The position numbers were made by a program, and so were the translations under genes. The notes below the pieces were generated by a model that was given only the letters and a program-made list of their open reading frames with translations, did not search any database and was not told the origin of the DNA. Shown one piece after another: positions 1 to 64,000 of a stretch of DNA of 64,000 nucleotides. Location: NCBI RefSeq assembly GCF_022179465.1, contig NZ_BPQV01000009.1, forward strand, positions 1 to 64,000, given 5' to 3'. Source of the DNA: Methylobacterium organophilum (GTDB taxonomy: Bacteria; Pseudomonadota; Alphaproteobacteria; Rhizobiales; Beijerinckiaceae). Within the stretch, counting starts at the first letter, position 1; the number at the start of each line of letters is the position of its first letter.

Positions 1-316
1 TCCGGCGTCTCAAGCCCCTCCAATATCGAGGTGTCAACGAGTGCCAATGGATGCCCCCGACCTGTCTTCGCGTTACCGTCCGTGTCCTTCCGCCGCCCCT
101 CCGGCCCCCGCCGGGTGTCGGACGGTGCCGTCCGAGGATGCCATGATCCAGAGAAGGGATCGGATGAAACATCCCGAGATTTCGGCAGATTCCCGCACCT
201 CGTGTGCCAAGGAACGCTGCCCGGACAGCGGACGTAGATACCGCCACCTATGGAATGCCAGCGGAATGATCAATATTGTGCATGCGCATTTTCGGCGAAG
301 CGGGCATCCGGGCAAC
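1..316. other. Left-edge non-coding stretch
   Basis: No convincing gene is visible. Both strands are open in places, as expected in GC-rich DNA, but none of the translations has a signal peptide, domain motif or good ribosome binding site. The 3' end presumably carries the promoter of the small operon that starts at 317. Confidence 0.4.
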
Positions 317-595
317 ATGAGTCCCCTCGCAAATCCCAGGCGTGGGGCATGCTGTCTCACGCTGACCCTCGCGCTGCTTGCGCAGCCCGCCCTGGCCTCC
401 CCCGCGGAGATCGAGGGCGAGCTCGCCGCGGGCGTTTTCACGCTCGTCTGCGACCTCGATCCGGGCTGCACCCGCGTGCCGCCGGGGCCGCCGGACCGGG
501 ACATCCACCCCTTCGAAGGGCGCCTCGGCCGGCCCTGCGGCTGGCGCGAGCGGGCCACGCCCTCCGGGACCCGTCACGTCCGCATCTGCCACTGA
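317..595 (+). CDS. Small secreted cysteine-containing protein
   Basis: A 92-residue hypothetical protein. An N-terminal signal peptide is visible: a basic start (MSPLANPRRG), a hydrophobic core around residues 13-22, and an ALA-type cleavage site near residues 26-28. The mature part is short and keeps four cysteines (CDLDPGC, PCGW and the C-terminal CH), which suits disulfide bonding in the periplasm or outside the cell. I chose this ATG because it places the signal peptide at the N terminus; the frame is open further upstream. The stop lies two bases before the GTG of the secreted nuclease gene, so the two are probably translationally coupled. Family not recognised. A partner or inhibitor of the nuclease is possible but only a guess. 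Confidence 0.6.
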   Translation: MSPLANPRRGACCLTLTLALLAQPALASPAEIEGELAAGVFTLVCDLDPGCTRVPPGPPDRDIHPFEGRLGRPCGWRERATPSGTRHVRICH

Positions 596-597
596 TC

Positions 598-1497
598 GTG
601 ACCGCGCCTTCCCCGCGCCCGCGCCGCGGCCTCCTGCTCGCCGCGGCGCTGCTCGTCCTCGTTCCGCGCGCGGCGGCCGCGGAGTCCTGCCCACACGTCT
701 TCGCGAGCGGGCAGGCCCCGGTGCTGACGAACCCCAGGCTGGGCACCGGCGCGCAGGCCCTCTGCTACGCGGCCTTCGCGATTCTCTACTCCCCGCAATC
801 GCGCACGCCCCTCTACGCGGCGGAGCGTCTGACGCGCGGCGGCGTCTTCGCTGCGCGAAAGGTCGAGCGGGCGGATTCCTTCCACGAGGAGGAGCGGCTT
901 CCGGAGCCGGCGCGGTCCCGCCTCGACGATTACGTCCGCAGCGGCTTCGATCGCGGGCACATGGCGCCCGCCGGCGACATGCCGAGCGCCGCGGCCCAGG
1001 CCGAGTCCTTCACCCTCGCCAACATCGTGCCGCAGGACCGCGAGGCCAACCGCTCCATCTGGGCGGCGATCGAGGAGAGCGTGCGCCGGCTGGCCCTGGA
1101 GCGCGGCGAGATCTTCGTGGTGACCGGGCCGATCTTCGAAGGCCATTCGGCCCAGGCCCTCAAGGGCCGCGTCCTCGTCCCGACGCAGATCTACAAGGCG
1201 GTCTACGATCCGAGATCCGGGGAGGCCGGGGCCTATCTCGCCGCGAATGCGGGAGGCGGCGCCTGGCGCCGGATCTCCGTGGCCGAACTCGACCGCCTCG
1301 CCGGTCTCGCGGTCTTTCCCGCCCTGCCGGAGGCGGCACGCACCCGGACCATGGACCTGCCCGAGCCGCGGGAATTCTCCCGCGACGGGGGCGCCTCGGA
1401 CCGCGGCGATCGGGACGGCCTCGAGGCTTGGCTGCGCCGGGAACTGCACCGCCTCCTGCGCGCCCTCTGGCGCGAGGTGATGCGGGCGATCTTCTGA
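598..1497 (+). CDS. Secreted DNA/RNA non-specific endonuclease (NUC family)
   Basis: A 299-residue protein of the Serratia-type (beta-beta-alpha metal) nuclease family, which hydrolyses DNA and RNA using a His base and one divalent metal. The signature DRGHMAPAGD lies at residues 118-127, with His121 the expected general base. The following NIVPQDREANRS segment supplies the metal-binding Asn (about residue 151). A signal peptide occupies roughly residues 1-28 (RPRR, hydrophobic stretch, ending AAAA), so it acts outside the cytoplasm. The GTG at 598 was chosen because it starts just before the signal peptide and two bases after the previous stop; the frame is open further upstream but that region is coding in another frame. 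It is the middle gene of a three-gene operon. Roles in nutrient scavenging or defence are both possible. Confidence 0.85.
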   Translation: MTAPSPRPRRGLLLAAALLVLVPRAAAAESCPHVFASGQAPVLTNPRLGTGAQALCYAAFAILYSPQSRTPLYAAERLTRGGVFAARKVERADSFHEEERLPEPARSRLDDYVRSGFDRGHMAPAGDMPSAAAQAESFTLANIVPQDREANRSIWAAIEESVRRLALERGEIFVVTGPIFEGHSAQALKGRVLVPTQIYKAVYDPRSGEAGAYLAANAGGGAWRRISVAELDRLAGLAVFPALPEAARTRTMDLPEPREFSRDGGASDRGDRDGLEAWLRRELHRLLRALWREVMRAIF

Positions 1498-1508
1498 AGG
1501 GGGGAGCG

Positions 1509-1808
1509 ATGACGAAGCGCACCAAATCGGGAGCGGCCGGGCCCGGGACACCCGCGCCCGCCTTCCGGCCCTTCGCGGACGATGCCTCCGTGCAGACCTT
1601 CGGCGCGCTGAGTTTCGAGAACGGCACGACCCGCATCGCGCTCCACGGCTCGGCGGAGATCACCCGCGATCGGGCCGGCCTCGCCCGCGCCCGCCAGTTG
1701 CGCGACCTCCTCGCCGCCATCGCCTCGGCCCTCGAAGGCGCGGATCTGCCCGAGACCGTCACCGAGACCGCCGAGGCGCCGGAAGTGGTCAGGAACCCCT
1801 TCGCCTGA
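1509..1808 (+). CDS. Hypothetical protein
   Basis: A 99-residue soluble protein of unknown function. The ATG follows a GGGGGAGCG ribosome binding site, 11 bases after the nuclease stop, so it is probably co-transcribed with it. The first 25 residues are basic and Pro/Ala-rich. The centre contains a short hydrophilic segment (FGALSFENGTTRIALHG) that could form beta strands, followed by an Ala/Leu-rich helix. No signal peptide or membrane segment is visible. The C terminus is acidic and ends in VVRNPFA. I do not recognise the family. Confidence 0.6.
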   Translation: MTKRTKSGAAGPGTPAPAFRPFADDASVQTFGALSFENGTTRIALHGSAEITRDRAGLARARQLRDLLAAIASALEGADLPETVTETAEAPEVVRNPFA

Positions 1809-2081
1809 AGGGGGAGAGGGGCCCGCCCGAACCGCGCGATCGCCCGGAACGGGCCCTGCCGCATTGGCGCTGTCCCCCGCCGTCCCCATATCCGGGGGCA
1901 CGTGCCGTCATCGGGGCGGGGGCCTTCCTCGGCCGCGTCCTTGCCCGCTTCCGGGCGCCCTGATACTCGGGCACGAAACTCTCATATCCCGAACGTCGCC
2001 GGACCCGCGGCGCGGCCTCATCGAGCCGCGGCGGGTCGAACGGCCGGTTCGCGTCGAGACGCCGGAATCTAAGGAACCGCA

Positions 2082-3734
2082 ATGGCCCGCGAATTCATCT
2101 ACCACATGCGGGGTCTCACCAAGACCTACCAGGGTGGCAAGAAGGTCCTCGATAACGTCAACCTGTCCTTCTACCCCGATGCCAAGATCGGCGTGCTCGG
2201 CATCAACGGTGCCGGCAAGTCGACGCTGCTCAAGATCATGGCCGGCATCGACAAGGACTTCACCGGCGACGGCTGGGTCGCGCAAGGCGCCCGCGTCGGC
2301 TACCTGTCGCAGGAGCCGCAGCTCGATCCGAACAAGACGGTCCGCGAGAACGTCATGGAGGGCGTGGCCGAGAAGCAGGCGCTGCTCGACCGCTACAACG
2401 AGCTCGCCATGAACTATTCCGAGGAGACGGCGGACGAGATGACCGCTCTCCAGGACCAGATCGAGGCGCAGAACCTGTGGGAGCTCGATTCCAAGGTCGA
2501 TCAGGCCATGGAAGCCCTCGGCTGCCCGAGCGACGAGCAGCCGGTCGCCACGCTCTCGGGTGGCGAGCGCCGCCGCATCGCGCTCTGCCGCTTGCTGCTT
2601 TGGGAGCCGGAGCTGCTGCTCCTCGACGAGCCGACCAACCACCTCGATGCCGAGACGGTGAACTGGCTCGAAGGTCATCTGCGCTCCTATCCGGGCGCGA
2701 TCCTGATCGTGACCCACGACCGCTACTTCCTCGACAACGTGACCGGCTGGATCCTCGAGCTCGACCGCGGCAAGGGCATCCCCTACGAGGGCAACTACTC
2801 CTCCTGGCTGGTGCAGAAGCAGAAGCGCCTGGAGCAGGAGGGCCGCGAGGACATGGCCCGCCAGCGCGCCATCGCCCGCGAGCAGGAGTGGATCTCCGCC
2901 TCGCCGAAGGCCCGCCAGACCAAGTCGAAGGCGCGTATCACCCGCTACGAGGAGCTGGTCGCCAAGCAGCAGCAGAAGGTCGACGCCACCGCGCAGATCG
3001 TCATCCCGATCACCGAGCGGCTCGGCCAGAACGTCATCGAGTTCAAGAACCTCAACAAGGCCTTCGGCGACCGCCTGCTGATCGAGAACCTGTCGTTCAA
3101 GCTGCCGCCGGGCGGCATCGTCGGCGTGATCGGCCCGAACGGCGCCGGCAAGACCACCTTGTTCAAGATGATCACCGGCGTCGAGAAGCCCGATGGCGGC
3201 GCCATCGAGATCGGCGAGAGCGTGCATCTCGGCTATGTCGACCAGTCCCGCGACGCGCTCGATCCGAACGCGACCGTGTGGCAGGAGATCTCCGGCGGCA
3301 ACGACATCCTCTATTTCAACAAGCGCGAGATCAATTCCCGCGCCTATTGCGCGGCCTTCGCCTTCAAGGGCGGCGACCAGCAGAAGAAGGTCGGCGTGCT
3401 CTCCGGCGGCGAGCGCAACCGCGTCCACCTCGCCGCGACCCTGCGGAAGGGCGGCAACGTGCTGCTCCTCGACGAGCCGACCAACGACCTCGACATGGAA
3501 ACCCTGCGGGCGCTCGAAGAGGGGCTGGAGGATTACGCGGGCTGCGCGGTCATCATCAGCCACGATCGCTGGTTCCTGAACCGCATCGCGACCCACATCC
3601 TCGCCTTTGAGGGCGACAGCCATGTCGAGTGGTTCGAGGGCAACTTCTCGGATTACGAGGAGGACAAGAAGCGCCGCCTCGGCACCGACTCGATCATCCC
3701 GAAGAAGCTGAAGTACAAGAAGTTCTCGCGCTGA
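2082..3734 (+). CDS. ettA: Energy-dependent translational throttle protein EttA (ABC-F)
   Basis: A 550-residue soluble ABC-F ATPase. EttA binds the ribosomal E site and gates the first elongation steps according to the ATP/ADP ratio. Two ABC domains in tandem are visible. The first has Walker [10 protein letters not shown], signature LSGGERRR and Walker [13 protein letters not shown]. The second has Walker [10 protein letters not shown], signature LSGGERNR and [11 protein letters not shown]. The linker between them is basic and helical, with an [19 protein letters not shown]-type segment typical of EttA. There are no membrane segments, which separates it from ABC transporters. Length matches the family (about 555). 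The ATG follows an AAGGAA ribosome binding site. It is a monocistronic gene followed by a palindrome-rich spacer. Confidence 0.95.
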
Positions 3735-3770
3735 GGCTTCGGGAGGAGTCGCTCGGTCGCAGCGCTTTTC

Positions 3771-3890
3771 CTCGCCCTCTGGGCGAGGGGAACCGCGCGT
3801 GAGCGCGGTGGAGTGGGCCTCCGCGCGAGGCCGGCAACCCCGGCCCTGCCCTCTCCGTCCGCTTCGCGGCCACCTCTCCCAAAGGGAGGA
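3771..3890. repeat. Cluster of short GC-rich palindromes after ettA
   Basis: Several perfect short inverted repeats follow one another: arms 3771-3777/3781-3787 (CTCGCCC with a TCT loop), arms 3792-3798/3803-3809 (ACCGCGC with a GTGA loop) and arms 3876-3880/3884-3888 (CTCCC with an AAA loop). The segment resembles the palindromic spacer at 11.6-12.0 kb. It may serve as the ettA terminator and as a dispersed intergenic repeat. Confidence 0.5.
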
Positions 3891-3918
3891 GCAACACGCC
3901 CTGCACCGGGGCGGCCGC

Positions 3919-4770
3919 TCAGCGGTGGAGGCGCAGCGCGTCGCGCAGGTCGCGCCCATCGACCAGTTTCAGGCCGCGTTTCCCCATCGTCTTCAGCAGC
4001 GCGCGATCGGGAAAGCCGCAATAGGGCAGCACCGGAACCGTCCGCCCCTGCGGAACCTGGCCGGTCTGCGCGATCTCCGCGAGCACCCGGTCCAGCATCG
4101 AGCGCCCGTGATCGTGCAAGAGCCGGGCGGCGCGGGTGGCGGTGACGTCCGCCGGCAGTGCCGGCGCCTCCTGGGCCAGGATCGCGCCGGCATCGATCGC
4201 CTCGGCGAGGCGATGCACGGTGACGCCGAAGGCCCCCTCCCCCTCGGCCAGGGCGTGCAGGGTCGGCACCGGCCCGCGATGACGCGGCAGCAGGCCCGGA
4301 TGCAGGTTGAGGCCGCCGAGCGACGCCAGCGCCAGGGTCGCGCCGGAAAAGATCTGGTCGAAATGGAAGGCCACGATCAGATCCGGGCGATGCGCGCGGA
4401 AGGCCGCCGCCACCGCCTCGCCGTTCACGTCGTCCACCGTCAGCACCGGGAGGCCGAGTCGTCGGCCGAGTCGGGCAAGCGGTGTCGCCTCGGGCGTCTC
4501 CTGCGCGCCGGACACGGCCTGCGTCAGCGGGGCCAGGGGCCGGAGCAGGTCCGGCAGGCCGAAATTCACCGCCAGATAGGGCAGGAAGCCCGGCCCCGAG
4601 CGGGCGAGGTGCCGGCGGACCTGGCCGGTCAGCCCCCCGCTCGACGGGCGTTCGGCATTGGAGAGCCCGAGGAAGGCGATATCCTCCGCATGGTCCGCGA
4701 CGAAGCGGCGGACGGCGCGGGCATTGGGCAGCGCTTCGAGGGTGAAGAGCGCGATCCGGGGGCGGCCCAT
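3919..4770 (-). CDS. Formyltransferase-family protein
   Basis: A 283-residue protein of the formyl transferase fold, which moves a formyl group from 10-formyltetrahydrofolate to an amine. The active-site signature is present: NLHPGLLPRHRG with Asn155 and His157, and the later DAGAIL with Asp193. This is the Asn-His-Asp triad of methionyl-tRNA and sugar N-formyltransferases. It lacks the C-terminal tRNA-binding domain of Fmt. It starts seven bases after the SDR stop, in a leftward operon with the KpsS-like gene, so the acceptor may be an amino sugar of the surface polysaccharide. That substrate is inferred from context only. The N-terminal 75 residues are divergent. Confidence 0.75.
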   Translation of the reverse strand: MGRPRIALFTLEALPNARAVRRFVADHAEDIAFLGLSNAERPSSGGLTGQVRRHLARSGPGFLPYLAVNFGLPDLLRPLAPLTQAVSGAQETPEATPLARLGRRLGLPVLTVDDVNGEAVAAAFRAHRPDLIVAFHFDQIFSGATLALASLGGLNLHPGLLPRHRGPVPTLHALAEGEGAFGVTVHRLAEAIDAGAILAQEAPALPADVTATRAARLLHDHGRSMLDRVLAEIAQTGQVPQGRTVPVLPYCGFPDRALLKTMGKRGLKLVDGRDLRDALRLHR

Positions 4771-4777
4771 GGCGTCG

Positions 4778-5545
4778 TCAGCGCCGCAACTGGTTCTTGA
4801 AGCGGAAGCTGTGCAAGCCGAGGCTGCGCACCGATTCCGGCACCAGCATCGCGCCGCGGGCCAAAGCCGCCAGGAGGCCGGGGAAGGCGATCACGTCCTG
4901 ATCCCGCTCCAGGCCCCGCGCGATGCGGGCGGCAGCCTCCTCCGCGCTCATCTCCAGGGGGCGCCAGCCCTTGATGACGCCGCCCATGGGCGTCTTCACG
5001 TAGCCGGGCGTGACGACGCTGAGCCTCACCCCCAGGGGCTTGAGCTTCGTGCGCAGGGCGAGGCCATGGGCGAGGAGCGCGGCCTTGGTGCCGCTATAGG
5101 CCGGGGCGTCCGGCAGCGGCGCATAGGCGGCGAGCGACGAGACCAGGGCGATCTGTCCGCTTCCGCGGGCGCTCATCCGGCTCACGCAGGGCAAGGCCAC
5201 GTTGAGCGCGCCGCCGAGATTGATGTCCAGGGTCTCGAAGGCGGTTGCCTCGCTCTCCAGGCCGCCAGTCGGATGGCCACCGTTCACCCCCGCATTCACG
5301 ATGACGAGATCGAGGGGCGTGTCTTGATCGAGGTCGCGGATCCAGGCCCCGACCGCGTCGCGGTCGCGCAGGTCGAGGGGCATGATCCGGGCCTGTGCGC
5401 CCCGGGCGCGGCACGCCTGCGCCACGGCTTCGAGGCGCCCGGCATCGCGCGCATTCAGGACGAGGGCGGTGCCCGGTGCCGCGTAGTGGCGGGCGAGCGC
5501 CGCGCCGATGCCGCTCGAGGCGCCGGTGATCAGGATGACGGGCAT
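4778..5545 (-). CDS. Short-chain dehydrogenase/reductase
   Basis: A 255-residue NAD(P)-dependent oxidoreductase of the classical SDR fold. It begins MPVILITGASSGIG, the Rossmann glycine motif at residues 8-14. It continues with NAG (residues 84-86), a catalytic Ser in LVSSLAAY (about 136-137) and YSGTK (Tyr150, Lys154). The ATG at 5545 was chosen because the dinucleotide motif follows immediately, as in the family. It sits between the KpsS-like gene (31 bases upstream) and the formyltransferase (7 bases downstream), which suggests a role in making a modified surface sugar or lipid. The substrate cannot be read from sequence. Confidence 0.85.
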   Translation of the reverse strand: MPVILITGASSGIGAALARHYAAPGTALVLNARDAGRLEAVAQACRARGAQARIMPLDLRDRDAVGAWIRDLDQDTPLDLVIVNAGVNGGHPTGGLESEATAFETLDINLGGALNVALPCVSRMSARGSGQIALVSSLAAYAPLPDAPAYSGTKAALLAHGLALRTKLKPLGVRLSVVTPGYVKTPMGGVIKGWRPLEMSAEEAAARIARGLERDQDVIAFPGLLAALARGAMLVPESVRSLGLHSFRFKNQLRR

Positions 5546-5576
5546 GGGGAACGCGTTCGGGAGGAGGTGTCGGCGC

Positions 5577-6884
5577 TCAATAGACCGGCGCGAGCGCGCC
5601 GCCATCCATCCCGCGCTCGCGATTGGCCCGGGCGGCGGCCAGGGCGGCGGCGGGCAGCACCGATTCCATGCGCAGGATCGAGCCGGTCACCGCCCGCTCG
5701 ATCGCCGGCCGCGAGAAGTAGCCGCCGTTGATCTGGGTCCGGTGCATCACGACCCGGCTGAAATCGGTCATCAGCTCCCGATCCGGCGGCGTCGGGTTGC
5801 GCCAGAACGTGTCGATGCTGCCCTGATGGGTCAGGCCCGGCATGTTGTAGATCGCCGTGCCGGTGGCGAGCGTCGGCTTGCCCCGTTCGAGGGCGAGCAT
5901 CCCCACCGTCGAGTTGACCAGCACCACGCCGCGGCTCCGGTCGATCAGCGTCGGCAGGTCGCCGCCGTCGATGAAGTCGAGCCGGTCGTTCACGCCGTGG
6001 CGCTTGGCGGCCTGACGGCCCCGCTTCCACCAGTTCATGATGCCGCTGTCGAGGGGGTGCAGCTTGATGAGGAGCCGCGCATCGGGATTCGCGTGCTTGG
6101 CGAAGGAGGCAATCACCCGGTCCATGAAGGCCTCGACCCCGAGGAAGGGCGAGTGGACGCGGATCTGGTAGTCGCTGTCGAGCTGCAGCGGCAGCAGGAA
6201 GTACTCGGCGTTGACGATGCCGTAGAGCTCGTTGACCCGCGCCGCGTGCTTCCGGGTGCGGCCCCGCCGGGAGAACTTGCGCAGCCAGCCGGCATATTCC
6301 CGGATGATGTGGTTCGGGCGGTGGCTGCGGAAGCCGGGATAGAGATAGGGGAAGGCGACGTTGGCGACGTTGTAGGAGATGTCCCAGAAGCTGCGCCGGG
6401 TCATGTCGCCGGTGAGCGGCATCGCCCGGCCCGGCTTGGGCAGGCGGCGGGCCAGGGCCCGGATCTCCGTGGCGTCCTTGGAGAGCGAGGAATTGCCGTT
6501 CGTGCCGCCATGCTCGCAGGTGATCCAGTAGGGGCGCAGATACCCCTCCTCGAACACGTGCACGCGGATGCCCAGCGGCTTGGCGACCTTCACCGCGGCC
6601 ACGTGGTAGGGCCGGCAATCGCCGAACAGCACCAGGTCGGTGATGCCGTGCGTGCGGATATAGCCGAGGAGATAGGCGTCCCAGCCGGCCCGGGAGCCGC
6701 GGTAATGGTCGGAGGCGCCCCGCCAGAACAGCCAGTCGCCCGGGGCGAAGTTGATGCGGCGGACGCGATGCCCGCGCTCGCGCAGGGCGGCGCCGAGCTC
6801 CGAGAAGAACGGGGACGCGATCCCCTGCAGGAAAAGGAAGGTGGCAGCCGGTCCACGGGGCATGTCGGGCTGAGGCTGCGTCAT
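5577..6884 (-). CDS. KpsS-like capsular polysaccharide biosynthesis protein
   Basis: A 435-residue protein resembling KpsS/LipB, which in group 2 capsule systems adds the first Kdo to phosphatidylglycerol to start the poly-Kdo linker. Visible conserved segments are FLQGIASPFF (residues 18-27), LVLFGDCRPYH (about 84-94), VFEEGYLRPYWIT (110-122) and a late KLHPLDSG. No membrane segment is present, consistent with a cytoplasmic peripheral enzyme. The ATG at 6884 was chosen over upstream codons, because the homologous part begins a few residues later and the extra upstream translation lies in the divergent promoter region. It heads a leftward operon with the SDR and formyltransferase. It is divergent from the KpsC-like gene, with a 297-base spacer that must hold both promoters. 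Confidence 0.85.
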   Translation of the reverse strand: MTQPQPDMPRGPAATFLFLQGIASPFFSELGAALRERGHRVRRINFAPGDWLFWRGASDHYRGSRAGWDAYLLGYIRTHGITDLVLFGDCRPYHVAAVKVAKPLGIRVHVFEEGYLRPYWITCEHGGTNGNSSLSKDATEIRALARRLPKPGRAMPLTGDMTRRSFWDISYNVANVAFPYLYPGFRSHRPNHIIREYAGWLRKFSRRGRTRKHAARVNELYGIVNAEYFLLPLQLDSDYQIRVHSPFLGVEAFMDRVIASFAKHANPDARLLIKLHPLDSGIMNWWKRGRQAAKRHGVNDRLDFIDGGDLPTLIDRSRGVVLVNSTVGMLALERGKPTLATGTAIYNMPGLTHQGSIDTFWRNPTPPDRELMTDFSRVVMHRTQINGGYFSRPAIERAVTGSILRMESVLPAAALAAARANRERGMDGGALAPVY

Positions 6885-7181
6885 ACCAAGCGCGGTTCCC
6901 TCGATCCGGGCGACCCTGAACCGATCAGCAACGTCGCATGCCACCCGAAGCTTAACAATTTGCCAAGGCTGGGGACGGCGGCGAAACCCGTAAGCCGTTG
7001 TGAGACGGCCACATCCCGCCATCGGCGCGATCGCCGAGCTGTGGCCTGCGATTGCGGCTCCCGTGTGGTCGAACGGCGCGGCTTCCCCGACATTTGTGCG
7101 GCGCGGCCTTCCGTCGCTCGACGGATTTCCGTCGCGGGCCGAACCGCACTATGAGCGGCCCTGCGCTCGTTTCGGGTTCCG

Positions 7182-8753
7182 ATGTCCTCGCCCCTGCCCC
7201 ACGCGCCGTTTCCGGTCGGCCGAACCATCCGCCAGCTGCGCGCCGAGATCGAGTCGATCCTCGGCCGCGACCTCGCGCGCGCCCCGACCCCGCTGCCGGT
7301 GCTCTGGCAGGGTTCGGCCCGGCGCCTGCCCTGGCCCGGCGCCCTCGTCGTCGCCCCGGGCCCCCTGCTCAGCCCCTATGACCGGGCCGAGACCGGCTTT
7401 GCCAGCCTGCGCCTGCGCTTCCGGGACGCCCCCTATGGCGGCGCGTCCCTCGGCCCGGATTTCGGCGCGCGCCTTGCCGCCGCGGGCCTGTCCGAGGCGG
7501 CCGAGAGCCCCGGGCTCCGGGAGCGCTACGGCGCCGGCGTGCATTACTTCGATCCCTGGACCCGGGCGCCAATCGCGCCCGAGGAGGCCGTCGAGCGGGT
7601 CGCCTGGCTGCGCGCGCGCTTCGCCGGGAACGCGCGGCGCGTGGTGCTGGTCGGGATCTCCGGCTGGAAGCGCCCGGCCATGGACGTCTTCGCGGACGGG
7701 CCGGCGGGCCGGCCGATCCACGCCATGACCGCGCAGGACGCGATCGCGGCCGCCCGCCGGGAGGGGGGCGAGATCCGGGCCTGGGCGACGCGCCTGCCCG
7801 AGAGCCTGCCCCGCCTCTGCGCGGAGGCCGGCATTCCCTTCCGGCGGATCGAGGACGGCTTCCTGCGCTCCGTCGGGCTCGGGGCGAGCCTCGAGCCCGG
7901 CGCCTCCATCGTGCTGGACGATCTCGGGATCTACTACGATCCCCGGGTCGAGAGCCGCCTCGCGCGCATCCTGAAGGAGACCGATTTTCCGGCCGATCTC
8001 GTCGCCCGGGCCGGGGCCCTGCGCGCGGCGATCGTGGCGCGCCGGCTCAGCAAGTACAATGTCGGCCTGCGCGATGCCGGGGCGATGGACTGGCCCCCGG
8101 GGCGCAAGGTCGTGCTGGTGCCGGGCCAGGTCGAGGACGACGCCTCCGTCACCTTCGGCTCGCCGAAGGTGCGCTCGAACCGCGACCTGCTGCGGGCGGC
8201 CCGGGCCCGCCATCCGGACGCGTTCCTGCTGTTCAAGCCGCATCCCGACGTGGAGGCGGGCTTCCGCCCGGGCAAGATCCCGGAGGCCGAGGCGCTCGCC
8301 ATCGCCGACCGGATCGTGGCCGGCCTCGCCATCGTCGACCTGCTCGACCGGGTCGACCATGTCGAGACCATGACCTCCCTCGCCGGCTTCGAGGCCCTGA
8401 TCCGCGGGATCCGCGTCGGCGTGCATGGCCGGCCCTTCTATTCCGGCTGGGGGCTCACGGAGGATCTGGCGCCCGGCGCCGACCGGGGCCGCCGCCTCGC
8501 CCTGGACGAGCTCGTGGCCGGCACCCTGCTCCTCTATCCCGTCTATCTCGATCCCGTGGCGATGAAGCCCTGCACGCCCGAGCAGCTGCTCGACCGGCTC
8601 TCGCAGGCGCGGGACGCGGCCGGCCCGTCCCGGCTCGCCATCGGCCGCGGCCGACAGCTCGTCATGCGGATGCGCTATGCCCTGATCAATCCGGTGCTGC
8701 GGGCGCTGCGGGCGCGCCGCGGCGTGCGGGGCGCACCGGAGGGCGAGGGATGA
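7182..8753 (+). CDS. KpsC-like capsule beta-Kdo transferase
   Basis: A 523-residue protein related to KpsC/LipA, which extends the beta-Kdo linker between capsule and lipid anchor in the cytoplasm. Conserved segments are RIEDGFLRSVGLG (residues 222-234), LVPGQVEDDAS (312-322), FKPHPDVEAG (351-360) and a later PFYSGWGLTED. Typical KpsC proteins have two transferase modules and are near 670 residues. This one is shorter: it has one full module at residues 155-480, with a shorter, less conserved N-terminal part. It starts the rightward capsule operon; the sulfatase-like gene follows seven bases after the stop. Whether it makes one or two linkages is not clear from length alone. Confidence 0.85.
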   Translation: MSSPLPHAPFPVGRTIRQLRAEIESILGRDLARAPTPLPVLWQGSARRLPWPGALVVAPGPLLSPYDRAETGFASLRLRFRDAPYGGASLGPDFGARLAAAGLSEAAESPGLRERYGAGVHYFDPWTRAPIAPEEAVERVAWLRARFAGNARRVVLVGISGWKRPAMDVFADGPAGRPIHAMTAQDAIAAARREGGEIRAWATRLPESLPRLCAEAGIPFRRIEDGFLRSVGLGASLEPGASIVLDDLGIYYDPRVESRLARILKETDFPADLVARAGALRAAIVARRLSKYNVGLRDAGAMDWPPGRKVVLVPGQVEDDASVTFGSPKVRSNRDLLRAARARHPDAFLLFKPHPDVEAGFRPGKIPEAEALAIADRIVAGLAIVDLLDRVDHVETMTSLAGFEALIRGIRVGVHGRPFYSGWGLTEDLAPGADRGRRLALDELVAGTLLLYPVYLDPVAMKPCTPEQLLDRLSQARDAAGPSRLAIGRGRQLVMRMRYALINPVLRALRARRGVRGAPEGEG

Positions 8754-8760
8754 GAGCGCC

Positions 8761-10263
8761 GTGCCGGATCTCCTGACGAGCGTGTTCGCGCCCCTTCTCG
8801 TGGCGCTGCTCGGATCCTTCGCCATCGAGGCCGCCGCCTCGCCGGTGGCGGTCGGGCGGCGCCCGCGCGACCTCGCGGTGCGGCTGGCCGCCTATGCCCT
8901 CGTCATGGCCTTCTGGTTCACCTTCTCCTGGCGGCCCTGGCTCGCGGCCACCTCGTGCCTGCTGACGGTGGCGGGGTTCGAGGCGGTGAGCGCGCTCAAG
9001 CGGAAGGTCATCGGCGAGCCCCTCGCCTTCAGCGATTTCGCCCTGCTCAAGCAGGTGCCCCGCTACCCCGAACTCTATTACGTGCCGCCGGTCTCCGATC
9101 CGCGCGTGGCGCTTCCGGCCCTGGGGGGGATCGGCCTCGTCATCCTCTGGTACGTGCTGGAGCCCGCCCAGCTGCCCCGGGCGACCGGGGCCGCCCTCGC
9201 CGCCCTCCTGCTCTGGCCCCTGGCCCTGGCGGGCCTCCTCGCCCTCGCCCGCTCGCCCTGGGGCCGGTCCCGGCTGGCGCGCCTCTTCCCGCGGCCCGCC
9301 CTTGCCGCGGACGTCGCCCGCTACGGCCATCCCGCGACCCTGCTCGGCTATGCCCTGCGCCGGGATGCCGAGCGCGCGGCCGGTCCCGCCCCGCGGATGC
9401 CCCCCGCCGCCCCGGCGGCGGGTCCGGAGGTGATCGTCGTCGTCCAGCTCGAATCCTTCCTCGATCCCGAGCGGCTCGGCGGCCCGGCCCTGCCGCTGAT
9501 GCGGCGCATCCGGGAACAGGCCGAGAGCTATGGCCGCCTGAGGGTGCCGGCGCATGGCGCCTACACGATGCGCACCGAGCATGCGGTGCTCACCGGCCTG
9601 CGCCCGGAGGAGCTCGGCTTCGGCGTCTTCGATCCCTACCTGTCCGGCGGCGGGAGCGAGCCCGAGAGCCTCGCCCGCCTCGCCCGGGCCGCCGGCTACG
9701 AGACCGTCTTCGTGCATCCCTTCGATGCCGATTTCTTCGAGCGCCGCCGGATCTTCGCGCAGCTCGGCTTCGATCGCATCGTCGATCGCGATGCCTTCGC
9801 CCAGGCCGACAGGGTCGGCCCCTATATCGGTGACGCGGCCGTGGCGGCCCGCCTCCTGGCGGAGGTGCGGGGGCGGACCCGCCCGCTCTTCCTGTTCTGC
9901 GTGACCATGGAGAATCACGGCCCCTGGCCACCGGGGCGGTTGCCGGGATTCGCGGATCCGCTCGCGCAATGGTTGCATCATGCCGCGAATTCCGGCCGGG
10001 CCGCGGAGACCTTGATCGACGGGCTCGCCGGCGTGCCGGCGCTGCTCTGCCTCTACGGGGACCACGCCCCGTCCCTCCCGAACTGCCGCCCGGGTTTCGG
10101 CGATACCTGCACCGATTATGCCCTGTTCCGCTTCGACGGCGGGGGCGGTTCGCCCACCCGCCGCGACCTCACGGCCGACGGGCTCGGCCGTCTCCTGCGC
10201 GGGCATGTGACCGGGGCCGGCGCAGGAAAACGCGATGAAAGCTTGGCCTTGTCACGGTCGTGA
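8761..10263 (+). CDS. Membrane sulfatase / LTA-synthase-like protein
   Basis: A 500-residue inner-membrane protein of the alkaline-phosphatase superfamily. About four hydrophobic segments occupy the first 165 residues (near 8-26, 40-72, 117-132, 143-164). The catalytic domain begins near residue 222. The metal ligand Glu231 (VQLESF) and a Thr nucleophile near 269 (GAYTMRTEHAVLTG) are visible, followed by VTMENHGPW and YGDHAPSLP, as in lipoteichoic acid synthase and phosphoglycerol transferases. It starts with GTG seven bases after the KpsC-like gene. Such enzymes transfer phosphoglycerol or phosphoethanolamine, so it may decorate the capsule or its lipid anchor. That role is inferred from position. 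Confidence 0.8.
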   Translation: MPDLLTSVFAPLLVALLGSFAIEAAASPVAVGRRPRDLAVRLAAYALVMAFWFTFSWRPWLAATSCLLTVAGFEAVSALKRKVIGEPLAFSDFALLKQVPRYPELYYVPPVSDPRVALPALGGIGLVILWYVLEPAQLPRATGAALAALLLWPLALAGLLALARSPWGRSRLARLFPRPALAADVARYGHPATLLGYALRRDAERAAGPAPRMPPAAPAAGPEVIVVVQLESFLDPERLGGPALPLMRRIREQAESYGRLRVPAHGAYTMRTEHAVLTGLRPEELGFGVFDPYLSGGGSEPESLARLARAAGYETVFVHPFDADFFERRRIFAQLGFDRIVDRDAFAQADRVGPYIGDAAVAARLLAEVRGRTRPLFLFCVTMENHGPWPPGRLPGFADPLAQWLHHAANSGRAAETLIDGLAGVPALLCLYGDHAPSLPNCRPGFGDTCTDYALFRFDGGGGSPTRRDLTADGLGRLLRGHVTGAGAGKRDESLALSRS

Positions 10264-10385
10264 CGCAATGTCGGCCGAGGTGTCTGCTCGCGAGGGTTGC
10301 CGTGCGGCAGCGCTTAAGCGTTCGTTATAGGGATCCAGGCCTTTTGACCGGAACCATTCATCGACCGGACCGGAGCAGTGCGAGC

Positions 10386-11591
10386 GTGAATTCTCAGGCG
10401 AATTCGTCGACTCTGCGCGGCACCGCCCTCGTCGCCCTGGCGACGACCCTCCTGTCCGGTCTCGTCTCCGGGTGTTCGGTGCTCCCGGCTTCTGGGCCGA
10501 CGACGAGCGCGGTCGTTGAGGGGGCGGACATTGCCACGAGCGAGGGTCTGTTTGCGCGCTACGAGATCGTGGACGTGGACGCCTCGGTGGTGGAGGCCCT
10601 GCGGGCGCGCCCGCTCGACAGCCTGCTCTCGACCTTCGGGGACAATCGCGGTGCGCCCGAGCCGCTGATCGGGGTGGGCGATTCCGTCTCGGTGCAGATC
10701 TGGGAGGCGGGCTCGGGCGGTCTGTTCTCCGGCCCGCTGGTGGCCGACCGGTTCTCGGCGGGCTCCAAGTCGGCGATGATCCCGGACCAGCCGGTGGCGC
10801 GCGACGGGACGATCTCGGTGCCCTATGCCGGGCGCATTCCGGTGGCGGGCCGGCGCGCCCAGGACGTGCAGACACTGATCGAGAACGAGCTGTCCGGCAA
10901 GGCGATCCAGCCGCAGGTTCTGGTGAGCGTGTCGCGGCCCCTGTCGCAGAGCGTGACCGTCAACGGCGAGGTGGTGGCCGGGGCGCGCATCCCGCTCTCG
11001 CAGAAGGGCGACCGGCTGCTCGACGTGCTGGCCTCGGCCGGGGGCACCCGCGCGCCGGTGCACGAGGTGTTCGTGCGCCTGTCGCGCAATGGCACCACGG
11101 TGACGGTGCCGCTCTCGGCGGTGGTGGCCAATCCGCGCGAGAACATCTACCTGCGCCCGGGCGACACGCTGACGCTGGTGCGCGATCCGCAGACGGTGCT
11201 GGCGGTGGGGGCGCTCGGCAACACCACCGAGATCGAGTTTCGGGCCGAGGGCATCTCCCTCGCCCAGGCCCTGGCCCGGGCCTCGGGGCTCTCCACCTTC
11301 GCCGCCGATCCGGAAGGCGCCTTCATCTTCCGCTTCGAGCCGGCCTCGCTGGTGCGCCGCCTCCGCCCGCGCTCGCCCCTGCTCAACGCCAAGCTCGTGC
11401 CGGTGGTCTACCGCTTCAACATGCGCGACCCCAACAGCCTGTTCCTGCAGCAGGCCTTCCGCATGCGCAACCGCGACCTGATCTACGTCTCCAACGCCCC
11501 CCTGGTCGAACTCCAGAAGGTCCTCTCCGTCTTCTCAACCGTCACATCCCCCATCGCCGCAGGCGCGGGCGTGGCCACGGCGGTGCGGTAA
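10386..11591 (+). CDS. Polysaccharide export lipoprotein (Wza/KpsD-like)
   Basis: A 401-residue outer-membrane polysaccharide export protein. From the GTG at 10386 a lipoprotein signal peptide is seen: hydrophobic residues 13-27 and a lipobox VSGC with the acylated Cys at 30. The poly_export domain follows (IGVGDSVSVQIWEAG, then GTISVPYAGRIPVAGR) with SLBB-type beta-grasp repeats (SVTVNGEVVAGARIPL; TLVRDPQTVLAVGALG). The C terminus has the LYL-type region FNMRDPNSLFLQQAF and RDLIYVSNAP. The frame is open further upstream, but this start puts the lipobox at the right distance. It lies 122 bases after the sulfatase gene and forms the outer-membrane channel for capsule or exopolysaccharide. Its inner-membrane ABC partner is not in the window. 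Confidence 0.9.
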   Translation: MNSQANSSTLRGTALVALATTLLSGLVSGCSVLPASGPTTSAVVEGADIATSEGLFARYEIVDVDASVVEALRARPLDSLLSTFGDNRGAPEPLIGVGDSVSVQIWEAGSGGLFSGPLVADRFSAGSKSAMIPDQPVARDGTISVPYAGRIPVAGRRAQDVQTLIENELSGKAIQPQVLVSVSRPLSQSVTVNGEVVAGARIPLSQKGDRLLDVLASAGGTRAPVHEVFVRLSRNGTTVTVPLSAVVANPRENIYLRPGDTLTLVRDPQTVLAVGALGNTTEIEFRAEGISLAQALARASGLSTFAADPEGAFIFRFEPASLVRRLRPRSPLLNAKLVPVVYRFNMRDPNSLFLQQAFRMRNRDLIYVSNAPLVELQKVLSVFSTVTSPIAAGAGVATAVR

Positions 11592-11680
11592 CGGGCGCAT
11601 GGGCCTCTCTCCTCCCGCGGGGAGGACGTGAAGGTGGGGATGGCCAGGATGAAGCGGAGCGTGTCGAGCCGGCTCCCCCC

Positions 11681-11969
11681 CTCTCCCCGCACGCGGGGAG
11701 AGGCCCGCATGGACCGCGTCGTCCATGCGGGGAGCGCAGGCGAAGCCGGAGCGATGGTGAGGGGGCTTGAACGGATGTGGCTCCTTCGTCACCGCCCCCT
11801 CACCCTCGGCTGCCGCCTCGCCGCGCCGACGACGAGGTCGTCGCGGCCCTCTCCCCGCACGCGGGGAGAGGGGATCCGCGCGCAGCTGAGCGGACGAGCC
11901 CCTAGACCGTTTCCGCGTCACCCAGAGCGGATCGAGCCGGCTCCCTCCTCTCCCCGCACGCGGGGAGAG
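11681..11969. repeat. Three copies of a 22-bp perfect palindrome
   Basis: The sequence CTCTCCCCGC-AC-GCGGGGAGAG occurs at 11681-11702, 11849-11870 and 11948-11969. A degenerate relative lies near 11605-11624. The first and third copies are preceded by the same CGAGCCGGCTCCC flank, so the repeated unit is longer than the palindrome. A separate hairpin with 11-bp arms is at 11704-11714/11721-11731. Each could fold as a strong RNA stem-loop. Spacing is irregular, which rules out CRISPR. The pattern fits dispersed REP-like intergenic elements. Confidence 0.8.
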
Positions 11970-12014
11970 GAGATGCGCGCGCAACCGGCGCGGCGGAGCG
12001 GCTCGACGTCCAAA

Positions 12015-12110
12015 CCGTCCTTGCGAGGCGGAGCCGACGCAATCCAGGGGCGCGACCTGTCCGGAAAAGGCGGCGCCCCCGGATCGCTGCGCGCGCGCTC
12101 GCAAGGACGG
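12015..12110. repeat. Inverted-repeat element with 13-bp perfect arms
   Basis: The arms CCGTCCTTGCGAG (12015-12027) and CTCGCAAGGACGG (12098-12110) are perfect complements about 70 bases apart. They enclose a CGCAATCCAGG-type core known from dispersed REP/MITE-like elements of alphaproteobacteria. It ends 28 bases before hpnG and could terminate transcription or be part of the hpnG leader. Confidence 0.6.
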
Positions 12111-12138
12111 AAGCCCCCATCCACCCACCGGAACACCG

Positions 12139-12828
12139 ATGACGACGACCCTTCGCAGCGATGTCCTCGCCCTCTGCGGGCTGGCGCGGGAGGCGCGGAT
12201 CGCCGCCGGGGACGGGGTCCTGACCCTGCAGGCGGGGGGCGATCCGGCGCGCCTGCGGGCGCGGCTCGCCGAGCGCCCGCCCGAGGGCCTGCGGGCGGTG
12301 GTCAGCTTCGGCATCGCGGGCGGGCTCGATCCGGCCCTGAAGCCCGGCGCCGTCGTGATCGGGACGGCGGTGCGCGGCGCGCAACGCTGGCAGGCCGATC
12401 CGAGCCTCGTCGAGGCCTGGCGCCGGCGCCTGGGGGGAAGCGGCCTCGCCCTGGTCGCCGCGGAGGTCGCGGGGGTGGAGGCGGCGGTGCTGAGCCCGCA
12501 GGCCAAGGCCGCCCTGCGGCAGGAGACCGGCGCGGCCGCCGTCGACATGGAATCGCAGGTCGCCGCCGCCTATGCGGCGCAGCACGGCCTGCCCTTCGGC
12601 ATCCTGCGCGTGGTCTGCGATCCCGCAGAAAGGGCGCTGCCCGCCTTCGCGGCCAACGCCCTGAAACCGAACGGCGACCCCGACATCGCCGCCGTGTTGA
12701 TGGCCCTGGCGCGCCGTCCGTCCCGGCTCGGCGCGCTCCTGAGCCTCGCCCGGGATTCGGGCGAGGCCTTCCGGGGCTTAGGCCGCGCTCGCGCGCTTCT
12801 GGGTCTCGCGCTTGGTGTCGACGCCTGA
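12139..12828 (+). CDS. hpnG: Hopanoid biosynthesis nucleoside phosphorylase HpnG
   Basis: A 229-residue protein of the purine/uridine phosphorylase fold. HpnG removes adenine from adenosylhopane to give a (phospho)ribosylhopane, the step after HpnH on the way to bacteriohopanetetrol. Visible features are the phosphate/base loop SFGIAGGLDP (residues 56-65) and the ribose-binding VDMES (135-139). Length matches the family. It starts 28 bases after the inverted repeat. Its last 51 bases are antisense to the end of hpnH, which is transcribed toward it. The functional pairing with hpnH supports the call. Confidence 0.88.
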   Translation: MTTTLRSDVLALCGLAREARIAAGDGVLTLQAGGDPARLRARLAERPPEGLRAVVSFGIAGGLDPALKPGAVVIGTAVRGAQRWQADPSLVEAWRRRLGGSGLALVAAEVAGVEAAVLSPQAKAALRQETGAAAVDMESQVAAAYAAQHGLPFGILRVVCDPAERALPAFAANALKPNGDPDIAAVLMALARRPSRLGALLSLARDSGEAFRGLGRARALLGLALGVDA

Positions 12829-13944
12829 GGCGCGGATCTCCGAGAGCTTCTCGGCGACGTTGCGCGAGAACACGAACTCGGCGGGGCGCTGGTTCTCGAG
12901 GCTGATCTCCGGCGCCATGTCGCCCTCGGTCTTGATGCCGCGCAGGGCATGGACCAGCGGCTTCCAGGGCTTGCGGACGGAATCGACCACCGAGGAGGCC
13001 TCGTAGCCCGAATGGACCATGCAGTCGGCGCACTTCTCGTAGTTGCCGGTGCCGTAGGCGTCCCAGTCCGTGGTCTCCATCAGCTCCTTGAAGGTCTTCG
13101 CGTAGCCTTCGCCGAGGAGGTAGCAGGGCTTCTGCCAGCCGAACACCGTGCGGGTCGGGTTGCCCCACGGGGTGCAATGGTAGGTCTGGTTGCCGGCCAG
13201 GAAGTCGAGGAACAGGCCCGACTGCTGGAAGGTCCACTTCTCGCGGCCCTTCTCCTTGCCGTGCCGGAACACGCCGCGGAACAGCTCCTTCGTCGCCTTG
13301 CGGTTGAGGAAGTGCTGCTGGTCGGGGGCGCGCTCGTAGGCGTAGCCCGGCGAGACCGTGATGCCGTCGATGCCCATGCGGGTCACCGAGTCGAAGAAGT
13401 CGGCGATCTTGTCGGCCGAGGAATTGTTGAAGAAGGTGCAGTTGATGGTGACCCGGAAGCCCATCTCCTTGGCCTTCTTGATGGCCGCGACGGCCTTGTC
13501 GTAGACGCCGCGCTGGCACACCGACTGGTCGTGCATCTCCTTGTCGCCATCGAGATGGATCGACCAGGTGAAGTACGGGCTCGGCTTGTACTGGGCGATC
13601 TTCTTCTCGAGCAGGAGCGCGTTCGTGCACACGATCGCGAACTTCTTCTGCGCGATGATGCCCTCGACGATCTGCGGCAGATCCTTGTGGAGAAGCGGCT
13701 CGCCGCCGGCGATCACCACCACGGGTGCACCGCACTCGCGCACGGATTCCAGCGCCTCGTCCACGGGCAGGCGCTTGTTCAGGATCTCGTCGGGGTAGTC
13801 GATCTTACCGCACCCGGCACAGGCGAGATTGCAGCGGAACAGCGGCTCCATCATCATGACGAGCGGGTACCGCTTGCGGCCGGTCAGGTGCTGCTTGAGG
13901 ATGTAGCCGCCGATCTTCGCGACGTACCGAACGGGAATTCCCAA
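12778..13944 (-). CDS. hpnH: Adenosylhopane synthase HpnH (radical SAM)
   Basis: A 388-residue radical SAM enzyme that joins the 5'-deoxyadenosyl group to diploptene, giving adenosylhopane, the entry to all extended hopanoids. The 4Fe-4S motif CNLACAGC has Cys at 38, 42 and 45. A SPASM-like cysteine region follows the barrel (GNYEKCADCMVHSGYEAS). The protein is highly conserved in the family from its first residues (MGIPVRYVAKIGGYILKQHL). The start codon is TTG, supported by a strong AAAGGAG ribosome binding site at 13952-13958, seven bases away. Its 3' end overlaps hpnG by 51 bases on the other strand. The 584-base upstream spacer is shared with hpnN. Confidence 0.95.
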   Translation of the reverse strand: MGIPVRYVAKIGGYILKQHLTGRKRYPLVMMMEPLFRCNLACAGCGKIDYPDEILNKRLPVDEALESVRECGAPVVVIAGGEPLLHKDLPQIVEGIIAQKKFAIVCTNALLLEKKIAQYKPSPYFTWSIHLDGDKEMHDQSVCQRGVYDKAVAAIKKAKEMGFRVTINCTFFNNSSADKIADFFDSVTRMGIDGITVSPGYAYERAPDQQHFLNRKATKELFRGVFRHGKEKGREKWTFQQSGLFLDFLAGNQTYHCTPWGNPTRTVFGWQKPCYLLGEGYAKTFKELMETTDWDAYGTGNYEKCADCMVHSGYEASSVVDSVRKPWKPLVHALRGIKTEGDMAPEISLENQRPAEFVFSRNVAEKLSEIRASGVDTKRETQKRASAA

Positions 13945-14528
13945 GACGCGGCTCCTTTGTTGTTGGCCCCGGATTGGGGGGCTGCTTAGCGCGAAAAGAA
14001 CACGGTTTCCAGCGAACTAGGCTGAAACGACTCTGAACTGTCCCGGCGTGCCGGCCCTCCGGCGCGCCGTCTGGCGATCACGTTGCCGGAGCCGAGGCGG
14101 GCGGATGAACACCCCGATCGCCCAGCAGGAGCCGTGCCTGAACCCGCGCTCTTCCCGTTTCTTGCGGCGATTTCGAGACAGCTTGAGCCTTCGCTGCTGA
14201 GCCGGCTGCGCACAATCCTTGTGCGGTGCGATTTTGCACGCCGACCCGTCCGGGGCCACGATTCTGACGCTGCGTTGCATTCCGGTGCCAAGGACAGTAC
14301 TTAGCCCGGCCGTCCGGCGGCGTCTTCCCGTGGAAAGGGGGGCGCCGCGTCTGCCGCACGGGATGGATCCGGTCTCCTCCCTTGGGCAGGATCCGCCCCG
14401 GCTCGATACCGATTCGGGCGGCTTCCCCACTTCGGGGCCGGACGGGGCGGGATCGGGAGCCGTGTTCAGGCGCTCGCGCCCTATCTCCCTCCAACCGCAG
14501 CCCACGACCGAAGGCAGGCAGGAACCTC
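13945..14528. other. Divergent hpnH-hpnN intergenic region
   Basis: A long 584-base spacer that must hold the promoters of hpnH (leftward) and hpnN (rightward). I see no supportable gene in it. A perfect small palindrome GCACAA-TCC-TTGTGC lies at 14210-14224 and the hpnH ribosome binding site at 13952-13958. Any short reading frame here lacks a recognisable domain. Confidence 0.5.
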
Positions 14529-17192
14529 GTGATCGAACGTCTCGTCGCGTTTTCCGTAAAGCGCCGGTGGCTCGTCCTCGCCCTCGCGGCGCTCGTGACC
14601 GTGGCGAGCGCGGGTCTTTCGGCCAAGCTGTTCCGGATCAACACCGATGTCGAGCGGCTGATCGATTCCAAGGTCCCCTGGCGCCAGGACGAGATCGCCT
14701 TCGAGAAGGCTTTCCCGCAGCGCTCCAACCTCGTCGCGGCCGTGATCGACGGCGAGACGCCGGAACAGGCCGAGGAGGCCGCGGCCGAATTGTCGCGGGC
14801 GCTCGCCGCGCACAAGAGCGAGATCGAGACGGTCTACCGTCCGGACGGCGGCCCGTTCTTCGACCGCAACGGCCTGCTCCTGATGTCGCAGAAGGAGCTG
14901 GAGCAGACGACCGAGAAGCTGGTGGAGCAGCAGGGCCTGCTCGGACCGCTCGCCGCCGATCCCTCCCTGCGGGGCATCATGCGGGTGCTCAATCTCGGCG
15001 TGAAGGGCGTGAAGAGCGGCGACGCCAAGCTCGAGGATCTCGAGCGGCCGATGAACCAGATCGACACCACCATCCGGAAGGTGCTCGACGGTCAGCGGGC
15101 GCGGATGTCGTGGCAGGAGCTTCTCGCCGGCGGCAAGTCCACGGTCACGGACAAACGCAAGTTCGTGATGATCCAGCCGCGCCTGGACTACAACGCGCTC
15201 GAGCCCGGCCGCGAGGCGACGAAGCTGATCCGCGACGTCGCCAAGGAGCTGAAGATCACGCCCGAATACGGCATGCGCATGCGCCTGACCGGGCCGGTGG
15301 CCGTGGCCGACGACGAGTTCGCGACGCTCGCCGACGATGCCCTCCTCAACTACTCGCTGACGACGGGCGCCATCGTCCTGTTCCTCTGGTTGGCGCTGCG
15401 CTCCGCGCCGCTCGTCGTCGCCGTGCTGCTCACGACCTTCGCCGGCCTCGTCGTCACGGCGGCGCTCGGCCTCCTCATGGTGGGCGAGCTCAACCCGATC
15501 TCGGTGGCCTTCGCGGCCCTGTTCGTGGGCCTCGGGATCGATTTCGGCATCCAGTTCGCCGTTCGCTACCGGGCCGACCGCTATGTCGAGAACGGGATCG
15601 AACCCGCGATCCGGGCCGCAGCCCGGGGCGTGGGATGGTCGCTGACCCTCGCCGCGGTCTCGCTGCTCGCCGGCTTCTACGCCTTCCTGCCCACCAAGTT
15701 CCGCGGCGTCTCTGAGCTCGGCCTCATCGCCGGCTCGGGCATGATCGTCGCCTATCTCTTCTCGCTGACGGTGCTGCCGGCGCTCATCGCCCTGTTCAAT
15801 CCCAAGGGCGAGAAGCAGGCGGTCGAGACCACCTGGCTCGCCGGGGTCGATCACTGGATCATCGTGCACCGGAAATGGGTGCTGATCGGCGTCGGTCTCC
15901 TGACCGTCGCCGGGATCCCGCTTCTCCTGAAGCTGCCCTTCGATTCCAACCCGATGCACCTGCGCAGCCCGAAGGTGGAGTCGATCGCGACCTATCTCGA
16001 CCTGATCAAGGATCCGGGCACCAGCCCCAACACGATCGACGTGCTGGCGCCGTCGGTGGCGGACGTGCCGAAAGTGTCTGAGCGGCTGAAGAAGCTCGAC
16101 TCGGTGGCCGAGCTCTACAGCATCGACACCTTCGTTCCGCGGGATCAGGACCAGAAGCTCGCGACCATCCAGGAGACGGCGCAGCTCCTCGCACCCTCTC
16201 TCAACCCGGGCCGCAAGCCTCCGCCGCCGACCGACGCGGACAACGTGAAGGCGCTCAAGGAGACCGCGGCCGCGCTCAAGACGATCGCCGGGGACAAGGG
16301 GGGTGCCAAGGCCGCCGGCGATCTCTCCGAGACGCTCGACAAGCTCGCCGCGGCGCCGGTGGCGACCCGCGAGGCGGCCTCCGTCGCGCTCACCACCGAT
16401 CTGAAGACCCTGATGCGGCGCCTGAGCGACCTGCTCAACCCGCAGAAGATCACCCTGGAGAACCTGCCGCCGCAGCTGAAGGCCGAGTGGGTGACCGCCG
16501 ATGGACGCGCCCGCATCGAGGTGCATCCCAAGGGCAATTCCAACGACGACGAGGTGCTGCGGCGCTTCGCCAAGCAGGTGCGCACGGTCGATTCCCATGC
16601 CACCGGCGCGCCTGTGGCGACGACCGAGTCGAGCTACACCATCCTCGGCGCCTTCATGCAGGCCGGCATCACCGCCTTCGTGCTGATCTTCATCATCCTG
16701 TCCATCGCCCTGCGCAAACCCTGGGACGTGGCGATGACGCTCGGGCCGCTGGTGCTGGCGACGCTTTGGACGCTGATGGCGCTCCACGTCATCGGCATGC
16801 CCCTGAACTTTGCCAACATCATCGCCCTGCCGCTGATGCTCGCGGTCGGCGTGGCCTTCCACATCTACTACGTGATCGCCTGGCGGGCGGGCGTGGTCGA
16901 CATGCTGGCCTCCAGCCTGACGCGGGCGATCTTCTTCTCCGCGCTCACCACGGGGACGGCCTTCGGCTCGCTGATGCTGTCGAGCCATCCGGGCACGGCG
17001 AGCATGGGCAAGCTCCTCGCCCTGTCGCTGTTCTTCACCCTGATCGCCGCCTTCTTCGTGGTGCCGGCCTTCCTCGGCCCGCCCCCGGTTCATCCCGACA
17101 AGGATCGGCCGGAGGGCGAGGAAGCCGGCAAGCTGCCCGGGACCAAGCCGGGCACCAACAAGACGATGCGCGAGGCCGCAGCGGTGAAGTGA
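14529..17192 (+). CDS. hpnN: Hopanoid transporter HpnN (RND family)
   Basis: An 887-residue RND-superfamily inner-membrane protein that moves hopanoids toward the outer membrane. It has the expected layout: TM1 near residues 12-30, a large periplasmic domain, and a first membrane block (about 275-425) containing the sterol-sensing-like GLGIDFGIQFAVRYRADRY. A second periplasmic domain and a second membrane block (about 715-860, with ALPLMLAVGVAFHIYYVIAW) follow. The GTG at 14529 is chosen because TM1 follows at once (VIERLVAFSVKRRWLVLALA). Upstream sequence in the same frame is Pro/Arg-rich and lies in the shared promoter region. A stem-loop terminator follows, and hpnK converges from the right. 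Confidence 0.93.
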   Translation: MIERLVAFSVKRRWLVLALAALVTVASAGLSAKLFRINTDVERLIDSKVPWRQDEIAFEKAFPQRSNLVAAVIDGETPEQAEEAAAELSRALAAHKSEIETVYRPDGGPFFDRNGLLLMSQKELEQTTEKLVEQQGLLGPLAADPSLRGIMRVLNLGVKGVKSGDAKLEDLERPMNQIDTTIRKVLDGQRARMSWQELLAGGKSTVTDKRKFVMIQPRLDYNALEPGREATKLIRDVAKELKITPEYGMRMRLTGPVAVADDEFATLADDALLNYSLTTGAIVLFLWLALRSAPLVVAVLLTTFAGLVVTAALGLLMVGELNPISVAFAALFVGLGIDFGIQFAVRYRADRYVENGIEPAIRAAARGVGWSLTLAAVSLLAGFYAFLPTKFRGVSELGLIAGSGMIVAYLFSLTVLPALIALFNPKGEKQAVETTWLAGVDHWIIVHRKWVLIGVGLLTVAGIPLLLKLPFDSNPMHLRSPKVESIATYLDLIKDPGTSPNTIDVLAPSVADVPKVSERLKKLDSVAELYSIDTFVPRDQDQKLATIQETAQLLAPSLNPGRKPPPPTDADNVKALKETAAALKTIAGDKGGAKAAGDLSETLDKLAAAPVATREAASVALTTDLKTLMRRLSDLLNPQKITLENLPPQLKAEWVTADGRARIEVHPKGNSNDDEVLRRFAKQVRTVDSHATGAPVATTESSYTILGAFMQAGITAFVLIFIILSIALRKPWDVAMTLGPLVLATLWTLMALHVIGMPLNFANIIALPLMLAVGVAFHIYYVIAWRAGVVDMLASSLTRAIFFSALTTGTAFGSLMLSSHPGTASMGKLLALSLFFTLIAAFFVVPAFLGPPPVHPDKDRPEGEEAGKLPGTKPGTNKTMREAAAVK

Positions 17193-17197
17193 GCGAT

Positions 17198-17229
17198 CCC
17201 TGCGTGGGGCCTTCAAGCCCCGCGCAGGG
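17198..17229. terminator. Bidirectional terminator hpnN/hpnK
   Basis: A 13-bp stem (17198-17210 with 17217-17229, one G-U pair) and a six-base CTTCAA loop, lying between the convergent stops of hpnN and hpnK. No T-tract is obvious on the plus strand, so efficiency is uncertain. Confidence 0.65.
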
Positions 17230-17237
17230 AGGCCGGC

Positions 17238-18077
17238 TCACAGGAAGTCGGAGAAGCCCCCGCTCCGGGCTCCCGAGCGTGCGACGGCCTCACGGGCGGC
17301 GGGGGCGATCAGCGCGTCGCGCTCCGCCGCATAGGCGTAACCCGGCGCCTCGCCGGGAAAGCCTCCCGCCGTGGCCGGGTGCGTGTAGAGTTCCGTGAGC
17401 CCGTTCGGCAGATGCGCGAGGAGGCCGGCGACCCGGCCGGGCGTCATGGCGCCGGACCAGGCGAGGCCGAGGGTTCGGTCCGGAATGAGCAGCCCCGCCT
17501 GCCGCGCCCGGGCGGCGAGCAGCGCGGCCCAGGGGGCGATGTCCAGGGCGGCCCGCGGCCGGGCGCTCGGCTCGGCGAGCCGCAGAAGCGGCCGCGGCTC
17601 CCGGGGCACCCGGATCGCCCGCATCCCGTAACGGCGGCCGATCGCGAGCACGGCCCCCGCGATCAGCGGGTGGACGTGGAAATGCTTGTGGGCGTTGACG
17701 TGGTCGAGGGGCAGGCCCGTCGCCCGATAGGCCTCGAATTGTGCCGTGATCTCGGCGGCGAGCTGGCGCCGCGCCGCGGGCCGGGCCGCGAGGTCGAAGC
17801 CGAGGCGGCCCATGTCCCGGCGCATCAGGCCCTGCCCGTCGACGAGGTCGGGCAGTTGCGCCGGCGGCAGGGTCGGCCACGCCTCCACCAGGACGAGATG
17901 CAGGCCGACCCGCAGGGACGGCATCCGCCGGGCGCGCGCGACCGCGTCGGCGGCGGCCGGTGCCGACACCATCAGGCTCGCCGCGGTCAGGATCCCCGCG
18001 CGATGGGCCTGCTCGACCGCCTCGTTCACCTCATCGCTGAGGCCGAAATCGTCGGCCGTCACGACCAGTCGCTTCAC
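17238..18077 (-). CDS. hpnK: Hopanoid deacetylase HpnK (ChbG/YdjC family)
   Basis: A 279-residue YdjC/ChbG-fold deacetylase. HpnK removes the N-acetyl group from GlcNAc-bacteriohopanetetrol made by HpnI, giving the glucosaminyl hopanoid that HpnJ uses. Metal-site segments are visible: the N-terminal VVTADDFGLS with its Asp pair, and VNAHKHFHVHP with clustered histidines. A late TELYTHPA supplies another His. The GTG at 18077 is preferred because the catalytic TADDFG lies eight residues in, as in relatives; the upstream open frame is Pro/Arg-rich. It converges on hpnN and is divergent from the MHS transporter gene, 124 bases away. Confidence 0.88.
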   Translation of the reverse strand: MKRLVVTADDFGLSDEVNEAVEQAHRAGILTAASLMVSAPAAADAVARARRMPSLRVGLHLVLVEAWPTLPPAQLPDLVDGQGLMRRDMGRLGFDLAARPAARRQLAAEITAQFEAYRATGLPLDHVNAHKHFHVHPLIAGAVLAIGRRYGMRAIRVPREPRPLLRLAEPSARPRAALDIAPWAALLAARARQAGLLIPDRTLGLAWSGAMTPGRVAGLLAHLPNGLTELYTHPATAGGFPGEAPGYAYAAERDALIAPAAREAVARSGARSGGFSDFL

Positions 18078-18201
18078 GCGCGTCTCTCCCGCTTGCCTCG
18101 CACCTTCCGGCGGACTGACGGGAGAGCCGGTTCCGGTCAAGAGCGGGGGAGGCCGCAAGCGCGACCGCGACGGCCGGGGCGGCAGCGTGTAGAGCGCGGG
18201 C

Positions 18202-19479
18202 ATGCCCGCCTCCGCTTCCTCCGCCCGCCGGATCCTGATCGCCAGCTTCATCGGCACCGCGATCGAGTTCTACGATTTCTACGTCTACGCCACGGCCGTC
18301 GCGCTGGTGATCGGGCCGCTCTTCTTCCCGCCGGGCGATCAGGCCGCCCAGACGCTGAACGCCTTTGCGACCTTCGCCATCGCCTTCATCGCCCGGCCGG
18401 TGGGGGCGGCCCTGTTCGGGCATTACGGGGACCGGATCGGACGGAAGGCGACGCTCGTCGCCTCGCTGATGATCATGGGCATCTCGACCGTCCTGATCGG
18501 CTGCCTGCCCTCCTATGCCAGCGCCGGCTGGATCGCTCCGGCTCTGCTGTGCCTGCTGCGCTTCGGCCAGGGGATCGGCTTCGGCGGGGAATGGGGCGGT
18601 GCGGCCCTGCTCGCGGTGGAGAACGCCCCGCCCGGGCGGCGGGCGCTGTACGGCATCTTCCCGCAGCTCGGCGCGCCCCTCGGCTTCGTCGCGGCCAATC
18701 TCGCCTTCCTCGGCCTCAGCGTGGCGCTCACCCCGGCGCAGTTCGAATCCTGGGGCTGGCGCCTGCCCTTCCTGGCCTCCGCCGCCCTGGTGCTGGTCGG
18801 GCTCTATGTCCGGCTGAAGCTCACCGAGACGCCGGTCTTCGCCGCGGCCCTGGCCCGGAGCCGGCCGGAGGCGGTGCCGCTGGGCCTGATCCTCACGCGT
18901 CATCGCAGGGCGACGCTGCTCGGCACGGGCGCGATGATCGCCTGCTACGCCGTCTTCTACATCACCACGGTCTTCGCCTTGAGCTGGGGCGTCGGCCGGC
19001 TCGGCTATAGCCGCCCGGCCTTCCTGCTGTTCGAATGCGTCGCCGTCTGCTTCATGGCCCTGGCGATCCCGCTCTCGGGTGCGGCCGCGGACCGGTTCGG
19101 CCGCCGCCCCGTGCTGATCGCGGGCCTCCTCTGCGCCGCCGGGCTCGGCCTGCTGATCGGCCCGCTTCTGGGCAGCGGCTCGGCGGTCGCCGTGCTGGCC
19201 TTCCTCTGCCTCGGCCTGTTCGCCATGGGCTGGATCTTCGGGCCGATGGGCGCCCTCCTGCCGGAGCTGTTTCCGACGCGGGTGCGCTACACGGGCGCCT
19301 CGGTGACCTACAATCTCGGGGGCATTGTCGGGGCCTCGGCGGCCCCCTTCCTGGCGCAGGCTCTGGCCGAACGCGGCGGCATCGGCGCCGTGGGGCTTTA
19401 TCTTGCCGCGGCGGCCGGCATCAGCCTGTTCTGCGTGATGCGGATGCCGGAAACGGCCAAGAGCTCGGTCGCGGACTGA
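18202..19479 (+). CDS. MFS transporter, metabolite:H+ symporter (MHS) family
   Basis: A 425-residue membrane protein with about 12 hydrophobic segments. MHS-family hallmarks are TAIEFYDFYVYATA in TM1, GHYGDRIGRKATLV in the loop between TM2 and TM3, and RFGQGIGFGGEWGGAALL in TM4. These proteins import organic acids, betaines or sugars with protons. The substrate is unknown. It lies inside the hopanoid locus, between hpnK and hpnJ, but on its own promoter and strand. A strong hairpin separates it from hpnJ. A role in hopanoid metabolism is not implied by family knowledge. Confidence 0.85.
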   Translation: MPASASSARRILIASFIGTAIEFYDFYVYATAVALVIGPLFFPPGDQAAQTLNAFATFAIAFIARPVGAALFGHYGDRIGRKATLVASLMIMGISTVLIGCLPSYASAGWIAPALLCLLRFGQGIGFGGEWGGAALLAVENAPPGRRALYGIFPQLGAPLGFVAANLAFLGLSVALTPAQFESWGWRLPFLASAALVLVGLYVRLKLTETPVFAAALARSRPEAVPLGLILTRHRRATLLGTGAMIACYAVFYITTVFALSWGVGRLGYSRPAFLLFECVAVCFMALAIPLSGAAADRFGRRPVLIAGLLCAAGLGLLIGPLLGSGSAVAVLAFLCLGLFAMGWIFGPMGALLPELFPTRVRYTGASVTYNLGGIVGASAAPFLAQALAERGGIGAVGLYLAAAAGISLFCVMRMPETAKSSVAD

Positions 19480-19486
19480 AACGAAA

Positions 19487-19510
19487 ACGGCCGGGCGAGC
19501 GCCCGGCCGT
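19487..19510. terminator. Bidirectional terminator MHS transporter/hpnJ
   Basis: A perfect 10-bp GC stem, ACGGCCGGGC (19487-19496) with GCCCGGCCGT (19501-19510), and a four-base GAGC loop. It is preceded by AAAA and lies between convergent genes, so it can work in both directions. Confidence 0.8.
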
Positions 19511-19534
19511 TCCGCAGAATCGATGCAGTCCCGT

Positions 19535-20968
19535 TCAGGCAGCCTTGGCGCCGGACTGACGGTCCTTGAGGAAGTGCCAGAACTCGACGCCCTCGCGCAG
19601 GCGGCGCTTCATCATGTCCGGCGAGCGGACCATCTCGCCGACGATCGAGGCGATCTTCGGGGCGCGGAAGTAGAACTTCTTGTAGAAGTCCTCGACCGAG
19701 TTGAAGATCTCGGTATGCGAGAGATGCGGGTAGTGCAGCGGCGCGACCTGCACGCCGTTCTCGTCGACGAGCTCCGCGTTCTCCACGTCGAGCCAGCCGT
19801 TCTCCACCGCCTGCTTGTAGAGGAAGGTGCCCGGATAGGGCGCCGCCAGCGACACCTGGATCGTGTGCGGGTTGATCCGGGTCGCGTACTTGATCGTCTC
19901 CTGGATCGTCTCCTTCGTCTCGCCGGGCAGGCCGAGGATGAAGGTGCCGTGGATGGCGATGCCGAGCTCGTGGCAATCCTTGGTGAACTTCTCGGCCACC
20001 TCGACGCGCATGCCCTTCTTGATGTTGTGAAGGATCTGCTGGTTGCCGGACTCGTAGCCGACGAGCAGCAGGCGCAGGCCGTTGTCGCGGAGGATCTTCA
20101 GGGTCTCGCGCGGCACGTTGGCCTTGGCGTTGCAGGACCAGGTCACGCCGAGCTTGCCGAGCTCGCGGGCGATCTCCTCGGCGCGGGGCAGGTTGTCGGT
20201 GAAGGTGTCGTCGTCGAAGAAGAATTCTTTCGTCTGCGGAAACGCCTTCAGGCAGTACTTGATCTCCTCGATCACGTGGCCGACCGAGCGGGTGCGGTAG
20301 GTGTGGCCGCCGACCGTCTGCGGCCAGAGGCAGAAGGTGCAGCGGCTCTTGCAGCCGCGGCCGGAATAGAACGAGATGTACGGGTGCTTCAGGTAGCCGA
20401 TGAAGTAGTTCTCCATGACGAGGTCGCGCTTGTACACGCTCGTGACGAAGGGCAGCTGGTCCATGTCCGTCATGATCGGACGGTCTTCGTTATGAACGAT
20501 GACGCCCGAAGAGTTACGGTAGGACAGACCCTTGATCTGGGACATGTCGACGCCGTCGGCGACGTCCTTGATCGTGAAGTCGAACTCGTTGCGGGCCACG
20601 AAATCGACGGCGGGCGCCTGGGCGAGGGAGCCGGCGGCATCGACAGCGACCTTGGCGCCGATCAGACCGGCCTTCAGATTCGGGTTCTCGGCCTTCAGCG
20701 CTTCGATGGTCTTCACGTCCGACTTGAAGGACGGGACCGAGGTGTGGAGCACCACGAGATCGAAGTCCTTGGCCTGGCCGCGGATCTCCTCGAGCTTGGT
20801 CTTGTGGGGCGGTGCGTCGATCAGCTTGGAATTCTCGACGAGGGCGGCGGGCTGGGCCAGCCAGGTCGGATACCAGAACGACTTGATCTCGCGCTTGGCC
20901 TGATAGCGGGAGCCGGCGCCCCCGTCGAAGCCATCGAAGGTGGGTGCCTGCAGGAAGAGCGTGCGCAT
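19535..20968 (-). CDS. hpnJ: Hopanoid radical SAM protein HpnJ (cyclitol ether synthase)
   Basis: A 477-residue B12-binding-type radical SAM protein. HpnJ is needed to turn the glucosaminyl head group of bacteriohopanetetrol into the aminocyclitol ether by ring contraction. The radical SAM motif CKSRCTFC has Cys at 206, 210 and 213. The N-terminal 180 residues form a cobalamin-binding-like Rossmann domain typical of this subfamily. I use the ATG at 20968 (MRTLFLQAPTF); a TTG three codons earlier is also possible but lies too close to the likely GAGG ribosome binding site. It is the last gene of the leftward hpnL-hpnM-hpnI-hpnJ operon, 57 bases after hpnI. Confidence 0.93.
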   Translation of the reverse strand: MRTLFLQAPTFDGFDGGAGSRYQAKREIKSFWYPTWLAQPAALVENSKLIDAPPHKTKLEEIRGQAKDFDLVVLHTSVPSFKSDVKTIEALKAENPNLKAGLIGAKVAVDAAGSLAQAPAVDFVARNEFDFTIKDVADGVDMSQIKGLSYRNSSGVIVHNEDRPIMTDMDQLPFVTSVYKRDLVMENYFIGYLKHPYISFYSGRGCKSRCTFCLWPQTVGGHTYRTRSVGHVIEEIKYCLKAFPQTKEFFFDDDTFTDNLPRAEEIARELGKLGVTWSCNAKANVPRETLKILRDNGLRLLLVGYESGNQQILHNIKKGMRVEVAEKFTKDCHELGIAIHGTFILGLPGETKETIQETIKYATRINPHTIQVSLAAPYPGTFLYKQAVENGWLDVENAELVDENGVQVAPLHYPHLSHTEIFNSVEDFYKKFYFRAPKIASIVGEMVRSPDMMKRRLREGVEFWHFLKDRQSGAKAA

Positions 20969-21025
20969 GGGGTTCAAGGCCTCAAGCTAAGCTGTGGGGA
21001 CGATCATCGTTAAATTATGAAAAAC

Positions 21026-22222
21026 TTAGACCGAGGTGGCGCCGGTCTTCTGAGCCAGACCGTGTTCCGGGATCAGCGTACCGTCCGCAACCACACGGTA
21101 ATCGTGACCTTTCCATGTCACGGCCCCGGAGACGAAGCTCCAGGTAAAGCTTGCAAAGGAGAGCATGTCGCGGATCGGCAACAGCCAGTAGGCGTGGGGT
21201 GCCAGGCCGAAGGCGCGCTCGACGCGCAGGCAGAGCAGGATCCGGCAGGCGAGCGCCAGCGCGGCGACGGCGAGCGCGGCGGTGCCGGCGCCCGGCAGCA
21301 GCGCCCCGATCAGCGCCAGCGGGAAGGCGTGGGTGACGATGGAGCCGGCATAGCCCGCGGGATCGACGTTCCGAATCGTGCGGTTCCAGCGCAGCTCGTG
21401 CCGCCACAACCCGGAGAGCGCCGTATCCACGCAGGCATGGCCGATGGTGAAGTTCGGGATCGCGACCCGACTCCCATCGGCGCGGAGGGCCTCGCCGATG
21501 GCGTAGTCGTCGGCGAGGTCGTTGCGGAACGCCTCGAAGCCGCCGATGCGGGCCAGGGACTTGCGCTCGAGCGCGATCGTGGAACCGAAGCACGGCTTCG
21601 CGAGGCCGAGGGAGGTTCCCACGATCACGTTGGTGGCGAACTGCACGTCGATGGCCAGGGCCGCGAGCTGGGCGAAGGGCCCGCGCTCGCCCGGCACGCC
21701 ATGGTAGAGGCAGGTGACGCCGCTCACCCCCGGCTGCGACAGCTCGGCGACGATGCGATCGAGATAGTCGGGGCGCACGCTCATGTCGCTGTCGGCGAGC
21801 ACGATCACGTCGTTCGCGATCGCCTTCGACATGTTGATCAGGTTGGAGACCTTGCGGTTCGAGCCGTGCTGGCTCGCATCGAGCACGAGGTCGATGCGCA
21901 GGCGGGGAAAGCGCTCCTGCAGCCGCCGCACCACGCCGATCGCCGGGTCGGTCGCCGTCTGCACGCCGAAGACCACCTGGACCGGGCCGGCATAGTCCTG
22001 GGCGCAGAAGCTCGCGAGATTCTTTTCGAGATCCGGCTCGTCGCCGCAGAGGGGTTTCAGGATCGTCACGGAGGGGCGCGGCGCCTCCGCGGGCAGGCGC
22101 GGCGACGGGCGACGGGCGAAGCGGCCGGCGAGGAAGGCCGCGAGCAGCACGTAGACGCAGCCCGCCAGCGCCAGCGCCAGCAGCAGCGGAGAGATCCAGG
22201 ACGACAACGCGGTCAGATCCAT
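21026..22222 (-). CDS. hpnI: Hopanoid glycosyltransferase HpnI (GT2)
   Basis: A 398-residue membrane glycosyltransferase that adds N-acetylglucosamine to bacteriohopanetetrol, the first step of the cyclitol ether branch. One TM segment is near residues 10-30. A GT2 catalytic domain follows, with SVTILKPLCGDEP near residue 50 and the DxD-type VLADSDMSV that binds UDP-sugar and metal. Two or more hydrophobic segments occupy the last 130 residues. The ATG at 22222 starts just before the first TM segment. It lies 76 bases downstream of hpnM and is followed by hpnJ. Its cognate deacetylase hpnK is also in the window. Confidence 0.92.
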   Translation of the reverse strand: MDLTALSSWISPLLLALALAGCVYVLLAAFLAGRFARRPSPRLPAEAPRPSVTILKPLCGDEPDLEKNLASFCAQDYAGPVQVVFGVQTATDPAIGVVRRLQERFPRLRIDLVLDASQHGSNRKVSNLINMSKAIANDVIVLADSDMSVRPDYLDRIVAELSQPGVSGVTCLYHGVPGERGPFAQLAALAIDVQFATNVIVGTSLGLAKPCFGSTIALERKSLARIGGFEAFRNDLADDYAIGEALRADGSRVAIPNFTIGHACVDTALSGLWRHELRWNRTIRNVDPAGYAGSIVTHAFPLALIGALLPGAGTAALAVAALALACRILLCLRVERAFGLAPHAYWLLPIRDMLSFASFTWSFVSGAVTWKGHDYRVVADGTLIPEHGLAQKTGATSV

Positions 22223-22298
22223 GGGAGGCGTCGCTTGGGGCTTTCGTCGAGGGCGGATACCGCTGCGCGAGCGGCGCGAAAGGTCGGGGAGGCGTGGT

Positions 22299-22910
22299 CT
22301 AGGGTGCGGGCTTGGGAGCCAGCATGCCCGCGGTGCGCTCGCGCAGATACGCCACCAGCGTCTCGGCCCCACCGGTCTTCAACGGCTCGGAGAAGCCGGC
22401 CCGCATGGAGGCGACCTCGCTGACATTGCCGTTGAGCAGAACGTCCTGGATTCGGCCCTCCGGGCTGACCACGTAGTCGACGTCGGTCTCGTCGCCGTCC
22501 TTGCTGGTCACGCGGCTGCGCACGATCCGGTTCGGGCCCTGCTCCTCGCTCTGCGGCTTGATGTCGAACTTGCCGCCGGCCGCCTGCGAGAGGCGCCGGG
22601 CGTAGAGGGCGACGAAGTAGCTGCGGAACGCCTCGGCCACGGCGCCCTGCTGCTCGGGCGTGAAGCTCTTCCATTTCGGCCCGACGGCGATGCGCGCCAT
22701 GGTCGCGGTGTCGAACACCTCGGCGAAGGTCGGCCCGACGGCGTCGACGCGGCTCTTCACGTCGTTGGCCCCGCTCTTCAGCGCCGATTCGACCGTGCCG
22801 TAGAGCTTGGCGACCGTGGCGATGGCCGGGTCGTCCGCGGCGAGGACCGGGGCCGTCCCGAAGAGGAAGAGAGCTGCGGCGACCGAGAGGACGCGGCGAG
22901 TCAGGCGCAT
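22299..22910 (-). CDS. hpnM: Hopanoid-associated MlaC-like periplasmic protein HpnM
   Basis: A 203-residue protein of the MlaC/Ttg2D family, periplasmic phospholipid carriers. A signal peptide occupies residues 1-24 (MRLTRRVLSVAAALFLF, cleavage after VLA). The mature region has the usual FRSYFVALYARRL helix and the DETDVDYVVSPEGRIQDVLLNG strand pair. In hopanoid loci this gene is named hpnM and is thought to carry hopanoids or related lipids across the periplasm. Its start overlaps the hpnL stop by 10 bases, so the two are translationally coupled. hpnI follows downstream. Confidence 0.9.
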   Translation of the reverse strand: MRLTRRVLSVAAALFLFGTAPVLAADDPAIATVAKLYGTVESALKSGANDVKSRVDAVGPTFAEVFDTATMARIAVGPKWKSFTPEQQGAVAEAFRSYFVALYARRLSQAAGGKFDIKPQSEEQGPNRIVRSRVTSKDGDETDVDYVVSPEGRIQDVLLNGNVSEVASMRAGFSEPLKTGGAETLVAYLRERTAGMLAPKPAP

Positions 22911-24004
22911 TTCTTGAACTCCGGGCGCTCGATGTCGGGCGTCCTGGCCGGCGCACTCACGACATTGGCGGCGATCCCGTAGCTGCGGCCCGGTTCGAAA
23001 ATGCGGCCGAAGCGTGCCCGGATCGCATCGAAGGTTTCCGGCTTCTCGACGGCGGCCTTGCCCTCCATGGCGTGCCAGGCGATCAGGCCGGGAATGCCGA
23101 TGGAGAGATCGGCGACGCGCTTGACGAGGGACAGGGCGAGGGCCGCCTCCGCGGGGATGCCGAACAGGGCGCAGAGGGCGATCAGGCCGCCCTCCTGGGC
23201 GCCGAGGGCCCCGGGAATGGCGAAGGCGGCGCCGCGCACGGCCTGGGCGAGGCTCTCGATCACCAGGGCCTCGGTGAAGCCCACCGAGAAGCCCATGGCG
23301 TTCAGGCAGACCCAGACCTCGAAGGTGCCGATGATCCAGCCGACGAAATGCAGAAGGATGGCGAGGAGCACGCGGGGGCCGTTGCCGTACATCCGGCGCA
23401 GGCTGTCGTAGAGCACGTCGACCGCGCCGAGCGCCCGCCATTCGCGGGCGGCGGCGAAGCGGGAGAGCGCCGCCTGGATCAGGCGATGCCCGCTGCGGCG
23501 CTGGATCACGTAGAAGGCGATCAAGGCCGGCACCGCCACGACGAGGCCGCCCTCGACCACATGCGCGATCGGGCCGTCGCCCGTGAGCCGGATCAGCAGG
23601 GCGAGGCCGAGCACCGTGAACAGGAGCTGCGTCACGGCCTGGGTCATCAGGTCGACGAACATGCTGGCGCCGGCCATGCCGCCGGGCGTGCCGCGCTTGG
23701 TCAGGAGGCGCGCCCCGATCAGGTCGCCGCCGACCTGGGCGACGGGCAGCAGGGTGTTGATGCCCTCGCGCACGAAGCGCAGCGACACGCAATCCTTCAG
23801 GGCCGGCCGTTCACGGGACGGGAACACGACGAACCAGCCGAGGCCCGCCCAGGCCACGGCGAGGCCGCGAATGGCGACGACGGCGAGCGCGCCCCAGCCG
23901 GCGCTGACGACCGCAGCCGACACGTCCTGCAGCCCTGAGGAGAGGAACAGCCCGACCGCCGTGCACAGTCCCGCGATCAGGGCCAGTGTGGTGAGGCGCT
24001 TCAT
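22901..24004 (-). CDS. hpnL: Hopanoid-associated integral membrane protein HpnL
   Basis: A 367-residue polytopic membrane protein of the UPF0104/lysylphosphatidylglycerol-synthase-TM (flippase-like) family. About seven hydrophobic segments are visible, with family motifs LRFVREGINTLLPVAQVGGDL and IPGALGAQEGGLIALCALFG. It is named hpnL in hopanoid loci; a role in transbilayer lipid movement is inferred from the family. It is the first gene of the hpnLMIJ operon. The ATG follows a GAAAGAGGG ribosome binding site. Its promoter region is shared with the divergent amidinotransferase and contains a clear palindrome. Confidence 0.9.
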   Translation of the reverse strand: MKRLTTLALIAGLCTAVGLFLSSGLQDVSAAVVSAGWGALAVVAIRGLAVAWAGLGWFVVFPSRERPALKDCVSLRFVREGINTLLPVAQVGGDLIGARLLTKRGTPGGMAGASMFVDLMTQAVTQLLFTVLGLALLIRLTGDGPIAHVVEGGLVVAVPALIAFYVIQRRSGHRLIQAALSRFAAAREWRALGAVDVLYDSLRRMYGNGPRVLLAILLHFVGWIIGTFEVWVCLNAMGFSVGFTEALVIESLAQAVRGAAFAIPGALGAQEGGLIALCALFGIPAEAALALSLVKRVADLSIGIPGLIAWHAMEGKAAVEKPETFDAIRARFGRIFEPGRSYGIAANVVSAPARTPDIERPEFKKCA

Positions 24005-24099
24005 AACCCTCTTTCATCGCACGAGGCGTTCGGGGTGTTGGATTTGCGCCGCAGCTTCGAGCGTTCACTCTCGGACAAGGCGCGGAGCGTCTTCCGAAG

Positions 24100-24128
24100 T
24101 TGCAGCTTTGAAAGGTGGTGTCTATCAC
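24100..24128 (+). promoter_or_regulatory. Candidate promoter of the amidinotransferase gene
   Basis: A TTGCAG -35-like box (24100-24105) and a TATCAC -10-like box (24123-24128) are separated by 17 bases. The -10 box lies inside the palindrome at 24118-24139, as expected for a repressible promoter. The boxes are only moderate matches. Confidence 0.35.
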
Positions 24129-24139
24129 CCGATAGACAC
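24118..24139. promoter_or_regulatory. Palindromic operator in the hpnL/amidinotransferase spacer
   Basis: A perfect inverted repeat, GTGTCTATC-ACCC-GATAGACAC, with 9-bp arms. It sits between the divergent starts at 24004 and 24220 in an otherwise unstructured 215-base spacer. The size and symmetry fit a dimeric helix-turn-helix repressor (for example TetR-like). No regulator gene is adjacent. Confidence 0.65.
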
Positions 24140-24219
24140 ACCGTTAGGCAAACAGGCGCTTCGGCCGGCTTTCCTGCATCATTGCGCAGCGCCTTCAAGG
24201 AACAATCTCAGAGGGAATC

Positions 24220-25398
24220 ATGGACCGCGAGATGCCTTTCCCTGCGGAGAGCGCCCTGCTCGATGCCGGCACGACGGACTCGTCCGGAGCCTTCACCGAC
24301 GCTCGGCGCGATCCCGCTCCCCGCAGCCCGGTGATGGCCTGGAACGAGTGGGACCCGCTGGAGGAAGTGATCGTCGGCTCCCTCGACGGAGCGACCATCC
24401 CGACCCACCACCTCACGGTGATCTTCAACCTGCCGCGGGCGGCCCAGCCGTTCTACCGCTTCGCCTCCGGCTGGAAATATCCGAAGTTCATGAAGAAGCT
24501 CGCTCAGGCCGAGCTCGACAACTTCATCTCGATCCTGGCCGGCGAAGGCGTGAAGGTGCGCCGTCCCGATTCGGTCGACTTCTCGAAGAAGTTCAAGGCG
24601 CCCCGCTGGACCTCCCGCGGCTTCTGCGTCGCCTGCCCGCGCGATCCCTATCTCGTGATCGGCGACGAGATCATCGAGAGCCCGATGTGCTGGCGCTCGC
24701 GCTACTTCGAGGGCGATGCCTACCGCTCGCTCTTCAAGGAGTATTTCCGGGCCGGCGCCCGCTGGACCTCGGCGCCGCGTCCTCAGTTGACCGACGATCT
24801 GTACAACTACGACTACCGGGTGCCGAACCTGAAGGCCGGCGAGCCCATGCAGTTCACGGTCAACGAGTTCGAGCCGGTCTTCGACGCGGCCGACTTCGTG
24901 CGCTGCGGCCGCGACCTGTTCGTGACCCGCTCCAACGTGACCAACCTGATGGGCATCGAGTGGCTGCGCCGCCACCTCGGGCCGGGCTTCCGCATCCACG
25001 AGATCGAGAGCCGCTGCCCGCAGCCGATGCACATCGACTCGTCCTTCATGCCGCTCGCGCCGGGCAAGGTCCTGGTCAATCCCGACTACATCGACGTCGA
25101 GAAGCTGCCGGCCGTGCTCAAGAAGTGGGACGTGCTGATCGCCCCGCGCCCTGACCCGGTCTCGGGCTTCATGAGCAAGATCTCGATGTGCTCGCCCTGG
25201 ACCTCGATCAACGTGCTCGCCATCGACGAGAAGAAGATCGTCGTCGACCAGAGCCAGCCGACGCTGATCAAGGCGCTCAAGGACTGGGGCTTCGATCCGA
25301 TCCCGGCGCCGTTCCTGTCCTACGGCCCGTTCGGCGGTTCGTTCCACTGCGCCACCCTCGACGTGCGCCGTCGCGGAACCTTGAAGTCCTACTTCTGA
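24220..25398 (+). CDS. Glycine/inosamine-type amidinotransferase
   Basis: A 392-residue enzyme of the AGAT/StrB amidinotransferase family, which moves the amidino group of arginine to an amine through a covalent Cys intermediate. The active-site segments are intact: EPVFDAADFVRCGRD with Asp222, QPMHIDSSFMPL with His271, and GGSFHCATLDVRRRG with Cys377 near the C terminus. Family acceptors include glycine and aminocyclitols (scyllo-inosamine phosphate in streptomycin synthesis). The ATG follows a GAGGGA ribosome binding site. It is divergent from the hpnLMIJ operon, whose HpnJ makes an aminocyclitol hopanoid. I infer that it guanidinylates the cyclitol amine. Guanidinoacetate synthesis is the main alternative. 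Confidence 0.88.
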   Translation: MDREMPFPAESALLDAGTTDSSGAFTDARRDPAPRSPVMAWNEWDPLEEVIVGSLDGATIPTHHLTVIFNLPRAAQPFYRFASGWKYPKFMKKLAQAELDNFISILAGEGVKVRRPDSVDFSKKFKAPRWTSRGFCVACPRDPYLVIGDEIIESPMCWRSRYFEGDAYRSLFKEYFRAGARWTSAPRPQLTDDLYNYDYRVPNLKAGEPMQFTVNEFEPVFDAADFVRCGRDLFVTRSNVTNLMGIEWLRRHLGPGFRIHEIESRCPQPMHIDSSFMPLAPGKVLVNPDYIDVEKLPAVLKKWDVLIAPRPDPVSGFMSKISMCSPWTSINVLAIDEKKIVVDQSQPTLIKALKDWGFDPIPAPFLSYGPFGGSFHCATLDVRRRGTLKSYF

Positions 25399-25423
25399 GA
25401 GGTTCGACACGCCATCGCCAAGG

Positions 25424-25449
25424 ACGGCTGCCACCGCCGGGGCGGCCGT
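25424..25449 (+). terminator. Probable terminator of the amidinotransferase gene
   Basis: A 9-bp stem (25424-25432 with 25441-25449, one G-U pair) with an eight-base loop, 25 bases after the stop and followed by TCTTC. It separates the gene from the MipA-like gene. Confidence 0.5.
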
Positions 25450-25556
25450 TCTTCACATGTCCGGTTCGTTGCGCCCCTGACACAGCGCGACTCAATCGGG
25501 ATTAAACGGCCAAGCTCCCCGTGCGGCGGCGGCCCAATATGTCCATAACCGGGGGC

Positions 25557-26414
25557 ATGGAAACAAAGCGTCCCCTCGCCCTTCCCTGCGCTGCCCTCTG
25601 CGCCGTCCTGCTTGCGGGCGGCAGCGCCGCCGCCGCCGACCTCTCCGACCGCATCGCCCCGACGCAGCCGGTCTTCACCCAGGTCGATCCCAACACCTGG
25701 ATCGTCACCGTGACGGGCAACGTGGCCGCGAGCCCGCGCTATCCCGGCGCCTCGCGCTACACCGCCATCGGATATCCGTCCCTCGACATCCGCCATGCGG
25801 GCGAGCCGCGCCGCTTCTCGTCGCCCGACGACGGCTTCAGCTTCGCGCTCTACGACACCGACCTGCTGCGGCTCGGCCCGACCGCCCGCTACGTGCCGGG
25901 GCGCTATTTCGGCGACGACCAGCGCCATCTGCTCGGCTTCCGCGACGCGCGCTTCGCGATCGAGCCCGGCGTGTTCGCCGAGGTCTATCCCGTGTCGAAC
26001 ATCCGCGCGCGGCTGGAACTGCGCCACGGCGTCTACGGCCATCACGGCTTCGTCGGCTCGCTCGGCGCGGATTACATCCTGCCGTTCGACCGCTTCCAGT
26101 TCTCGATCGGCCCGCGCTTCAACTTCGGCGACGCGACCTATGCCCGGAAGTATTTCGGGGTCGAGCCGTTCGAGGCCGCCATCAACGGCCGCGTGACGCC
26201 CTATCGCCCGAACAGCTTCTACGCGGCAGGCGGCCTGGCCGCGCTGACCTACACGCCGAACGAGACCTGGGCCTACACGGTCTATGGCGGCTACAGCCGC
26301 ATCCTCGGCGACGCGGCCGACAGCCCGCTGGTGCGCCGCCCCTTCGGCAACCCGAACCAGTTCAGTCTCGGCCTGAAGGTCGACTATTCCTTCGCGACGC
26401 CCGCCTGGTTCTGA
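25557..26414 (+). CDS. MipA/OmpV-family outer-membrane protein
   Basis: A 285-residue secreted protein. From the ATG at 25557 a clear signal peptide is seen (METKRPLALPCAALCAVLLA, then GGSAAAA). The mature part has alternating amphipathic beta strands, an abundance of Tyr/Phe, a PRYPGASRYTAIGYPSLDI segment typical of MipA/OmpV, and a C-terminal aromatic (AWF) suited to outer-membrane insertion. It is probably a beta-barrel; MipA proteins link to peptidoglycan machinery but function is not fixed. Upstream starts at 25539 and 25521 are possible. Its last 31 bases overlap a small gene on the other strand. Confidence 0.8.
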   Translation: METKRPLALPCAALCAVLLAGGSAAAADLSDRIAPTQPVFTQVDPNTWIVTVTGNVAASPRYPGASRYTAIGYPSLDIRHAGEPRRFSSPDDGFSFALYDTDLLRLGPTARYVPGRYFGDDQRHLLGFRDARFAIEPGVFAEVYPVSNIRARLELRHGVYGHHGFVGSLGADYILPFDRFQFSIGPRFNFGDATYARKYFGVEPFEAAINGRVTPYRPNSFYAAGGLAALTYTPNETWAYTVYGGYSRILGDAADSPLVRRPFGNPNQFSLGLKVDYSFATPAWF

Positions 26415-26596
26415 ACCGCGCGCCGATAGGTGACGTGGGCCAGGGCCAAGGCGCCGCCGATTTGCAGGAAGCCGCGCTCCCCGAGACCCTCGGGGGCGAT
26501 GTGCCACTGCAGGGCGAAGCGGGTCAGCGCGTCGAGGGCGATCAGGGCGAGGCAGAAGACCGCGGCGGCGGCGAGGCTGGCGACGAAATCCGGCAT
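26384..26596 (-). CDS. Small hypothetical membrane protein
   Basis: A 70-residue protein with one clear hydrophobic helix (about residues 5-28, SLAAAAVFCLALIALDALT) and a second weaker one near 42-56. The C terminus is hydrophilic. It overlaps the end of the MipA-like gene by 31 bases in convergent orientation. The hydrophobic pattern argues that it is a real gene, but I do not recognise the family. Confidence 0.5.
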   Translation of the reverse strand: MPDFVASLAAAAVFCLALIALDALTRFALQWHIAPEGLGERGFLQIGGALALAHVTYRRAVQNQAGVAKE

Positions 26597-26731
26597 GGGC
26601 GTGCATTCCCGTGGAGCCGGCTAAAGCTTAGCAATCGCCGAGCCATCCCCGCGGGCCGCCCGCGCCTCTTTCCCTGGGACGACGCGTGATCGCGGGCGGC
26701 CTGTTGCGCCCGCGACACCGAATCTCCGCCT

Positions 26732-27343
26732 TCAGGCTGCCGGCGGGCGCGTCGCCTGCATCGAGGGACGCTGCGCGAAGGCGTCGTACCAGGCGGCGAG
26801 CTGCGGCCGCCCCGCGCGCCAGCCGAGATCGGGGAATCGCAGGTCGAGATAGCCGAGGGCGCAGGCGAGCGCGATCGTGCCGATGTCGAGCCGGTCGGCG
26901 AGCAGCGGGACGCGCGGCTCGAACCAGTCGAGGGTGCTCGTGATCTTGGCCTGCTGCCCGTCGATCCAGGCCTGCGAGCGTTCGTTCTCGGGGCGGGCGG
27001 TCAGCTCGTAGCGGATGAGCAGCGCCGCATCGAGCACGCCGTCGGCGGCGGATTGCTCGTTGAGGGCGCGCCAGCGGGCCGGCCCCTCCATCGGGAACAG
27101 GCGATGTCCCGCTTGCGCGTCGAGCATCTCGCAGATGACCCGGCTGTCGGCGATGCCCTCGCCGGATTCGTCGATCAGGGTCGGCGCCTGCGCCAGGGGA
27201 TGCGCCGCCAGGACGTTGCGGTCGCGGTTGAGCGGATGCACGGCGGCGGACAGCAGGTCGAGGCGGTCGGCGAGCCCGAGCTCGTGCGCGCAGACCATGA
27301 CCTTCCGCACGAAGGGCGAACTGTGGGAGTGGAACAGCTTCAT
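26732..27343 (-). CDS. Glutathione S-transferase family protein
   Basis: A 203-residue GST-fold protein. The N-terminal thioredoxin-like domain starts MKLFHSHSSPFVRKV, with the Ser-Pro at the glutathione-activating position. It continues with the cis-Pro region APTLIDESG and the ESR-like ADSRVICEMLD that binds the gamma-glutamyl group. The all-helical C-terminal domain follows from about residue 85 (the DIGTIALACALGYLDLRF segment is the N-capping-box region). Likely a cytoplasmic detoxification or stress enzyme. It lies 42 bases downstream of the leftward alpha/beta-hydrolase-like gene and could be co-transcribed with it. The substrate is unknown. Confidence 0.85.
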   Translation of the reverse strand: MKLFHSHSSPFVRKVMVCAHELGLADRLDLLSAAVHPLNRDRNVLAAHPLAQAPTLIDESGEGIADSRVICEMLDAQAGHRLFPMEGPARWRALNEQSAADGVLDAALLIRYELTARPENERSQAWIDGQQAKITSTLDWFEPRVPLLADRLDIGTIALACALGYLDLRFPDLGWRAGRPQLAAWYDAFAQRPSMQATRPPAA

Positions 27344-27385
27344 CGAGAGGGGCCTTGGGACGGGAAGATGGGGCCGGGCGCGGGC

Positions 27386-28525
27386 TCAGCGCGGGCCGGC
27401 TTGGGTCGCAGGGGCGGCGCGGGGCACCTCGACGGCGAGCCGCTTGACCGGCCAGCCGTCGCTCCAGCGCTGCATGTCGCCGAAGGCGGGATCCGCCTTC
27501 AGGCTCGTGGCGTCCTTGCCGGCGAAGGCCGCCGCGGCGGCCATGTCGAAGGTCCGCCAGAAGGCGAGATAGTCGAGCGTGTCGACCCGGGCATTGTTGA
27601 TCTGCGCGACGAGGGTGGTCTGCTCGCCGGTCAAGGCCATGTCCGGCGACCACTTGAAGGGCGGCGCCTTGGCGTCCTTCGGCTCCGGCGGCATCTTGAT
27701 CGCGCCGCCGTCATAGGCGGCATCGACGCCCGCCGGCGCGGCCAGGGTGGCGGTGAGCGCCGGGAAGCCGTGATCGTCGGAGAGCGCGCGCACGAACAGC
27801 TTGCGGTCAGGCGGCACCGTGGTCGCGCCGCGCAGAATGCGGCGGCCGGCGGCGTCGGCGGCGCGGGCGTCCTTGTCGCCGATCACCGTGACGAGGAGCG
27901 TGCCCGCCGGGATATGGGCGAGCTCCGAGAGCGGGATGCCCCGGGATTTCGGGTTGCTGGCGATGCCGCCGGGCATCGTGCCGTAGACGAGGGCCGGCGC
28001 CGGCAGCCCCGTCGCGGCGGCCTCGGCGGCGATGTTGGCGGCGAGCGGCACCCCGGCGAGATGGCCGATCACGGCGAGGCGCTTCGGATCGGGCTTGGCC
28101 TCCGCGTCGGCCGCGAGATCGTCGAAGGCCGATTTCAGCGCCCGCAGCGCGTTGGCGGTGGCGTCGGCCGGCCGGGTGCGGTTGACCTCCTGGAAGCGGG
28201 GAAACACCACGAGCCAGCCGTTGCGGGCGAGGTGGTCGATCCAGGCGCCGTAGGCCTGCGGATTCGGCGCGCCCCAGGCATGCAGGAACACCGCGACGGG
28301 GCGGCCGCCCTCCGGCGCCGCGCCCGCCTTGTAGAAGACGAAGCTCCCCGCCCCGGCACGCCCGATCCCCACTCCGCGCTTGACGATGCTCGCCGCCTTG
28401 TCGCCGATTCCGCCCGGGCCTTCGGCCGGCTGGCCGGGCGGGGTCGCCGCCTCGGCCGTTCCGGTGAGCAGGAGCGCCGCGACCAGCAGGCTGGCCGCAC
28501 GGATGAAAGGAGTGGTCAGGCGCAT
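27386..28525 (-). CDS. Secreted alpha/beta-hydrolase-like protein lacking the nucleophile Ser
   Basis: A 379-residue exported protein. From the ATG at 28525 a signal peptide is visible (MRLTTPFIRAASLLVAALLL, then TGTAEA). The next 200 residues look like an alpha/beta hydrolase: VAVFLHAWGAPNP as the oxyanion strand, then RLAVIGHLAGVPLA where the nucleophile elbow should be. The elbow reads GHLAG, with Leu156 where GxSxG needs Ser. A late SDDHGFPAL could hold the His. It may therefore be non-catalytic or use another residue. An alternative start at 28570 would add 15 residues. The orphan receiver gene lies 101 bases upstream on the same strand. Confidence 0.7.
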   Translation of the reverse strand: MRLTTPFIRAASLLVAALLLTGTAEAATPPGQPAEGPGGIGDKAASIVKRGVGIGRAGAGSFVFYKAGAAPEGGRPVAVFLHAWGAPNPQAYGAWIDHLARNGWLVVFPRFQEVNRTRPADATANALRALKSAFDDLAADAEAKPDPKRLAVIGHLAGVPLAANIAAEAAATGLPAPALVYGTMPGGIASNPKSRGIPLSELAHIPAGTLLVTVIGDKDARAADAAGRRILRGATTVPPDRKLFVRALSDDHGFPALTATLAAPAGVDAAYDGGAIKMPPEPKDAKAPPFKWSPDMALTGEQTTLVAQINNARVDTLDYLAFWRTFDMAAAAAFAGKDATSLKADPAFGDMQRWSDGWPVKRLAVEVPRAAPATQAGPR

Positions 28526-28626
28526 CCTCGGCTCGATCTGGGGCGGGCACTCACGGAAGGGGGCCTTCATAACAGATTCAACCCCGCTGACGACGGCGCC
28601 CCGACCGCTGTCACCGTTGTCCCCGC

Positions 28627-29037
28627 TCACCCCTCGTCGTCCAGGGGGCGCTGATGGCGCGCCGCCTCCTCGAGCCAGGCCAGGATCTCGGGCGCGCGCC
28701 AGGGTTTCGGGATGAAGGTCGCCGAGACGCGCAGGTCGCTCGGCTGGTCGCCGGCCTCGCCGGAGGTCAGCAGCACGCGGACCCTCGGCCAGGTGACGCC
28801 GATGATGCGGGCGAGCTCGAAGCCGCCGATCGAGCCCGGGGTGCGCACGTCCGAGAAGACCACGTCGACCTCCTCGCCGCGGTCGTTGAGGATGGCGAGC
28901 GCCCGCTCGGCGGTCTCGGCCTCGATCACGGCGAAGCCCGTCTCCTCCAGCATCTCGGCCGCGAGGAATCGTTCGTCGGGCTGATCCTCGACGACGAGGA
29001 TCACCGGCTTCCTTTCCGCGTGCGGAAGGTCAGTCAT
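28627..29037 (-). CDS. Single-domain response regulator receiver
   Basis: A 136-residue CheY-like receiver with no output domain. The phosphorylation site is intact: acidic pair Glu17/Asp18 (VVEDQPD), phosphoacceptor Asp63 (VVFSDVRTPG), Thr91/Ser92 (LLTSGEAG) and Lys111 (FIPKPW). Proteins of this type in alphaproteobacteria act as phosphate shuttles or interact with partner proteins. The FxxKPW ending is like that of receivers linked to hybrid kinases. No kinase gene is adjacent. The ATG at 29037 begins ten residues before the first beta strand. Confidence 0.85.
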   Translation of the reverse strand: MTDLPHAERKPVILVVEDQPDERFLAAEMLEETGFAVIEAETAERALAILNDRGEEVDVVFSDVRTPGSIGGFELARIIGVTWPRVRVLLTSGEAGDQPSDLRVSATFIPKPWRAPEILAWLEEAARHQRPLDDEG

Positions 29038-29233
29038 GGCGCCCGTCACCCATGGCCCTGCTTCACTCTCCGACGTCCGGCGGAATCGCGCCGCTCGCCG
29101 AAGCCGCTCTCCGACGCAGTGCAACGATAGGCTCTTGCGCCGCCGCGTCTGTGTTGAAGGGGCAACTACGCGTGGAATTATCGCGGAGCCTACGCGCGGC
29201 AAGCGCTATGGCGCCGGGCATTTCAGCCGCCGT

Positions 29234-30133
29234 TCAGGCGACGCCGTGGGCCTTCAGGAAAGCGAGCGCCTTCGCCCAGCCATCCTCGGCCGCGGCCTTG
29301 CGGTAGCTCGGGCGGTAATCGGCGTGGAAGCCGTGCGGCGCCTCGGGATAGACCACGAGCTCCACGCTCCGGCTCGCCGCCCTGGCCTTGTCGCGGGCCT
29401 CCTCGACGGAGGCCACGGGAATGCCGCTATCGGCCCCGCCATAGAGGGCGAGCAGCGGGGCCTGGATCTCGGGGGCGACGTCCCCCGCCGTGCGGGGCTG
29501 GATCGGCGTGCGCTCTCCGCCGAGGGGGCCGTACCAGGCCACCGCCGCCTTCAGGTCGGCCCGGTGCGCGGCATAGAGCCAGGCGCCGCGCCCGCCCCGG
29601 CACCAGCCCATCGCCCCGAGCCGCGACAGGTCGCCACGGGAGGCCGAGGCGGCCCAGGCCGCGGCCGCGTCGAGATCGCCGATCCACTGGGCGTCCGGCG
29701 TCTTCGCGATCACCTCGGCCACGATCTGCTTCACGTCGGTCATGGTCGAGAGGTCGCCCTGGCGGGCATAGAGTTCCGGCGCGACGGCGCAGTAGCCGGC
29801 CTTGGCGAGGCGCCGGCAGATGTCCTTGATGTAGTCGTGGACGCCGAAGATCTCCTCGATCACCAGGATCACCGGGAAGGGCCCCTCCCCCTTCGGCACG
29901 GCGTAGTAACCCGGCATCGGGCCGTCGGCGGCCGGGATTTTCACCTCGCCGGCCTCGATCCCCTCGGCATCGGTCCGGATCACCTGCGCCTCGACGCGGG
30001 GCGTGGCCAGCGTCAGGCCGGTGATCAGGCTCGTCATCACGAAGCCTCGCCGGGAGAAGGGTTGCGGCACCAGGCCGTCCAATCCGCCGAGGTTCGGCGC
30101 CTCGTCCTCGCGCCGCACGCTGTCCTGCTGCAT
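29234..30133 (-). CDS. Dienelactone hydrolase family protein with Tat signal
   Basis: A 299-residue alpha/beta hydrolase of the dienelactone hydrolase family. The Cys-Asp-His triad is visible: GWCRGG with Cys178, GGADSGIP with Asp235 and APHGFHADY with His267. The Glu in VIEEIFG that orients the Cys is present as well. Residues 26-45 contain a twin-arginine motif (SRRGFVMTSL) followed by a hydrophobic stretch, so it is probably exported folded by the Tat pathway. Natural substrate unknown; the family often acts on lactones or cleaves other esters. It is transcribed alone. Confidence 0.85.
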   Translation of the reverse strand: MQQDSVRREDEAPNLGGLDGLVPQPFSRRGFVMTSLITGLTLATPRVEAQVIRTDAEGIEAGEVKIPAADGPMPGYYAVPKGEGPFPVILVIEEIFGVHDYIKDICRRLAKAGYCAVAPELYARQGDLSTMTDVKQIVAEVIAKTPDAQWIGDLDAAAAWAASASRGDLSRLGAMGWCRGGRGAWLYAAHRADLKAAVAWYGPLGGERTPIQPRTAGDVAPEIQAPLLALYGGADSGIPVASVEEARDKARAASRSVELVVYPEAPHGFHADYRPSYRKAAAEDGWAKALAFLKAHGVA

Positions 30134-30172
30134 CGCTACACCTCCCGTTGCGGGGGATGTAGCGCGAGCCCG

Positions 30173-30568
30173 TCAGGCGGCGACGGCGAGGCGCTTCGTC
30201 TCTTCGGAATCCTGCACGAGCACGTCGCCGAGGGCGACGAAGCCTTCCGGCACACCGCCGCGCAGGTTCGGCCTCAGGCCGAAGCCGATGGCGAAGGAGG
30301 GGGCGAGATGCGCGTCGCGGGCGATGCCGAAATGCTGAAGCGCCTGCACGAAGGCCTCGCGGAAGAAGCGCGGCGTGCACCAGCCCTTCTCGGCGAGATG
30401 AAGCGGCCAGTTCCAGAGGCCGTTCTCCCGCCGGGCGCCCAGAACGTCACGGGCGATGAAGTAGAGCGTGCGGCGATGCTCCATCCCGTCCTCGGTCACG
30501 CGCCATTCCGCGTTCTCGAACAGCACGGCTTCGCCGGCGACGTCGTCCAGAAGCTCCGTCTCGTCCAT
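30173..30568 (-). CDS. Conserved-looking hypothetical protein
   Basis: A 131-residue soluble acidic protein. No signal peptide or membrane segment is seen. It has aromatic-rich segments (GLWNWPLHLAEKGWCTPRFF) and ends in an Ala-rich tail after a DVLVQDSEETKR helix. The ATG at 30568 follows a GGAGGGGCGC ribosome binding site. An upstream start near 30622 would add 18 residues including three Cys/His pairs, but it lacks support. Family not recognised; function unknown. Confidence 0.6.
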   Translation of the reverse strand: MDETELLDDVAGEAVLFENAEWRVTEDGMEHRRTLYFIARDVLGARRENGLWNWPLHLAEKGWCTPRFFREAFVQALQHFGIARDAHLAPSFAIGFGLRPNLRGGVPEGFVALGDVLVQDSEETKRLAVAA

Positions 30569-30696
30569 GAGCGCCCCTCCGTGATTGCCGCAGCCTCGAC
30601 CGAAGCAGATGGGAACATTCATGGAACATAGGAACGCATCGCTTGCGGGGTCAAGCGTTTGTTCACGATGCGTTCGATAATGTCGCGGGTTGGCGC

Positions 30697-31182
30697 CTAT
30701 CGGGCGCCGAACATCCCGTGCTGCACCCGGTCGCCCGCGCGGATCCCGAGCTTGGCGGCGACACCGGCATTCAGCTCCAGCACGCCGAGCACCGGCTCGC
30801 CCGAGGGAATGATCTTGGTCGACAGCGGCTCGGTGTCCGCGGCGACCCGCGCCACCGTCCCATCCGCGCGGATGAACACCATGTCGAGGGGCAGATAGGT
30901 GTTCTTCATCCACATGGTCACGGGCTGCGGCTGCTCGAAGTCGAACAGCATGCCGTGATCGGCCGCCATCGAACGGCGGAACATCAGGCCGCGGGAGCGG
31001 TCGGCATCGTTGCGCATCACCTCGACGGCGAAACGGTGCGGGCCGTTCTTCGAGACGATGGTGAGCGGCTCCGTCGCGGCCTGCCCGGCCTCCTGGGCCA
31101 CGGCAGCGGGCCCGTGCAGCAGGGGCGCGGCCGCGAGTCCGGCGAGAAGGGCGAGGCAGATCGTCCGGGCGAAGCGTCTCAT
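30697..31182 (-). CDS. DUF192-family secreted protein
   Basis: A 161-residue protein with an N-terminal signal peptide (MRRFARTICLALLAGLAAAP, cleavage near residue 29) and a DUF192 domain. The domain hallmarks are RSRGLMFRRSMAADHGMLFDF, the MWMKNTYLPLDMVFI core and the C-terminal LELNAGVAAKLGIRAGD. DUF192 proteins are periplasmic in many proteobacteria and have no settled function. It starts 15 bases after the double cold-shock gene, a pairing that is common in alphaproteobacteria, so the two form one transcript. Confidence 0.88.
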   Translation of the reverse strand: MRRFARTICLALLAGLAAAPLLHGPAAVAQEAGQAATEPLTIVSKNGPHRFAVEVMRNDADRSRGLMFRRSMAADHGMLFDFEQPQPVTMWMKNTYLPLDMVFIRADGTVARVAADTEPLSTKIIPSGEPVLGVLELNAGVAAKLGIRAGDRVQHGMFGAR

Positions 31183-31197
31183 GGGTGCCTTGAAGCG

Positions 31198-31809
31198 TCA
31201 GTGGGAAGCCGGAAGCGCCCCTTCGACGAGGCGGACTTCCGCCGCCATAGCACCCTTCGAGCCATCGCCGTAGCGCACGAGCACCTGCTCGCCGGGCTTC
31301 AGCTCGGCGATGCCGAAGCGGCGCAGGGTCTCCATATGCACGAAGATGTCCGGCGTGCCCTCGCCGCGACTGAGGAAGCCGAAGCCGCGCAGGCGGTTGA
31401 ACCACTTCACCACCGCCGTCTCCAGGCCGCTCGTCGGCGTGACGCTCACATGGGTGCGCGCCATCGGCAGCTCGGAGGGGTGGATCGCCGTCGACTGGTC
31501 GAGGGAGAGGACCCGGAAGGCCTGCCAGCCGCGCGCGCGCCGCGCCGCCTCCACCACGATGCGCGCGCCCTCGCTCACGCCCTGATGCCCGTCCCGCCGC
31601 AGGCAGGTGACGTGGAGCAGCACGTCCGGCGAGCCGTCATCCGGCACGATGAAGCCGAAGCCCTTCGAGACGTCGAACCACTTGATGCGCCCGGCTACCT
31701 CGATGAGGTCGAGGGGACGCTCGGCCTCGCCCTCCGTCTCGGCGCGGCGCGCGTCCAGGTCCGCGGACGAGCGGGAGCCGGCCGGCTCGGAACCTGGATC
31801 GTTCGACAT
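31198..31809 (-). CDS. Double cold-shock-domain protein
   Basis: A 203-residue cytoplasmic protein with two cold-shock (CSD) OB folds. The first spans about residues 38-105, with RNA-binding KGFGFIVP and VLLHV. The second spans about 132-195, with RGFGFLSRG and IFVHM. A 37-residue acidic leader precedes them. Such proteins bind single-stranded RNA and melt structure; in this order the double version is widespread. It leads a two-gene operon with the DUF192 gene. The 209-base upstream spacer is shared with the divergent DUF1624 gene. Confidence 0.9.
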   Translation of the reverse strand: MSNDPGSEPAGSRSSADLDARRAETEGEAERPLDLIEVAGRIKWFDVSKGFGFIVPDDGSPDVLLHVTCLRRDGHQGVSEGARIVVEAARRARGWQAFRVLSLDQSTAIHPSELPMARTHVSVTPTSGLETAVVKWFNRLRGFGFLSRGEGTPDIFVHMETLRRFGIAELKPGEQVLVRYGDGSKGAMAAEVRLVEGALPASH

Positions 31810-32018
31810 CGACTCTACCCGTATCGAATCGCTACACGCACTTCGGAAGACAGATTAACAAAGTCCAGACTCTGCGGAAGCCCGTTTGGCCGGCAGCCTT
31901 GCCTGCCGATGTTGCTTTTCCCGAGTTGCCGGCTCTCCACGACACACGTTCGCGAGAGATCGGAGGTCGCCCCGCGGGTCCGTCGCAACCGCGCGGGCGA
32001 GATGCTACTGCCCGGGCG

Positions 32019-32996
32019 ATGACCGAGCCGGCCCTCGCCTCCCCTCCCCGCACCCGCATCGACGCCCTCGACGCCGCCCGCGGCGCGGCGCTCGCCGCCA
32101 TGGCGCTCTACCACGCCACCTGGGATCTCGGCTTCCTGCAGCTGACGCCCGAGAATTACGCGCTGACCGGCCCGGGCCACGTCGCGGCGCATCTGATCGC
32201 CGGCAGCTTCCTGAGCATCGTCGGAATCGGGCTCTGGCTCGCCAACGGGCGCGGCCTGCGCTGGCACCCCTTCCTTGCCCGGCTCGCGCGCATCGGCGGG
32301 GCGGCCCTGGCGATCACGGCGGCGACCTGGTGGTGGTTTCCCGACGCCTACATCTTCTTCGGCGTCCTGCACTGCATCGCCGTGGCCAGCCTGCTGGCGC
32401 TGCCCTTCCTGCGCCTGCCGCCCCTGGTCACGGCGCTCGTGGCCGCGGCCGTCGTCGCGGCGCCGTTCTGGGTCCGGCACGCGCTGCTGGAGGAGCCGGT
32501 CCTGTCCTTCCTGGGGCTGCGGACGATCCCGCCGCGCACCAACGACTACGTGCCGCTCTTCCCCTGGTTCGGCCTCGTCCTCCTCGGCCTCGCGGCGGCG
32601 AAGGCCGGGGCGCCGCGCCTGCTGCGCGGGCCGCTCGGGCGCTGGCAGGCCCGGAGCGGACTTGCGCGCGCGGCATCCTTCGCCGGGCGCCACAGCCTCG
32701 CGATCTATCTCGTCCACCAGCCGCTGCTGCTGGCGATCCTGTCCGGCATCGCCTTCCTGACCGGGCCGCATCCGCGGGCGGGGCTGCCCCAGTTCCAGCG
32801 GGACTACGCCGCCCAATGCGAGCGCACCGGCGGCCGCCCGGACGGCTGCCGGATCGCCGCCCGCTGCACCGGCGCGGCCCTGCGCCGGGAGGGCCTGTGG
32901 GGCCTCGGCGGCTTCACGCCCCTCGAACGCCAGAGGGCGCAGGCCCTGTCGCAGGACTGCTACGAGGCCGCCACCGGGAACGGGATGGCGCCCTGA
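32019..32996 (+). CDS. DUF1624 / heparan-alpha-glucosaminide N-acetyltransferase-like membrane protein
   Basis: A 325-residue polytopic membrane protein. The opening RIDALDAARGAALAAMALYH, the following YHATWDLGFL, and about seven or more hydrophobic segments to residue 255 match DUF1624/HGSNAT-like acyltransferases. IYLVHQPLLLAIL near 235 is the last clear TM motif. A hydrophilic Cys-containing tail of about 70 residues follows. Such proteins are thought to transfer acyl groups across the membrane to sugars. The ATG at 32019 fits the family; the open frame extends upstream without homology. It ends before a strong hairpin shared with efp. Confidence 0.8.
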   Translation: MTEPALASPPRTRIDALDAARGAALAAMALYHATWDLGFLQLTPENYALTGPGHVAAHLIAGSFLSIVGIGLWLANGRGLRWHPFLARLARIGGAALAITAATWWWFPDAYIFFGVLHCIAVASLLALPFLRLPPLVTALVAAAVVAAPFWVRHALLEEPVLSFLGLRTIPPRTNDYVPLFPWFGLVLLGLAAAKAGAPRLLRGPLGRWQARSGLARAASFAGRHSLAIYLVHQPLLLAILSGIAFLTGPHPRAGLPQFQRDYAAQCERTGGRPDGCRIAARCTGAALRREGLWGLGGFTPLERQRAQALSQDCYEAATGNGMAP

Positions 32997-33013
32997 GGCG
33001 GCGGAAACGAAAA

Positions 33014-33044
33014 CGGCGCCCGATCGCGCTGGGATCGGGCGCCG
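33014..33044. terminator. Bidirectional terminator DUF1624 gene/efp
   Basis: A perfect 12-bp GC-rich stem, CGGCGCCCGATC (33014-33025) with GATCGGGCGCCG (33033-33044), and a seven-base loop. It is preceded by GAAAACG and lies between convergent genes. Confidence 0.8.
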
Positions 33045-33087
33045 CTTCGGATCGCGACGGGCGGGCCTGCCGGCGAGGCCCCGGACC

Positions 33088-33654
33088 TCAGTCCTTGGCG
33101 CGCTCCACGTAGGAGCCGTCGGCCGTCATGATGACGACGCGGGTGCCGGTGGTGATGTGGGGCGGGACGCTCGTCTTCACGCCGTTCGAGAGGATCGCCG
33201 GCTTGTAGGAGGAGGAGGCGGTCTGGCCCTTGGTCACCGGCTCGGTCTCGACGATCTCGAGGGTGACGCGCTGGGGCAGCTCGATGGCGAGGGGGGTGGC
33301 GTTGTGGATCGAGAGCATCACCGCCATGCCCTCCTGCAGGTAGGGGGCGGAATCGCCGATCACGTCCTCGGGCACCGCGATCTGCTCGTAGTTCTCGGGG
33401 TTCATGAAGTGATACCCCTCGGCGTCTTGGTAGAGGAAGGTGTGCTCCCGGTCCTCGACGAAGGCGCGCTCGACCTGCTCGGTGGTGCGGTAACGCTCGG
33501 AGACCTTCACGCCGTCGGTGATGCGGCGCATGTCGAGCTGGGTGACGGGCGTGCCCTTGCCGGGGTGGATGTTCTCGGCGGTCAGGATGACGTAGAGCTT
33601 GCCGTCCTTCTCGACGACGTTCCCCTTGCGGAGCGTTGAGGCGATCACCTTCAC
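33088..33654 (-). CDS. efp: Elongation factor P
   Basis: A 188-residue translation factor that rescues ribosomes stalled at polyproline motifs. All three OB-like domains are present. The tip loop IHPGKGTP holds Lys33, the residue modified by beta-lysylation. The start codon is GTG ([12 protein letters not shown]). The modification genes epmA and epmB lie immediately upstream on the other strand, with a 93-base divergent spacer. It fits the Lys-type EF-P system rather than the Arg-rhamnosyl type. Confidence 0.96.
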
Positions 33655-33747
33655 GGGTTTGGACCTTGCTTTGACGAAAACGACGACGGCTCCCGAGGGT
33701 TCTGAGAACCGCGGAAGCGAAATTCCTGCGCAGCCCCTAACCTATCC

Positions 33748-34839
33748 GTGGCCTCGAGGCCAGACGGAGACCGTCCGCTCTTGAGCAGCGCCCCCTCCCC
33801 CTGGTGGTCGCCGGCCGTGCATGCCGACCGCCGCCCGCTCCTGATGGCGCGCAGCCGCATCGCGGCGCAGATCCGCGCCTGGTTCGCCGCGCGCGATTTC
33901 GTCGAGGTCGAGGCCGCGGCCCTGCAGGTCTCGCCGGGCAACGAGGCGCATCTCTCGGCCTTCGCCACGCAGGCGCTCCTGCCGGACGGCAGCAGCGACG
34001 CGCTCTACCTGCACACCTCGCCGGAATTCGCCTGCAAGAAGCTGCTCGCGGCCGGCGAGCCGCGCCTGTTCAACCTGTCCCACGTCTTCCGCAACCGCGA
34101 GCGTGGCGCCCTGCACCATCCCGAATTCACGATGCTCGAATGGTACCGGGCGGGGGAGAGCTACGACGCGCTGATGGCGGATTGCGCCGGCCTCCTCGCC
34201 CTCGCCGCGGAGGCCGCCCATGCCGGCAAGCTGAGCTGGCGCGGGCGCGAGGCGGATCCCTTCGCGCCCTTCGAGCGCCTGACCCTGGCGGAGGCCTTCG
34301 CGCGCCATGCCGGCATCGACCTCCTGGCGACGATCGATGCGAGCGGGGCGACCGATCGGGACGCCCTCGCCGCGGCGGTCGCGGCGAGCGGCCTGCGGGT
34401 GGCGCAGGACGACACCTGGGCCGACCTGTTCTCCCGCGTCCTCGTCGGGCTGGTCGAGCCGCATCTCGGCCTCGGGCGCCCGACCATCCTGTGCGAGTAT
34501 CCGGTGAGCGAGGCGGCGCTGGCCCGGCCGAGCCCGGCCGATCCGCGGGTGGCCGAGCGCTTCGAGCTCTATGCCTGCGGCGTCGAGCTCGCCAACGCCT
34601 TCGGCGAGTTGACCGACGCGGCCGAGCAGCGCCGCCGCTTCGAGGCGGAGATGGTGGAGAAGGCGCGGGTCTACGGCGAGCGCTACCCGATCGACGAGGA
34701 TTTCCTGACTGCGCTCGCCGCGATGCCCGAGGCCTCCGGCATCGCGCTCGGCTTCGACCGGCTCGTCATGCTCGCCACCGGCGCCCCGCGCATCGACGAC
34801 GTGATCTGGACCCCCGTCGCCCGGGGCGTGCCGGCATGA
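33748..34839 (+). CDS. epmA: EF-P lysine lysyltransferase EpmA
   Basis: A 363-residue class II lysyl-tRNA-synthetase-like enzyme without the anticodon-binding domain. EpmA attaches (R)-beta-lysine to EF-P Lys33. Class II motifs are visible: LFNLSHVFRNRERGALHHPEFTM (motif 2), GVELANAFGELTDAAEQ and ASGIALGFDRLVMLATGA (motif 3). The GTG at 33748 is used here; a TTG at 33781 gives an N terminus closer to E. coli EpmA in length. The stop overlaps the epmB start (ATGA at 34836-34839), so the pair is coupled. Confidence 0.93.
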   Translation: MASRPDGDRPLLSSAPSPWWSPAVHADRRPLLMARSRIAAQIRAWFAARDFVEVEAAALQVSPGNEAHLSAFATQALLPDGSSDALYLHTSPEFACKKLLAAGEPRLFNLSHVFRNRERGALHHPEFTMLEWYRAGESYDALMADCAGLLALAAEAAHAGKLSWRGREADPFAPFERLTLAEAFARHAGIDLLATIDASGATDRDALAAAVAASGLRVAQDDTWADLFSRVLVGLVEPHLGLGRPTILCEYPVSEAALARPSPADPRVAERFELYACGVELANAFGELTDAAEQRRRFEAEMVEKARVYGERYPIDEDFLTALAAMPEASGIALGFDRLVMLATGAPRIDDVIWTPVARGVPA

Positions 34840-35891
34840 CCAAGCCCCTGCGCAGCCCGGCCGATCTCGCCCGGGCCGGCCTCGTGCGGGCGGAGGACCT
34901 GCCCGGCCTCGAGGCGGTCGCCGCCCGCTACGCCGTCTCGGTCACCGCCGACATGGCCGCGCTGATCGAGCGGGACGACCCCGCCGATCCGATCGCCCGC
35001 CAGTTCCTCCCGCGGGCGGAGGAGATGGAGACGCTGGCGCAGGAACGCGCCGACCCGATCGGCGACGACGCGCATGCGCCGCTGCCCGGCATCGTGCACC
35101 GCTATCCCGACCGCGTGCTCCTGAAGCCGCTGCATGTCTGCCCGGTCTATTGCCGGTTCTGCTTCCGCCGGGAGCGCGTCGGCCCCGCCGGGCTCGGCAC
35201 CCTGAGCGAGGCGGAGCTCGCCGCCTGCTTCCGCTACGTCGCGGACCATCCGGAGATCTGGGAGGTGGTGGTGACGGGGGGCGATCCCTTCGCCCTGTCG
35301 CCGCGCCGCCTCGGCCAGATCGCGGAGGCCCTCGACGCGATCCCGCATGTGAAGGTGCTGCGCTTCCACACCCGGGTGCCGGTGGTCGATCCGGCCCTGG
35401 TCACGGCGGCGCTGGTGGCCGCGCTCCGGCGCTTCCGGGGCGCCGTCTTCGTGGCCCTGCACGCCAACCATCCGCGGGAATTCACGGAGGACGCCCGGGC
35501 CGCCTGCGCCCGGCTCGTCGATGCCGGCGTGCCGATGGTGAGCCAGAGCGTGCTGCTGCGCGGCGTCAACGACGACCCGGCGACGCTGGAGGCGCTGATG
35601 CGCGCCTTCGTCGAGAACCGGATCAAGCCCTATTACCTGCATCACGGCGACCTCGCCCCCGGCACCGGGCATCTGCGCACCGAGATCGCCGAGGGGCAGG
35701 CGCTGATGCGGGCCCTGCGCGGCCGGCTCTCCGGCCTCGCCCAGCCGACCTACGTGCTCGACATCCCCGGCGGCCACGGCAAGGTGCCGGTCGGCCCGGA
35801 TTACCTGCGCCGCGAGGGGGGCGCCCTCCACGTCACCGACCCGTCCGGCCGGGAGCATCCGTATCCGCCGCCGGTCGCCGAGACCGGGTAG
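34836..35891 (+). CDS. epmB: EF-P-specific lysine 2,3-aminomutase EpmB
   Basis: A 351-residue radical SAM, PLP-dependent aminomutase that makes (R)-beta-lysine for EpmA. The Fe-S motif CPVYCRFC has Cys at 102, 106 and 109. The PLP region near the C terminus contains VLDIPGGHGKVPVG with the likely Schiff-base Lys. The length is like EpmB rather than the longer catabolic lysine 2,3-aminomutases. It overlaps epmA by four bases and lies next to efp, which settles the role. Confidence 0.93.
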   Translation: MTKPLRSPADLARAGLVRAEDLPGLEAVAARYAVSVTADMAALIERDDPADPIARQFLPRAEEMETLAQERADPIGDDAHAPLPGIVHRYPDRVLLKPLHVCPVYCRFCFRRERVGPAGLGTLSEAELAACFRYVADHPEIWEVVVTGGDPFALSPRRLGQIAEALDAIPHVKVLRFHTRVPVVDPALVTAALVAALRRFRGAVFVALHANHPREFTEDARAACARLVDAGVPMVSQSVLLRGVNDDPATLEALMRAFVENRIKPYYLHHGDLAPGTGHLRTEIAEGQALMRALRGRLSGLAQPTYVLDIPGGHGKVPVGPDYLRREGGALHVTDPSGREHPYPPPVAETG

Positions 35892-36027
35892 GCGCAACAA
35901 TCGGTCCACCTCGGCCGTTCTGACGGCGCATCCCGGATCCGTGCCCCGAGATGGATGCGCCGCGAGGCTTTCCATGGCTGATGAGACAGGCCCGTCGCAC
36001 GGGCGCTCCCCGCGATCCGGAAAACCG

Positions 36028-36825
36028 ATGTTCTTCCCTCTCTCGAAGCTCGCCTTCTTCGCCTTCACCCCGTCGAACTTCCTGATTCTCCTCGGGCTCG
36101 TCGGGGCGCTGCTGCTCTTCACCGAGATCGGGCGCGGGCTCGGCCGCGTGCTCTGCCTGGCGAGCCCCCTCGCCCTGCTCTTCGCGGGGCTGGCGCCCCT
36201 CCCCAACTGGTCGATGCTGCTTCTGGAACAGCGCTTCCCGGCCTTCACGGATGACGGGAGGCCGGTGACCGGCATCATCGCCCTCGGCGGGAGCATCGAG
36301 ACCACCACCTCGGCCGAGCGCGGCCAGCTCAGCCAGAACGATGCGGGCGAGCGGGAGATCGCCTTCGCCGACCTCGCCCGGCGCTATCCCAAGGCACGGC
36401 TGCTCTTTTCCGGCGGCAGCGGCAGCCTGCATCCGGGCACGGTCACCGAGGCCGAGACGGTGAGCCGTCACGCCGATACGCTGGGCCTGCCCCGCGACCG
36501 CCTGATCCTGGAGCAGCGCTCCCGCAACACCCGCGAGAACGCGATCTACTCGGCCCAGATCCTCCAGCCGAAGCCGGGGGAGCGCTGGCTGCTCGTCACC
36601 TCCGCTTGGCACATGCCGCGGGCGGTGGGCTGCTTCCGCAAGGCCGGCTTCGACGTGACCGCCTATCCCGTCGATTACCGCACCGGCGGCCCGCAGGCGG
36701 CCTTCCGCTTCCAGACCTTCGCCTCGGACGGGCTCTACCAGTTCGACATCAGCGTGAAGGAATGGGTCGGCCTGATCGCCTACAAGCTCGCCGGCTATAT
36801 CGACGACTGGATGCCGAAGCCCTGA
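36028..36825 (+). CDS. YdcF/DUF218-family membrane protein
   Basis: A 265-residue protein with two hydrophobic segments in the first 60 residues (about 12-30 and 38-55) and a DUF218 (YdcF-like) domain. Motifs are GIIALGGSIE, LLFSGGSG and NTRENAIYSA, with LLVTSAWHMPRAVGCFRKAGFDV near the end. Relatives such as SanA and ElyC take part in envelope integrity, so an envelope role is likely, substrate unknown. The ATG at 36028 starts the first TM helix; a start at 35974 is possible. Its TGA directly abuts the opposing stop of the DUF3253 gene. Confidence 0.82.
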   Translation: MFFPLSKLAFFAFTPSNFLILLGLVGALLLFTEIGRGLGRVLCLASPLALLFAGLAPLPNWSMLLLEQRFPAFTDDGRPVTGIIALGGSIETTTSAERGQLSQNDAGEREIAFADLARRYPKARLLFSGGSGSLHPGTVTEAETVSRHADTLGLPRDRLILEQRSRNTRENAIYSAQILQPKPGERWLLVTSAWHMPRAVGCFRKAGFDVTAYPVDYRTGGPQAAFRFQTFASDGLYQFDISVKEWVGLIAYKLAGYIDDWMPKP

Positions 36826-37095
36826 TCACGCGTCCCGCGGCAGGCCGAGCCGATAGATCCCCCGGAAGTCGTCGGGGTCCGGCACCGGCTTGCCCTTGCG
36901 CAGGATCGCGATGCGGCCCTCCTTGGTCAGCCGCACGGCGACCCGGCGCACCGGCTGCATCAGCGGTCCCCAGCCGTCCGGATGCGGACCGCCGAGGGCG
37001 CGGGCGACCTCGGAGGGACAGACCGTCTTGTCGGCCCCCCGTTCGGTGACGAGGTGGAGCAGCGTCTCCTCGATCGCGCTGTCAGCGGGCTTCAT
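36826..37095 (-). CDS. DUF3253-family protein
   Basis: An 89-residue small basic protein with the DUF3253 signature: ADKTVCPSEVARALGG, then WGPLMQPVRRVAVRLTKEGRIAILRKGKPVPDP and FRGIYRLG. The fold resembles a winged helix but no DNA-binding role is established. It overlaps the DUF599 gene by 14 bases and is its downstream partner, so the two are probably translationally coupled. Its stop abuts the opposing YdcF-like stop. Confidence 0.82.
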   Translation of the reverse strand: MKPADSAIEETLLHLVTERGADKTVCPSEVARALGGPHPDGWGPLMQPVRRVAVRLTKEGRIAILRKGKPVPDPDDFRGIYRLGLPRDA

Positions 37096-37798
37096 GGGGC
37101 TCCTCCTCGGCGAGCAGTTCCCGCCGGATGCGCGAGGCGAACTGGCGGCGCCACATCACCAGCACCACGCAGGCGGTGGCGACCATCAGCACGGGCGCGC
37201 TCACGAACCAGCCGAGATAGGCGAGCGCGAAGAAGAACGCACGCTGTCCCTTGGCGAAATGGCTGCCGGCGGCGACGTTCATCGCCGCCGCCCGCCGCGC
37301 GGCCCGGTGCATCGCGTCCAGCGAGGCGCCCGAGCCCTTGGGCGGGATCGTGCCGATCAGGATCGCGCCGTAATTGAACAGGCGATAGGCCCAGGCGAAT
37401 TTGAAGAAGGCGTAGACGAACACCACCGCGAGGCCGGCGACCTTGATCTCCCAGGTCGCCCGCGAGGCGACGGTGCCGAAGGGCAGCGCCCCGAACAGGG
37501 TCAGCACGTCGTCGCCCGAGCGCGACAGGGTGAGCACCGAGCCCAGTGCGATCAGCGAGGTCGAGGCGAAGAAGGCGGTGCCGTTCTGTAGCGAGGCGTT
37601 GATGGTGGTGTCGACCACCCGGTTGTCGCGGCTGACGATCTGCTCGGCCCAGAGGCGCCGCTGCCGGTTCATGAGCTGCGTCAGGCTCAGGCGCCCGCCC
37701 CTGCGCCGCTGCACGGCGACGGCGTAGCCGAACCACGACGCGATGAAGAACAGGAGCCCCGCGAGGTCGAGAAGCGAGAAGGCGTGCAGATCCCACAT
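37082..37798 (-). CDS. DUF599-family integral membrane protein
   Basis: A 238-residue membrane protein with about four hydrophobic segments (near residues 8-28, 72-92, 118-138 and 195-217). The family motif DNRVVDTTINASLQNGTAFFASTSLI is clear. DUF599 proteins have no known function. It is the first gene of a leftward pair with the DUF3253 gene, which overlaps its last 14 bases. The 62-base spacer to the acylphosphatase gene is in the same direction. Confidence 0.82.
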   Translation of the reverse strand: MWDLHAFSLLDLAGLLFFIASWFGYAVAVQRRRGGRLSLTQLMNRQRRLWAEQIVSRDNRVVDTTINASLQNGTAFFASTSLIALGSVLTLSRSGDDVLTLFGALPFGTVASRATWEIKVAGLAVVFVYAFFKFAWAYRLFNYGAILIGTIPPKGSGASLDAMHRAARRAAAMNVAAGSHFAKGQRAFFFALAYLGWFVSAPVLMVATACVVLVMWRRQFASRIRRELLAEEEPHEAR

Positions 37799-37860
37799 GG
37801 CCGATGGCGACGAGAAACGATGGGCCAGCGCCTAGCACAGGCCGCGCACCCCGTGTCACG

Positions 37861-38175
37861 CTAATCCGTCACCGCGAAGCCCTGGGTGAGGACGGGCTCG
37901 GCCGGCTTCGTCGCCACGTCGGCGACGCGCGCGGCGGGCGGGCCCTCCCGGCATTCGGCCAGCATCGCCTGCACGGCCTCCTCGGGGCCGGAGAACACGG
38001 CCTCCACCGTCCCGTCCGCCTGGTTGCGCACCCAGCCGTCGAGGCCGTGGGCGAGCGCCCGTTCCCGGGTCCAGGCCCGGTAGAACACCCCCTGGACCTT
38101 CCCGCTGACGACGACGTGGACGGCTGTCTTGCTCAAGCGGCCATGCTCCCGGACCGGGGATCGGTCCGGGCGCAT
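37861..38175 (-). CDS. acyP: Acylphosphatase
   Basis: A small cytoplasmic acylphosphatase of up to 104 residues that hydrolyses carboxyl-phosphate bonds. The catalytic residues are present: Arg in SGKVQGVFYRAW and Asn in GWVRNQADGTVEAVF. The family core is about 90 residues and begins near the TAVHVVVSG strand. The ATG at 38175 adds a 13-residue leader; a TTG at 38136 would start directly before the core. Leftward and upstream of the DUF599 gene. Confidence 0.85.
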   Translation of the reverse strand: MRPDRSPVREHGRLSKTAVHVVVSGKVQGVFYRAWTRERALAHGLDGWVRNQADGTVEAVFSGPEEAVQAMLAECREGPPAARVADVATKPAEPVLTQGFAVTD

Positions 38176-38199
38176 GGTCGATGCGGAGCGTGGGGTTCG

Positions 38200-39048
38200 T
38201 CAATGCACCGCCATCGCCGCGGAGGCGGGGCTCGCCTCGCCGCGGCTGGGGGCGGCGGCCTTCGGGCGGTAGGTCAGGTACCAGGCCAGCGAGATGAACA
38301 GCACGCCGCCGGCGAAGTTGCCCAGCGTGACCGGGATCTGGTTCCAGACCCACCATTGCTCGAAGGAGATCGGCGCGCCGAGCATCATCCCGGCCGGGAT
38401 CATGAACATGTTGACCACGGCGTGCTCGAAGCCCTGGGCGAAGAACAGGAAGATCGGCAGCCAGGCGCCGAAGATCTTGCCGAAGGTCGAGGTCGACATC
38501 ATCGACATGGTCACGCCGAGGCAGACCATCCAGTTGCACAGCATCGCCTTGACGAAGCAGGTGATCATCCCGGCCGTGCCGAGGTTCTGGTAGACGAGCG
38601 TCTTGGCCTGGCTGATCTCGACGATCTTCTTGGCGACCGGGTTCGCGTCGATGCCGGTGTGCCAGAAATTCGTCAGCGCGATCACGAGCAGCAGGGCATA
38701 GAGCAGGCTGCCGATCAGGTTGCCGAGGAAGCCCCAGGCGAAGTTGCGCATCATCGGCGCGACGGCGATCCGGCCCTCCATGTAGGAGAGCATCAGGATG
38801 CCGAAATTGCCGGTGCAGAGCTCGAGCCCGAGGCAGACGATCATCACGAAGCCGACGGGGAAGATGATGGCCCCGGCGAAGGGCACGCCGGTCTGCACGG
38901 CGCCGGTGACGGCGAGGCTGGTGGCGATGCCGAGTAGGGCCCCGGCCATCATGCCGCGCACCAGCATGTCGCGGATGGGGAGATCGGCGCGCACGACGCC
39001 CGAATCGCTCATGGCCTTGGCCATCTCGGCGGGTTTGACGAAATCCAT
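38200..39048 (-). CDS. Formate/nitrite transporter (FocA/NirC family)
   Basis: A 282-residue inner-membrane channel of the FNT family, which conducts formate, nitrite or related small anions. Six hydrophobic segments are visible. The characteristic LELCTGNFGILMLSYMEGRI loop, AWGFLGNLIGSLL and FEHAVVNMFMIPAGM match FNT proteins; the conserved pore His is in the FEHAVVNM segment. The first helix is preceded by DLPIRDMLVRGMMAG. The ATG at 39048 follows a GGAGG-like site. In a methylotroph, formate handling is the likely use, but nitrite cannot be excluded. It lies 74 bases downstream of the gamma-glutamylcyclotransferase gene. Confidence 0.88.
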   Translation of the reverse strand: MDFVKPAEMAKAMSDSGVVRADLPIRDMLVRGMMAGALLGIATSLAVTGAVQTGVPFAGAIIFPVGFVMIVCLGLELCTGNFGILMLSYMEGRIAVAPMMRNFAWGFLGNLIGSLLYALLLVIALTNFWHTGIDANPVAKKIVEISQAKTLVYQNLGTAGMITCFVKAMLCNWMVCLGVTMSMMSTSTFGKIFGAWLPIFLFFAQGFEHAVVNMFMIPAGMMLGAPISFEQWWVWNQIPVTLGNFAGGVLFISLAWYLTYRPKAAAPSRGEASPASAAMAVH

Positions 39049-39122
39049 GGAGGCGTCCTTCCGGTTGGTTCGTGACCGGAGGAGAGGCACGATCGGTGCC
39101 ATGGATTGTGCGCGAGCGAATC

Positions 39123-39554
39123 TTATCCTTGCGCGCGCCGCATCCAGCTCTGCAATTCCTGAATGTAGGGCCCGGGGAGCTGCGCCGCCCGGGCCGCGGC
39201 GAGCACCGCGTCGAGATAGCCGGGCCGCGGAATGCCGGCGGCGGTGCTGCGGCCGAGATAGATCAGCGCGCGCTTGATGCCCGTCTCGGTGACGACGGGC
39301 TGCGAAGCCTTGAGGTAGAGCCCGCTCGCCACGCCCTCGTAACGGTCGAGCGCCGGCACGTCGGCGAGCGCCAGGTCCCACAGCACGCCCCAGACGGTGG
39401 AGGCCGGCGCCCGCACCACCGAGGCGTAGCCCTCCTTCATCACGATGAAGCGATGGCGGTTGAGGCGGCCGCGCCCGATCAGCCGCGAGGCCGGGCAGCG
39501 CAGGGCCATCGCGGCGGCATCCATGTTGGCGCCGTAGGCGAAGTAGAGGGGCAT
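39123..39554 (-). CDS. Gamma-glutamylcyclotransferase-like protein
   Basis: A 143-residue protein with the gamma-glutamylcyclotransferase (BtrG/AIG2-like) fold. It starts MPLYFAYGANMD, the substrate-binding loop of the family, and has the catalytic-Glu region in LDRYEGVASGLYL. Enzymes of this fold release 5-oxoproline from gamma-glutamyl compounds. The role is probably in glutathione or amine turnover; substrate not settled. It lies between pccA and the FNT channel gene on the same strand. Confidence 0.85.
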   Translation of the reverse strand: MPLYFAYGANMDAAAMALRCPASRLIGRGRLNRHRFIVMKEGYASVVRAPASTVWGVLWDLALADVPALDRYEGVASGLYLKASQPVVTETGIKRALIYLGRSTAAGIPRPGYLDAVLAAARAAQLPGPYIQELQSWMRRAQG

Positions 39555-39677
39555 GGAGGGCGGTCTGTCGCCTGTTCTCCGGGCATCCGGATGGGAGGGC
39601 GCACGGCCGGGATCACGATGGGCGCGACGGCGATGGCGTTCATCCCCGTCGCGCGCCGAAAGCCGCGGGCCGTCCGA

Positions 39678-41681
<2,004 letters not shown>

Positions 41682-41818
41682 CGCGCGCCGCACTCGTGAG
41701 GAAACGGTCTTGGATAGCGCCCCTCCCCAGGGCGCCGGACCGGTTCCCGATAAAGCACTTGCAACGCGGACGGAAGCTGCGCCGCTTGCTTCCGGAAAAT
41801 GAATACAATCCTCGCTGG

Positions 41819-42262
41819 TCAGGCCGCCAGCAGAAGGCGCGGACGCTCCGCCCGTTTGGGGTCGCGGGTCCAGCGATTGGCCTCGAGGGCGAAGGCGATC
41901 AGCGTCTCGTCGCTGGCCTGCGCCTCGCGCACCACCTCCATGGCGATTCGGGCGCCGGTGCGGGTCGGGCCGGAGCCGCCGCCGATCGAGCCGGCGAGCC
42001 AGGCGGCGGTGCCCTCGTCGATGTAGCCGGTCGGGCGCTCGCCCCACACGGCGAAATCGATCATCTCGGCCACCAGGAAGTCGGCGAAGGCGGGCGCCGT
42101 CTCGGAGACGGCGCGGTCGAGGGCGATCAGCAGGTCGGCTTCGTCGCGGGAGGCGAGGCCGTAGGGCATCACGTCCCGGCGCAGCAGCGCGAGGTCCTCC
42201 TCGGTGAGGCGGCCGGCCTCGACGATACGGTTACAGAAAAGTTGCAGAGAAGCGTTGAACAT
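41819..42262 (-). CDS. Hypothetical protein upstream of pccA
   Basis: A 147-residue soluble, mostly helical protein. It has no signal peptide or TM segment. Short features are ADFLVAEMIDFAVWGERPTGYI and a Gly-rich SIGGGSGPTRTG turn. The C terminus is basic. The ATG at 42262 is used because the preceding codons are Arg/His-rich and probably untranslated. It lies 137 bases upstream of pccA on the same strand. Function and family unknown. Confidence 0.6.
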   Translation of the reverse strand: MFNASLQLFCNRIVEAGRLTEEDLALLRRDVMPYGLASRDEADLLIALDRAVSETAPAFADFLVAEMIDFAVWGERPTGYIDEGTAAWLAGSIGGGSGPTRTGARIAMEVVREAQASDETLIAFALEANRWTRDPKRAERPRLLLAA

Positions 42263-42467
42263 TTGCTGATGCCTCCCCGGCGTTTGTTTGTGCCGGTCTT
42301 TGTCCCTGTGTGTCTCCACTATGCGGGACGGCATCATCTTCAGAAGTTAACGGCCAAATCTGAACCCGCGTTCAGGTTAAAGCCTGCTCACGAATTGGCC
42401 TTTCGGGAATCTTTCGATAGTCGACGGCATCGTACGGATGCACCGGGCACGCCGCGATGGAACGCCC

Positions 42468-43097
42468 TCAGCGGACGATGACCTTGGAGCCGATCGGCAC
42501 GCGGTCGTAGAGGTCCATCACGTCCTCGTTGAGCATGCGGATGCAGCCGGAGGACACGGCCTGCCCGATCTTCTCCGGCTCGTTGGTGCCGTGGATGCGG
42601 AACAGCGTGTCCTTGCGGTTCTGGGCGAGATAGAGGGCCCGGGCGCCGATGGGGTTGTAGGGGCCGCCCTGGGTGCGGGAGGGCAGGTCCGGCCGGCGGG
42701 CGAGCATCTCGGCGGGCGGGTTCCAGTCTGGCCATTCGAGCTTGCGGTCGACCTCCGCCGTGCCCGACCAGGACATGCCCGCCTTGCCGACCGCCACCGG
42801 ATAGCGCACGGCCTTGCCGCCGGGCAGCACGTAGTAGAGCCGCCGCTCCTTGGTGGCGACGATCACGGTGCCGGGCGCCTCCGGGGTGGCGTAGTCGATG
42901 GTCGTGCGGGCGATCTTGGGGTCGACGACGGCGCTCGGGGCGAGCTTCATCCATTCCTTGTCGCGGGTCGCGCCTTCGAGCTTCTGCGGCTCCACCGCGG
43001 CCACCTTCACGGGGGGCGTGCCTTGGGCGGTCTGGGTGTTGCAGCCTGCGAGCGGCAGGGCGGCCGCGAGAACGACCAGGGAAAGGATGTGGCGCAT
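42468..43097 (-). CDS. L,D-transpeptidase (YkuD) lipoprotein
   Basis: A 209-residue lipoprotein with a YkuD domain. The signal peptide ends in the lipobox LAGC (Cys19). YkuD motifs are HGTNEPEKIGQAVSSGCIRM, with the catalytic Cys in SSGCIRM and the upstream His. LYYVLPGG and NPIGARALYLA belong to the same fold. L,D-transpeptidases form 3-3 cross-links in peptidoglycan or attach proteins to it. The ATG at 43097 starts directly before the signal peptide. The gene is transcribed alone. Confidence 0.9.
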   Translation of the reverse strand: MRHILSLVVLAAALPLAGCNTQTAQGTPPVKVAAVEPQKLEGATRDKEWMKLAPSAVVDPKIARTTIDYATPEAPGTVIVATKERRLYYVLPGGKAVRYPVAVGKAGMSWSGTAEVDRKLEWPDWNPPAEMLARRPDLPSRTQGGPYNPIGARALYLAQNRKDTLFRIHGTNEPEKIGQAVSSGCIRMLNEDVMDLYDRVPIGSKVIVR

Positions 43098-43314
43098 GGC
43101 GGAAAGGTGCGGGGCAGTCCGATTTCGAGACCCGTCCAGCACATTTCGAGCGTGATGAACGGATTATTGCCGAGCTTAACCCTTGTGCGTTTCAGGACGT
43201 AGGCCGTGGACCGGAACCGTCGCGCAATTGCCGCCCTTGTTGCCGTGAGGATACAGAGAGTTGCGACACGGAGTTGAGCCCGGGTGAACCGGGCCGTGCC
43301 GGGAGGGACGATCG

Positions 43315-44244
43315 GTGACGACTTTGTACGTGAGCCACCCCGCGGCCCTGGACCATGCCGTGCCCGTCGGCCATCCGGAGCGGCCGGCCCGGATCAAGGC
43401 GGTCGAGCAGGCCCTGGAGGCGGAACGCTTCTCGACGCTGCTGCGCCATCTCGCCCCGAGGGCCGAGCTGAGCGTGGCGGAGCTCGCCCATCCGGCCTCC
43501 TATGTCGAGGCCATCGCCGCCGCCGTCCCGCAGGAGGGGCTGGTCCAGATCGATTCCGACACGCTGATGTCGCCCGGGTCGCTGGAGGCGACGCTGCGGG
43601 CGCTGGGCGGCGCGACCTACGCGGTCGACGCCGTGATGAGGGGCGAGAACCCGAACGCCTTCGTCGCCATGCGGCCGCCGGGCCACCATGCCGAGAAGGA
43701 CCGGGCGATGGGCTTCTGCCTGTTCAACCACGCGGCGGTGGCGGTGCGCCACGCCCGCAAGGCCCACGGCGCCACCCGCGTCGCCCTGGTCGATTGGGAC
43801 GTGCATCACGGCAACGGCTCGCAGGACATCTTCTGGGACGATGCGAACGTCCTCTACGCCTCGACCCATCAGATGCCGCTCTATCCCGGCACCGGATCCC
43901 GCAGCGAGCGGGGCAACCACGACACCATCGTCAACGTGCCCCTCAAGGCCTTCGACGACGGCGCGGTGTTCCGCGAGGCCTTCGAGGCGGGGATCGTGTC
44001 GCGCCTTGAGGCCTTTGCCCCCGACCTGATCGTGATCTCGGCGGGGTTCGACGCCCATCACCGGGATCCGCTGGCCAATCTCCAGCTCGACGAATCCGAT
44101 TTCGGCTGGGCGACCCGGAAGCTGATGGAGCTCGCCGACCGCCATGCCGGCGGCCGCATCGTCTCCGTGCTGGAGGGCGGCTACGACCTCGAAGGCCTGA
44201 GCCGCTCGGTGGCGGCCCATGTGGATGCTCTGATGGGGCGGTGA
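43315..44244 (+). CDS. Histone deacetylase / acetoin-utilization-type deacetylase
   Basis: A 309-residue zinc hydrolase of the arginase/deacetylase superfamily. Metal and catalytic motifs are visible: RPPGHHAEKDRAMGFCLFN (His pair), VDWDVHHGNG (Asp, His ligands) and SAGFDAHHRDPL (Asp ligand). Relatives deacetylate acetyl-lysine or acetylpolyamines. The substrate here is unknown. It starts with GTG after a GGGAGGG ribosome binding site. It has no tight neighbours; the next gene, a chemoreceptor, is 363 bases downstream. Confidence 0.87.
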   Translation: MTTLYVSHPAALDHAVPVGHPERPARIKAVEQALEAERFSTLLRHLAPRAELSVAELAHPASYVEAIAAAVPQEGLVQIDSDTLMSPGSLEATLRALGGATYAVDAVMRGENPNAFVAMRPPGHHAEKDRAMGFCLFNHAAVAVRHARKAHGATRVALVDWDVHHGNGSQDIFWDDANVLYASTHQMPLYPGTGSRSERGNHDTIVNVPLKAFDDGAVFREAFEAGIVSRLEAFAPDLIVISAGFDAHHRDPLANLQLDESDFGWATRKLMELADRHAGGRIVSVLEGGYDLEGLSRSVAAHVDALMGR

Positions 44245-44607
44245 CCGGGCCGCGTCCCGCGGCGCAGGAAGAGCCCACCGACGCGCGCCGAACCGTCCGC
44301 CGTGCCGGGGCGGCGGAAGCCTTTTGAGACAGGCCCAGCGCCTTATCCCGCCTTGCTTGTATCGGATTGCCGGCTCGCAATCCTCAATGGGTTGCGCCTT
44401 CGAACAAGAACAGCCTCGACGGGCACTTTCGAATACGGGATTTCGTATTTATCCCGGATCATAGGGAAACATCGCACTCAAATTCGAACGAAGACCCCGC
44501 TGAAATTGGTAAAATTATTCAATGGACACTTCTAAAGATTGTTAACTCACGTCCCCTACACGTGCATCTTGGGCAGAGAAATCTGCAATATGTTTCCACG
44601 GTGTACG
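44245..44607. other. AT-richer spacer before the chemoreceptor gene
   Basis: A 363-base stretch with distinctly lower GC than its surroundings from about 44390 to 44600. I see no supportable gene. It contains nested inverted repeats (AATACG 44432-44437 with CGTATT 44444-44449; CGGGAT 44436-44441 with ATCCCG 44451-44456) and probably the chemoreceptor promoter. Confidence 0.5.
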
Positions 44608-46296
44608 ATGATGCTTCGGTCGATCTCCATCAAAGGCAAGTTGATCGCGTGCTTCGGCCTGATGTTTGCCCTCGTGGCGGCGCTGACCGGCCTGTCCTTC
44701 TATCAGATCCACGTCATGCACGGGGCGAGCGAGGATCTCGGCGCCAACCGGCTCCCGGCCATCCAGATGCTGAGCCGGATCCAGACCGCGGCCCTGCGCA
44801 TCCGCATCAATGGCGGAAGGCTGCTGTCGTCGAAGACGCCGGAACAGCGGGCGGATGCCCTCACGTCGCTCGATCAGCGTTTCGCGGAGCTCAAGACCCA
44901 GAAGGCCGCCTATCTCGCGCTGCCGTCCACGCCTGAGGCGCGCAGCCTGTTCGCGACCTTCGAGCAGGAATGGGAGGCCTATCTGACGCTCCACAGGAAC
45001 GCGCTCGCGCGGGCCGAGGCGGGCGACCTCGCGGCGGCGAGCGCCAGCTACGACACGGAGATGTCCGACGGCATCCGCAAGATCATCGCCACCCTCGGCA
45101 AGATCACCGCTCTGAACGACGCGGCGGCCGACGCGAGCCGCGATCAGGCCCGCGTGGCCAATGCGCAGGCCCAGATCCAGCTCCTCGCCTTCCTCGGCCT
45201 CGCGATGCTTCTCTCCGTGGGCGCCGCGCTGCTCCTCATCCTGGAGGTCAGCCGCCCCCTCGGGACGATGACGGGGGCGATGCATCGGCTCGCCTCCGGC
45301 GACACCGGAACTGTCGTCCCCGCCATCGGCCGGCACGACGAGATCGGCGCCATGGCCGACGCGGTGCAGGTGTTCAAGGAGAACATGATCCGTACCGACG
45401 CCCTGGAGAAGGAGGCCGCCCTGGCGCGGGCCGGCGCGGAGGCGCAGCGCAAGGCGGCGATGGCCGAGATGGCCGACGGCTTCGAGACGGCGGTCGGCGG
45501 CATCATCCACTCGGTGACGAGCGCGGCGGCCCAGCTCCACGCCACCGCTCAGACCATGACCGCGACCGCCACCCAGACGGCCAGCCAGTCCAACACCGTC
45601 GCCGCGGCGGCGGAGGAGGCCGCCTCCAATGTCGGCACCGTCGCCGCCGCGGCGGAACAGCTCGGCTCGTCGGTCCAGGAGATCGGACGCCAGGTCGAGG
45701 GCTCGAGCAATCTCGCGCAGGCCGCCGTGTCGGAAGCCGACCAGACCGCCCATCTCGTCCAGGAGCTGAGCCAGGCCGCCGCCCGCATCGGCGACGTGGT
45801 CAGCCTGATCTCGACCATCGCCGGTCAGACCAATCTCCTCGCCCTGAACGCCACCATCGAGGCGGCCCGGGCCGGGGAGGCCGGCCGCGGCTTCGCGGTG
45901 GTGGCCGCCGAGGTCAAGGAACTCGCGAGCCAGACCGCCCGGGCGACCGAGGAGATCTCCGGCCAGATCGCGCGCATCCAGGGCTCGACGGGGCATGCCG
46001 TCACCGCCATCGGCGCCATCGCCGCGCGGATCCGCGAGATCAGCGGCGTCGCCACGAACATCTCCGCGGCGGTGGAGGAGCAGGGCGCCGCGACGCAGGA
46101 GATCGTGCGCAACGTCTCCCAGGCGGCGACCGGCACCGGAGAGGTGACCGCGAACATCGCCGGGGTGGCGCAGGCTGCCGACGAGACCGGCGCGGCGGCC
46201 AACCAGCTCCTCGCCTCCGCCTCCGAGCTGTCGCGGCACTCGAACCAGCTCGACCACGAGGTCAAGCGCTTCCTGGCTACCGTCCGGGCCGCGTGA
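44608..46296 (+). CDS. Methyl-accepting chemotaxis protein
   Basis: A 562-residue chemoreceptor. TM1 lies near residues 10-32 and TM2 near 190-212. Between them is a helical four-helix-bundle-like sensor of about 155 residues. A HAMP domain follows (about 213-265). The signalling domain has the conserved hairpin tip [20 protein letters not shown] with [15 protein letters not shown]. The ATG at 44608 (a second ATG follows at once) fits TM1 placement. No che genes are nearby, so it is an orphan receptor. Ligand unknown. Confidence 0.93.
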
Positions 46297-46396
46297 GGCA
46301 AGGTCCGCCCGGCCGGTGACGGTCGGGCGCCTCGGAGCCCCGGCTTCCTCGCTTCGGAGCCGTGCCCCGATCGCTCCGAAGCCGTGCGAGGCCCCT

Positions 46397-47473
46397 TCAG
46401 CCCTCCAGCGGCTCGTCCCCGACGAGCTCGATGCCGAAGCCGGAGAGGCCGACATAGGAGCGGGAGGAGGTCGCCAGGTTCCGGATCGAGCTGACGCCGA
46501 GGTCGCGCAGGATCTGCGCCCCCAGGCCCACCTCACGCCACTGGCGCACGCGCTGCGCCTCGGCGCCCTCCTCCGCATAGCGGGACAGCGGCACGCCGGC
46601 GGTGCCGTCGCGCAGATAGACCAGCACGCCGCGGCCCTCCTTGGCGAAGCGGCGCATCACGCACTCGATCTGCTGCCCGCCCTCGATCACGTCGGCGACG
46701 ACGTTGGAGCGGTGCAGGCGCACCAGCACGTTGCGGCCGTCGCCGATCTGCCCATGCACGAAGGCGAATTGCTGGATCGTCTCGAAGGGCGTGACATAGG
46801 CGTAGCCCGTCATCGCGCCGAACTCGGTCTTCACCGGGAAGCTGCCGACCCGCTCGACCAGCCGGTCGCGGGCCTGGCGATAGGCGATGAGATCGGCCAC
46901 CGAGACGCGCTTCAGGTTGTGCTTGCCGGCGAAGTCCGAGATCTGCTCGCCCTTCATCACCGTGCCGTCGTCGTTGGCGAGCTCGCAGATCACCCCGACG
47001 GGCGGCAGCTCGGCCAGACGGCAGAGATCGACCGCGGCCTCGGTATGGCCGGAGCGGATCAGCACGCCGCCATCCTTGGCGATCAGCGGGAAGACGTGGC
47101 CGGGCCGCACGAAATCGCCCGCGCCCATGTTGCCGTTGGCCAGCGCCCGCACGGTGTTGCAGCGCTGCTCGGCGGAGATGCCGGTGGTCAGCCCGTGCTT
47201 CACGTCCACCGTCACGGTGAAGGCGGTGCCCAGGGGGGCGTCGTTCGAGGCGACCATCGGGTCGAGATGGAGTCGGCGCGCCTCGGCGAGGGTGATCGGC
47301 GCACAGACGATGCCGCAGGTGTTGCGGATGATGAAGGCCATCTTCTCCGGCGTGCAGAGCGAGGCGGCGACGACGAGGTCGCCCTCGTTCTCGCGGTCGT
47401 CGTCGTCGGTGACCACGACGATCTCGCCCCGGGCGAAGGCAGCGATGGCTTCAAGGACGTTGGCGTGGGACAA
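46397..47473 (-). CDS. ribB: 3,4-dihydroxy-2-butanone 4-phosphate synthase with degenerate GCH2 domain
   Basis: A 358-residue two-domain protein. The N-terminal RibB domain (about 1-205) makes the four-carbon precursor of riboflavin from ribulose 5-phosphate. Its acidic DDDDRENEGDL at 23-33 and RSGHTEAAVDLCRL are intact. The C-terminal part has GTP cyclohydrolase II length and ends but lacks the three zinc cysteines of active RibA: only one Cys remains in that segment. So only the RibB reaction is expected (RibBX type). The start is TTG. It is 33 bases downstream of aroC. Confidence 0.88.
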   Translation of the reverse strand: MSHANVLEAIAAFARGEIVVVTDDDDRENEGDLVVAASLCTPEKMAFIIRNTCGIVCAPITLAEARRLHLDPMVASNDAPLGTAFTVTVDVKHGLTTGISAEQRCNTVRALANGNMGAGDFVRPGHVFPLIAKDGGVLIRSGHTEAAVDLCRLAELPPVGVICELANDDGTVMKGEQISDFAGKHNLKRVSVADLIAYRQARDRLVERVGSFPVKTEFGAMTGYAYVTPFETIQQFAFVHGQIGDGRNVLVRLHRSNVVADVIEGGQQIECVMRRFAKEGRGVLVYLRDGTAGVPLSRYAEEGAEAQRVRQWREVGLGAQILRDLGVSSIRNLATSSRSYVGLSGFGIELVGDEPLEG

Positions 47474-47506
47474 GGCAGGTCTCGGGTTGGGCGGCAGCGG
47501 CGACGG

Positions 47507-48604
47507 TCAGGCGGCGGGGCCGACCTGCCCCCGATGGCGCAGATAATGATCGGCAAGGACGCAGGCCATCATGGCCTCGGCCACCGGCACGGCACGGATG
47601 CCGACGCAGGGGTCGTGGCGGCCCTTGGTGACGATGTCGACCTCGCGCCCGTCGGCGGTGATCGTGCGCCGGGGCGTGAGGATCGAGGAGGTGGGCTTCA
47701 CGGCGAAGCGCACCACCACCGGCTCGCCGGACGAGATGCCGCCGAGGATGCCGCCGGCATGATTGGCGAGGAAGCGCGGGCGCCCGTCATGGTCCGCGCG
47801 CATCTCGTCGGCATTGTCCTCGCCGCGCAGCGCGGCGGCGGCGAAGCCGTCCCCGATCTCGACGCCCTTGACCGCGTTGATCGACATCATCGCCGCGGCG
47901 AGGTCGGCGTCGAGCTTGCCGTAGAGTGGGGCGCCGAGGCCCGGCGGCACGCCCTCGGCCACCACCTCGATCACGGCGCCGATCGAGGAGCCGTCCTTGC
48001 GGATGCCGTCGAGATAGGTCTCGTAGAGCGCGGCCGCCTGCGGGTCCGGGCAGAAGAAGGGGTTGCGGGCCACCTCCTCCCAGTCCCAGCGGGCGCGGTC
48101 GATGGTGTGCGGCCCCATTTGCACCAGGGCGGCGCGGATGGTGATGCCGGGGATCACCTTGCGGGCGATCGCCCCGGCGGCGACGCGCGCGGCGGTCTCG
48201 CGGGCCGAGGAGCGGCCGCCGCCGCGATAGTCCCGGATGCCGTATTTGGCGTCGTAGGCGTAGTCGGCATGGCCCGGCCGGTAGCTGTCTCGGATCTCGG
48301 AATAGTCCTTGGAGCGCTGGTCGGTGTTCTCGATCACCAGGGCGATGGGCGTGCCCGTGGTGACCTGGCCCCCGGTGCGGTCGTCGGAGAAGACCCCCGA
48401 CAGGATCTTCACTTCGTCCGGCTCGCGGCGCTGCGTGGTGAAGCGGGACTGCCCCGGCTTCCTGCGGTCGAGCTCCGCCTGGATCTCGGCCGCTTCCAGC
48501 GCCAGGCCGGGAGGGCAGCCATCGACCACGCAGCCGAGCGCGACCCCGTGGCTCTCGCCGAAGGTCGTGACGCGGAAGAGATGGCCGAACGTGTTGTGCG
48601 ACAT
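47507..48604 (-). CDS. aroC: Chorismate synthase
   Basis: A 365-residue FMN-dependent enzyme converting EPSP to chorismate. Signatures are FGESHG near the N terminus (residues 15-20), [20 protein letters not shown] in the middle and a conserved [20 protein letters not shown]. The reduced FMN and the two His residues of the family fit the visible segments. It is on the leftward strand, followed by ribB 33 bases on. Pathway position: last common step to aromatic amino acids. Confidence 0.95.
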
Positions 48605-48680
48605 GGTGGGCGTGCTCTAGAGCGCTCGCCGCCTCGTGGGAAGCCGGCTCCGTGAATGGGAGCCGCGCGCCCGCCCCGCC

Positions 48681-49655
48681 TCAGCGCAGCGGGAGCGGTT
48701 CCTTGGCGAGCGTATTCACCTGATCGATCGGGATCTCGCACTCGTAGACGCCCTCGGCATAGGCGCCGACCGCGTATTGCCCGAACTCGATTCGGGCTGT
48801 CTTCTCCTTGAAGGACCAGTTGGCGAGATCCTTGACCACATCGGCGACCTGTTTGGGCAGATCGGGCTGGATGTCCTCGCCCGCCCCGCGTTCGACTTTC
48901 TCGGCCTTGACCTTGGCGAGGCAGATCTTGTCGATCGCAGCCTGGGCCTTGGCATCGAACAGGTCGGCGAAGCCGAGCAGCTTGCCCTTGCGCAGGTCGA
49001 TATGGATGCCCCGCCCGCTGGCCGAGCCATGGGCGCCGCCGCTGAAATCGTAGCCCGTGGACCAGATCGAGAGGAAGGTCGGCGAGGCATAGGCGATCGC
49101 CCAGCTCTCTTCGTGGCTCCAATCGCGCTCGTCCGGCTCGTCTTTTTTGAAGGCGATGCTCTCGGCCGTCTTCTTGGCCTCGGCGTCGAGAAGGCGTTCG
49201 CCGGGAGTCGCGGGGTCGGGGAAGCTGTAGAGCTGCACCGAGACCTCGACCTTGTCGCGGCTGCCGGCCTGGTTCACGAAATAGGGGAGCGGGCGCCGGG
49301 ACAGGCCGGGGCCCGATTCCGGCCGCGCCGTCAGCACGCCGACCCGGGCATTGTTGGCGCTCGCGATGCAGGCGGCCGGCGCCTTCTCGTTCAGGCAGTT
49401 GCGGTTGCGCTCCTTCAGCCAGCGCCGCTGGTCGTCGAGGGCCGGCTTCTTCTGGTCCTCGGGAAGCGCCGCGCGGATGCCGGCAAAGGCCGCGTCCATG
49501 GCATCGTCGGAGGCCTTCGCGGCCGGGTCCGCGCAGATCATCTTCTCGATCGGCTGCTTGGCCTGGGCGCAATCGAAGGCCACGGCGGGCGTCGCCACCA
49601 GGCCGCCGAAGAGGAGCAGCACCGCCACCTCCATGCCTCGACCGTACCAACGCAT
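48681..49655 (-). CDS. Secreted LprI (DUF1311) and DUF3298-like protein
   Basis: A 324-residue exported protein. The signal peptide covers about residues 1-26 (MRWYGRGMEVAVLLLFGG, cleavage after AVA). An LprI/DUF1311-like domain follows, with FDCAQAKQPIEKMICADP, then the RRWLKERNRNC helix. The C-terminal half is DUF3298-like (RsiV/lysozyme-binding fold), with the STGYDFSGGAHGS signature. Such proteins are periplasmic or surface lysozyme-inhibitor-like. A start at 49634 is also possible but lacks the basic residues. Leftward, 76 bases upstream of aroC. Confidence 0.8.
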   Translation of the reverse strand: MRWYGRGMEVAVLLLFGGLVATPAVAFDCAQAKQPIEKMICADPAAKASDDAMDAAFAGIRAALPEDQKKPALDDQRRWLKERNRNCLNEKAPAACIASANNARVGVLTARPESGPGLSRRPLPYFVNQAGSRDKVEVSVQLYSFPDPATPGERLLDAEAKKTAESIAFKKDEPDERDWSHEESWAIAYASPTFLSIWSTGYDFSGGAHGSASGRGIHIDLRKGKLLGFADLFDAKAQAAIDKICLAKVKAEKVERGAGEDIQPDLPKQVADVVKDLANWSFKEKTARIEFGQYAVGAYAEGVYECEIPIDQVNTLAKEPLPLR

Positions 49656-49738
49656 CGCCCGTGTCTCCGCTCTCTGGGAAGCCGTGCTTAGCCGTCGGCG
49701 CGGCGGGAGGCGAGATGGGATCTCCCGTTGTCCTCTCC

Positions 49739-50872
49739 TTACGGCCGCGCCAGCACGCCCCCGGAGATCGGCGCGCGCACGCCCGTCGTGCTCGGGAAGG
49801 TGATCGGCAGGCCCTTCAGCGATCGCACCGCCAGGAAGGCGAAGGCCTGGGCCTCGAGATAGGCCGAGGACCAGCCGATGGCGTCGGCGGTCGTGATTTC
49901 CGCGCGCAGATGGTAGTTCAGGAGGCGCACCAACTCGCCGTTACGCGCCCCGCCGCCGGCCACGATCCAGCGGGTCGGGATCTCGGGGGCGTGGTCGAGG
50001 GCGCGGGCCACCGCCCGAGCGGTGAAGGCGGTGAGCGTGGCCGCCCCGTCCTCCGTCGAAAGCTGGCCCGCGAGCTTGTGCGAGAACCAGTTCCGGTCGA
50101 GCGATTTCGGCGGCTTGCGGAAGAAGAAGGGGTGGGTGAGGAGCCAAGCCAGCAATTGCTCGTCCGGCCGGCCCCGGGCGGCGGTGCGGCCGCCATCGTC
50201 GAGATTCTTGTTCTCGCGCTCCTGCATCCACTCGTCGATCAGCGAATTGCCCGGCCCGGTATCGAAGGCGATCACGCCGCCCTTCGAATCGATGAGCGTG
50301 GCGTTGGCGACGCCGCCGATATTGAGGATGCCGAAGGGGCCCTCGAAGCCGGAGGCCTCGGCCAGAGCCTTGTGAAAGATCGGCACCAGGGGGGCGCCCT
50401 GGCCGCCCGCCTCGATATCGGCCCGGCGCAGGTCGGAGACGACGGGGATGCCGAGGCGCGCAGCGAGCGCGGCGCCGTCGCCGATCTGGATCGAGAGGCG
50501 GTGGTCGGGGCGGTGGATCACGGTCTGGCCGTGGAAGCCGATCACGTCGATCTCGGCGGTCTTCAGCCCGTTCTCTTCCAGGAAGCGCTCCACGGCCTCC
50601 GCATGGGCCTGGGTCACGAAGGCCTCCGCTTCCGGCAGGCGGCCCGGCCGGTCGCCGGGATGGACGACGCTCTCCGCGTCCTTGGTGGCCGCGCGCAGCA
50701 GCGCCTTCTCCTCGTCGGCATAGCCGCGATAGCCGGTCGGCCCGAGGGGTTCGAGGAAGTTGTTGTGGCCCTTCACCACGTGGACGCGCTCGCCGTCCGT
50801 CTCGATCAGCGCCACGTCCACCCCGTCCAGGGAGGTGCCGCTCATCAGGCCGATCGCCCGCATCATCGCCAT
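49739..50872 (-). CDS. anmK: Anhydro-N-acetylmuramic acid kinase
   Basis: A 377-residue sugar kinase of the hexokinase/actin fold. It phosphorylates and opens anhydro-MurNAc in cell-wall recycling. The family start IGLMSGTSLDGVDVALIET and the later GFHGQTVIHRP, NIGGVANATLID and VAGGGARN segments are all present. It is divergent from tyrS with a 150-base spacer, an arrangement common in alphaproteobacteria. The product would feed into MurNAc-6-phosphate catabolism. Confidence 0.94.
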   Translation of the reverse strand: MAMMRAIGLMSGTSLDGVDVALIETDGERVHVVKGHNNFLEPLGPTGYRGYADEEKALLRAATKDAESVVHPGDRPGRLPEAEAFVTQAHAEAVERFLEENGLKTAEIDVIGFHGQTVIHRPDHRLSIQIGDGAALAARLGIPVVSDLRRADIEAGGQGAPLVPIFHKALAEASGFEGPFGILNIGGVANATLIDSKGGVIAFDTGPGNSLIDEWMQERENKNLDDGGRTAARGRPDEQLLAWLLTHPFFFRKPPKSLDRNWFSHKLAGQLSTEDGAATLTAFTARAVARALDHAPEIPTRWIVAGGGARNGELVRLLNYHLRAEITTADAIGWSSAYLEAQAFAFLAVRSLKGLPITFPSTTGVRAPISGGVLARP

Positions 50873-51022
50873 CGTCTGCCCACGCCCGCGCGCGCCCCGT
50901 GCCTTTCGCCGGCTCTGCTGCTAAGAGCCGGCGCCTGTCATTTCCGACGATGTGGCTAGCACGGGGGATTCGGACTGTCCCCTCCCCCGGGGCCGCCGAA
51001 CCGATCGAGACGAAAACCTGTC

Positions 51023-52300
51023 ATGTCCTCTTCGCCCGAGCCCTTCGCCCCGAAATCCGACTTCCTGCGGATCCTGAGCGAGCGCGGCTACATTCACCAG
51101 GGCTCGGATCTCGCCGGCATCGACGCCGCGGCCCTCGAGGGCCGGCTGACCGCCTATGTCGGCTACGATTGCACGGCGGCCTCGCTGCATATCGGCCACC
51201 TGCTCTCGATCATGATGCTGCACTGGCTGCAGAAGACTGGCGGCAAGCCGATCGCGCTGATGGGCGGCGGCACCACCCGCGTCGGCGACCCCTCGGGCCG
51301 CGACGAGACCCGCAAGATCCTGACCCTCGAGCAGATCGAGGAGAACAAGGCCGGCATCCAGAAGACCTTCGCCCGCTTCCTCGATTTCGGCGAGGGCGGC
51401 AACGGCGCGCGCATGGTCGACAATGCCGAGTGGCTGACCAAGCTCAACTACATCGAGATGTTGCGCGACATCGGCCGGCACTTCTCGGTCAACCGCATGA
51501 TGTCGATGGACAGCGTGCGCCTGCGCCTGGAGCGCGACCAGGAGCTGTCGTTCCTGGAGTTCAACTACATGATCCTCCAGTCCTACGACTTCGTGGAGCT
51601 GAACCGCCGCTACGGCTGCATCCTGCAGATGGGCGGCTCGGATCAGTGGGGCAACATCGTCAACGGCATCGATCTCGGCCGCCGCATGGGCACGCCGCAG
51701 CTCTACGCCCTGACTTGCCCGCTGCTCACCACCGCCTCCGGCGCCAAGATGGGCAAGACCGCCGCCGGCGCCGTCTGGCTGAACCCGGACATGCTCGCGC
51801 CCTACGATTACTGGCAGTTCTGGCGCAACACCGAGGACGCGGATGTCGGCCGCTTCCTCAAGCTGTTCACCCTGCTCCCGCTGGACGAGATCGCCCGGCT
51901 CTCCGCGCTGGCGGGTGCCGAGATCAACGAGGCCAAGAAGGTGCTCGCGACCGAGGCGACCGCGCTGATGCATGGCCGCGAGGCGGCGGAGACCGCCGCG
52001 GAGACCGCCCGCAAGACCTTCGTGGAAGGCAGCGTCGCCCAGGATCTGCCGAGCGTCACGATCTCGCCGGACCTGCTGGAGGCGGGCCTCGGCGTGCTGA
52101 CCGCCTTCGGGCCGGAATACGCCAAGCTCGTCCCCTCGACGAGCGAGGCGCGCCGCCAGATCAAGAGCGGCGGCCTGCGGGTCAATGACGTGCAGGTGAG
52201 CGACGACCGGGCCGTTCTGCGTGCCTCCGACCTCACGAGCGAGGGCGTGATCAAGCTCTCCTTCGGCCGCAAGAAGCACGTGCTGCTGCGGGCGGGCTGA
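51023..52300 (+). CDS. tyrS: Tyrosyl-tRNA synthetase
   Basis: A 425-residue class I aminoacyl-tRNA synthetase charging tRNA-Tyr. HIGH is at residues 56-59 (SLHIGHLLS). The KMSKS-type loop reads [10 protein letters not shown]. The tyrosine-binding [12 protein letters not shown] is present. A C-terminal S4-like RNA-binding domain ([18 protein letters not shown]) ends the protein. It is divergent from anmK and ends 12 bases from the stop of the opposing AsmA-like gene. Confidence 0.96.
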
Positions 52301-52312
52301 AGCGCCCGCCTC

Positions 52313-55300
52313 TCATCGGTCCGAAGGCGGCGGCTCCGGCAGCCCGTTGGCGTAGGCGTCGCCGCCGCCCGCACCGAAGAGCTTGCGCAGGAAGCCCGGT
52401 GCCACCGCCGAGAGGGGGTTCACGTTCACGTTCGGCTTGGCGATCGGCCCCGAGACGTTGAAATTGATGGCGAACAGGCCCTCGTTGTGCCCCCCCGCCA
52501 GGAGCGGGCCGACCAGGGGCACCTGTGCCACCACGTTGTTGAGCCCGTAGAGCGGCACGAAGGTGCCGTTGATCTCGGTGCGGCCCTTGTCCGTGTCGAG
52601 CCATCCGCCCAGGGTGAAGCCCATGGCCGCATTCGAGATGGCGGCATCGGTGAAGGTCATGCGCGATCCCGAGCGGGTGAAGTTCGCCCGCATGCGGTCG
52701 AACACGACCTCACTGCCCTGCCCCTGCACCACATGCCGGCGGCCCTTCGCATCGACATATTCGCTGGTCTCGGGTCCCTGCGCCATGATGCTGGACAGGG
52801 CCGGCTCGTTGCGCAGGGCGAAATCCTTGATCTGCACGACGCCCTGCTGCGGCCCGTCGCCGAGGGCGATGTTGAGCAGCACCCGGCCGCCATACATACG
52901 CTTGTAGATGTCGAGGAAGCGCAGGGTCGAACCGGCATCCGACGAGTCGAGGGAGAGCATCGGCACGCCGCCGGCGCCCTTGGCCACGGTGGCAGAGACG
53001 GGTGCCGCGCCGAACTTGCCCCGGAACTGGGCCGAGCGCACGTCGCTGCCCCGGGTTTTCAGCTGCAGGCTGGCATTGGTGAGATTCTCGTTGTTGAAGC
53101 CCGCCAGCACGTTCAAGCTGACCTCGGCCTCGATGTCCTTCGGCGCGGGATCCTTGCTCCCCTTGCCGTCGGTGCTGGTCAGCGCCCGCAGAAACGGCCG
53201 CGCATCGCCGACCGCGCCCTTGACCACGACCTTGTAGCCACCGGCAATGCGGTCGAGGCTCGCCCTCATGTCGTCGCCCGGCGAGAGTTTCAGCGCGGTC
53301 AGGTCGGCCCGTTCGAAGCCGTTCTCGGTGCTCACCGTGGCGCTGCCGCGGGCGAGCGCGGGCGCGGCTTCGAGGACGATGTCGCGAAGCTCCATCGCCG
53401 AACCGGTATCGAGCAGGGTGAGGCTGAGCCGGCCGGGCTTGCCGGCGGCCTTGCTCCAACCGGGCAGAAGCCCGTCGATCGAGGCCTTCATCAGATCGGC
53501 CTCGACCTTGATCGGCGGCTTGCCCGACCCGGCGCGCCCGATCGGTACGACGAAGCGCAACGGGATCGTTCCGGCGAGCTGCGGCGCGGAGGGCAGCCCC
53601 TTCTTGGCGCGGAAACCGTCATCGACGATCACGCCGACCACCGCCTCGCCCGGCGCGCCGGGCTTGGCCTGCTTCAGGTCGACCGTCACCGGTGCCCCGA
53701 GCATCCGCCCGTCACCCTTCAGGCTGAACCCGCTGCGGTCGTAGGACAGGGCGAAGCGGCCGTTCTCGAAACGGTCCTTGCCGACGATCCTGTCCATGGC
53801 GAAATCCGAGAGCGTGCCGGTCAGCACGATCGGGATGTCGACGAGGTCCCCGGGATTCTTCAGGTTGAGCGGGAAGTCGATGCGTAGGTCGACGCGGCCC
53901 TTGATCGTGGCGGGATCGATGTCCGTGCCGGTTAACCCGTGGAACATCTTGGTCTGGAGGAGCGCGGCAAGGGCATCGCCGCCGCCCGTGAGCCGGAATC
54001 CGATCTGGGCGGTGATGTCCTCGGGCTTCGGATCCCGGATCACGAAGGAGCCTTCCGTCAGGAACATCGTGCGGTTGTCGGCCATCCGCAGCTCGGCGGT
54101 GGCGCCCTCCACCGTCGTGCCGCGCCCGGTGATCACCCCGGCGACTTGGCCCCGCGACAGGGGCGGGGCGTCGGGGGAGATCAGAAGTCCCGCATCCGAG
54201 AGTGTGAAGGCGATATGGATCGCTTTGTCCGGCATCGGGTCGCCGCGGGTGGCCGCGGCCAGCTCGGCGCCGCTCATGTCGACGACGATGTCGGCCGCCT
54301 CGACATGGCCGCCGCGCAGGTAATCGACCAGATAATTGCGTACCGGCGGTGCGATGTTCTCCGGCCAGAGGCGCAGGGCCGCGCGGGTGTCGGTGTCCCC
54401 CGCCTCAATATGAAGAGTCAGGCCGCCATCGTCCCGCGCCGCGCCCACGCTGCCCGAGAGCCGGCCGCTGAACAGGTCGCCCTTCAGGTTCAGCTCGTCG
54501 ATGCCGACGCCGCCGGCCCAACCGACCAAGCGGCCGTCGATCTCCGCGATCTTGACCGGGGCGTCCTGCTTGGCGGCGCCGCGCAGGATCGCATCGCGTC
54601 CGGAAAAGGTGAAGGTCCAGGCCGTGGGCGAGCCCGGCGGGTTCATCGCGAAATTGCCGGTGAGATGCGCACGGTTGCCGGCGCCGAGATAGTCGAGCCC
54701 GTCGAGCTGGACCGCGCGATGGGTCTCGTCCCAGCTCATCCGCGCCGTCACGCTCTCGATCGTGACCGGGTTGAAGTCCTTCTCCTCGATCAGCAGGTTG
54801 CCGTCGCTGGTGCGGACATCGGCGGTCATCGTGTCGATGCGGCCGGCGGTGAGCGCCACGTCGGCCTCGGCCGAGAGCTTCAGGTCCGTGACGATCGGCA
54901 GCTTCGACTGGCCGGACAGCAGCAGCATGTCCATGACCGGCAGGTCGTCGAGGGTGATGGTGCCGGTACGGTGACCGTTGCTGCCCTCGTGCAGGGTGCC
55001 ACCGAAGCGCCATTCCCCATGCGGGCCGTCGATGCGCAGCTCGAATAGGCGCGCGTCCTGTGCCGCGTCGCGGTGAAACAGGCCGTTGACGTGCTCGAAC
55101 ACGGCGCGCGTCCGGGCGTCGTCGTCGATCAGGGTCAGGCGGCCGTTGGTGATGCGGGCCCGGTCGAGGGCGCCGATCACGCCGGCGGAATCGAGCACCA
55201 CACCGAAAATCGAGGCGGCGGCCGCCGAGATCGGCGAGACGGTGCCCCGGGCCGCGTCCACGCTCGGCAAGGTGTGGGGCTTGGCCGCGCCCTCCTGGCT

Positions 55301-55801
55301 GGGCGAGGAGGCGGCGAAGGCGATCGAGCCGTCGTTGTGGACGAGGGCCGTCATCTGGAGGTCGCGGAACTCGATGGAGCGCGGCTGCACCGAGAGGCGC
55401 AGCAGGCTCCAGGTGTCGAGGCTCACCACCGCCAGCGGCGCGCGCACCACCAGGGCGCCTTCCGGATTGTAGACGTCGAGGCCGGCCACCCGCAGGGCCA
55501 GGGAATCTTCCGCGTCCAGCTCCAGGGCGCTGTCGCGCAGCTCGACCTTCCAGTTGGGCCCAATGCTGCCGGCGATGGCGGAGGCCACTTGCGCCGACAT
55601 CCCGTCGATGCGCAGGGGGCCCTGGGTCAGCCGGAGCACCGCCCAGGCGGTCCCGAGCAGGGTCAGGCAGAGCAGGAGCGTGAAGGCGAGCGTGCACCAC
55701 AGAACAGGCCGCCGCCGACGCCGCGACGGCTCCGGAGCGGTGGGCGTGCAGGGACCCGCGACTGCTTCCCGCAGCAGGGTCCTGGCCGTTTCCTGGTCCA
55801 T
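52313..55801 (-). CDS. Large AsmA-like protein (DUF3971, YhdP-type)
   Basis: A 1162-residue envelope protein. It has a cytoplasmic N terminus (Arg-rich RRRRR), one TM segment near residues 35-58, and a very long periplasmic region rich in beta strands with a DUF3971 middle and an AsmA_2-like C terminus (GGWLDTDKGRTEINGTFVPL, LLAGGHNEGLFAINFNVSG). YhdP/TamB/AsmA proteins form hydrophobic grooves for lipid transport between membranes. That makes phospholipid trafficking the likely role. The ATG at 55801 is used; a TTG one codon earlier is weaker. Convergent with tyrS. Confidence 0.85.
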   Translation of the reverse strand: MDQETARTLLREAVAGPCTPTAPEPSRRRRRPVLWCTLAFTLLLCLTLLGTAWAVLRLTQGPLRIDGMSAQVASAIAGSIGPNWKVELRDSALELDAEDSLALRVAGLDVYNPEGALVVRAPLAVVSLDTWSLLRLSVQPRSIEFRDLQMTALVHNDGSIAFAASSPSQEGAAKPHTLPSVDAARGTVSPISAAAASIFGVVLDSAGVIGALDRARITNGRLTLIDDDARTRAVFEHVNGLFHRDAAQDARLFELRIDGPHGEWRFGGTLHEGSNGHRTGTITLDDLPVMDMLLLSGQSKLPIVTDLKLSAEADVALTAGRIDTMTADVRTSDGNLLIEEKDFNPVTIESVTARMSWDETHRAVQLDGLDYLGAGNRAHLTGNFAMNPPGSPTAWTFTFSGRDAILRGAAKQDAPVKIAEIDGRLVGWAGGVGIDELNLKGDLFSGRLSGSVGAARDDGGLTLHIEAGDTDTRAALRLWPENIAPPVRNYLVDYLRGGHVEAADIVVDMSGAELAAATRGDPMPDKAIHIAFTLSDAGLLISPDAPPLSRGQVAGVITGRGTTVEGATAELRMADNRTMFLTEGSFVIRDPKPEDITAQIGFRLTGGGDALAALLQTKMFHGLTGTDIDPATIKGRVDLRIDFPLNLKNPGDLVDIPIVLTGTLSDFAMDRIVGKDRFENGRFALSYDRSGFSLKGDGRMLGAPVTVDLKQAKPGAPGEAVVGVIVDDGFRAKKGLPSAPQLAGTIPLRFVVPIGRAGSGKPPIKVEADLMKASIDGLLPGWSKAAGKPGRLSLTLLDTGSAMELRDIVLEAAPALARGSATVSTENGFERADLTALKLSPGDDMRASLDRIAGGYKVVVKGAVGDARPFLRALTSTDGKGSKDPAPKDIEAEVSLNVLAGFNNENLTNASLQLKTRGSDVRSAQFRGKFGAAPVSATVAKGAGGVPMLSLDSSDAGSTLRFLDIYKRMYGGRVLLNIALGDGPQQGVVQIKDFALRNEPALSSIMAQGPETSEYVDAKGRRHVVQGQGSEVVFDRMRANFTRSGSRMTFTDAAISNAAMGFTLGGWLDTDKGRTEINGTFVPLYGLNNVVAQVPLVGPLLAGGHNEGLFAINFNVSGPIAKPNVNVNPLSAVAPGFLRKLFGAGGGDAYANGLPEPPPSDR

Positions 55802-55941
55802 CAAACCTTCGCCGTCGGATCGGATCGCCCGCCCGAGCGATCGGGCGACTTTCCACGGATTTCATGGCCTCCGGCATGGCATGATCGGACCGGACGGCGC
55901 ATCACCAAGGCACACCATCAATCGGCCGAAAGGAAGGCACG

Positions 55942-56406
55942 ATGTCTCTGAAAGACGGCGATCAGGCCCCGGATTTCACACTTCCCGGTGCCGGAGGCGA
56001 GACCATATCCCTCGCCAACCTGAAGGGTCGCAAAGTTGTGTTGTATTTCTATCCGAAAGACGACACTAGCGGTTGCACACTTGAAGCTCAGGGCTTCAAC
56101 GCGCTTACAGAAGCCTTCGAAGCGGCAGGTGCCGTCGTGATCGGCGTCTCGCCCGATTCGGTGAAGAGCCACGACAAGTTCCGCGCCAAGTACGGTCTGA
56201 CCTTCCCGCTCGCCTCCGACGAGGCCAAGTCGATGCTCGAAGCCTATGGCGTATGGGTCGAGAAGAGCATGTATGGCCGCAAGTACATGGGCGTCGAGCG
56301 CACTACGATGCTGATCGATCCCGAAGGCCGCATCGCGCGAATCTGGCCGAAGGTGAAGGTGCCGGGCCATGCCGACGAGGTGCTGACCGCCGCCCGCGCC
56401 CTCTGA
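55942..56406 (+). CDS. bcp: Peroxiredoxin of the Bcp/PrxQ type
   Basis: A 154-residue thiol peroxidase that reduces hydroperoxides. The active site reads PKDDTSGCTLE with the peroxidatic Cys45. The usual resolving Cys five residues on is replaced by Gln50, and no other Cys is present, so it is a 1-Cys form. The rest of the fold is intact (ISPDS-type IGVSPDSVKSHDKF, the GVERTTMLIDPEG strand). The ATG follows AAGGAAGG. It is divergent from the AsmA-like gene and ends before a strong terminator shared with ahcY. Confidence 0.92.
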   Translation: MSLKDGDQAPDFTLPGAGGETISLANLKGRKVVLYFYPKDDTSGCTLEAQGFNALTEAFEAAGAVVIGVSPDSVKSHDKFRAKYGLTFPLASDEAKSMLEAYGVWVEKSMYGRKYMGVERTTMLIDPEGRIARIWPKVKVPGHADEVLTAARAL

Positions 56407-56430
56407 AGCGGACGCGCATCGCCACGAACG

Positions 56431-56464
56431 CGAAACGGGCGGCCCGCGAAGGCCGCCCGTTTCG
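56431..56464. terminator. Bidirectional terminator bcp/ahcY
   Basis: A perfect 13-bp stem, CGAAACGGGCGGC (56431-56443) with GCCGCCCGTTTCG (56452-56464), an eight-base loop and short A/T tracts at both ends. It lies between convergent genes. Confidence 0.85.
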
Positions 56465-56508
56465 TTGTCCGGCAGGGAAGCGGCCCGGGGCGCGGGCCGC
56501 CGCCCTCC

Positions 56509-57915
56509 TCAGTAGCGGTAATGCTCGGGCTTGAACGGGCCGCTCTCCGGCACGCCGATATAGGCGGCCTGGTCGGGGCGGAGCTTGGAGAGCTTCACGC
56601 CGATCTTCTCGAGGTGCAGGGCCGCGACCTTCTCGTCGAGGGTCTTGGGCAGGGTGTAGACCTGCTTCTCGTACTTGCCCGGGTTGGTCCAGAGCTCGAT
56701 CTGGGCGAGCGTCTGGTTGGTGAAGGAGGCCGACATCACGAAGGACGGGTGGCCGGTCGCGTTGCCGAGGTTCACCAGGCGGCCCTCCGACAGGAGGATG
56801 ATGCGGTGGCCGTCGGCGAACTCGATCTCGTCGACCTGCGGCTTGATGTTGGTCCACTTGAGGTTCTTCAGGCCGGCGACCTGAATCTCGTTGTCGAAAT
56901 GGCCGATGTTGCACACGATGGCGCGATCCTTCATCGCCCGCATGTGCTCGATCGTGATGATGTCCTTGTTGCCGGTGGCGGTCACGAAGATGTCGGCGCG
57001 GGGGGCCGCCTCTTCCATGGTGACGACCTCGTAGCCCTCCATCGCCGCCTGCAGGGCGCAGATCGGATCGATCTCGGAGACCATGACGCGGCAGCCGGCG
57101 TTGCGGAGCGAGGCGGCCGAGCCCTTGCCTACGTCGCCGAAGCCCGCGACCATGGCGACCTTGCCGGCCATCATCACGTCGGTGCCGCGACGGATGCCGT
57201 CGACCAGCGACTCCTTGCAGCCATAGAGGTTGTCGAACTTCGACTTGGTGACCGAGTCGTTCACGTTGATCGCCGGGAAGAGCAGCTTGCCCTCCTTGGC
57301 GAGGATGTAGAGGCGGTGCACGCCCGTGGTCGTCTCCTCGGAGACGCCCTTGATGGAATCGGCGAGGCCGGCGAACCAGCCCTTGGGCTTCTCGGCGAGC
57401 TTCTTCTTGAGGAGCGCGAAGAAGATCTCCTCCTCCTCGGAGCCCGGCTTGTCGAGGAAGGCCGTGTCGCCCTGCTCGGCGCGCAGGCCGAGATGCACGA
57501 ACATGGTGGCGTCGCCGCCATCGTCGAGGATCATGTTCGGCATGGAGCCGTCATGCCAGTCGAACAGCTTGGCGGTGTAGTCCCAGTAATCCTTCAGGGT
57601 CTCGCCCTTCACGGCGAAGACCGGGATGCCGGCGGCGGCGATGGCGGCGGCGGCGTGGTCCTGGGTCGAGTAGATGTTGCAGGACACCCAGCGGATATCG
57701 GCGCCGAGAGCCTTGAGCGTCTCGATCAGCACCGCGGTCTGGATGGTCATGTGCAGGGAGCCGGCGATCTTGGCGCCCTTGAGCGGCTGGCTCGCGCCGT
57801 ACTCCTCGCGAACGGCCATCAGGCCGGGCATCTCGCTCTCGGCGATCGAGATCTCCTTGCGGCCGTAATCGGCCAGGCCGATGTCCTTGACGATGTAATC
57901 CTGGGCGACAGCCAT
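56509..57915 (-). CDS. ahcY: Adenosylhomocysteinase
   Basis: A 468-residue NAD-dependent enzyme that splits S-adenosylhomocysteine into adenosine and homocysteine, keeping methylation going. Family landmarks are visible: [18 protein letters not shown] and [14 protein letters not shown]. The NAD-binding [22 protein letters not shown] and the C-terminal [10 protein letters not shown] are also present. The length fits the long bacterial form with the extra insertion (about residues 165-205). A palindromic operator-like site lies about 70 bases upstream. It is convergent with bcp. Confidence 0.97.
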
Positions 57916-57985
57916 GGGATGTCCTCTCTCGCGTTGCCGTTGGCGCGGCCTCTTTAGCAGGGGCCGGCCTAGCGAGCAATCAAGA

Positions 57986-58003
57986 CATAAAGATGTCTTT
58001 ATG
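57986..58003. promoter_or_regulatory. Palindromic operator upstream of ahcY
   Basis: A perfect inverted repeat, CATAAAGA-TG-TCTTTATG, 71 bases upstream of ahcY. A second palindrome, GACAT-AAAG-ATGTC (57984-57997), overlaps it. The AT-rich sequence stands out in this GC-rich DNA. It resembles the sites of ArsR-type SAH-responsive regulators (SahR) of methionine-cycle genes. The regulator gene is not in the window. Confidence 0.6.
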
Positions 58004-58041
58004 CGAATAGATCCAAACAGGCGTCGCCGCTGGGGCGAGGC

Positions 58042-58290
58042 TCACATGTCGCGGTTGCGACGGGCCTTGCCCCTGCCGGCGGGCGCCGAGGTGCGGCGCA
58101 TGCAGGCCGTGTAGATCCGCTTGCCGATCGCATAGGGGCCGAGGCCCTGCGGATCGGGGGTGCTGAACACCTTCGCCTCGGCCTCGGAGCGACAGGCCGC
58201 GTCCTGCGGGCTCTGGATCGGCGGCTGCGCCGCCGCGCCGGCGACGCTGAGGCCGAGCAGGACGGGAGCGAGGACGGGGGTACGCATCAT
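58042..58290 (-). CDS. Small secreted protein
   Basis: An 82-residue hypothetical protein. A signal peptide is visible (MMRTPVLAPVLLGLSVAGAA, cleavage near AQ). The mature part has two Cys (DAACRSE, TACMRR) that could form a disulfide, and a basic C-terminal tail. The ATG at 58290 follows an AAGGAGGAA ribosome binding site. It lies upstream of the ahcY operator on the same strand. Function unknown. Confidence 0.65.
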   Translation of the reverse strand: MMRTPVLAPVLLGLSVAGAAAQPPIQSPQDAACRSEAEAKVFSTPDPQGLGPYAIGKRIYTACMRRTSAPAGRGKARRNRDM

Positions 58291-58527
58291 CGGGGTTCCT
58301 CCTTGGTTTCGGGCATGCGGGCACGGTCCCGGGAGCCGGGCAGCCATCATGCCGGGTGGAGAGATAGGTCTCAGCCGGAGCAAGGCCCGCTTGGCCGAAC
58401 CGAGGCCACTCTTCGTAGCGCTTTATCCAGCTTGAAGTTGCGAGGCTCGGCCCGGGACGCCGGATCCGCCCCTCCCTCGACGGTCGGAACAGGCGCTGCT
58501 GATCCTCTGGCAGGCGCCGGAGGGGCC

Positions 58528-60150
58528 TCAGGCCGTCCCGTCGCGCAACTGGCGGCGGATGATCTTGCCGGACGTGGTCAGAGGCAGGGATGCCCGGAAG
58601 ATGATCTGGCGCGGATATTCGTGAGCCGAGAGCCGCTTTTTCGCAAAATCCCGGATCTCCTCTGCGAGAGCCGGCGTGGGCTGGAAGCCCTCGCGCAGCA
58701 CCACGAAGGCGGTGACCACTTCCGTGCGCAAGGCATCGGGCATCCCCACCGCCGCGGCCAGGGCCACGGCCGGGTGACTCGTCAGGCAGTTCTCGATCTC
58801 GGTCGGGCCGATCCGATAGGCCGCCGAGGTGATGAGGTCGTCGTCGCGGCCGACGAAACGCACATAACCCTCCGCGTCCCGCTGCGCCCGGTCGCCGGTG
58901 AGCCACCAGCCGTCGCGGAATTTCTTCGCGGTCGCTTCCGGCTGGTTCCAGTAGCCGAGGAACATCACCGGGTCGGGGGCCTTCACGCAGATCTCGCCGA
59001 TCTCCCCCGCCGCCGCCTCGGATCCGTCCTCGCGCAGGATCGCGACGCAATGGCCGGGCACCGGTTTGCCGGTGGAGCCGGGGCTCGCCACGCCGGCCGC
59101 CCGGCACGAGGCGAGCACGAGGTTGCACTCGGTCTGGCCATAGGCCTCGCCGATGGTCAGGCCGAGGGCGTCCTGCGCCCAGGCGAAGGTCTCCGGCCCG
59201 AGGGATTCCCCGGCGGAGGCGATGTTGCGCAGGGAGGAGAGATCGAAGCGCGTCCGCGGATTCTCCAGGCCGCACAGCATCCGCAACGCGGTCGGCGGCA
59301 GGAAGGCGTTGGTGATGCGCAGGCGCTCGATCAGGCCGTAGGCCGCCTCCGGCTCGAAGCGGGCGGAGGGCCGGGCCACGACCGGGACGCCGAGCTTGAG
59401 GGACGGCATCAACACGTTGAGAAGGCCCCCTGCCCAGGCCCAATCCGCGGGCGTCCACATCAGGTCCGCGCCCTTGGGCAGGAAGTCGTGCATCATCAGG
59501 AAACCCGGCATGTGGCCGAGCAGCACGCGGTGGCCATGCAGGGCGCCCTTGGCGAGGCCGGTCGTGCCGGAGGTGTAGATCATCAGGGCCGGATCGTCCG
59601 GGCCGGTCTCCCGAGTCGCGAAGTCCGGCGAGGCCGCAGCGATGGCTTCCTCCAGCGCCTCCGCCTGCGCGGACGCGCCGTCGGCGCTCAGGAACACGCT
59701 CAGTCCGGGCAGCGCCGCGCGGATCGGGGCGAGCTTGGCGAGGCCGGCGGCATCGGTGACGATCGCCCGAGCACCGGAATCCGAGAGCCGGTAGCGCAGG
59801 GCCTCCTCGCCGAACAGGCCGGCCAGCGGCAGGGCGATGGCGCCGAGGCGATAGGCGGCCAGATGCGTGACGACGACATGCGCCGATTGCGGCAGCAACA
59901 CTGCGATCCGGTCGCCGGGGGCGATGCCGCGGGCCGCAAGGGCGCCGGCCAGACGCAGCGAGCGGTCCCGCAGGTGGCCGTAGGAGATCGGGGTGACGCT
60001 CCCGTCCTGGGCCACCTGGAGCAGTGCCGTGCGCTCCGGCTCGGCCAGCGCCCAGCGGTCGCAGACATCCGCGGCGATGTTGTAGCGGTCAGAAATCTCC
60101 CAATGGAAGCCGGCGACGAGCGCGGCATAATCGGCCGCCGGCTTCAGCAT
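58528..60150 (-). CDS. AMP-forming acyl-CoA synthetase
   Basis: A 540-residue ANL-superfamily enzyme that activates a carboxylic acid as acyl-AMP and then acyl-CoA. Motifs are IYTSGTTGLAKGAL (phosphate loop), YGQTECNLV (adenine site), WWLTGDRAQRDAEGYVRFVGR (hinge) and the C-terminal TTSGKIIRR with the catalytic Lys. The overall pattern is close to medium-chain or acetyl/propionyl-CoA synthetase-like proteins; chain length is not readable. It is followed ten bases upstream in the genome by the nitroreductase-like gene on the same strand, so the two form an operon. Confidence 0.88.
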   Translation of the reverse strand: MLKPAADYAALVAGFHWEISDRYNIAADVCDRWALAEPERTALLQVAQDGSVTPISYGHLRDRSLRLAGALAARGIAPGDRIAVLLPQSAHVVVTHLAAYRLGAIALPLAGLFGEEALRYRLSDSGARAIVTDAAGLAKLAPIRAALPGLSVFLSADGASAQAEALEEAIAAASPDFATRETGPDDPALMIYTSGTTGLAKGALHGHRVLLGHMPGFLMMHDFLPKGADLMWTPADWAWAGGLLNVLMPSLKLGVPVVARPSARFEPEAAYGLIERLRITNAFLPPTALRMLCGLENPRTRFDLSSLRNIASAGESLGPETFAWAQDALGLTIGEAYGQTECNLVLASCRAAGVASPGSTGKPVPGHCVAILREDGSEAAAGEIGEICVKAPDPVMFLGYWNQPEATAKKFRDGWWLTGDRAQRDAEGYVRFVGRDDDLITSAAYRIGPTEIENCLTSHPAVALAAAVGMPDALRTEVVTAFVVLREGFQPTPALAEEIRDFAKKRLSAHEYPRQIIFRASLPLTTSGKIIRRQLRDGTA

Positions 60151-60160
60151 GGCGCCTGCC

Positions 60161-60760
60161 TCAGCCCTGGCGCGGCAGGAAGCCGCCGGCCTGGACGAAG
60201 TCGCTGATCGGCCGGCGGCCGTTCGGCGTTTCCTTGACGCGCTGCTCCTCGCTCAGATCCTCGTAGGCGATGGGGCGGCCGACCGCGTAGGCGGCCTCGA
60301 TCCGGTGATGCTCCGGCAGGTTCAGCTCGATCGCGGCCCGCGCCATGTCGAAGCCGGTCATCCCGTGGGCGAGCCAGCCCTGCCTCACCGCTTGCAGCGC
60401 GAACAGGGCGGAGGCCGCACCGGCATCCAGCGAGGCGCTATAGGAGGGCTTCAGCTCGTCGCCGAGCTTCATCATGCCGTTCGAGGCCAGGATGACCAGG
60501 GCGCCGGCATCCTTGGCCCATTTCTGGTTGCCCGGCACCAGCAGACCGAGGAACGTCTCCCATTCCGGCGTGTCGCGCAGGGCGTAGGCGAAACGCCAGG
60601 GCTGCGAATTGTAGGCGGAGGGCGCCCAGCGCGCCGCCTCGAACATGCGCTTGAGCTCGGCTTCCGGCACGGCCTCGCCCGTATAGGCGCGCGGCGAGCG
60701 GCGGTTCAGGAACAGCGGATCGATCTCGTGATCGGCCTGGCGCGGGTTCGGATGCGTCAC
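60161..60760 (-). CDS. Nitroreductase family protein
   Basis: A 199-residue FMN-dependent oxidoreductase. Visible motifs are NRRSPRAYTGEAVPEAEL near the start, ARWAPSAYNSQPWRFAYALR (FMN phosphate site), and AVGRPIAYEDLSEEQR. The GTG at 60760 is preferred to a TTG three codons upstream because of ribosome binding site spacing. It is upstream of the acyl-CoA synthetase gene, ten bases away. Substrate unknown. Confidence 0.85.
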   Translation of the reverse strand: MTHPNPRQADHEIDPLFLNRRSPRAYTGEAVPEAELKRMFEAARWAPSAYNSQPWRFAYALRDTPEWETFLGLLVPGNQKWAKDAGALVILASNGMMKLGDELKPSYSASLDAGAASALFALQAVRQGWLAHGMTGFDMARAAIELNLPEHHRIEAAYAVGRPIAYEDLSEEQRVKETPNGRRPISDFVQAGGFLPRQG

Positions 60761-61060
60761 GGGTGCCAAAACTCCGGTCGAAAACGCCTTCGCAGGCGCG
60801 AACGAGCCCTCCTATGGCATGGCGAAGCCCGGGGGCTCCAGTCGCCTTGCGTATGGGGGGCATCGCCGCATCGTGAGGCTGCAAATCATCCACATCGGAG
60901 CAGCCGGTGCTGCGGTGCGACAGCGCGGTTCGACCTCGCCTGATCGAACCGTGATCGATGCGGATGCCGGGCGAGCGAACCCTGGGGCGGCGGAGACGTT
61001 GCGTCTGCGCCCCTCCGGGCCGCCTCATTTCCGTCATTCCGGACCTCGACCGCTTCGCGC
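60761..61060. other. Divergent spacer nitroreductase/EEP nuclease
   Basis: About 300 bases between the nitroreductase gene (leftward) and the EEP gene (rightward). No gene, hairpin or repeat is obvious. It must contain both promoters; I cannot point to convincing boxes. Confidence 0.4.
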
Positions 61061-61873
61061 ATGCCCAGATCCGCTCCCAAGCGCCGCCGCTTCGACTTCG
61101 CCGATTCGACCCGCTGGGGAAGCCCCGCCCGCGCACCGGGCGAGCGCAAGATCGTGAGCTGGAACCTGCTGCGGCGCACCGGCGCCGCGGTGGAGTGCCT
61201 GGTGGAACTGATCGAACGGGAGACGCCGGACCTCGTGCTGATGCAGGAGGCGACGGAGGAGATCGCGGCGCTTCCCGAGAAGGTCGGCGGCGTCTTCGCC
61301 CGAGCTCCCCTGCCCGGCCGCATCCACGGACCGGCCATGTGGAGCCCGACGCCCTGGCTGCACCCGCCCGAGATCGTGGCGCTGCCCTCCGGCGTCCTCA
61401 TCGACCGGGTCTGCCAGGTTCTTGATCTCGGTGCGTTCGGCGTTGCCAACGTCCATCTCTCCCACGGCCAGATGCTGAACCGGCGCCAGCTCCGCCGGAT
61501 CCAGCAGCACCTACCGGAGCGGGCGGCGGTGCTTGGGGACTACAACATCGTCGGCCCGGCCCTGCTGCCGGGCTTCCGCGATGTCGGGCCGCGCCGGCCC
61601 ACCCACGCCATGGCCGACATGGTGCCTCTGCGGCTCGACCGCTGCCTCGTGCGCGGCCTCGTCTGCCACGAGCGGGCCGTGCTCGCCCGCGGGCTCTCCG
61701 ACCATCGGCCGATCGTGGTCAGCCTCGCCCCGGGCACGGAGGCGCAGGCCCGCTTCGCCCGGCTCAGAGGTATGGCAGAAGCAGTCGGACGCCTGCGTCG
61801 CGCAGGCGCACCGGGAGCGCGCGGGCGGCCAGATCGTCCGCCGTCAGCCGGGTCTCGCGCTTCGCCAGGATGA
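61061..61873 (+). CDS. Endonuclease/exonuclease/phosphatase-family protein
   Basis: A 270-residue protein with the EEP (DNase I-like) fold. Motifs are IVSWNLLRR (Asn), LVLMQEATEE (Glu), VANVHLSHGQMLNRRQLRRI, VLGDYNI (Asp/Asn) and the terminal GLSDHRPIVVSL (Asp-His pair). It is somewhat short and the central part is reduced. The EEP core ends near residue 225; the last 45 residues are Ala/Arg/Gly-rich and lie mostly in the 110-base overlap with the 3' end of the opposing cardiolipin synthase gene. EEP genes next to cls genes are common in this group. Substrate (nucleic acid or phosphoester) not known. Confidence 0.82.
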   Translation: MPRSAPKRRRFDFADSTRWGSPARAPGERKIVSWNLLRRTGAAVECLVELIERETPDLVLMQEATEEIAALPEKVGGVFARAPLPGRIHGPAMWSPTPWLHPPEIVALPSGVLIDRVCQVLDLGAFGVANVHLSHGQMLNRRQLRRIQQHLPERAAVLGDYNIVGPALLPGFRDVGPRRPTHAMADMVPLRLDRCLVRGLVCHERAVLARGLSDHRPIVVSLAPGTEAQARFARLRGMAEAVGRLRRAGAPGARGRPDRPPSAGSRASPG

Positions 61874-63200
61874 AATCGTCGAGCCGGGCGGCCAGGGCGG
61901 GATCGTAGACCTCGACATTCATCTCGAAATTGAGTCGGAACGAGCGCGTGTCCCAGTTGGCGCTGCCGATGAAAGACCATTCCCGGTCGACGGCCATCGC
62001 CTTGGAATGGTCGAAGGGCGGCTCGTCGAGCCAGATCCGCACCCCGGCCTCCAGCAGTGGGCCGATATGCGCCCGGGTCGCCCAGTCGACGAAGCGATGG
62101 TCGCTGCGATGGGGGATGACGACGTCGACCTCGATCCCGCGCCCTGCGGCGAGGCAGAGGGCGTTGAGGATCAGCTCGTTGGGCAGGAAATAGGGCGTCG
62201 TCAGCCGGATCGAGCGCCGGGCGCAGGCGAGGGCCTGCAGGATGACGCTGGCGATCTTCTCGATATCGGCATCGGGCCCGGAGGTGACGACGCGGGCGGT
62301 CACGTCGCCGGCCGGGGCGAGGTCCGGGAACCACGCCTCGCCCTCGAGCTCCTCGCCCGCCACGAAGGCCCAGTCCGTGGCAAACGCCTGGGCGAGCTGC
62401 TCCACCACCGGCCCCTCGATCCGGAAATGCGTGTCGCGGATCGGGAAGGCGGGGTTTCTCGCGACGCGGTTGCCGTCGGAGATGTTCACCCCTCCGGTGA
62501 AGGCGAGGCCTCCGTCGAGGAGGAGCAGCTTACGGTGGGTGCGTAAGTTCAGGAACGGCATGCGCCAGGGCAGAGCCGAGTGCATGAACAATCCCGCCGG
62601 CACCCCGGCCCCCCGCAACCGCCGCCAGACGGCGGGGAAGAAGTAGCCCGAGCCGATGCCGTCGACGATCACTCGCACGGCGACGCCCCGTGCCCTGGCT
62701 GCGATCAGCGCCTCGCAGAAGGCGCCACCGATCTCGTCGTCGCGGAAGATGTAGCTCGACAGGGCGATGCTGGTGCGCGCCTGCCCGATCGCCTCCAGCA
62801 TCGCCGGATAGGCCTCGTCCCCGTTGCGCAGGAGCGCGATGCGGGTGCCGGCGACGACGGGAAGCTGCGTGATCGCCTGCACCGCCCGGTCGAGGGCGCG
62901 ATAGGCCTCCGGCACGGGAGCCGGTGCCTGCGGCGTCTCGTCGGTCTGCTGCGAGGGCCGCCGCTTGAGCTTGCGTGCGCGCCGCTCGACCCGGTTGATG
63001 CCGAAGGTGAGATAGAGAAGGCTGCCGAAGAAGGGCGAGAGCCAGGCGAGCCCGATCCAGCCGATCGCCGCCCCGACCACGCGCTTGCGCAGGAGCGCGT
63101 GCACGGACACCAGCAGGGACAGGGCGAGACCGGCCAGGAACAGGAGATCCGTACGGATCGAGGCCGTTTCCTGAAGCCAACGGGTGAGGGCGTCTTCCAC
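61764..63200 (-). CDS. cls: Cardiolipin synthase (PLD family)
   Basis: A 478-residue membrane-bound transferase that makes cardiolipin. Two hydrophobic segments occupy about residues 18-32 and 42-66. Two HKD motifs are present: HRKLLLLDGGLAFTGG and HSKAMAVDREWSFIGSANWDTRS. The protein starts with GTG at 63200. Its C-terminal RDAGVRLLLPYL is typical of the family, so the end is well supported. The end overlaps the EEP gene by 110 bases, convergent. Confidence 0.9.
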   Translation of the reverse strand: MEDALTRWLQETASIRTDLLFLAGLALSLLVSVHALLRKRVVGAAIGWIGLAWLSPFFGSLLYLTFGINRVERRARKLKRRPSQQTDETPQAPAPVPEAYRALDRAVQAITQLPVVAGTRIALLRNGDEAYPAMLEAIGQARTSIALSSYIFRDDEIGGAFCEALIAARARGVAVRVIVDGIGSGYFFPAVWRRLRGAGVPAGLFMHSALPWRMPFLNLRTHRKLLLLDGGLAFTGGVNISDGNRVARNPAFPIRDTHFRIEGPVVEQLAQAFATDWAFVAGEELEGEAWFPDLAPAGDVTARVVTSGPDADIEKIASVILQALACARRSIRLTTPYFLPNELILNALCLAAGRGIEVDVVIPHRSDHRFVDWATRAHIGPLLEAGVRIWLDEPPFDHSKAMAVDREWSFIGSANWDTRSFRLNFEMNVEVYDPALAARLDDFILAKRETRLTADDLAARALPVRLRDAGVRLLLPYL

Positions 63201-63302
63201 GCTTAGGTCGCTGTCCGCCGAGAGGTCACGGGATCGGCGCTGGGCGCCGCTTCAAGCCACCAAGCTAGAGCGGTTGCGCCGGAAGGGGACGACGGCGTGG
63301 CG

Positions 63303-64000
63303 CTACTCGACCACCAGCTTGTAGCTCTGCCCCGGCCGCACGCTCGCGCCACGCTCCATGCCATTGAGCACGAGGAAGCGCTCGCTCGCCCGGTCGGTCA
63401 CCACCATGCGGCGGGCGAAGCTCTCGACGGTGTCGCCCTGGGCGGCGGTGACGACTTCGAGATGCAGCGGCTTGAGGGAGCGGGCCTCTTCCGGCGGCAC
63501 GCTCGACAGGCTCTCGATCCAGCGCCGGAAGGCCGGCTCGGGATCGGTGCTGCCCTTGGCGGCCATGATCATGCGGTAGGTCGCGTCGCCCTCGCGGATG
63601 GCGGCGAGGCGGAAGGTCCAATCCTTGCCGCGGGAGAGCGCGGTGACGGCGGCCCGGCCGCCGATCATCCGGTTCTGGATGGAGCCCGGCTCGATCGCAT
63701 CGTTCCAGGTCGCCTTGAGCATGTCCTCGAGGCTGCGGCCGCTGTTGCTCTCGACCTGATCGAACAGGAGCCGGCTCCTGCCGTCGCGGGTGGTGCCGAG
63801 CACGGCGTTGCGGGTATTCTCGATGGCGAAGCCGTCGGGCACCTCGAAGGCGATGCCGAGGCTCTGGTGGATGAAGCGCTTCCCGCGCACGACACCCTCG
63901 CCGGGATTGTCACCGTAGCTGAGCCCGTCGATCGCCGCCATGTAGCGGGCGCGCTCGTCGGCGCCGAGGCCGGGGGCACCGATGCGGCGGGCGGCCTGGG
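63303..64000 (-). CDS. M48-family metalloprotease, C-terminal part (5' end off the window)
   Basis: The right edge cuts this gene; 232 codons are visible without a start. The visible part begins QAARRIGAPGLGADERARY and continues with YGDNPGEGVVRGKRFIHQSL, typical of the region after the zinc-protease domain in alphaproteobacterial M48 (BepA/LoiP-like) proteases. The C terminus (about residues 180-232) looks LysM-like (AAQGDTVESFARRMV, NGMERGASVRPGQSYKLVV). The HExxH motif would lie beyond the edge, so the call rests on C-terminal family similarity. Probably periplasmic and linked to outer-membrane quality control. Confidence 0.65.
   Translation of the reverse strand, partial: QAARRIGAPGLGADERARYMAAIDGLSYGDNPGEGVVRGKRFIHQSLGIAFEVPDGFAIENTRNAVLGTTRDGRSRLLFDQVESNSGRSLEDMLKATWNDAIEPGSIQNRMIGGRAAVTALSRGKDWTFRLAAIREGDATYRMIMAAKGSTDPEPAFRRWIESLSSVPPEEARSLKPLHLEVVTAAQGDTVESFARRMVVTDRASERFLVLNGMERGASVRPGQSYKLVVE

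Follow-up and report, generated by a model that had tools for sequence, protein, structure and literature searches.

A candidate hopanoid head-group amidinotransferase encoded beside hpnL in Methylobacterium organophilum

In a 64,000-nucleotide stretch of DNA from Methylobacterium organophilum, hereafter called the window, we have found an intact amidinotransferase gene (AMT) among hopanoid (hpn) genes, and the encoded enzyme very probably has the primary amine on a hopanoid head group as its acceptor. We favor this reading because it fits the linkage of the gene, its co-occurrence with hpnJ in several lineages, its split from a mostly hpnJ-less subset of relatives, and the lipids reported for the genus. 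More specifically, AMT is probably an L-arginine:amine amidinotransferase with the amine of bacteriohopanetetrol (BHT) cyclitol ether (BHT-CE) as its main acceptor. We infer the donor, the acceptor, the order of the steps, and the role of HpnL as follows: Cys377 of AMT, acting with Asp222 and His271, would take up the amidino group of arginine and hand it on to the unsubstituted amine of BHT-CE, so that ornithine and guanidine-substituted BHT-CE are formed. HpnL, a flippase-like membrane protein and the most regular neighbor of AMT, may be what transports the completed, strongly basic lipid.

An intact amidinotransferase gene among hpn genes

The open reading frame of AMT is intact, and comparison with solved enzymes found both the fold of L-arginine:glycine amidinotransferase (AGAT) and the complete Asp/His/Cys triad (Table 1); from the fold and the triad, the protein almost certainly has amidinotransferase chemistry. 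Pfam and NCBIfam scans of the protein named no family. AMT is under purifying selection (dN/dS of 0.11-0.21), with a conserved start and an open frame, and a pseudogene or chance frame is hence ruled out. In a tree of 77 amidinotransferases, the nearest AMT is that of Methylorubrum thiocyanatum (99% over 359 kept columns). An initial annotation of this DNA had claimed the AGAT-type triad of Asp222, His271, and Cys377 as well as the divergent placement of the gene from hpnL-hpnM-hpnI-hpnJ; all three residues are present in the intact frame, and the divergent arrangement is seen in the window. The chemistry class and the hopanoid location given there also agree with the fold, the triad, and the neighboring hpn genes.

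Two other genes of this region deserve a comment. The MFS transporter between hpnK and hpnJ is of the metabolite/H+ symporter type and is encoded on the strand opposite to both. Also, a MipA/OmpV-like gene follows AMT in all three AMT-bearing genomes of genus g41 (L054, L055, and L056) and in some Methylobacterium loci.

Table 1. Features of the AMT region in the window
Feature	Coordinates	Strand	Basis or remark
HpnN, hopanoid RND transporter	14382..17192	+	NF052374, 1104 bits
HpnK, deacetylase	17238..18176	-	TIGR03473, 356 bits
MFS transporter between hpnK and hpnJ	18202..19479	+	TIGR00883, 427 bits, just below the cut-off of 443
HpnJ, radical SAM protein of BHT cyclitol ether synthesis	19535..20977	-	TIGR03471, 811 bits; role from excerpts of PMC12583986
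HpnI, glycosyltransferase	21026..22222	-	TIGR03472, 447 bits
HpnM, MlaC-like, 203 aa	22299..22910	-	TIGR03481, 110 bits (cut-off 160); Pfam MlaC, 101 bits; scores taken within the longer frame 22299-23792
HpnL, LPG_synthase_TM/flippase-like membrane protein, recurrent AMT partner	22901..24004	-	TIGR03476, 353 bits
Intergenic stretch hpnL/AMT, divergent, 215 bp	24005..24219	.	between the two genes
AMT, AGAT-fold amidinotransferase, 392 aa, proposed hopanoid head-group amidinotransferase	24220..25398	+	fold, triad, sequence comparison
Asp222 codon	24883..24885	+	aligns with AGAT 254
His271 codon	25030..25032	+	aligns with AGAT 303
Cys377 codon, expected nucleophile	25348..25350	+	aligns with AGAT 407
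MipA/OmpV-like outer-membrane protein, downstream of AMT	25521..26414	+	recurrent neighbor

Occurrence of AMT and hpnJ in Beijerinckiaceae

We looked for the AMT protein in a sample of 129 genomes from the family and scored hpnJ as a TIGR03471 match over the cut-off. AMT matches were found in 18 genomes, namely nine at 72-100% (the close form), seven at about 60%, one at 41%, and one weak partial match, while 27 genomes had hpnJ. The close form was present in 9 of the 27 hpnJ-positive genomes versus none of the other 102 (Fisher p of 2e-7 with relatedness ignored), and these nine genomes are not nine independent cases because they come from only three genera. The remaining 18 hpnJ-positive genomes are without the close form, which sets the hpnJ background among genomes of the family lacking this form at 18/120. 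In all nine close-form genomes, the window included, AMT lies within 20 kb of hpnI, hpnJ, hpnK, and hpnL. No hpn neighbors were found in the 20-kb regions around the seven 60% forms and the 41% form (the region of L064 spans only 7.4 kb). One genome of the mostly hpnJ-less 60% clade, G102, does carry hpnJ, which falls under the cut-off because it is read in two overlapping frames (L047, G102:C351 14876-16112); the two frames reflect a frameshift or an assembly error.

The survey of co-occurrence proposed in the initial annotation thus finds the close form only in hpnJ-positive genomes of the family, and the close form goes with hpnJ in other lineages as well (see below). The same annotation counted it toward refutation of its proposal if the gene were common in genomes lacking hpnI/hpnK/hpnJ; relatives in such genomes belong mainly to a separate subset with fixed residues of its own, and the close form in the family is not among them.

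Occurrence outside the family

AMT matches were found in 24 of 385 genomes sampled from the class and in 15 of 299 sampled from the phylum. These samples added Methylobacterium G748 (93%), G184 (71%), G311 (two copies, 64%), and G770 and G582 (both 53%), the rest being at 41% or below. hpnJ was found in G748, G184, and G311, with AMT and hpnJ on different contigs in the latter two; the genome search found no hpnJ in G770 and G582.

An alignment scan of named genomes gave at least 571 relatives, and the best 80 of the 571, ranked against L099, were kept: 35 from Methylobacteriaceae, 14 from Streptomyces, and 31 others. Profile searches of these best 80 found HpnI, HpnJ, and HpnL together in 35/35 Methylobacteriaceae loci, three of which (L142, L170, and L188) correspond to genomes already counted in the family survey, and no Hpn protein in any of the 14 Streptomyces loci. 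Among the 31 other loci of the best 80, HpnJ was in the locus in 10, at least one Hpn protein in 18, and none in 13. The lineages with hpn genes near AMT include Sphingomonas, Desulfuromonadales, Hyphomicrobium, Raskinella, a Meg19 'Deltaproteobacteria' MAG, and Scytonema/Rhizonema. Indeed, an NCBIfam scan confirmed HpnK and HpnI in the Desulfuromonadales MAG (L139) and HpnJ in L124; in Rhizonema L118, both HpnK copies pass and HpnI is just under the cut-off (302.7 vs 310).

We then searched whole genomes for hpnJ in 39 carriers, which were 30 of the 31 others (L127 left out), 6 of the 14 Streptomyces, and 3 of the 35 Methylobacteriaceae. hpnJ was over the cut-off in 24 of the 39 and split between contigs in two more. 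For carriers belonging neither to Streptomyces nor to Methylobacteriaceae, this amounts to 23 of 30 (21 over the cut-off and 2 split between contigs); hpnJ was not found in the other seven (L122, L126, L130, L131, L132, L143, and L144), five of which are titled MAG, while Crenalkalicoccus (L130) and SZAS-1 (L143) are not titled as such. None of the six searched Streptomyces carriers had hpnJ over the cut-off. It should be noted that the carriers outside the samples were chosen because they bear AMT, and that the hpnJ background was measured in the family itself and in one cyanobacterial order. In that order, any AMT match was found in 17 of 148 genomes, and hpnJ was present in 3/5 genomes with the close form (at least 73% to the L119 protein; three of these five are carriers already in the named-genome scan), in 0/12 with lower or partial matches, and in 4/54 AMT-negative genomes, taken as the first by number of 131. 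We also considered treating all amidinotransferase matches as one gene and rejected it, given that the 60% and 41% forms of the family lie away from hpn genes and that the lower or partial cyanobacterial matches are without hpnJ in 12/12 cases.

The close form is rare in two further samples. Among 118 genomes from the order to which the Desulfuromonadales MAG belongs, it was found in the seed genome alone (Geobacter sulfurreducens was taken as absent from this sample, as nothing there matched its pilin at more than 82% identity), and likewise among 219 genomes from the family to which the Sphingomonas MAG belongs. Because AMT is missing from most hpnJ-positive genomes of Beijerinckiaceae and from all but the seed in these two samples, it is considered to be an accessory step and not part of the core pathway.

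Some more distant relatives were also noticed. The order that includes the Desulfuromonadales MAG also yielded four amidinotransferases at 37-41% to the L139 protein (L227, L228, L229, and L230), all with a single in-frame stop within the matching region (TAA in three and TGA in one). Conjugative Bradyrhizobium plasmids encode amidinotransferases at about 60% to AMT (L295 7953-9116 and L296 7947-9071), and the amidinotransferase of pCB82_1 adjoins a SugE small multidrug transporter.

Gene trees and separating residues

In the tree of 77 amidinotransferases, one fully supported set of 63 contains all 42 hpnJ-positive rows together with 19 hpnJ-negative and 2 unassigned ones, and each of the nine scored rows beyond this set is hpnJ-negative. 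Thirteen of the 19 hpnJ-negatives fall in one supported subset of 14 rows, composed of six Streptomyces, the 60% forms of Beijerinckiaceae (with G102 unassigned), and SZAS-1. On this tree, 8 changes account for the hpnJ label, versus 22.2 with shuffled labels, and none of 500 shuffles was as low. When the 49 hpnJ-linked rows, which take in L127 and six hpnJ-negatives outside the Streptomyces/60% subset, were compared with 13 rows of Streptomyces and clade B (the 60% forms), three differences were fixed without exception: 167 A/S, 325 S/G, and 346 Q/H. Position 325 aligns with AGAT 355.

This separation bears on the alternative that the product is guanidinoacetate or another small guanidine metabolite and that the hopanoid location is accidental, which we regard as highly unlikely. 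The 60% relatives in Beijerinckiaceae and Streptomyces, which have no hpn neighbors and nearly all lack hpnJ, would be in line with such a role, but on the tree they branch as a supported subset of their own, with other residues fixed, and the linkage to hpnJ recurs in several lineages.

The AMT tree mixes phyla; the gene has therefore moved, and the rows sampled here point mainly to exchange among genomes with hpnJ. In a tree of 59 HpnJ proteins (35 from AMT-positive and 24 from AMT-negative genomes, the positive rows being over-sampled), the presence of AMT needs 9 changes, 7 of which are forced by well-supported branches. The entry of AMT alone into a native hpn locus of Sphingomonas found no support, as HpnJ of two such MAGs also groups with Methylobacteriaceae and away from Zymomonas. 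Since both HpnJ and AMT of the Sphingomonas MAGs group with Hyphomicrobiales, the block appears to have travelled together.

Pairing with HpnL and the cyanobacterial loci

In seven loci (L127, L128, L131, L133, L145, L097, and L099), AMT and an HpnL-type gene are on one strand within 132 bp of each other, with no hpnIJK in the flanks examined. Four of the seven were scanned for HpnL, and the cut-off was passed by L145, L127, and L099 and not by L128. The genomes of five pair loci have hpnJ elsewhere, L131 is without hpnJ, and L127 was outside the search. A charged lipid head group and a flippase-like protein would be the simplest reading of this pairing.

The pairs away from hpnIJK would equally suit an acceptor that is some other membrane amine, such as an aminolipid or a lipid A amine; the HpnL-type protein would then be its exporter, and the hpnJ link would reflect a shared envelope function. 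HpnL resembles LPG_synthase_TM, a family occurring also outside hopanoids, and among the 30 searched carriers outside Streptomyces and Methylobacteriaceae, hpnJ is missing from the pair carrier L131 and from six others. Nonetheless, we give this possibility a very small probability, given that five of the seven pairs are in genomes with hpnJ elsewhere and that excerpts of PMC5358736, PMC5642901, and PMC12583986 name no other guanidine lipid for Methylobacterium.

In Iningainema (L119), only 68 bp separate AMT from an HpnI homologue, HpnK is close by, and hpnJ is on another contig; in Scytonema and Rhizonema, AMT is 60 bp from HpnI and more than 4 kb from HpnJ. Also, excerpts of PMC5642901 report guanidine-substituted BHT-glucosamine in Dolichospermum BIR53 and Nostoc CCY9926. 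These points are what would be expected if AMT, in a close variant of our main reading, acts a step earlier in the pathway, on BHT-glucosamine instead of BHT-CE, guanidine BHT-CE then being formed by HpnJ from the guanidinylated glucosamine or not at all. We consider this unlikely: AMT stays with hpnJ and hpnL in many proteobacterial loci, the order of reactions is not readable from that of genes, and the form named for M. extorquens in excerpts of PMC5358736 is the cyclitol ether.

Several features of the cyanobacterial loci are recorded here in their own right. Scytonema and Rhizonema have tandem pairs of amidinotransferases beside HpnI, two HpnK, and HpnJ (L116 10001-12238 and L118 7257-9493), and the tree separates the two copies. 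A protein of about 295 aa, ferritin-like by eye, is encoded in the cyanobacterial hpn block of L116-L118 (L118:3949-4836, +), and in L122 and L259 a protein resembling it is encoded immediately after AMT (L259:7458-8363, +); the two that were scanned gave no Pfam family, no PDB match was found, and L118 gave only 14.7 bits to AcsF. Related EamA-type transporters are encoded downstream of AMT in L122 and L259 (8348-9169, +), and that of L259 weakly resembles the flippase subunit ArnF (33 bits, under the cut-off).

A wider picture can be drawn only tentatively, and we judge it possible but somewhat doubtful as a whole. AMT would found a subfamily of lipid-acting amidinotransferases that moved horizontally with hpnIJKL through Alphaproteobacteria, Thermodesulfobacteriota, Rokubacteria, and Cyanobacteria; a dedicated flippase would export the product (HpnL in proteobacteria and perhaps an EamA/ArnF-like protein in some cyanobacteria), and the tandem copies of Scytonema and Rhizonema would serve two acceptors, BHT-glucosamine and BHT-CE.

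Reported guanidine hopanoids and their makers

Guanidine cyclitol ethers had been claimed for Methylobacterium at the outset, and excerpts of PMC5358736 indeed report that M. extorquens AM1 makes BHT-CE and guanidine-substituted BHT-CE; the same excerpts do not contain the words 'amidinotransferase', 'hpnI', or 'hpnJ'. As makers of guanidine BHT-CE, excerpts of PMC5642901 list methylotrophs, Zymomonas mobilis, Geobacter sulfurreducens, and cyanobacteria, the last with Dolichospermum, Aphanizomenon, Nostoc, and Gloeocapsa by name; the lipid was proposed as a Geobacter tracer in sediments, a use put in doubt by its occurrence in cyanobacteria. The route from HpnI through HpnK and HpnJ to BHT-CE is described in a 2025 survey of Alphaproteobacteria (PMC12583986), and its main text, section 3.5 included, has neither 'guanidin' nor 'amidinotransferase'. 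This speaks against our proposal, since the cultures of that survey included M. soli, M. oxalidis, and M. rhodesianum, and AMT is present in genomes of all three species (L157, L159, and L176; the M. rhodesianum strain differs from the surveyed one).

The reported maker group of Methylobacterium and its relatives carries AMT, with 35 named loci among the best 80 of the 571 relatives. In cyanobacteria, the close form was found in a Gloeocapsa MAG and others, and a Dolichospermum plasmid has only a 38% relative (none of the named maker strains was recognized among the sampled genomes). Zymomonas is in conflict with our proposal. Four genomes, recognized by pyruvate decarboxylase at 94-100%, all have hpnJ, and none of the four has an AMT match at E 0.001. 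The initial annotation expected the gene in makers of the guanidine form, and this holds for Methylobacterium relatives and fails for Zymomonas, a cited maker with hpnJ and without AMT. The maker status of Zymomonas is a secondary citation of a 1989 paper in excerpts of PMC5642901, and a 2026 model of the Z. mobilis membrane has BHT-CE and BHT-glucosamine as hopanoids, with no 'guanidin' in excerpts of PMC12969272. Either another enzyme acts there, or the citation overstates; the membrane model leans to the latter without being decisive.

A full-text search gave no literature joining hopanoids with amidinotransferase, and since most subscription journals are outside such a search, this is no proof of novelty. 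If AMT is truly a gene for hopanoid guanidinylation, geobiologists could predict the makers from genomes, and membrane biologists could remove head-group charges singly in a tractable organism.

Comparison with known systems

The BHT-CE pathway of HpnI, HpnK, and HpnJ, whose genes are recurrent neighbors of AMT and co-occur with it, has three genes assigned and none for guanidinylation in excerpts of PMC5358736 and PMC12583986. Among the solved amidinotransferases, the closest to AMT is cyanobacterial SxtG (PDB 6u1r, 446 bits; not among the rows of the 77-protein tree), followed by AGAT (1jdw, 356 bits), HsvA (5wpi, 320 bits), the acceptor of which is a polyamine according to the entry title, and StrB1 (1bwd, inosamine-phosphate amidinotransferase; 250 bits, 40% identity). 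The idea of the initial annotation is right in outline, with its analogy to StrB weakened; as StrB1 ranks last among these four, we dropped the analogy as the sole guide to AMT.

The second place of AGAT would favor guanidinoacetate as the product. AMT is nonetheless without the marks of AGAT proper: its closest solved enzyme is SxtG and not AGAT, and Arg322 of AGAT, a position that presumably has a functional role in that enzyme, is replaced by Tyr290 (Ser354 of AGAT corresponds to Cys324). The Tyr290 position is Y or F in 49/49 hpnJ-linked rows, which argues against guanidinoacetate, but because Y is also common to the 13 rows of the hpnJ-less Streptomyces/clade B subset, the difference from AGAT is no argument for hopanoids as such. 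The contexts also differ, AGAT belonging to creatine metabolism and AMT lying among hopanoid genes. The acceptor of SxtG is a small soluble intermediate and that of StrB1 a soluble phosphate ester; to our knowledge, the acceptors otherwise known for this enzyme family are small soluble amines. A hopanoid head group, if it is truly the acceptor of AMT, would thus bring a lipid acceptor to the amidinotransferase family.
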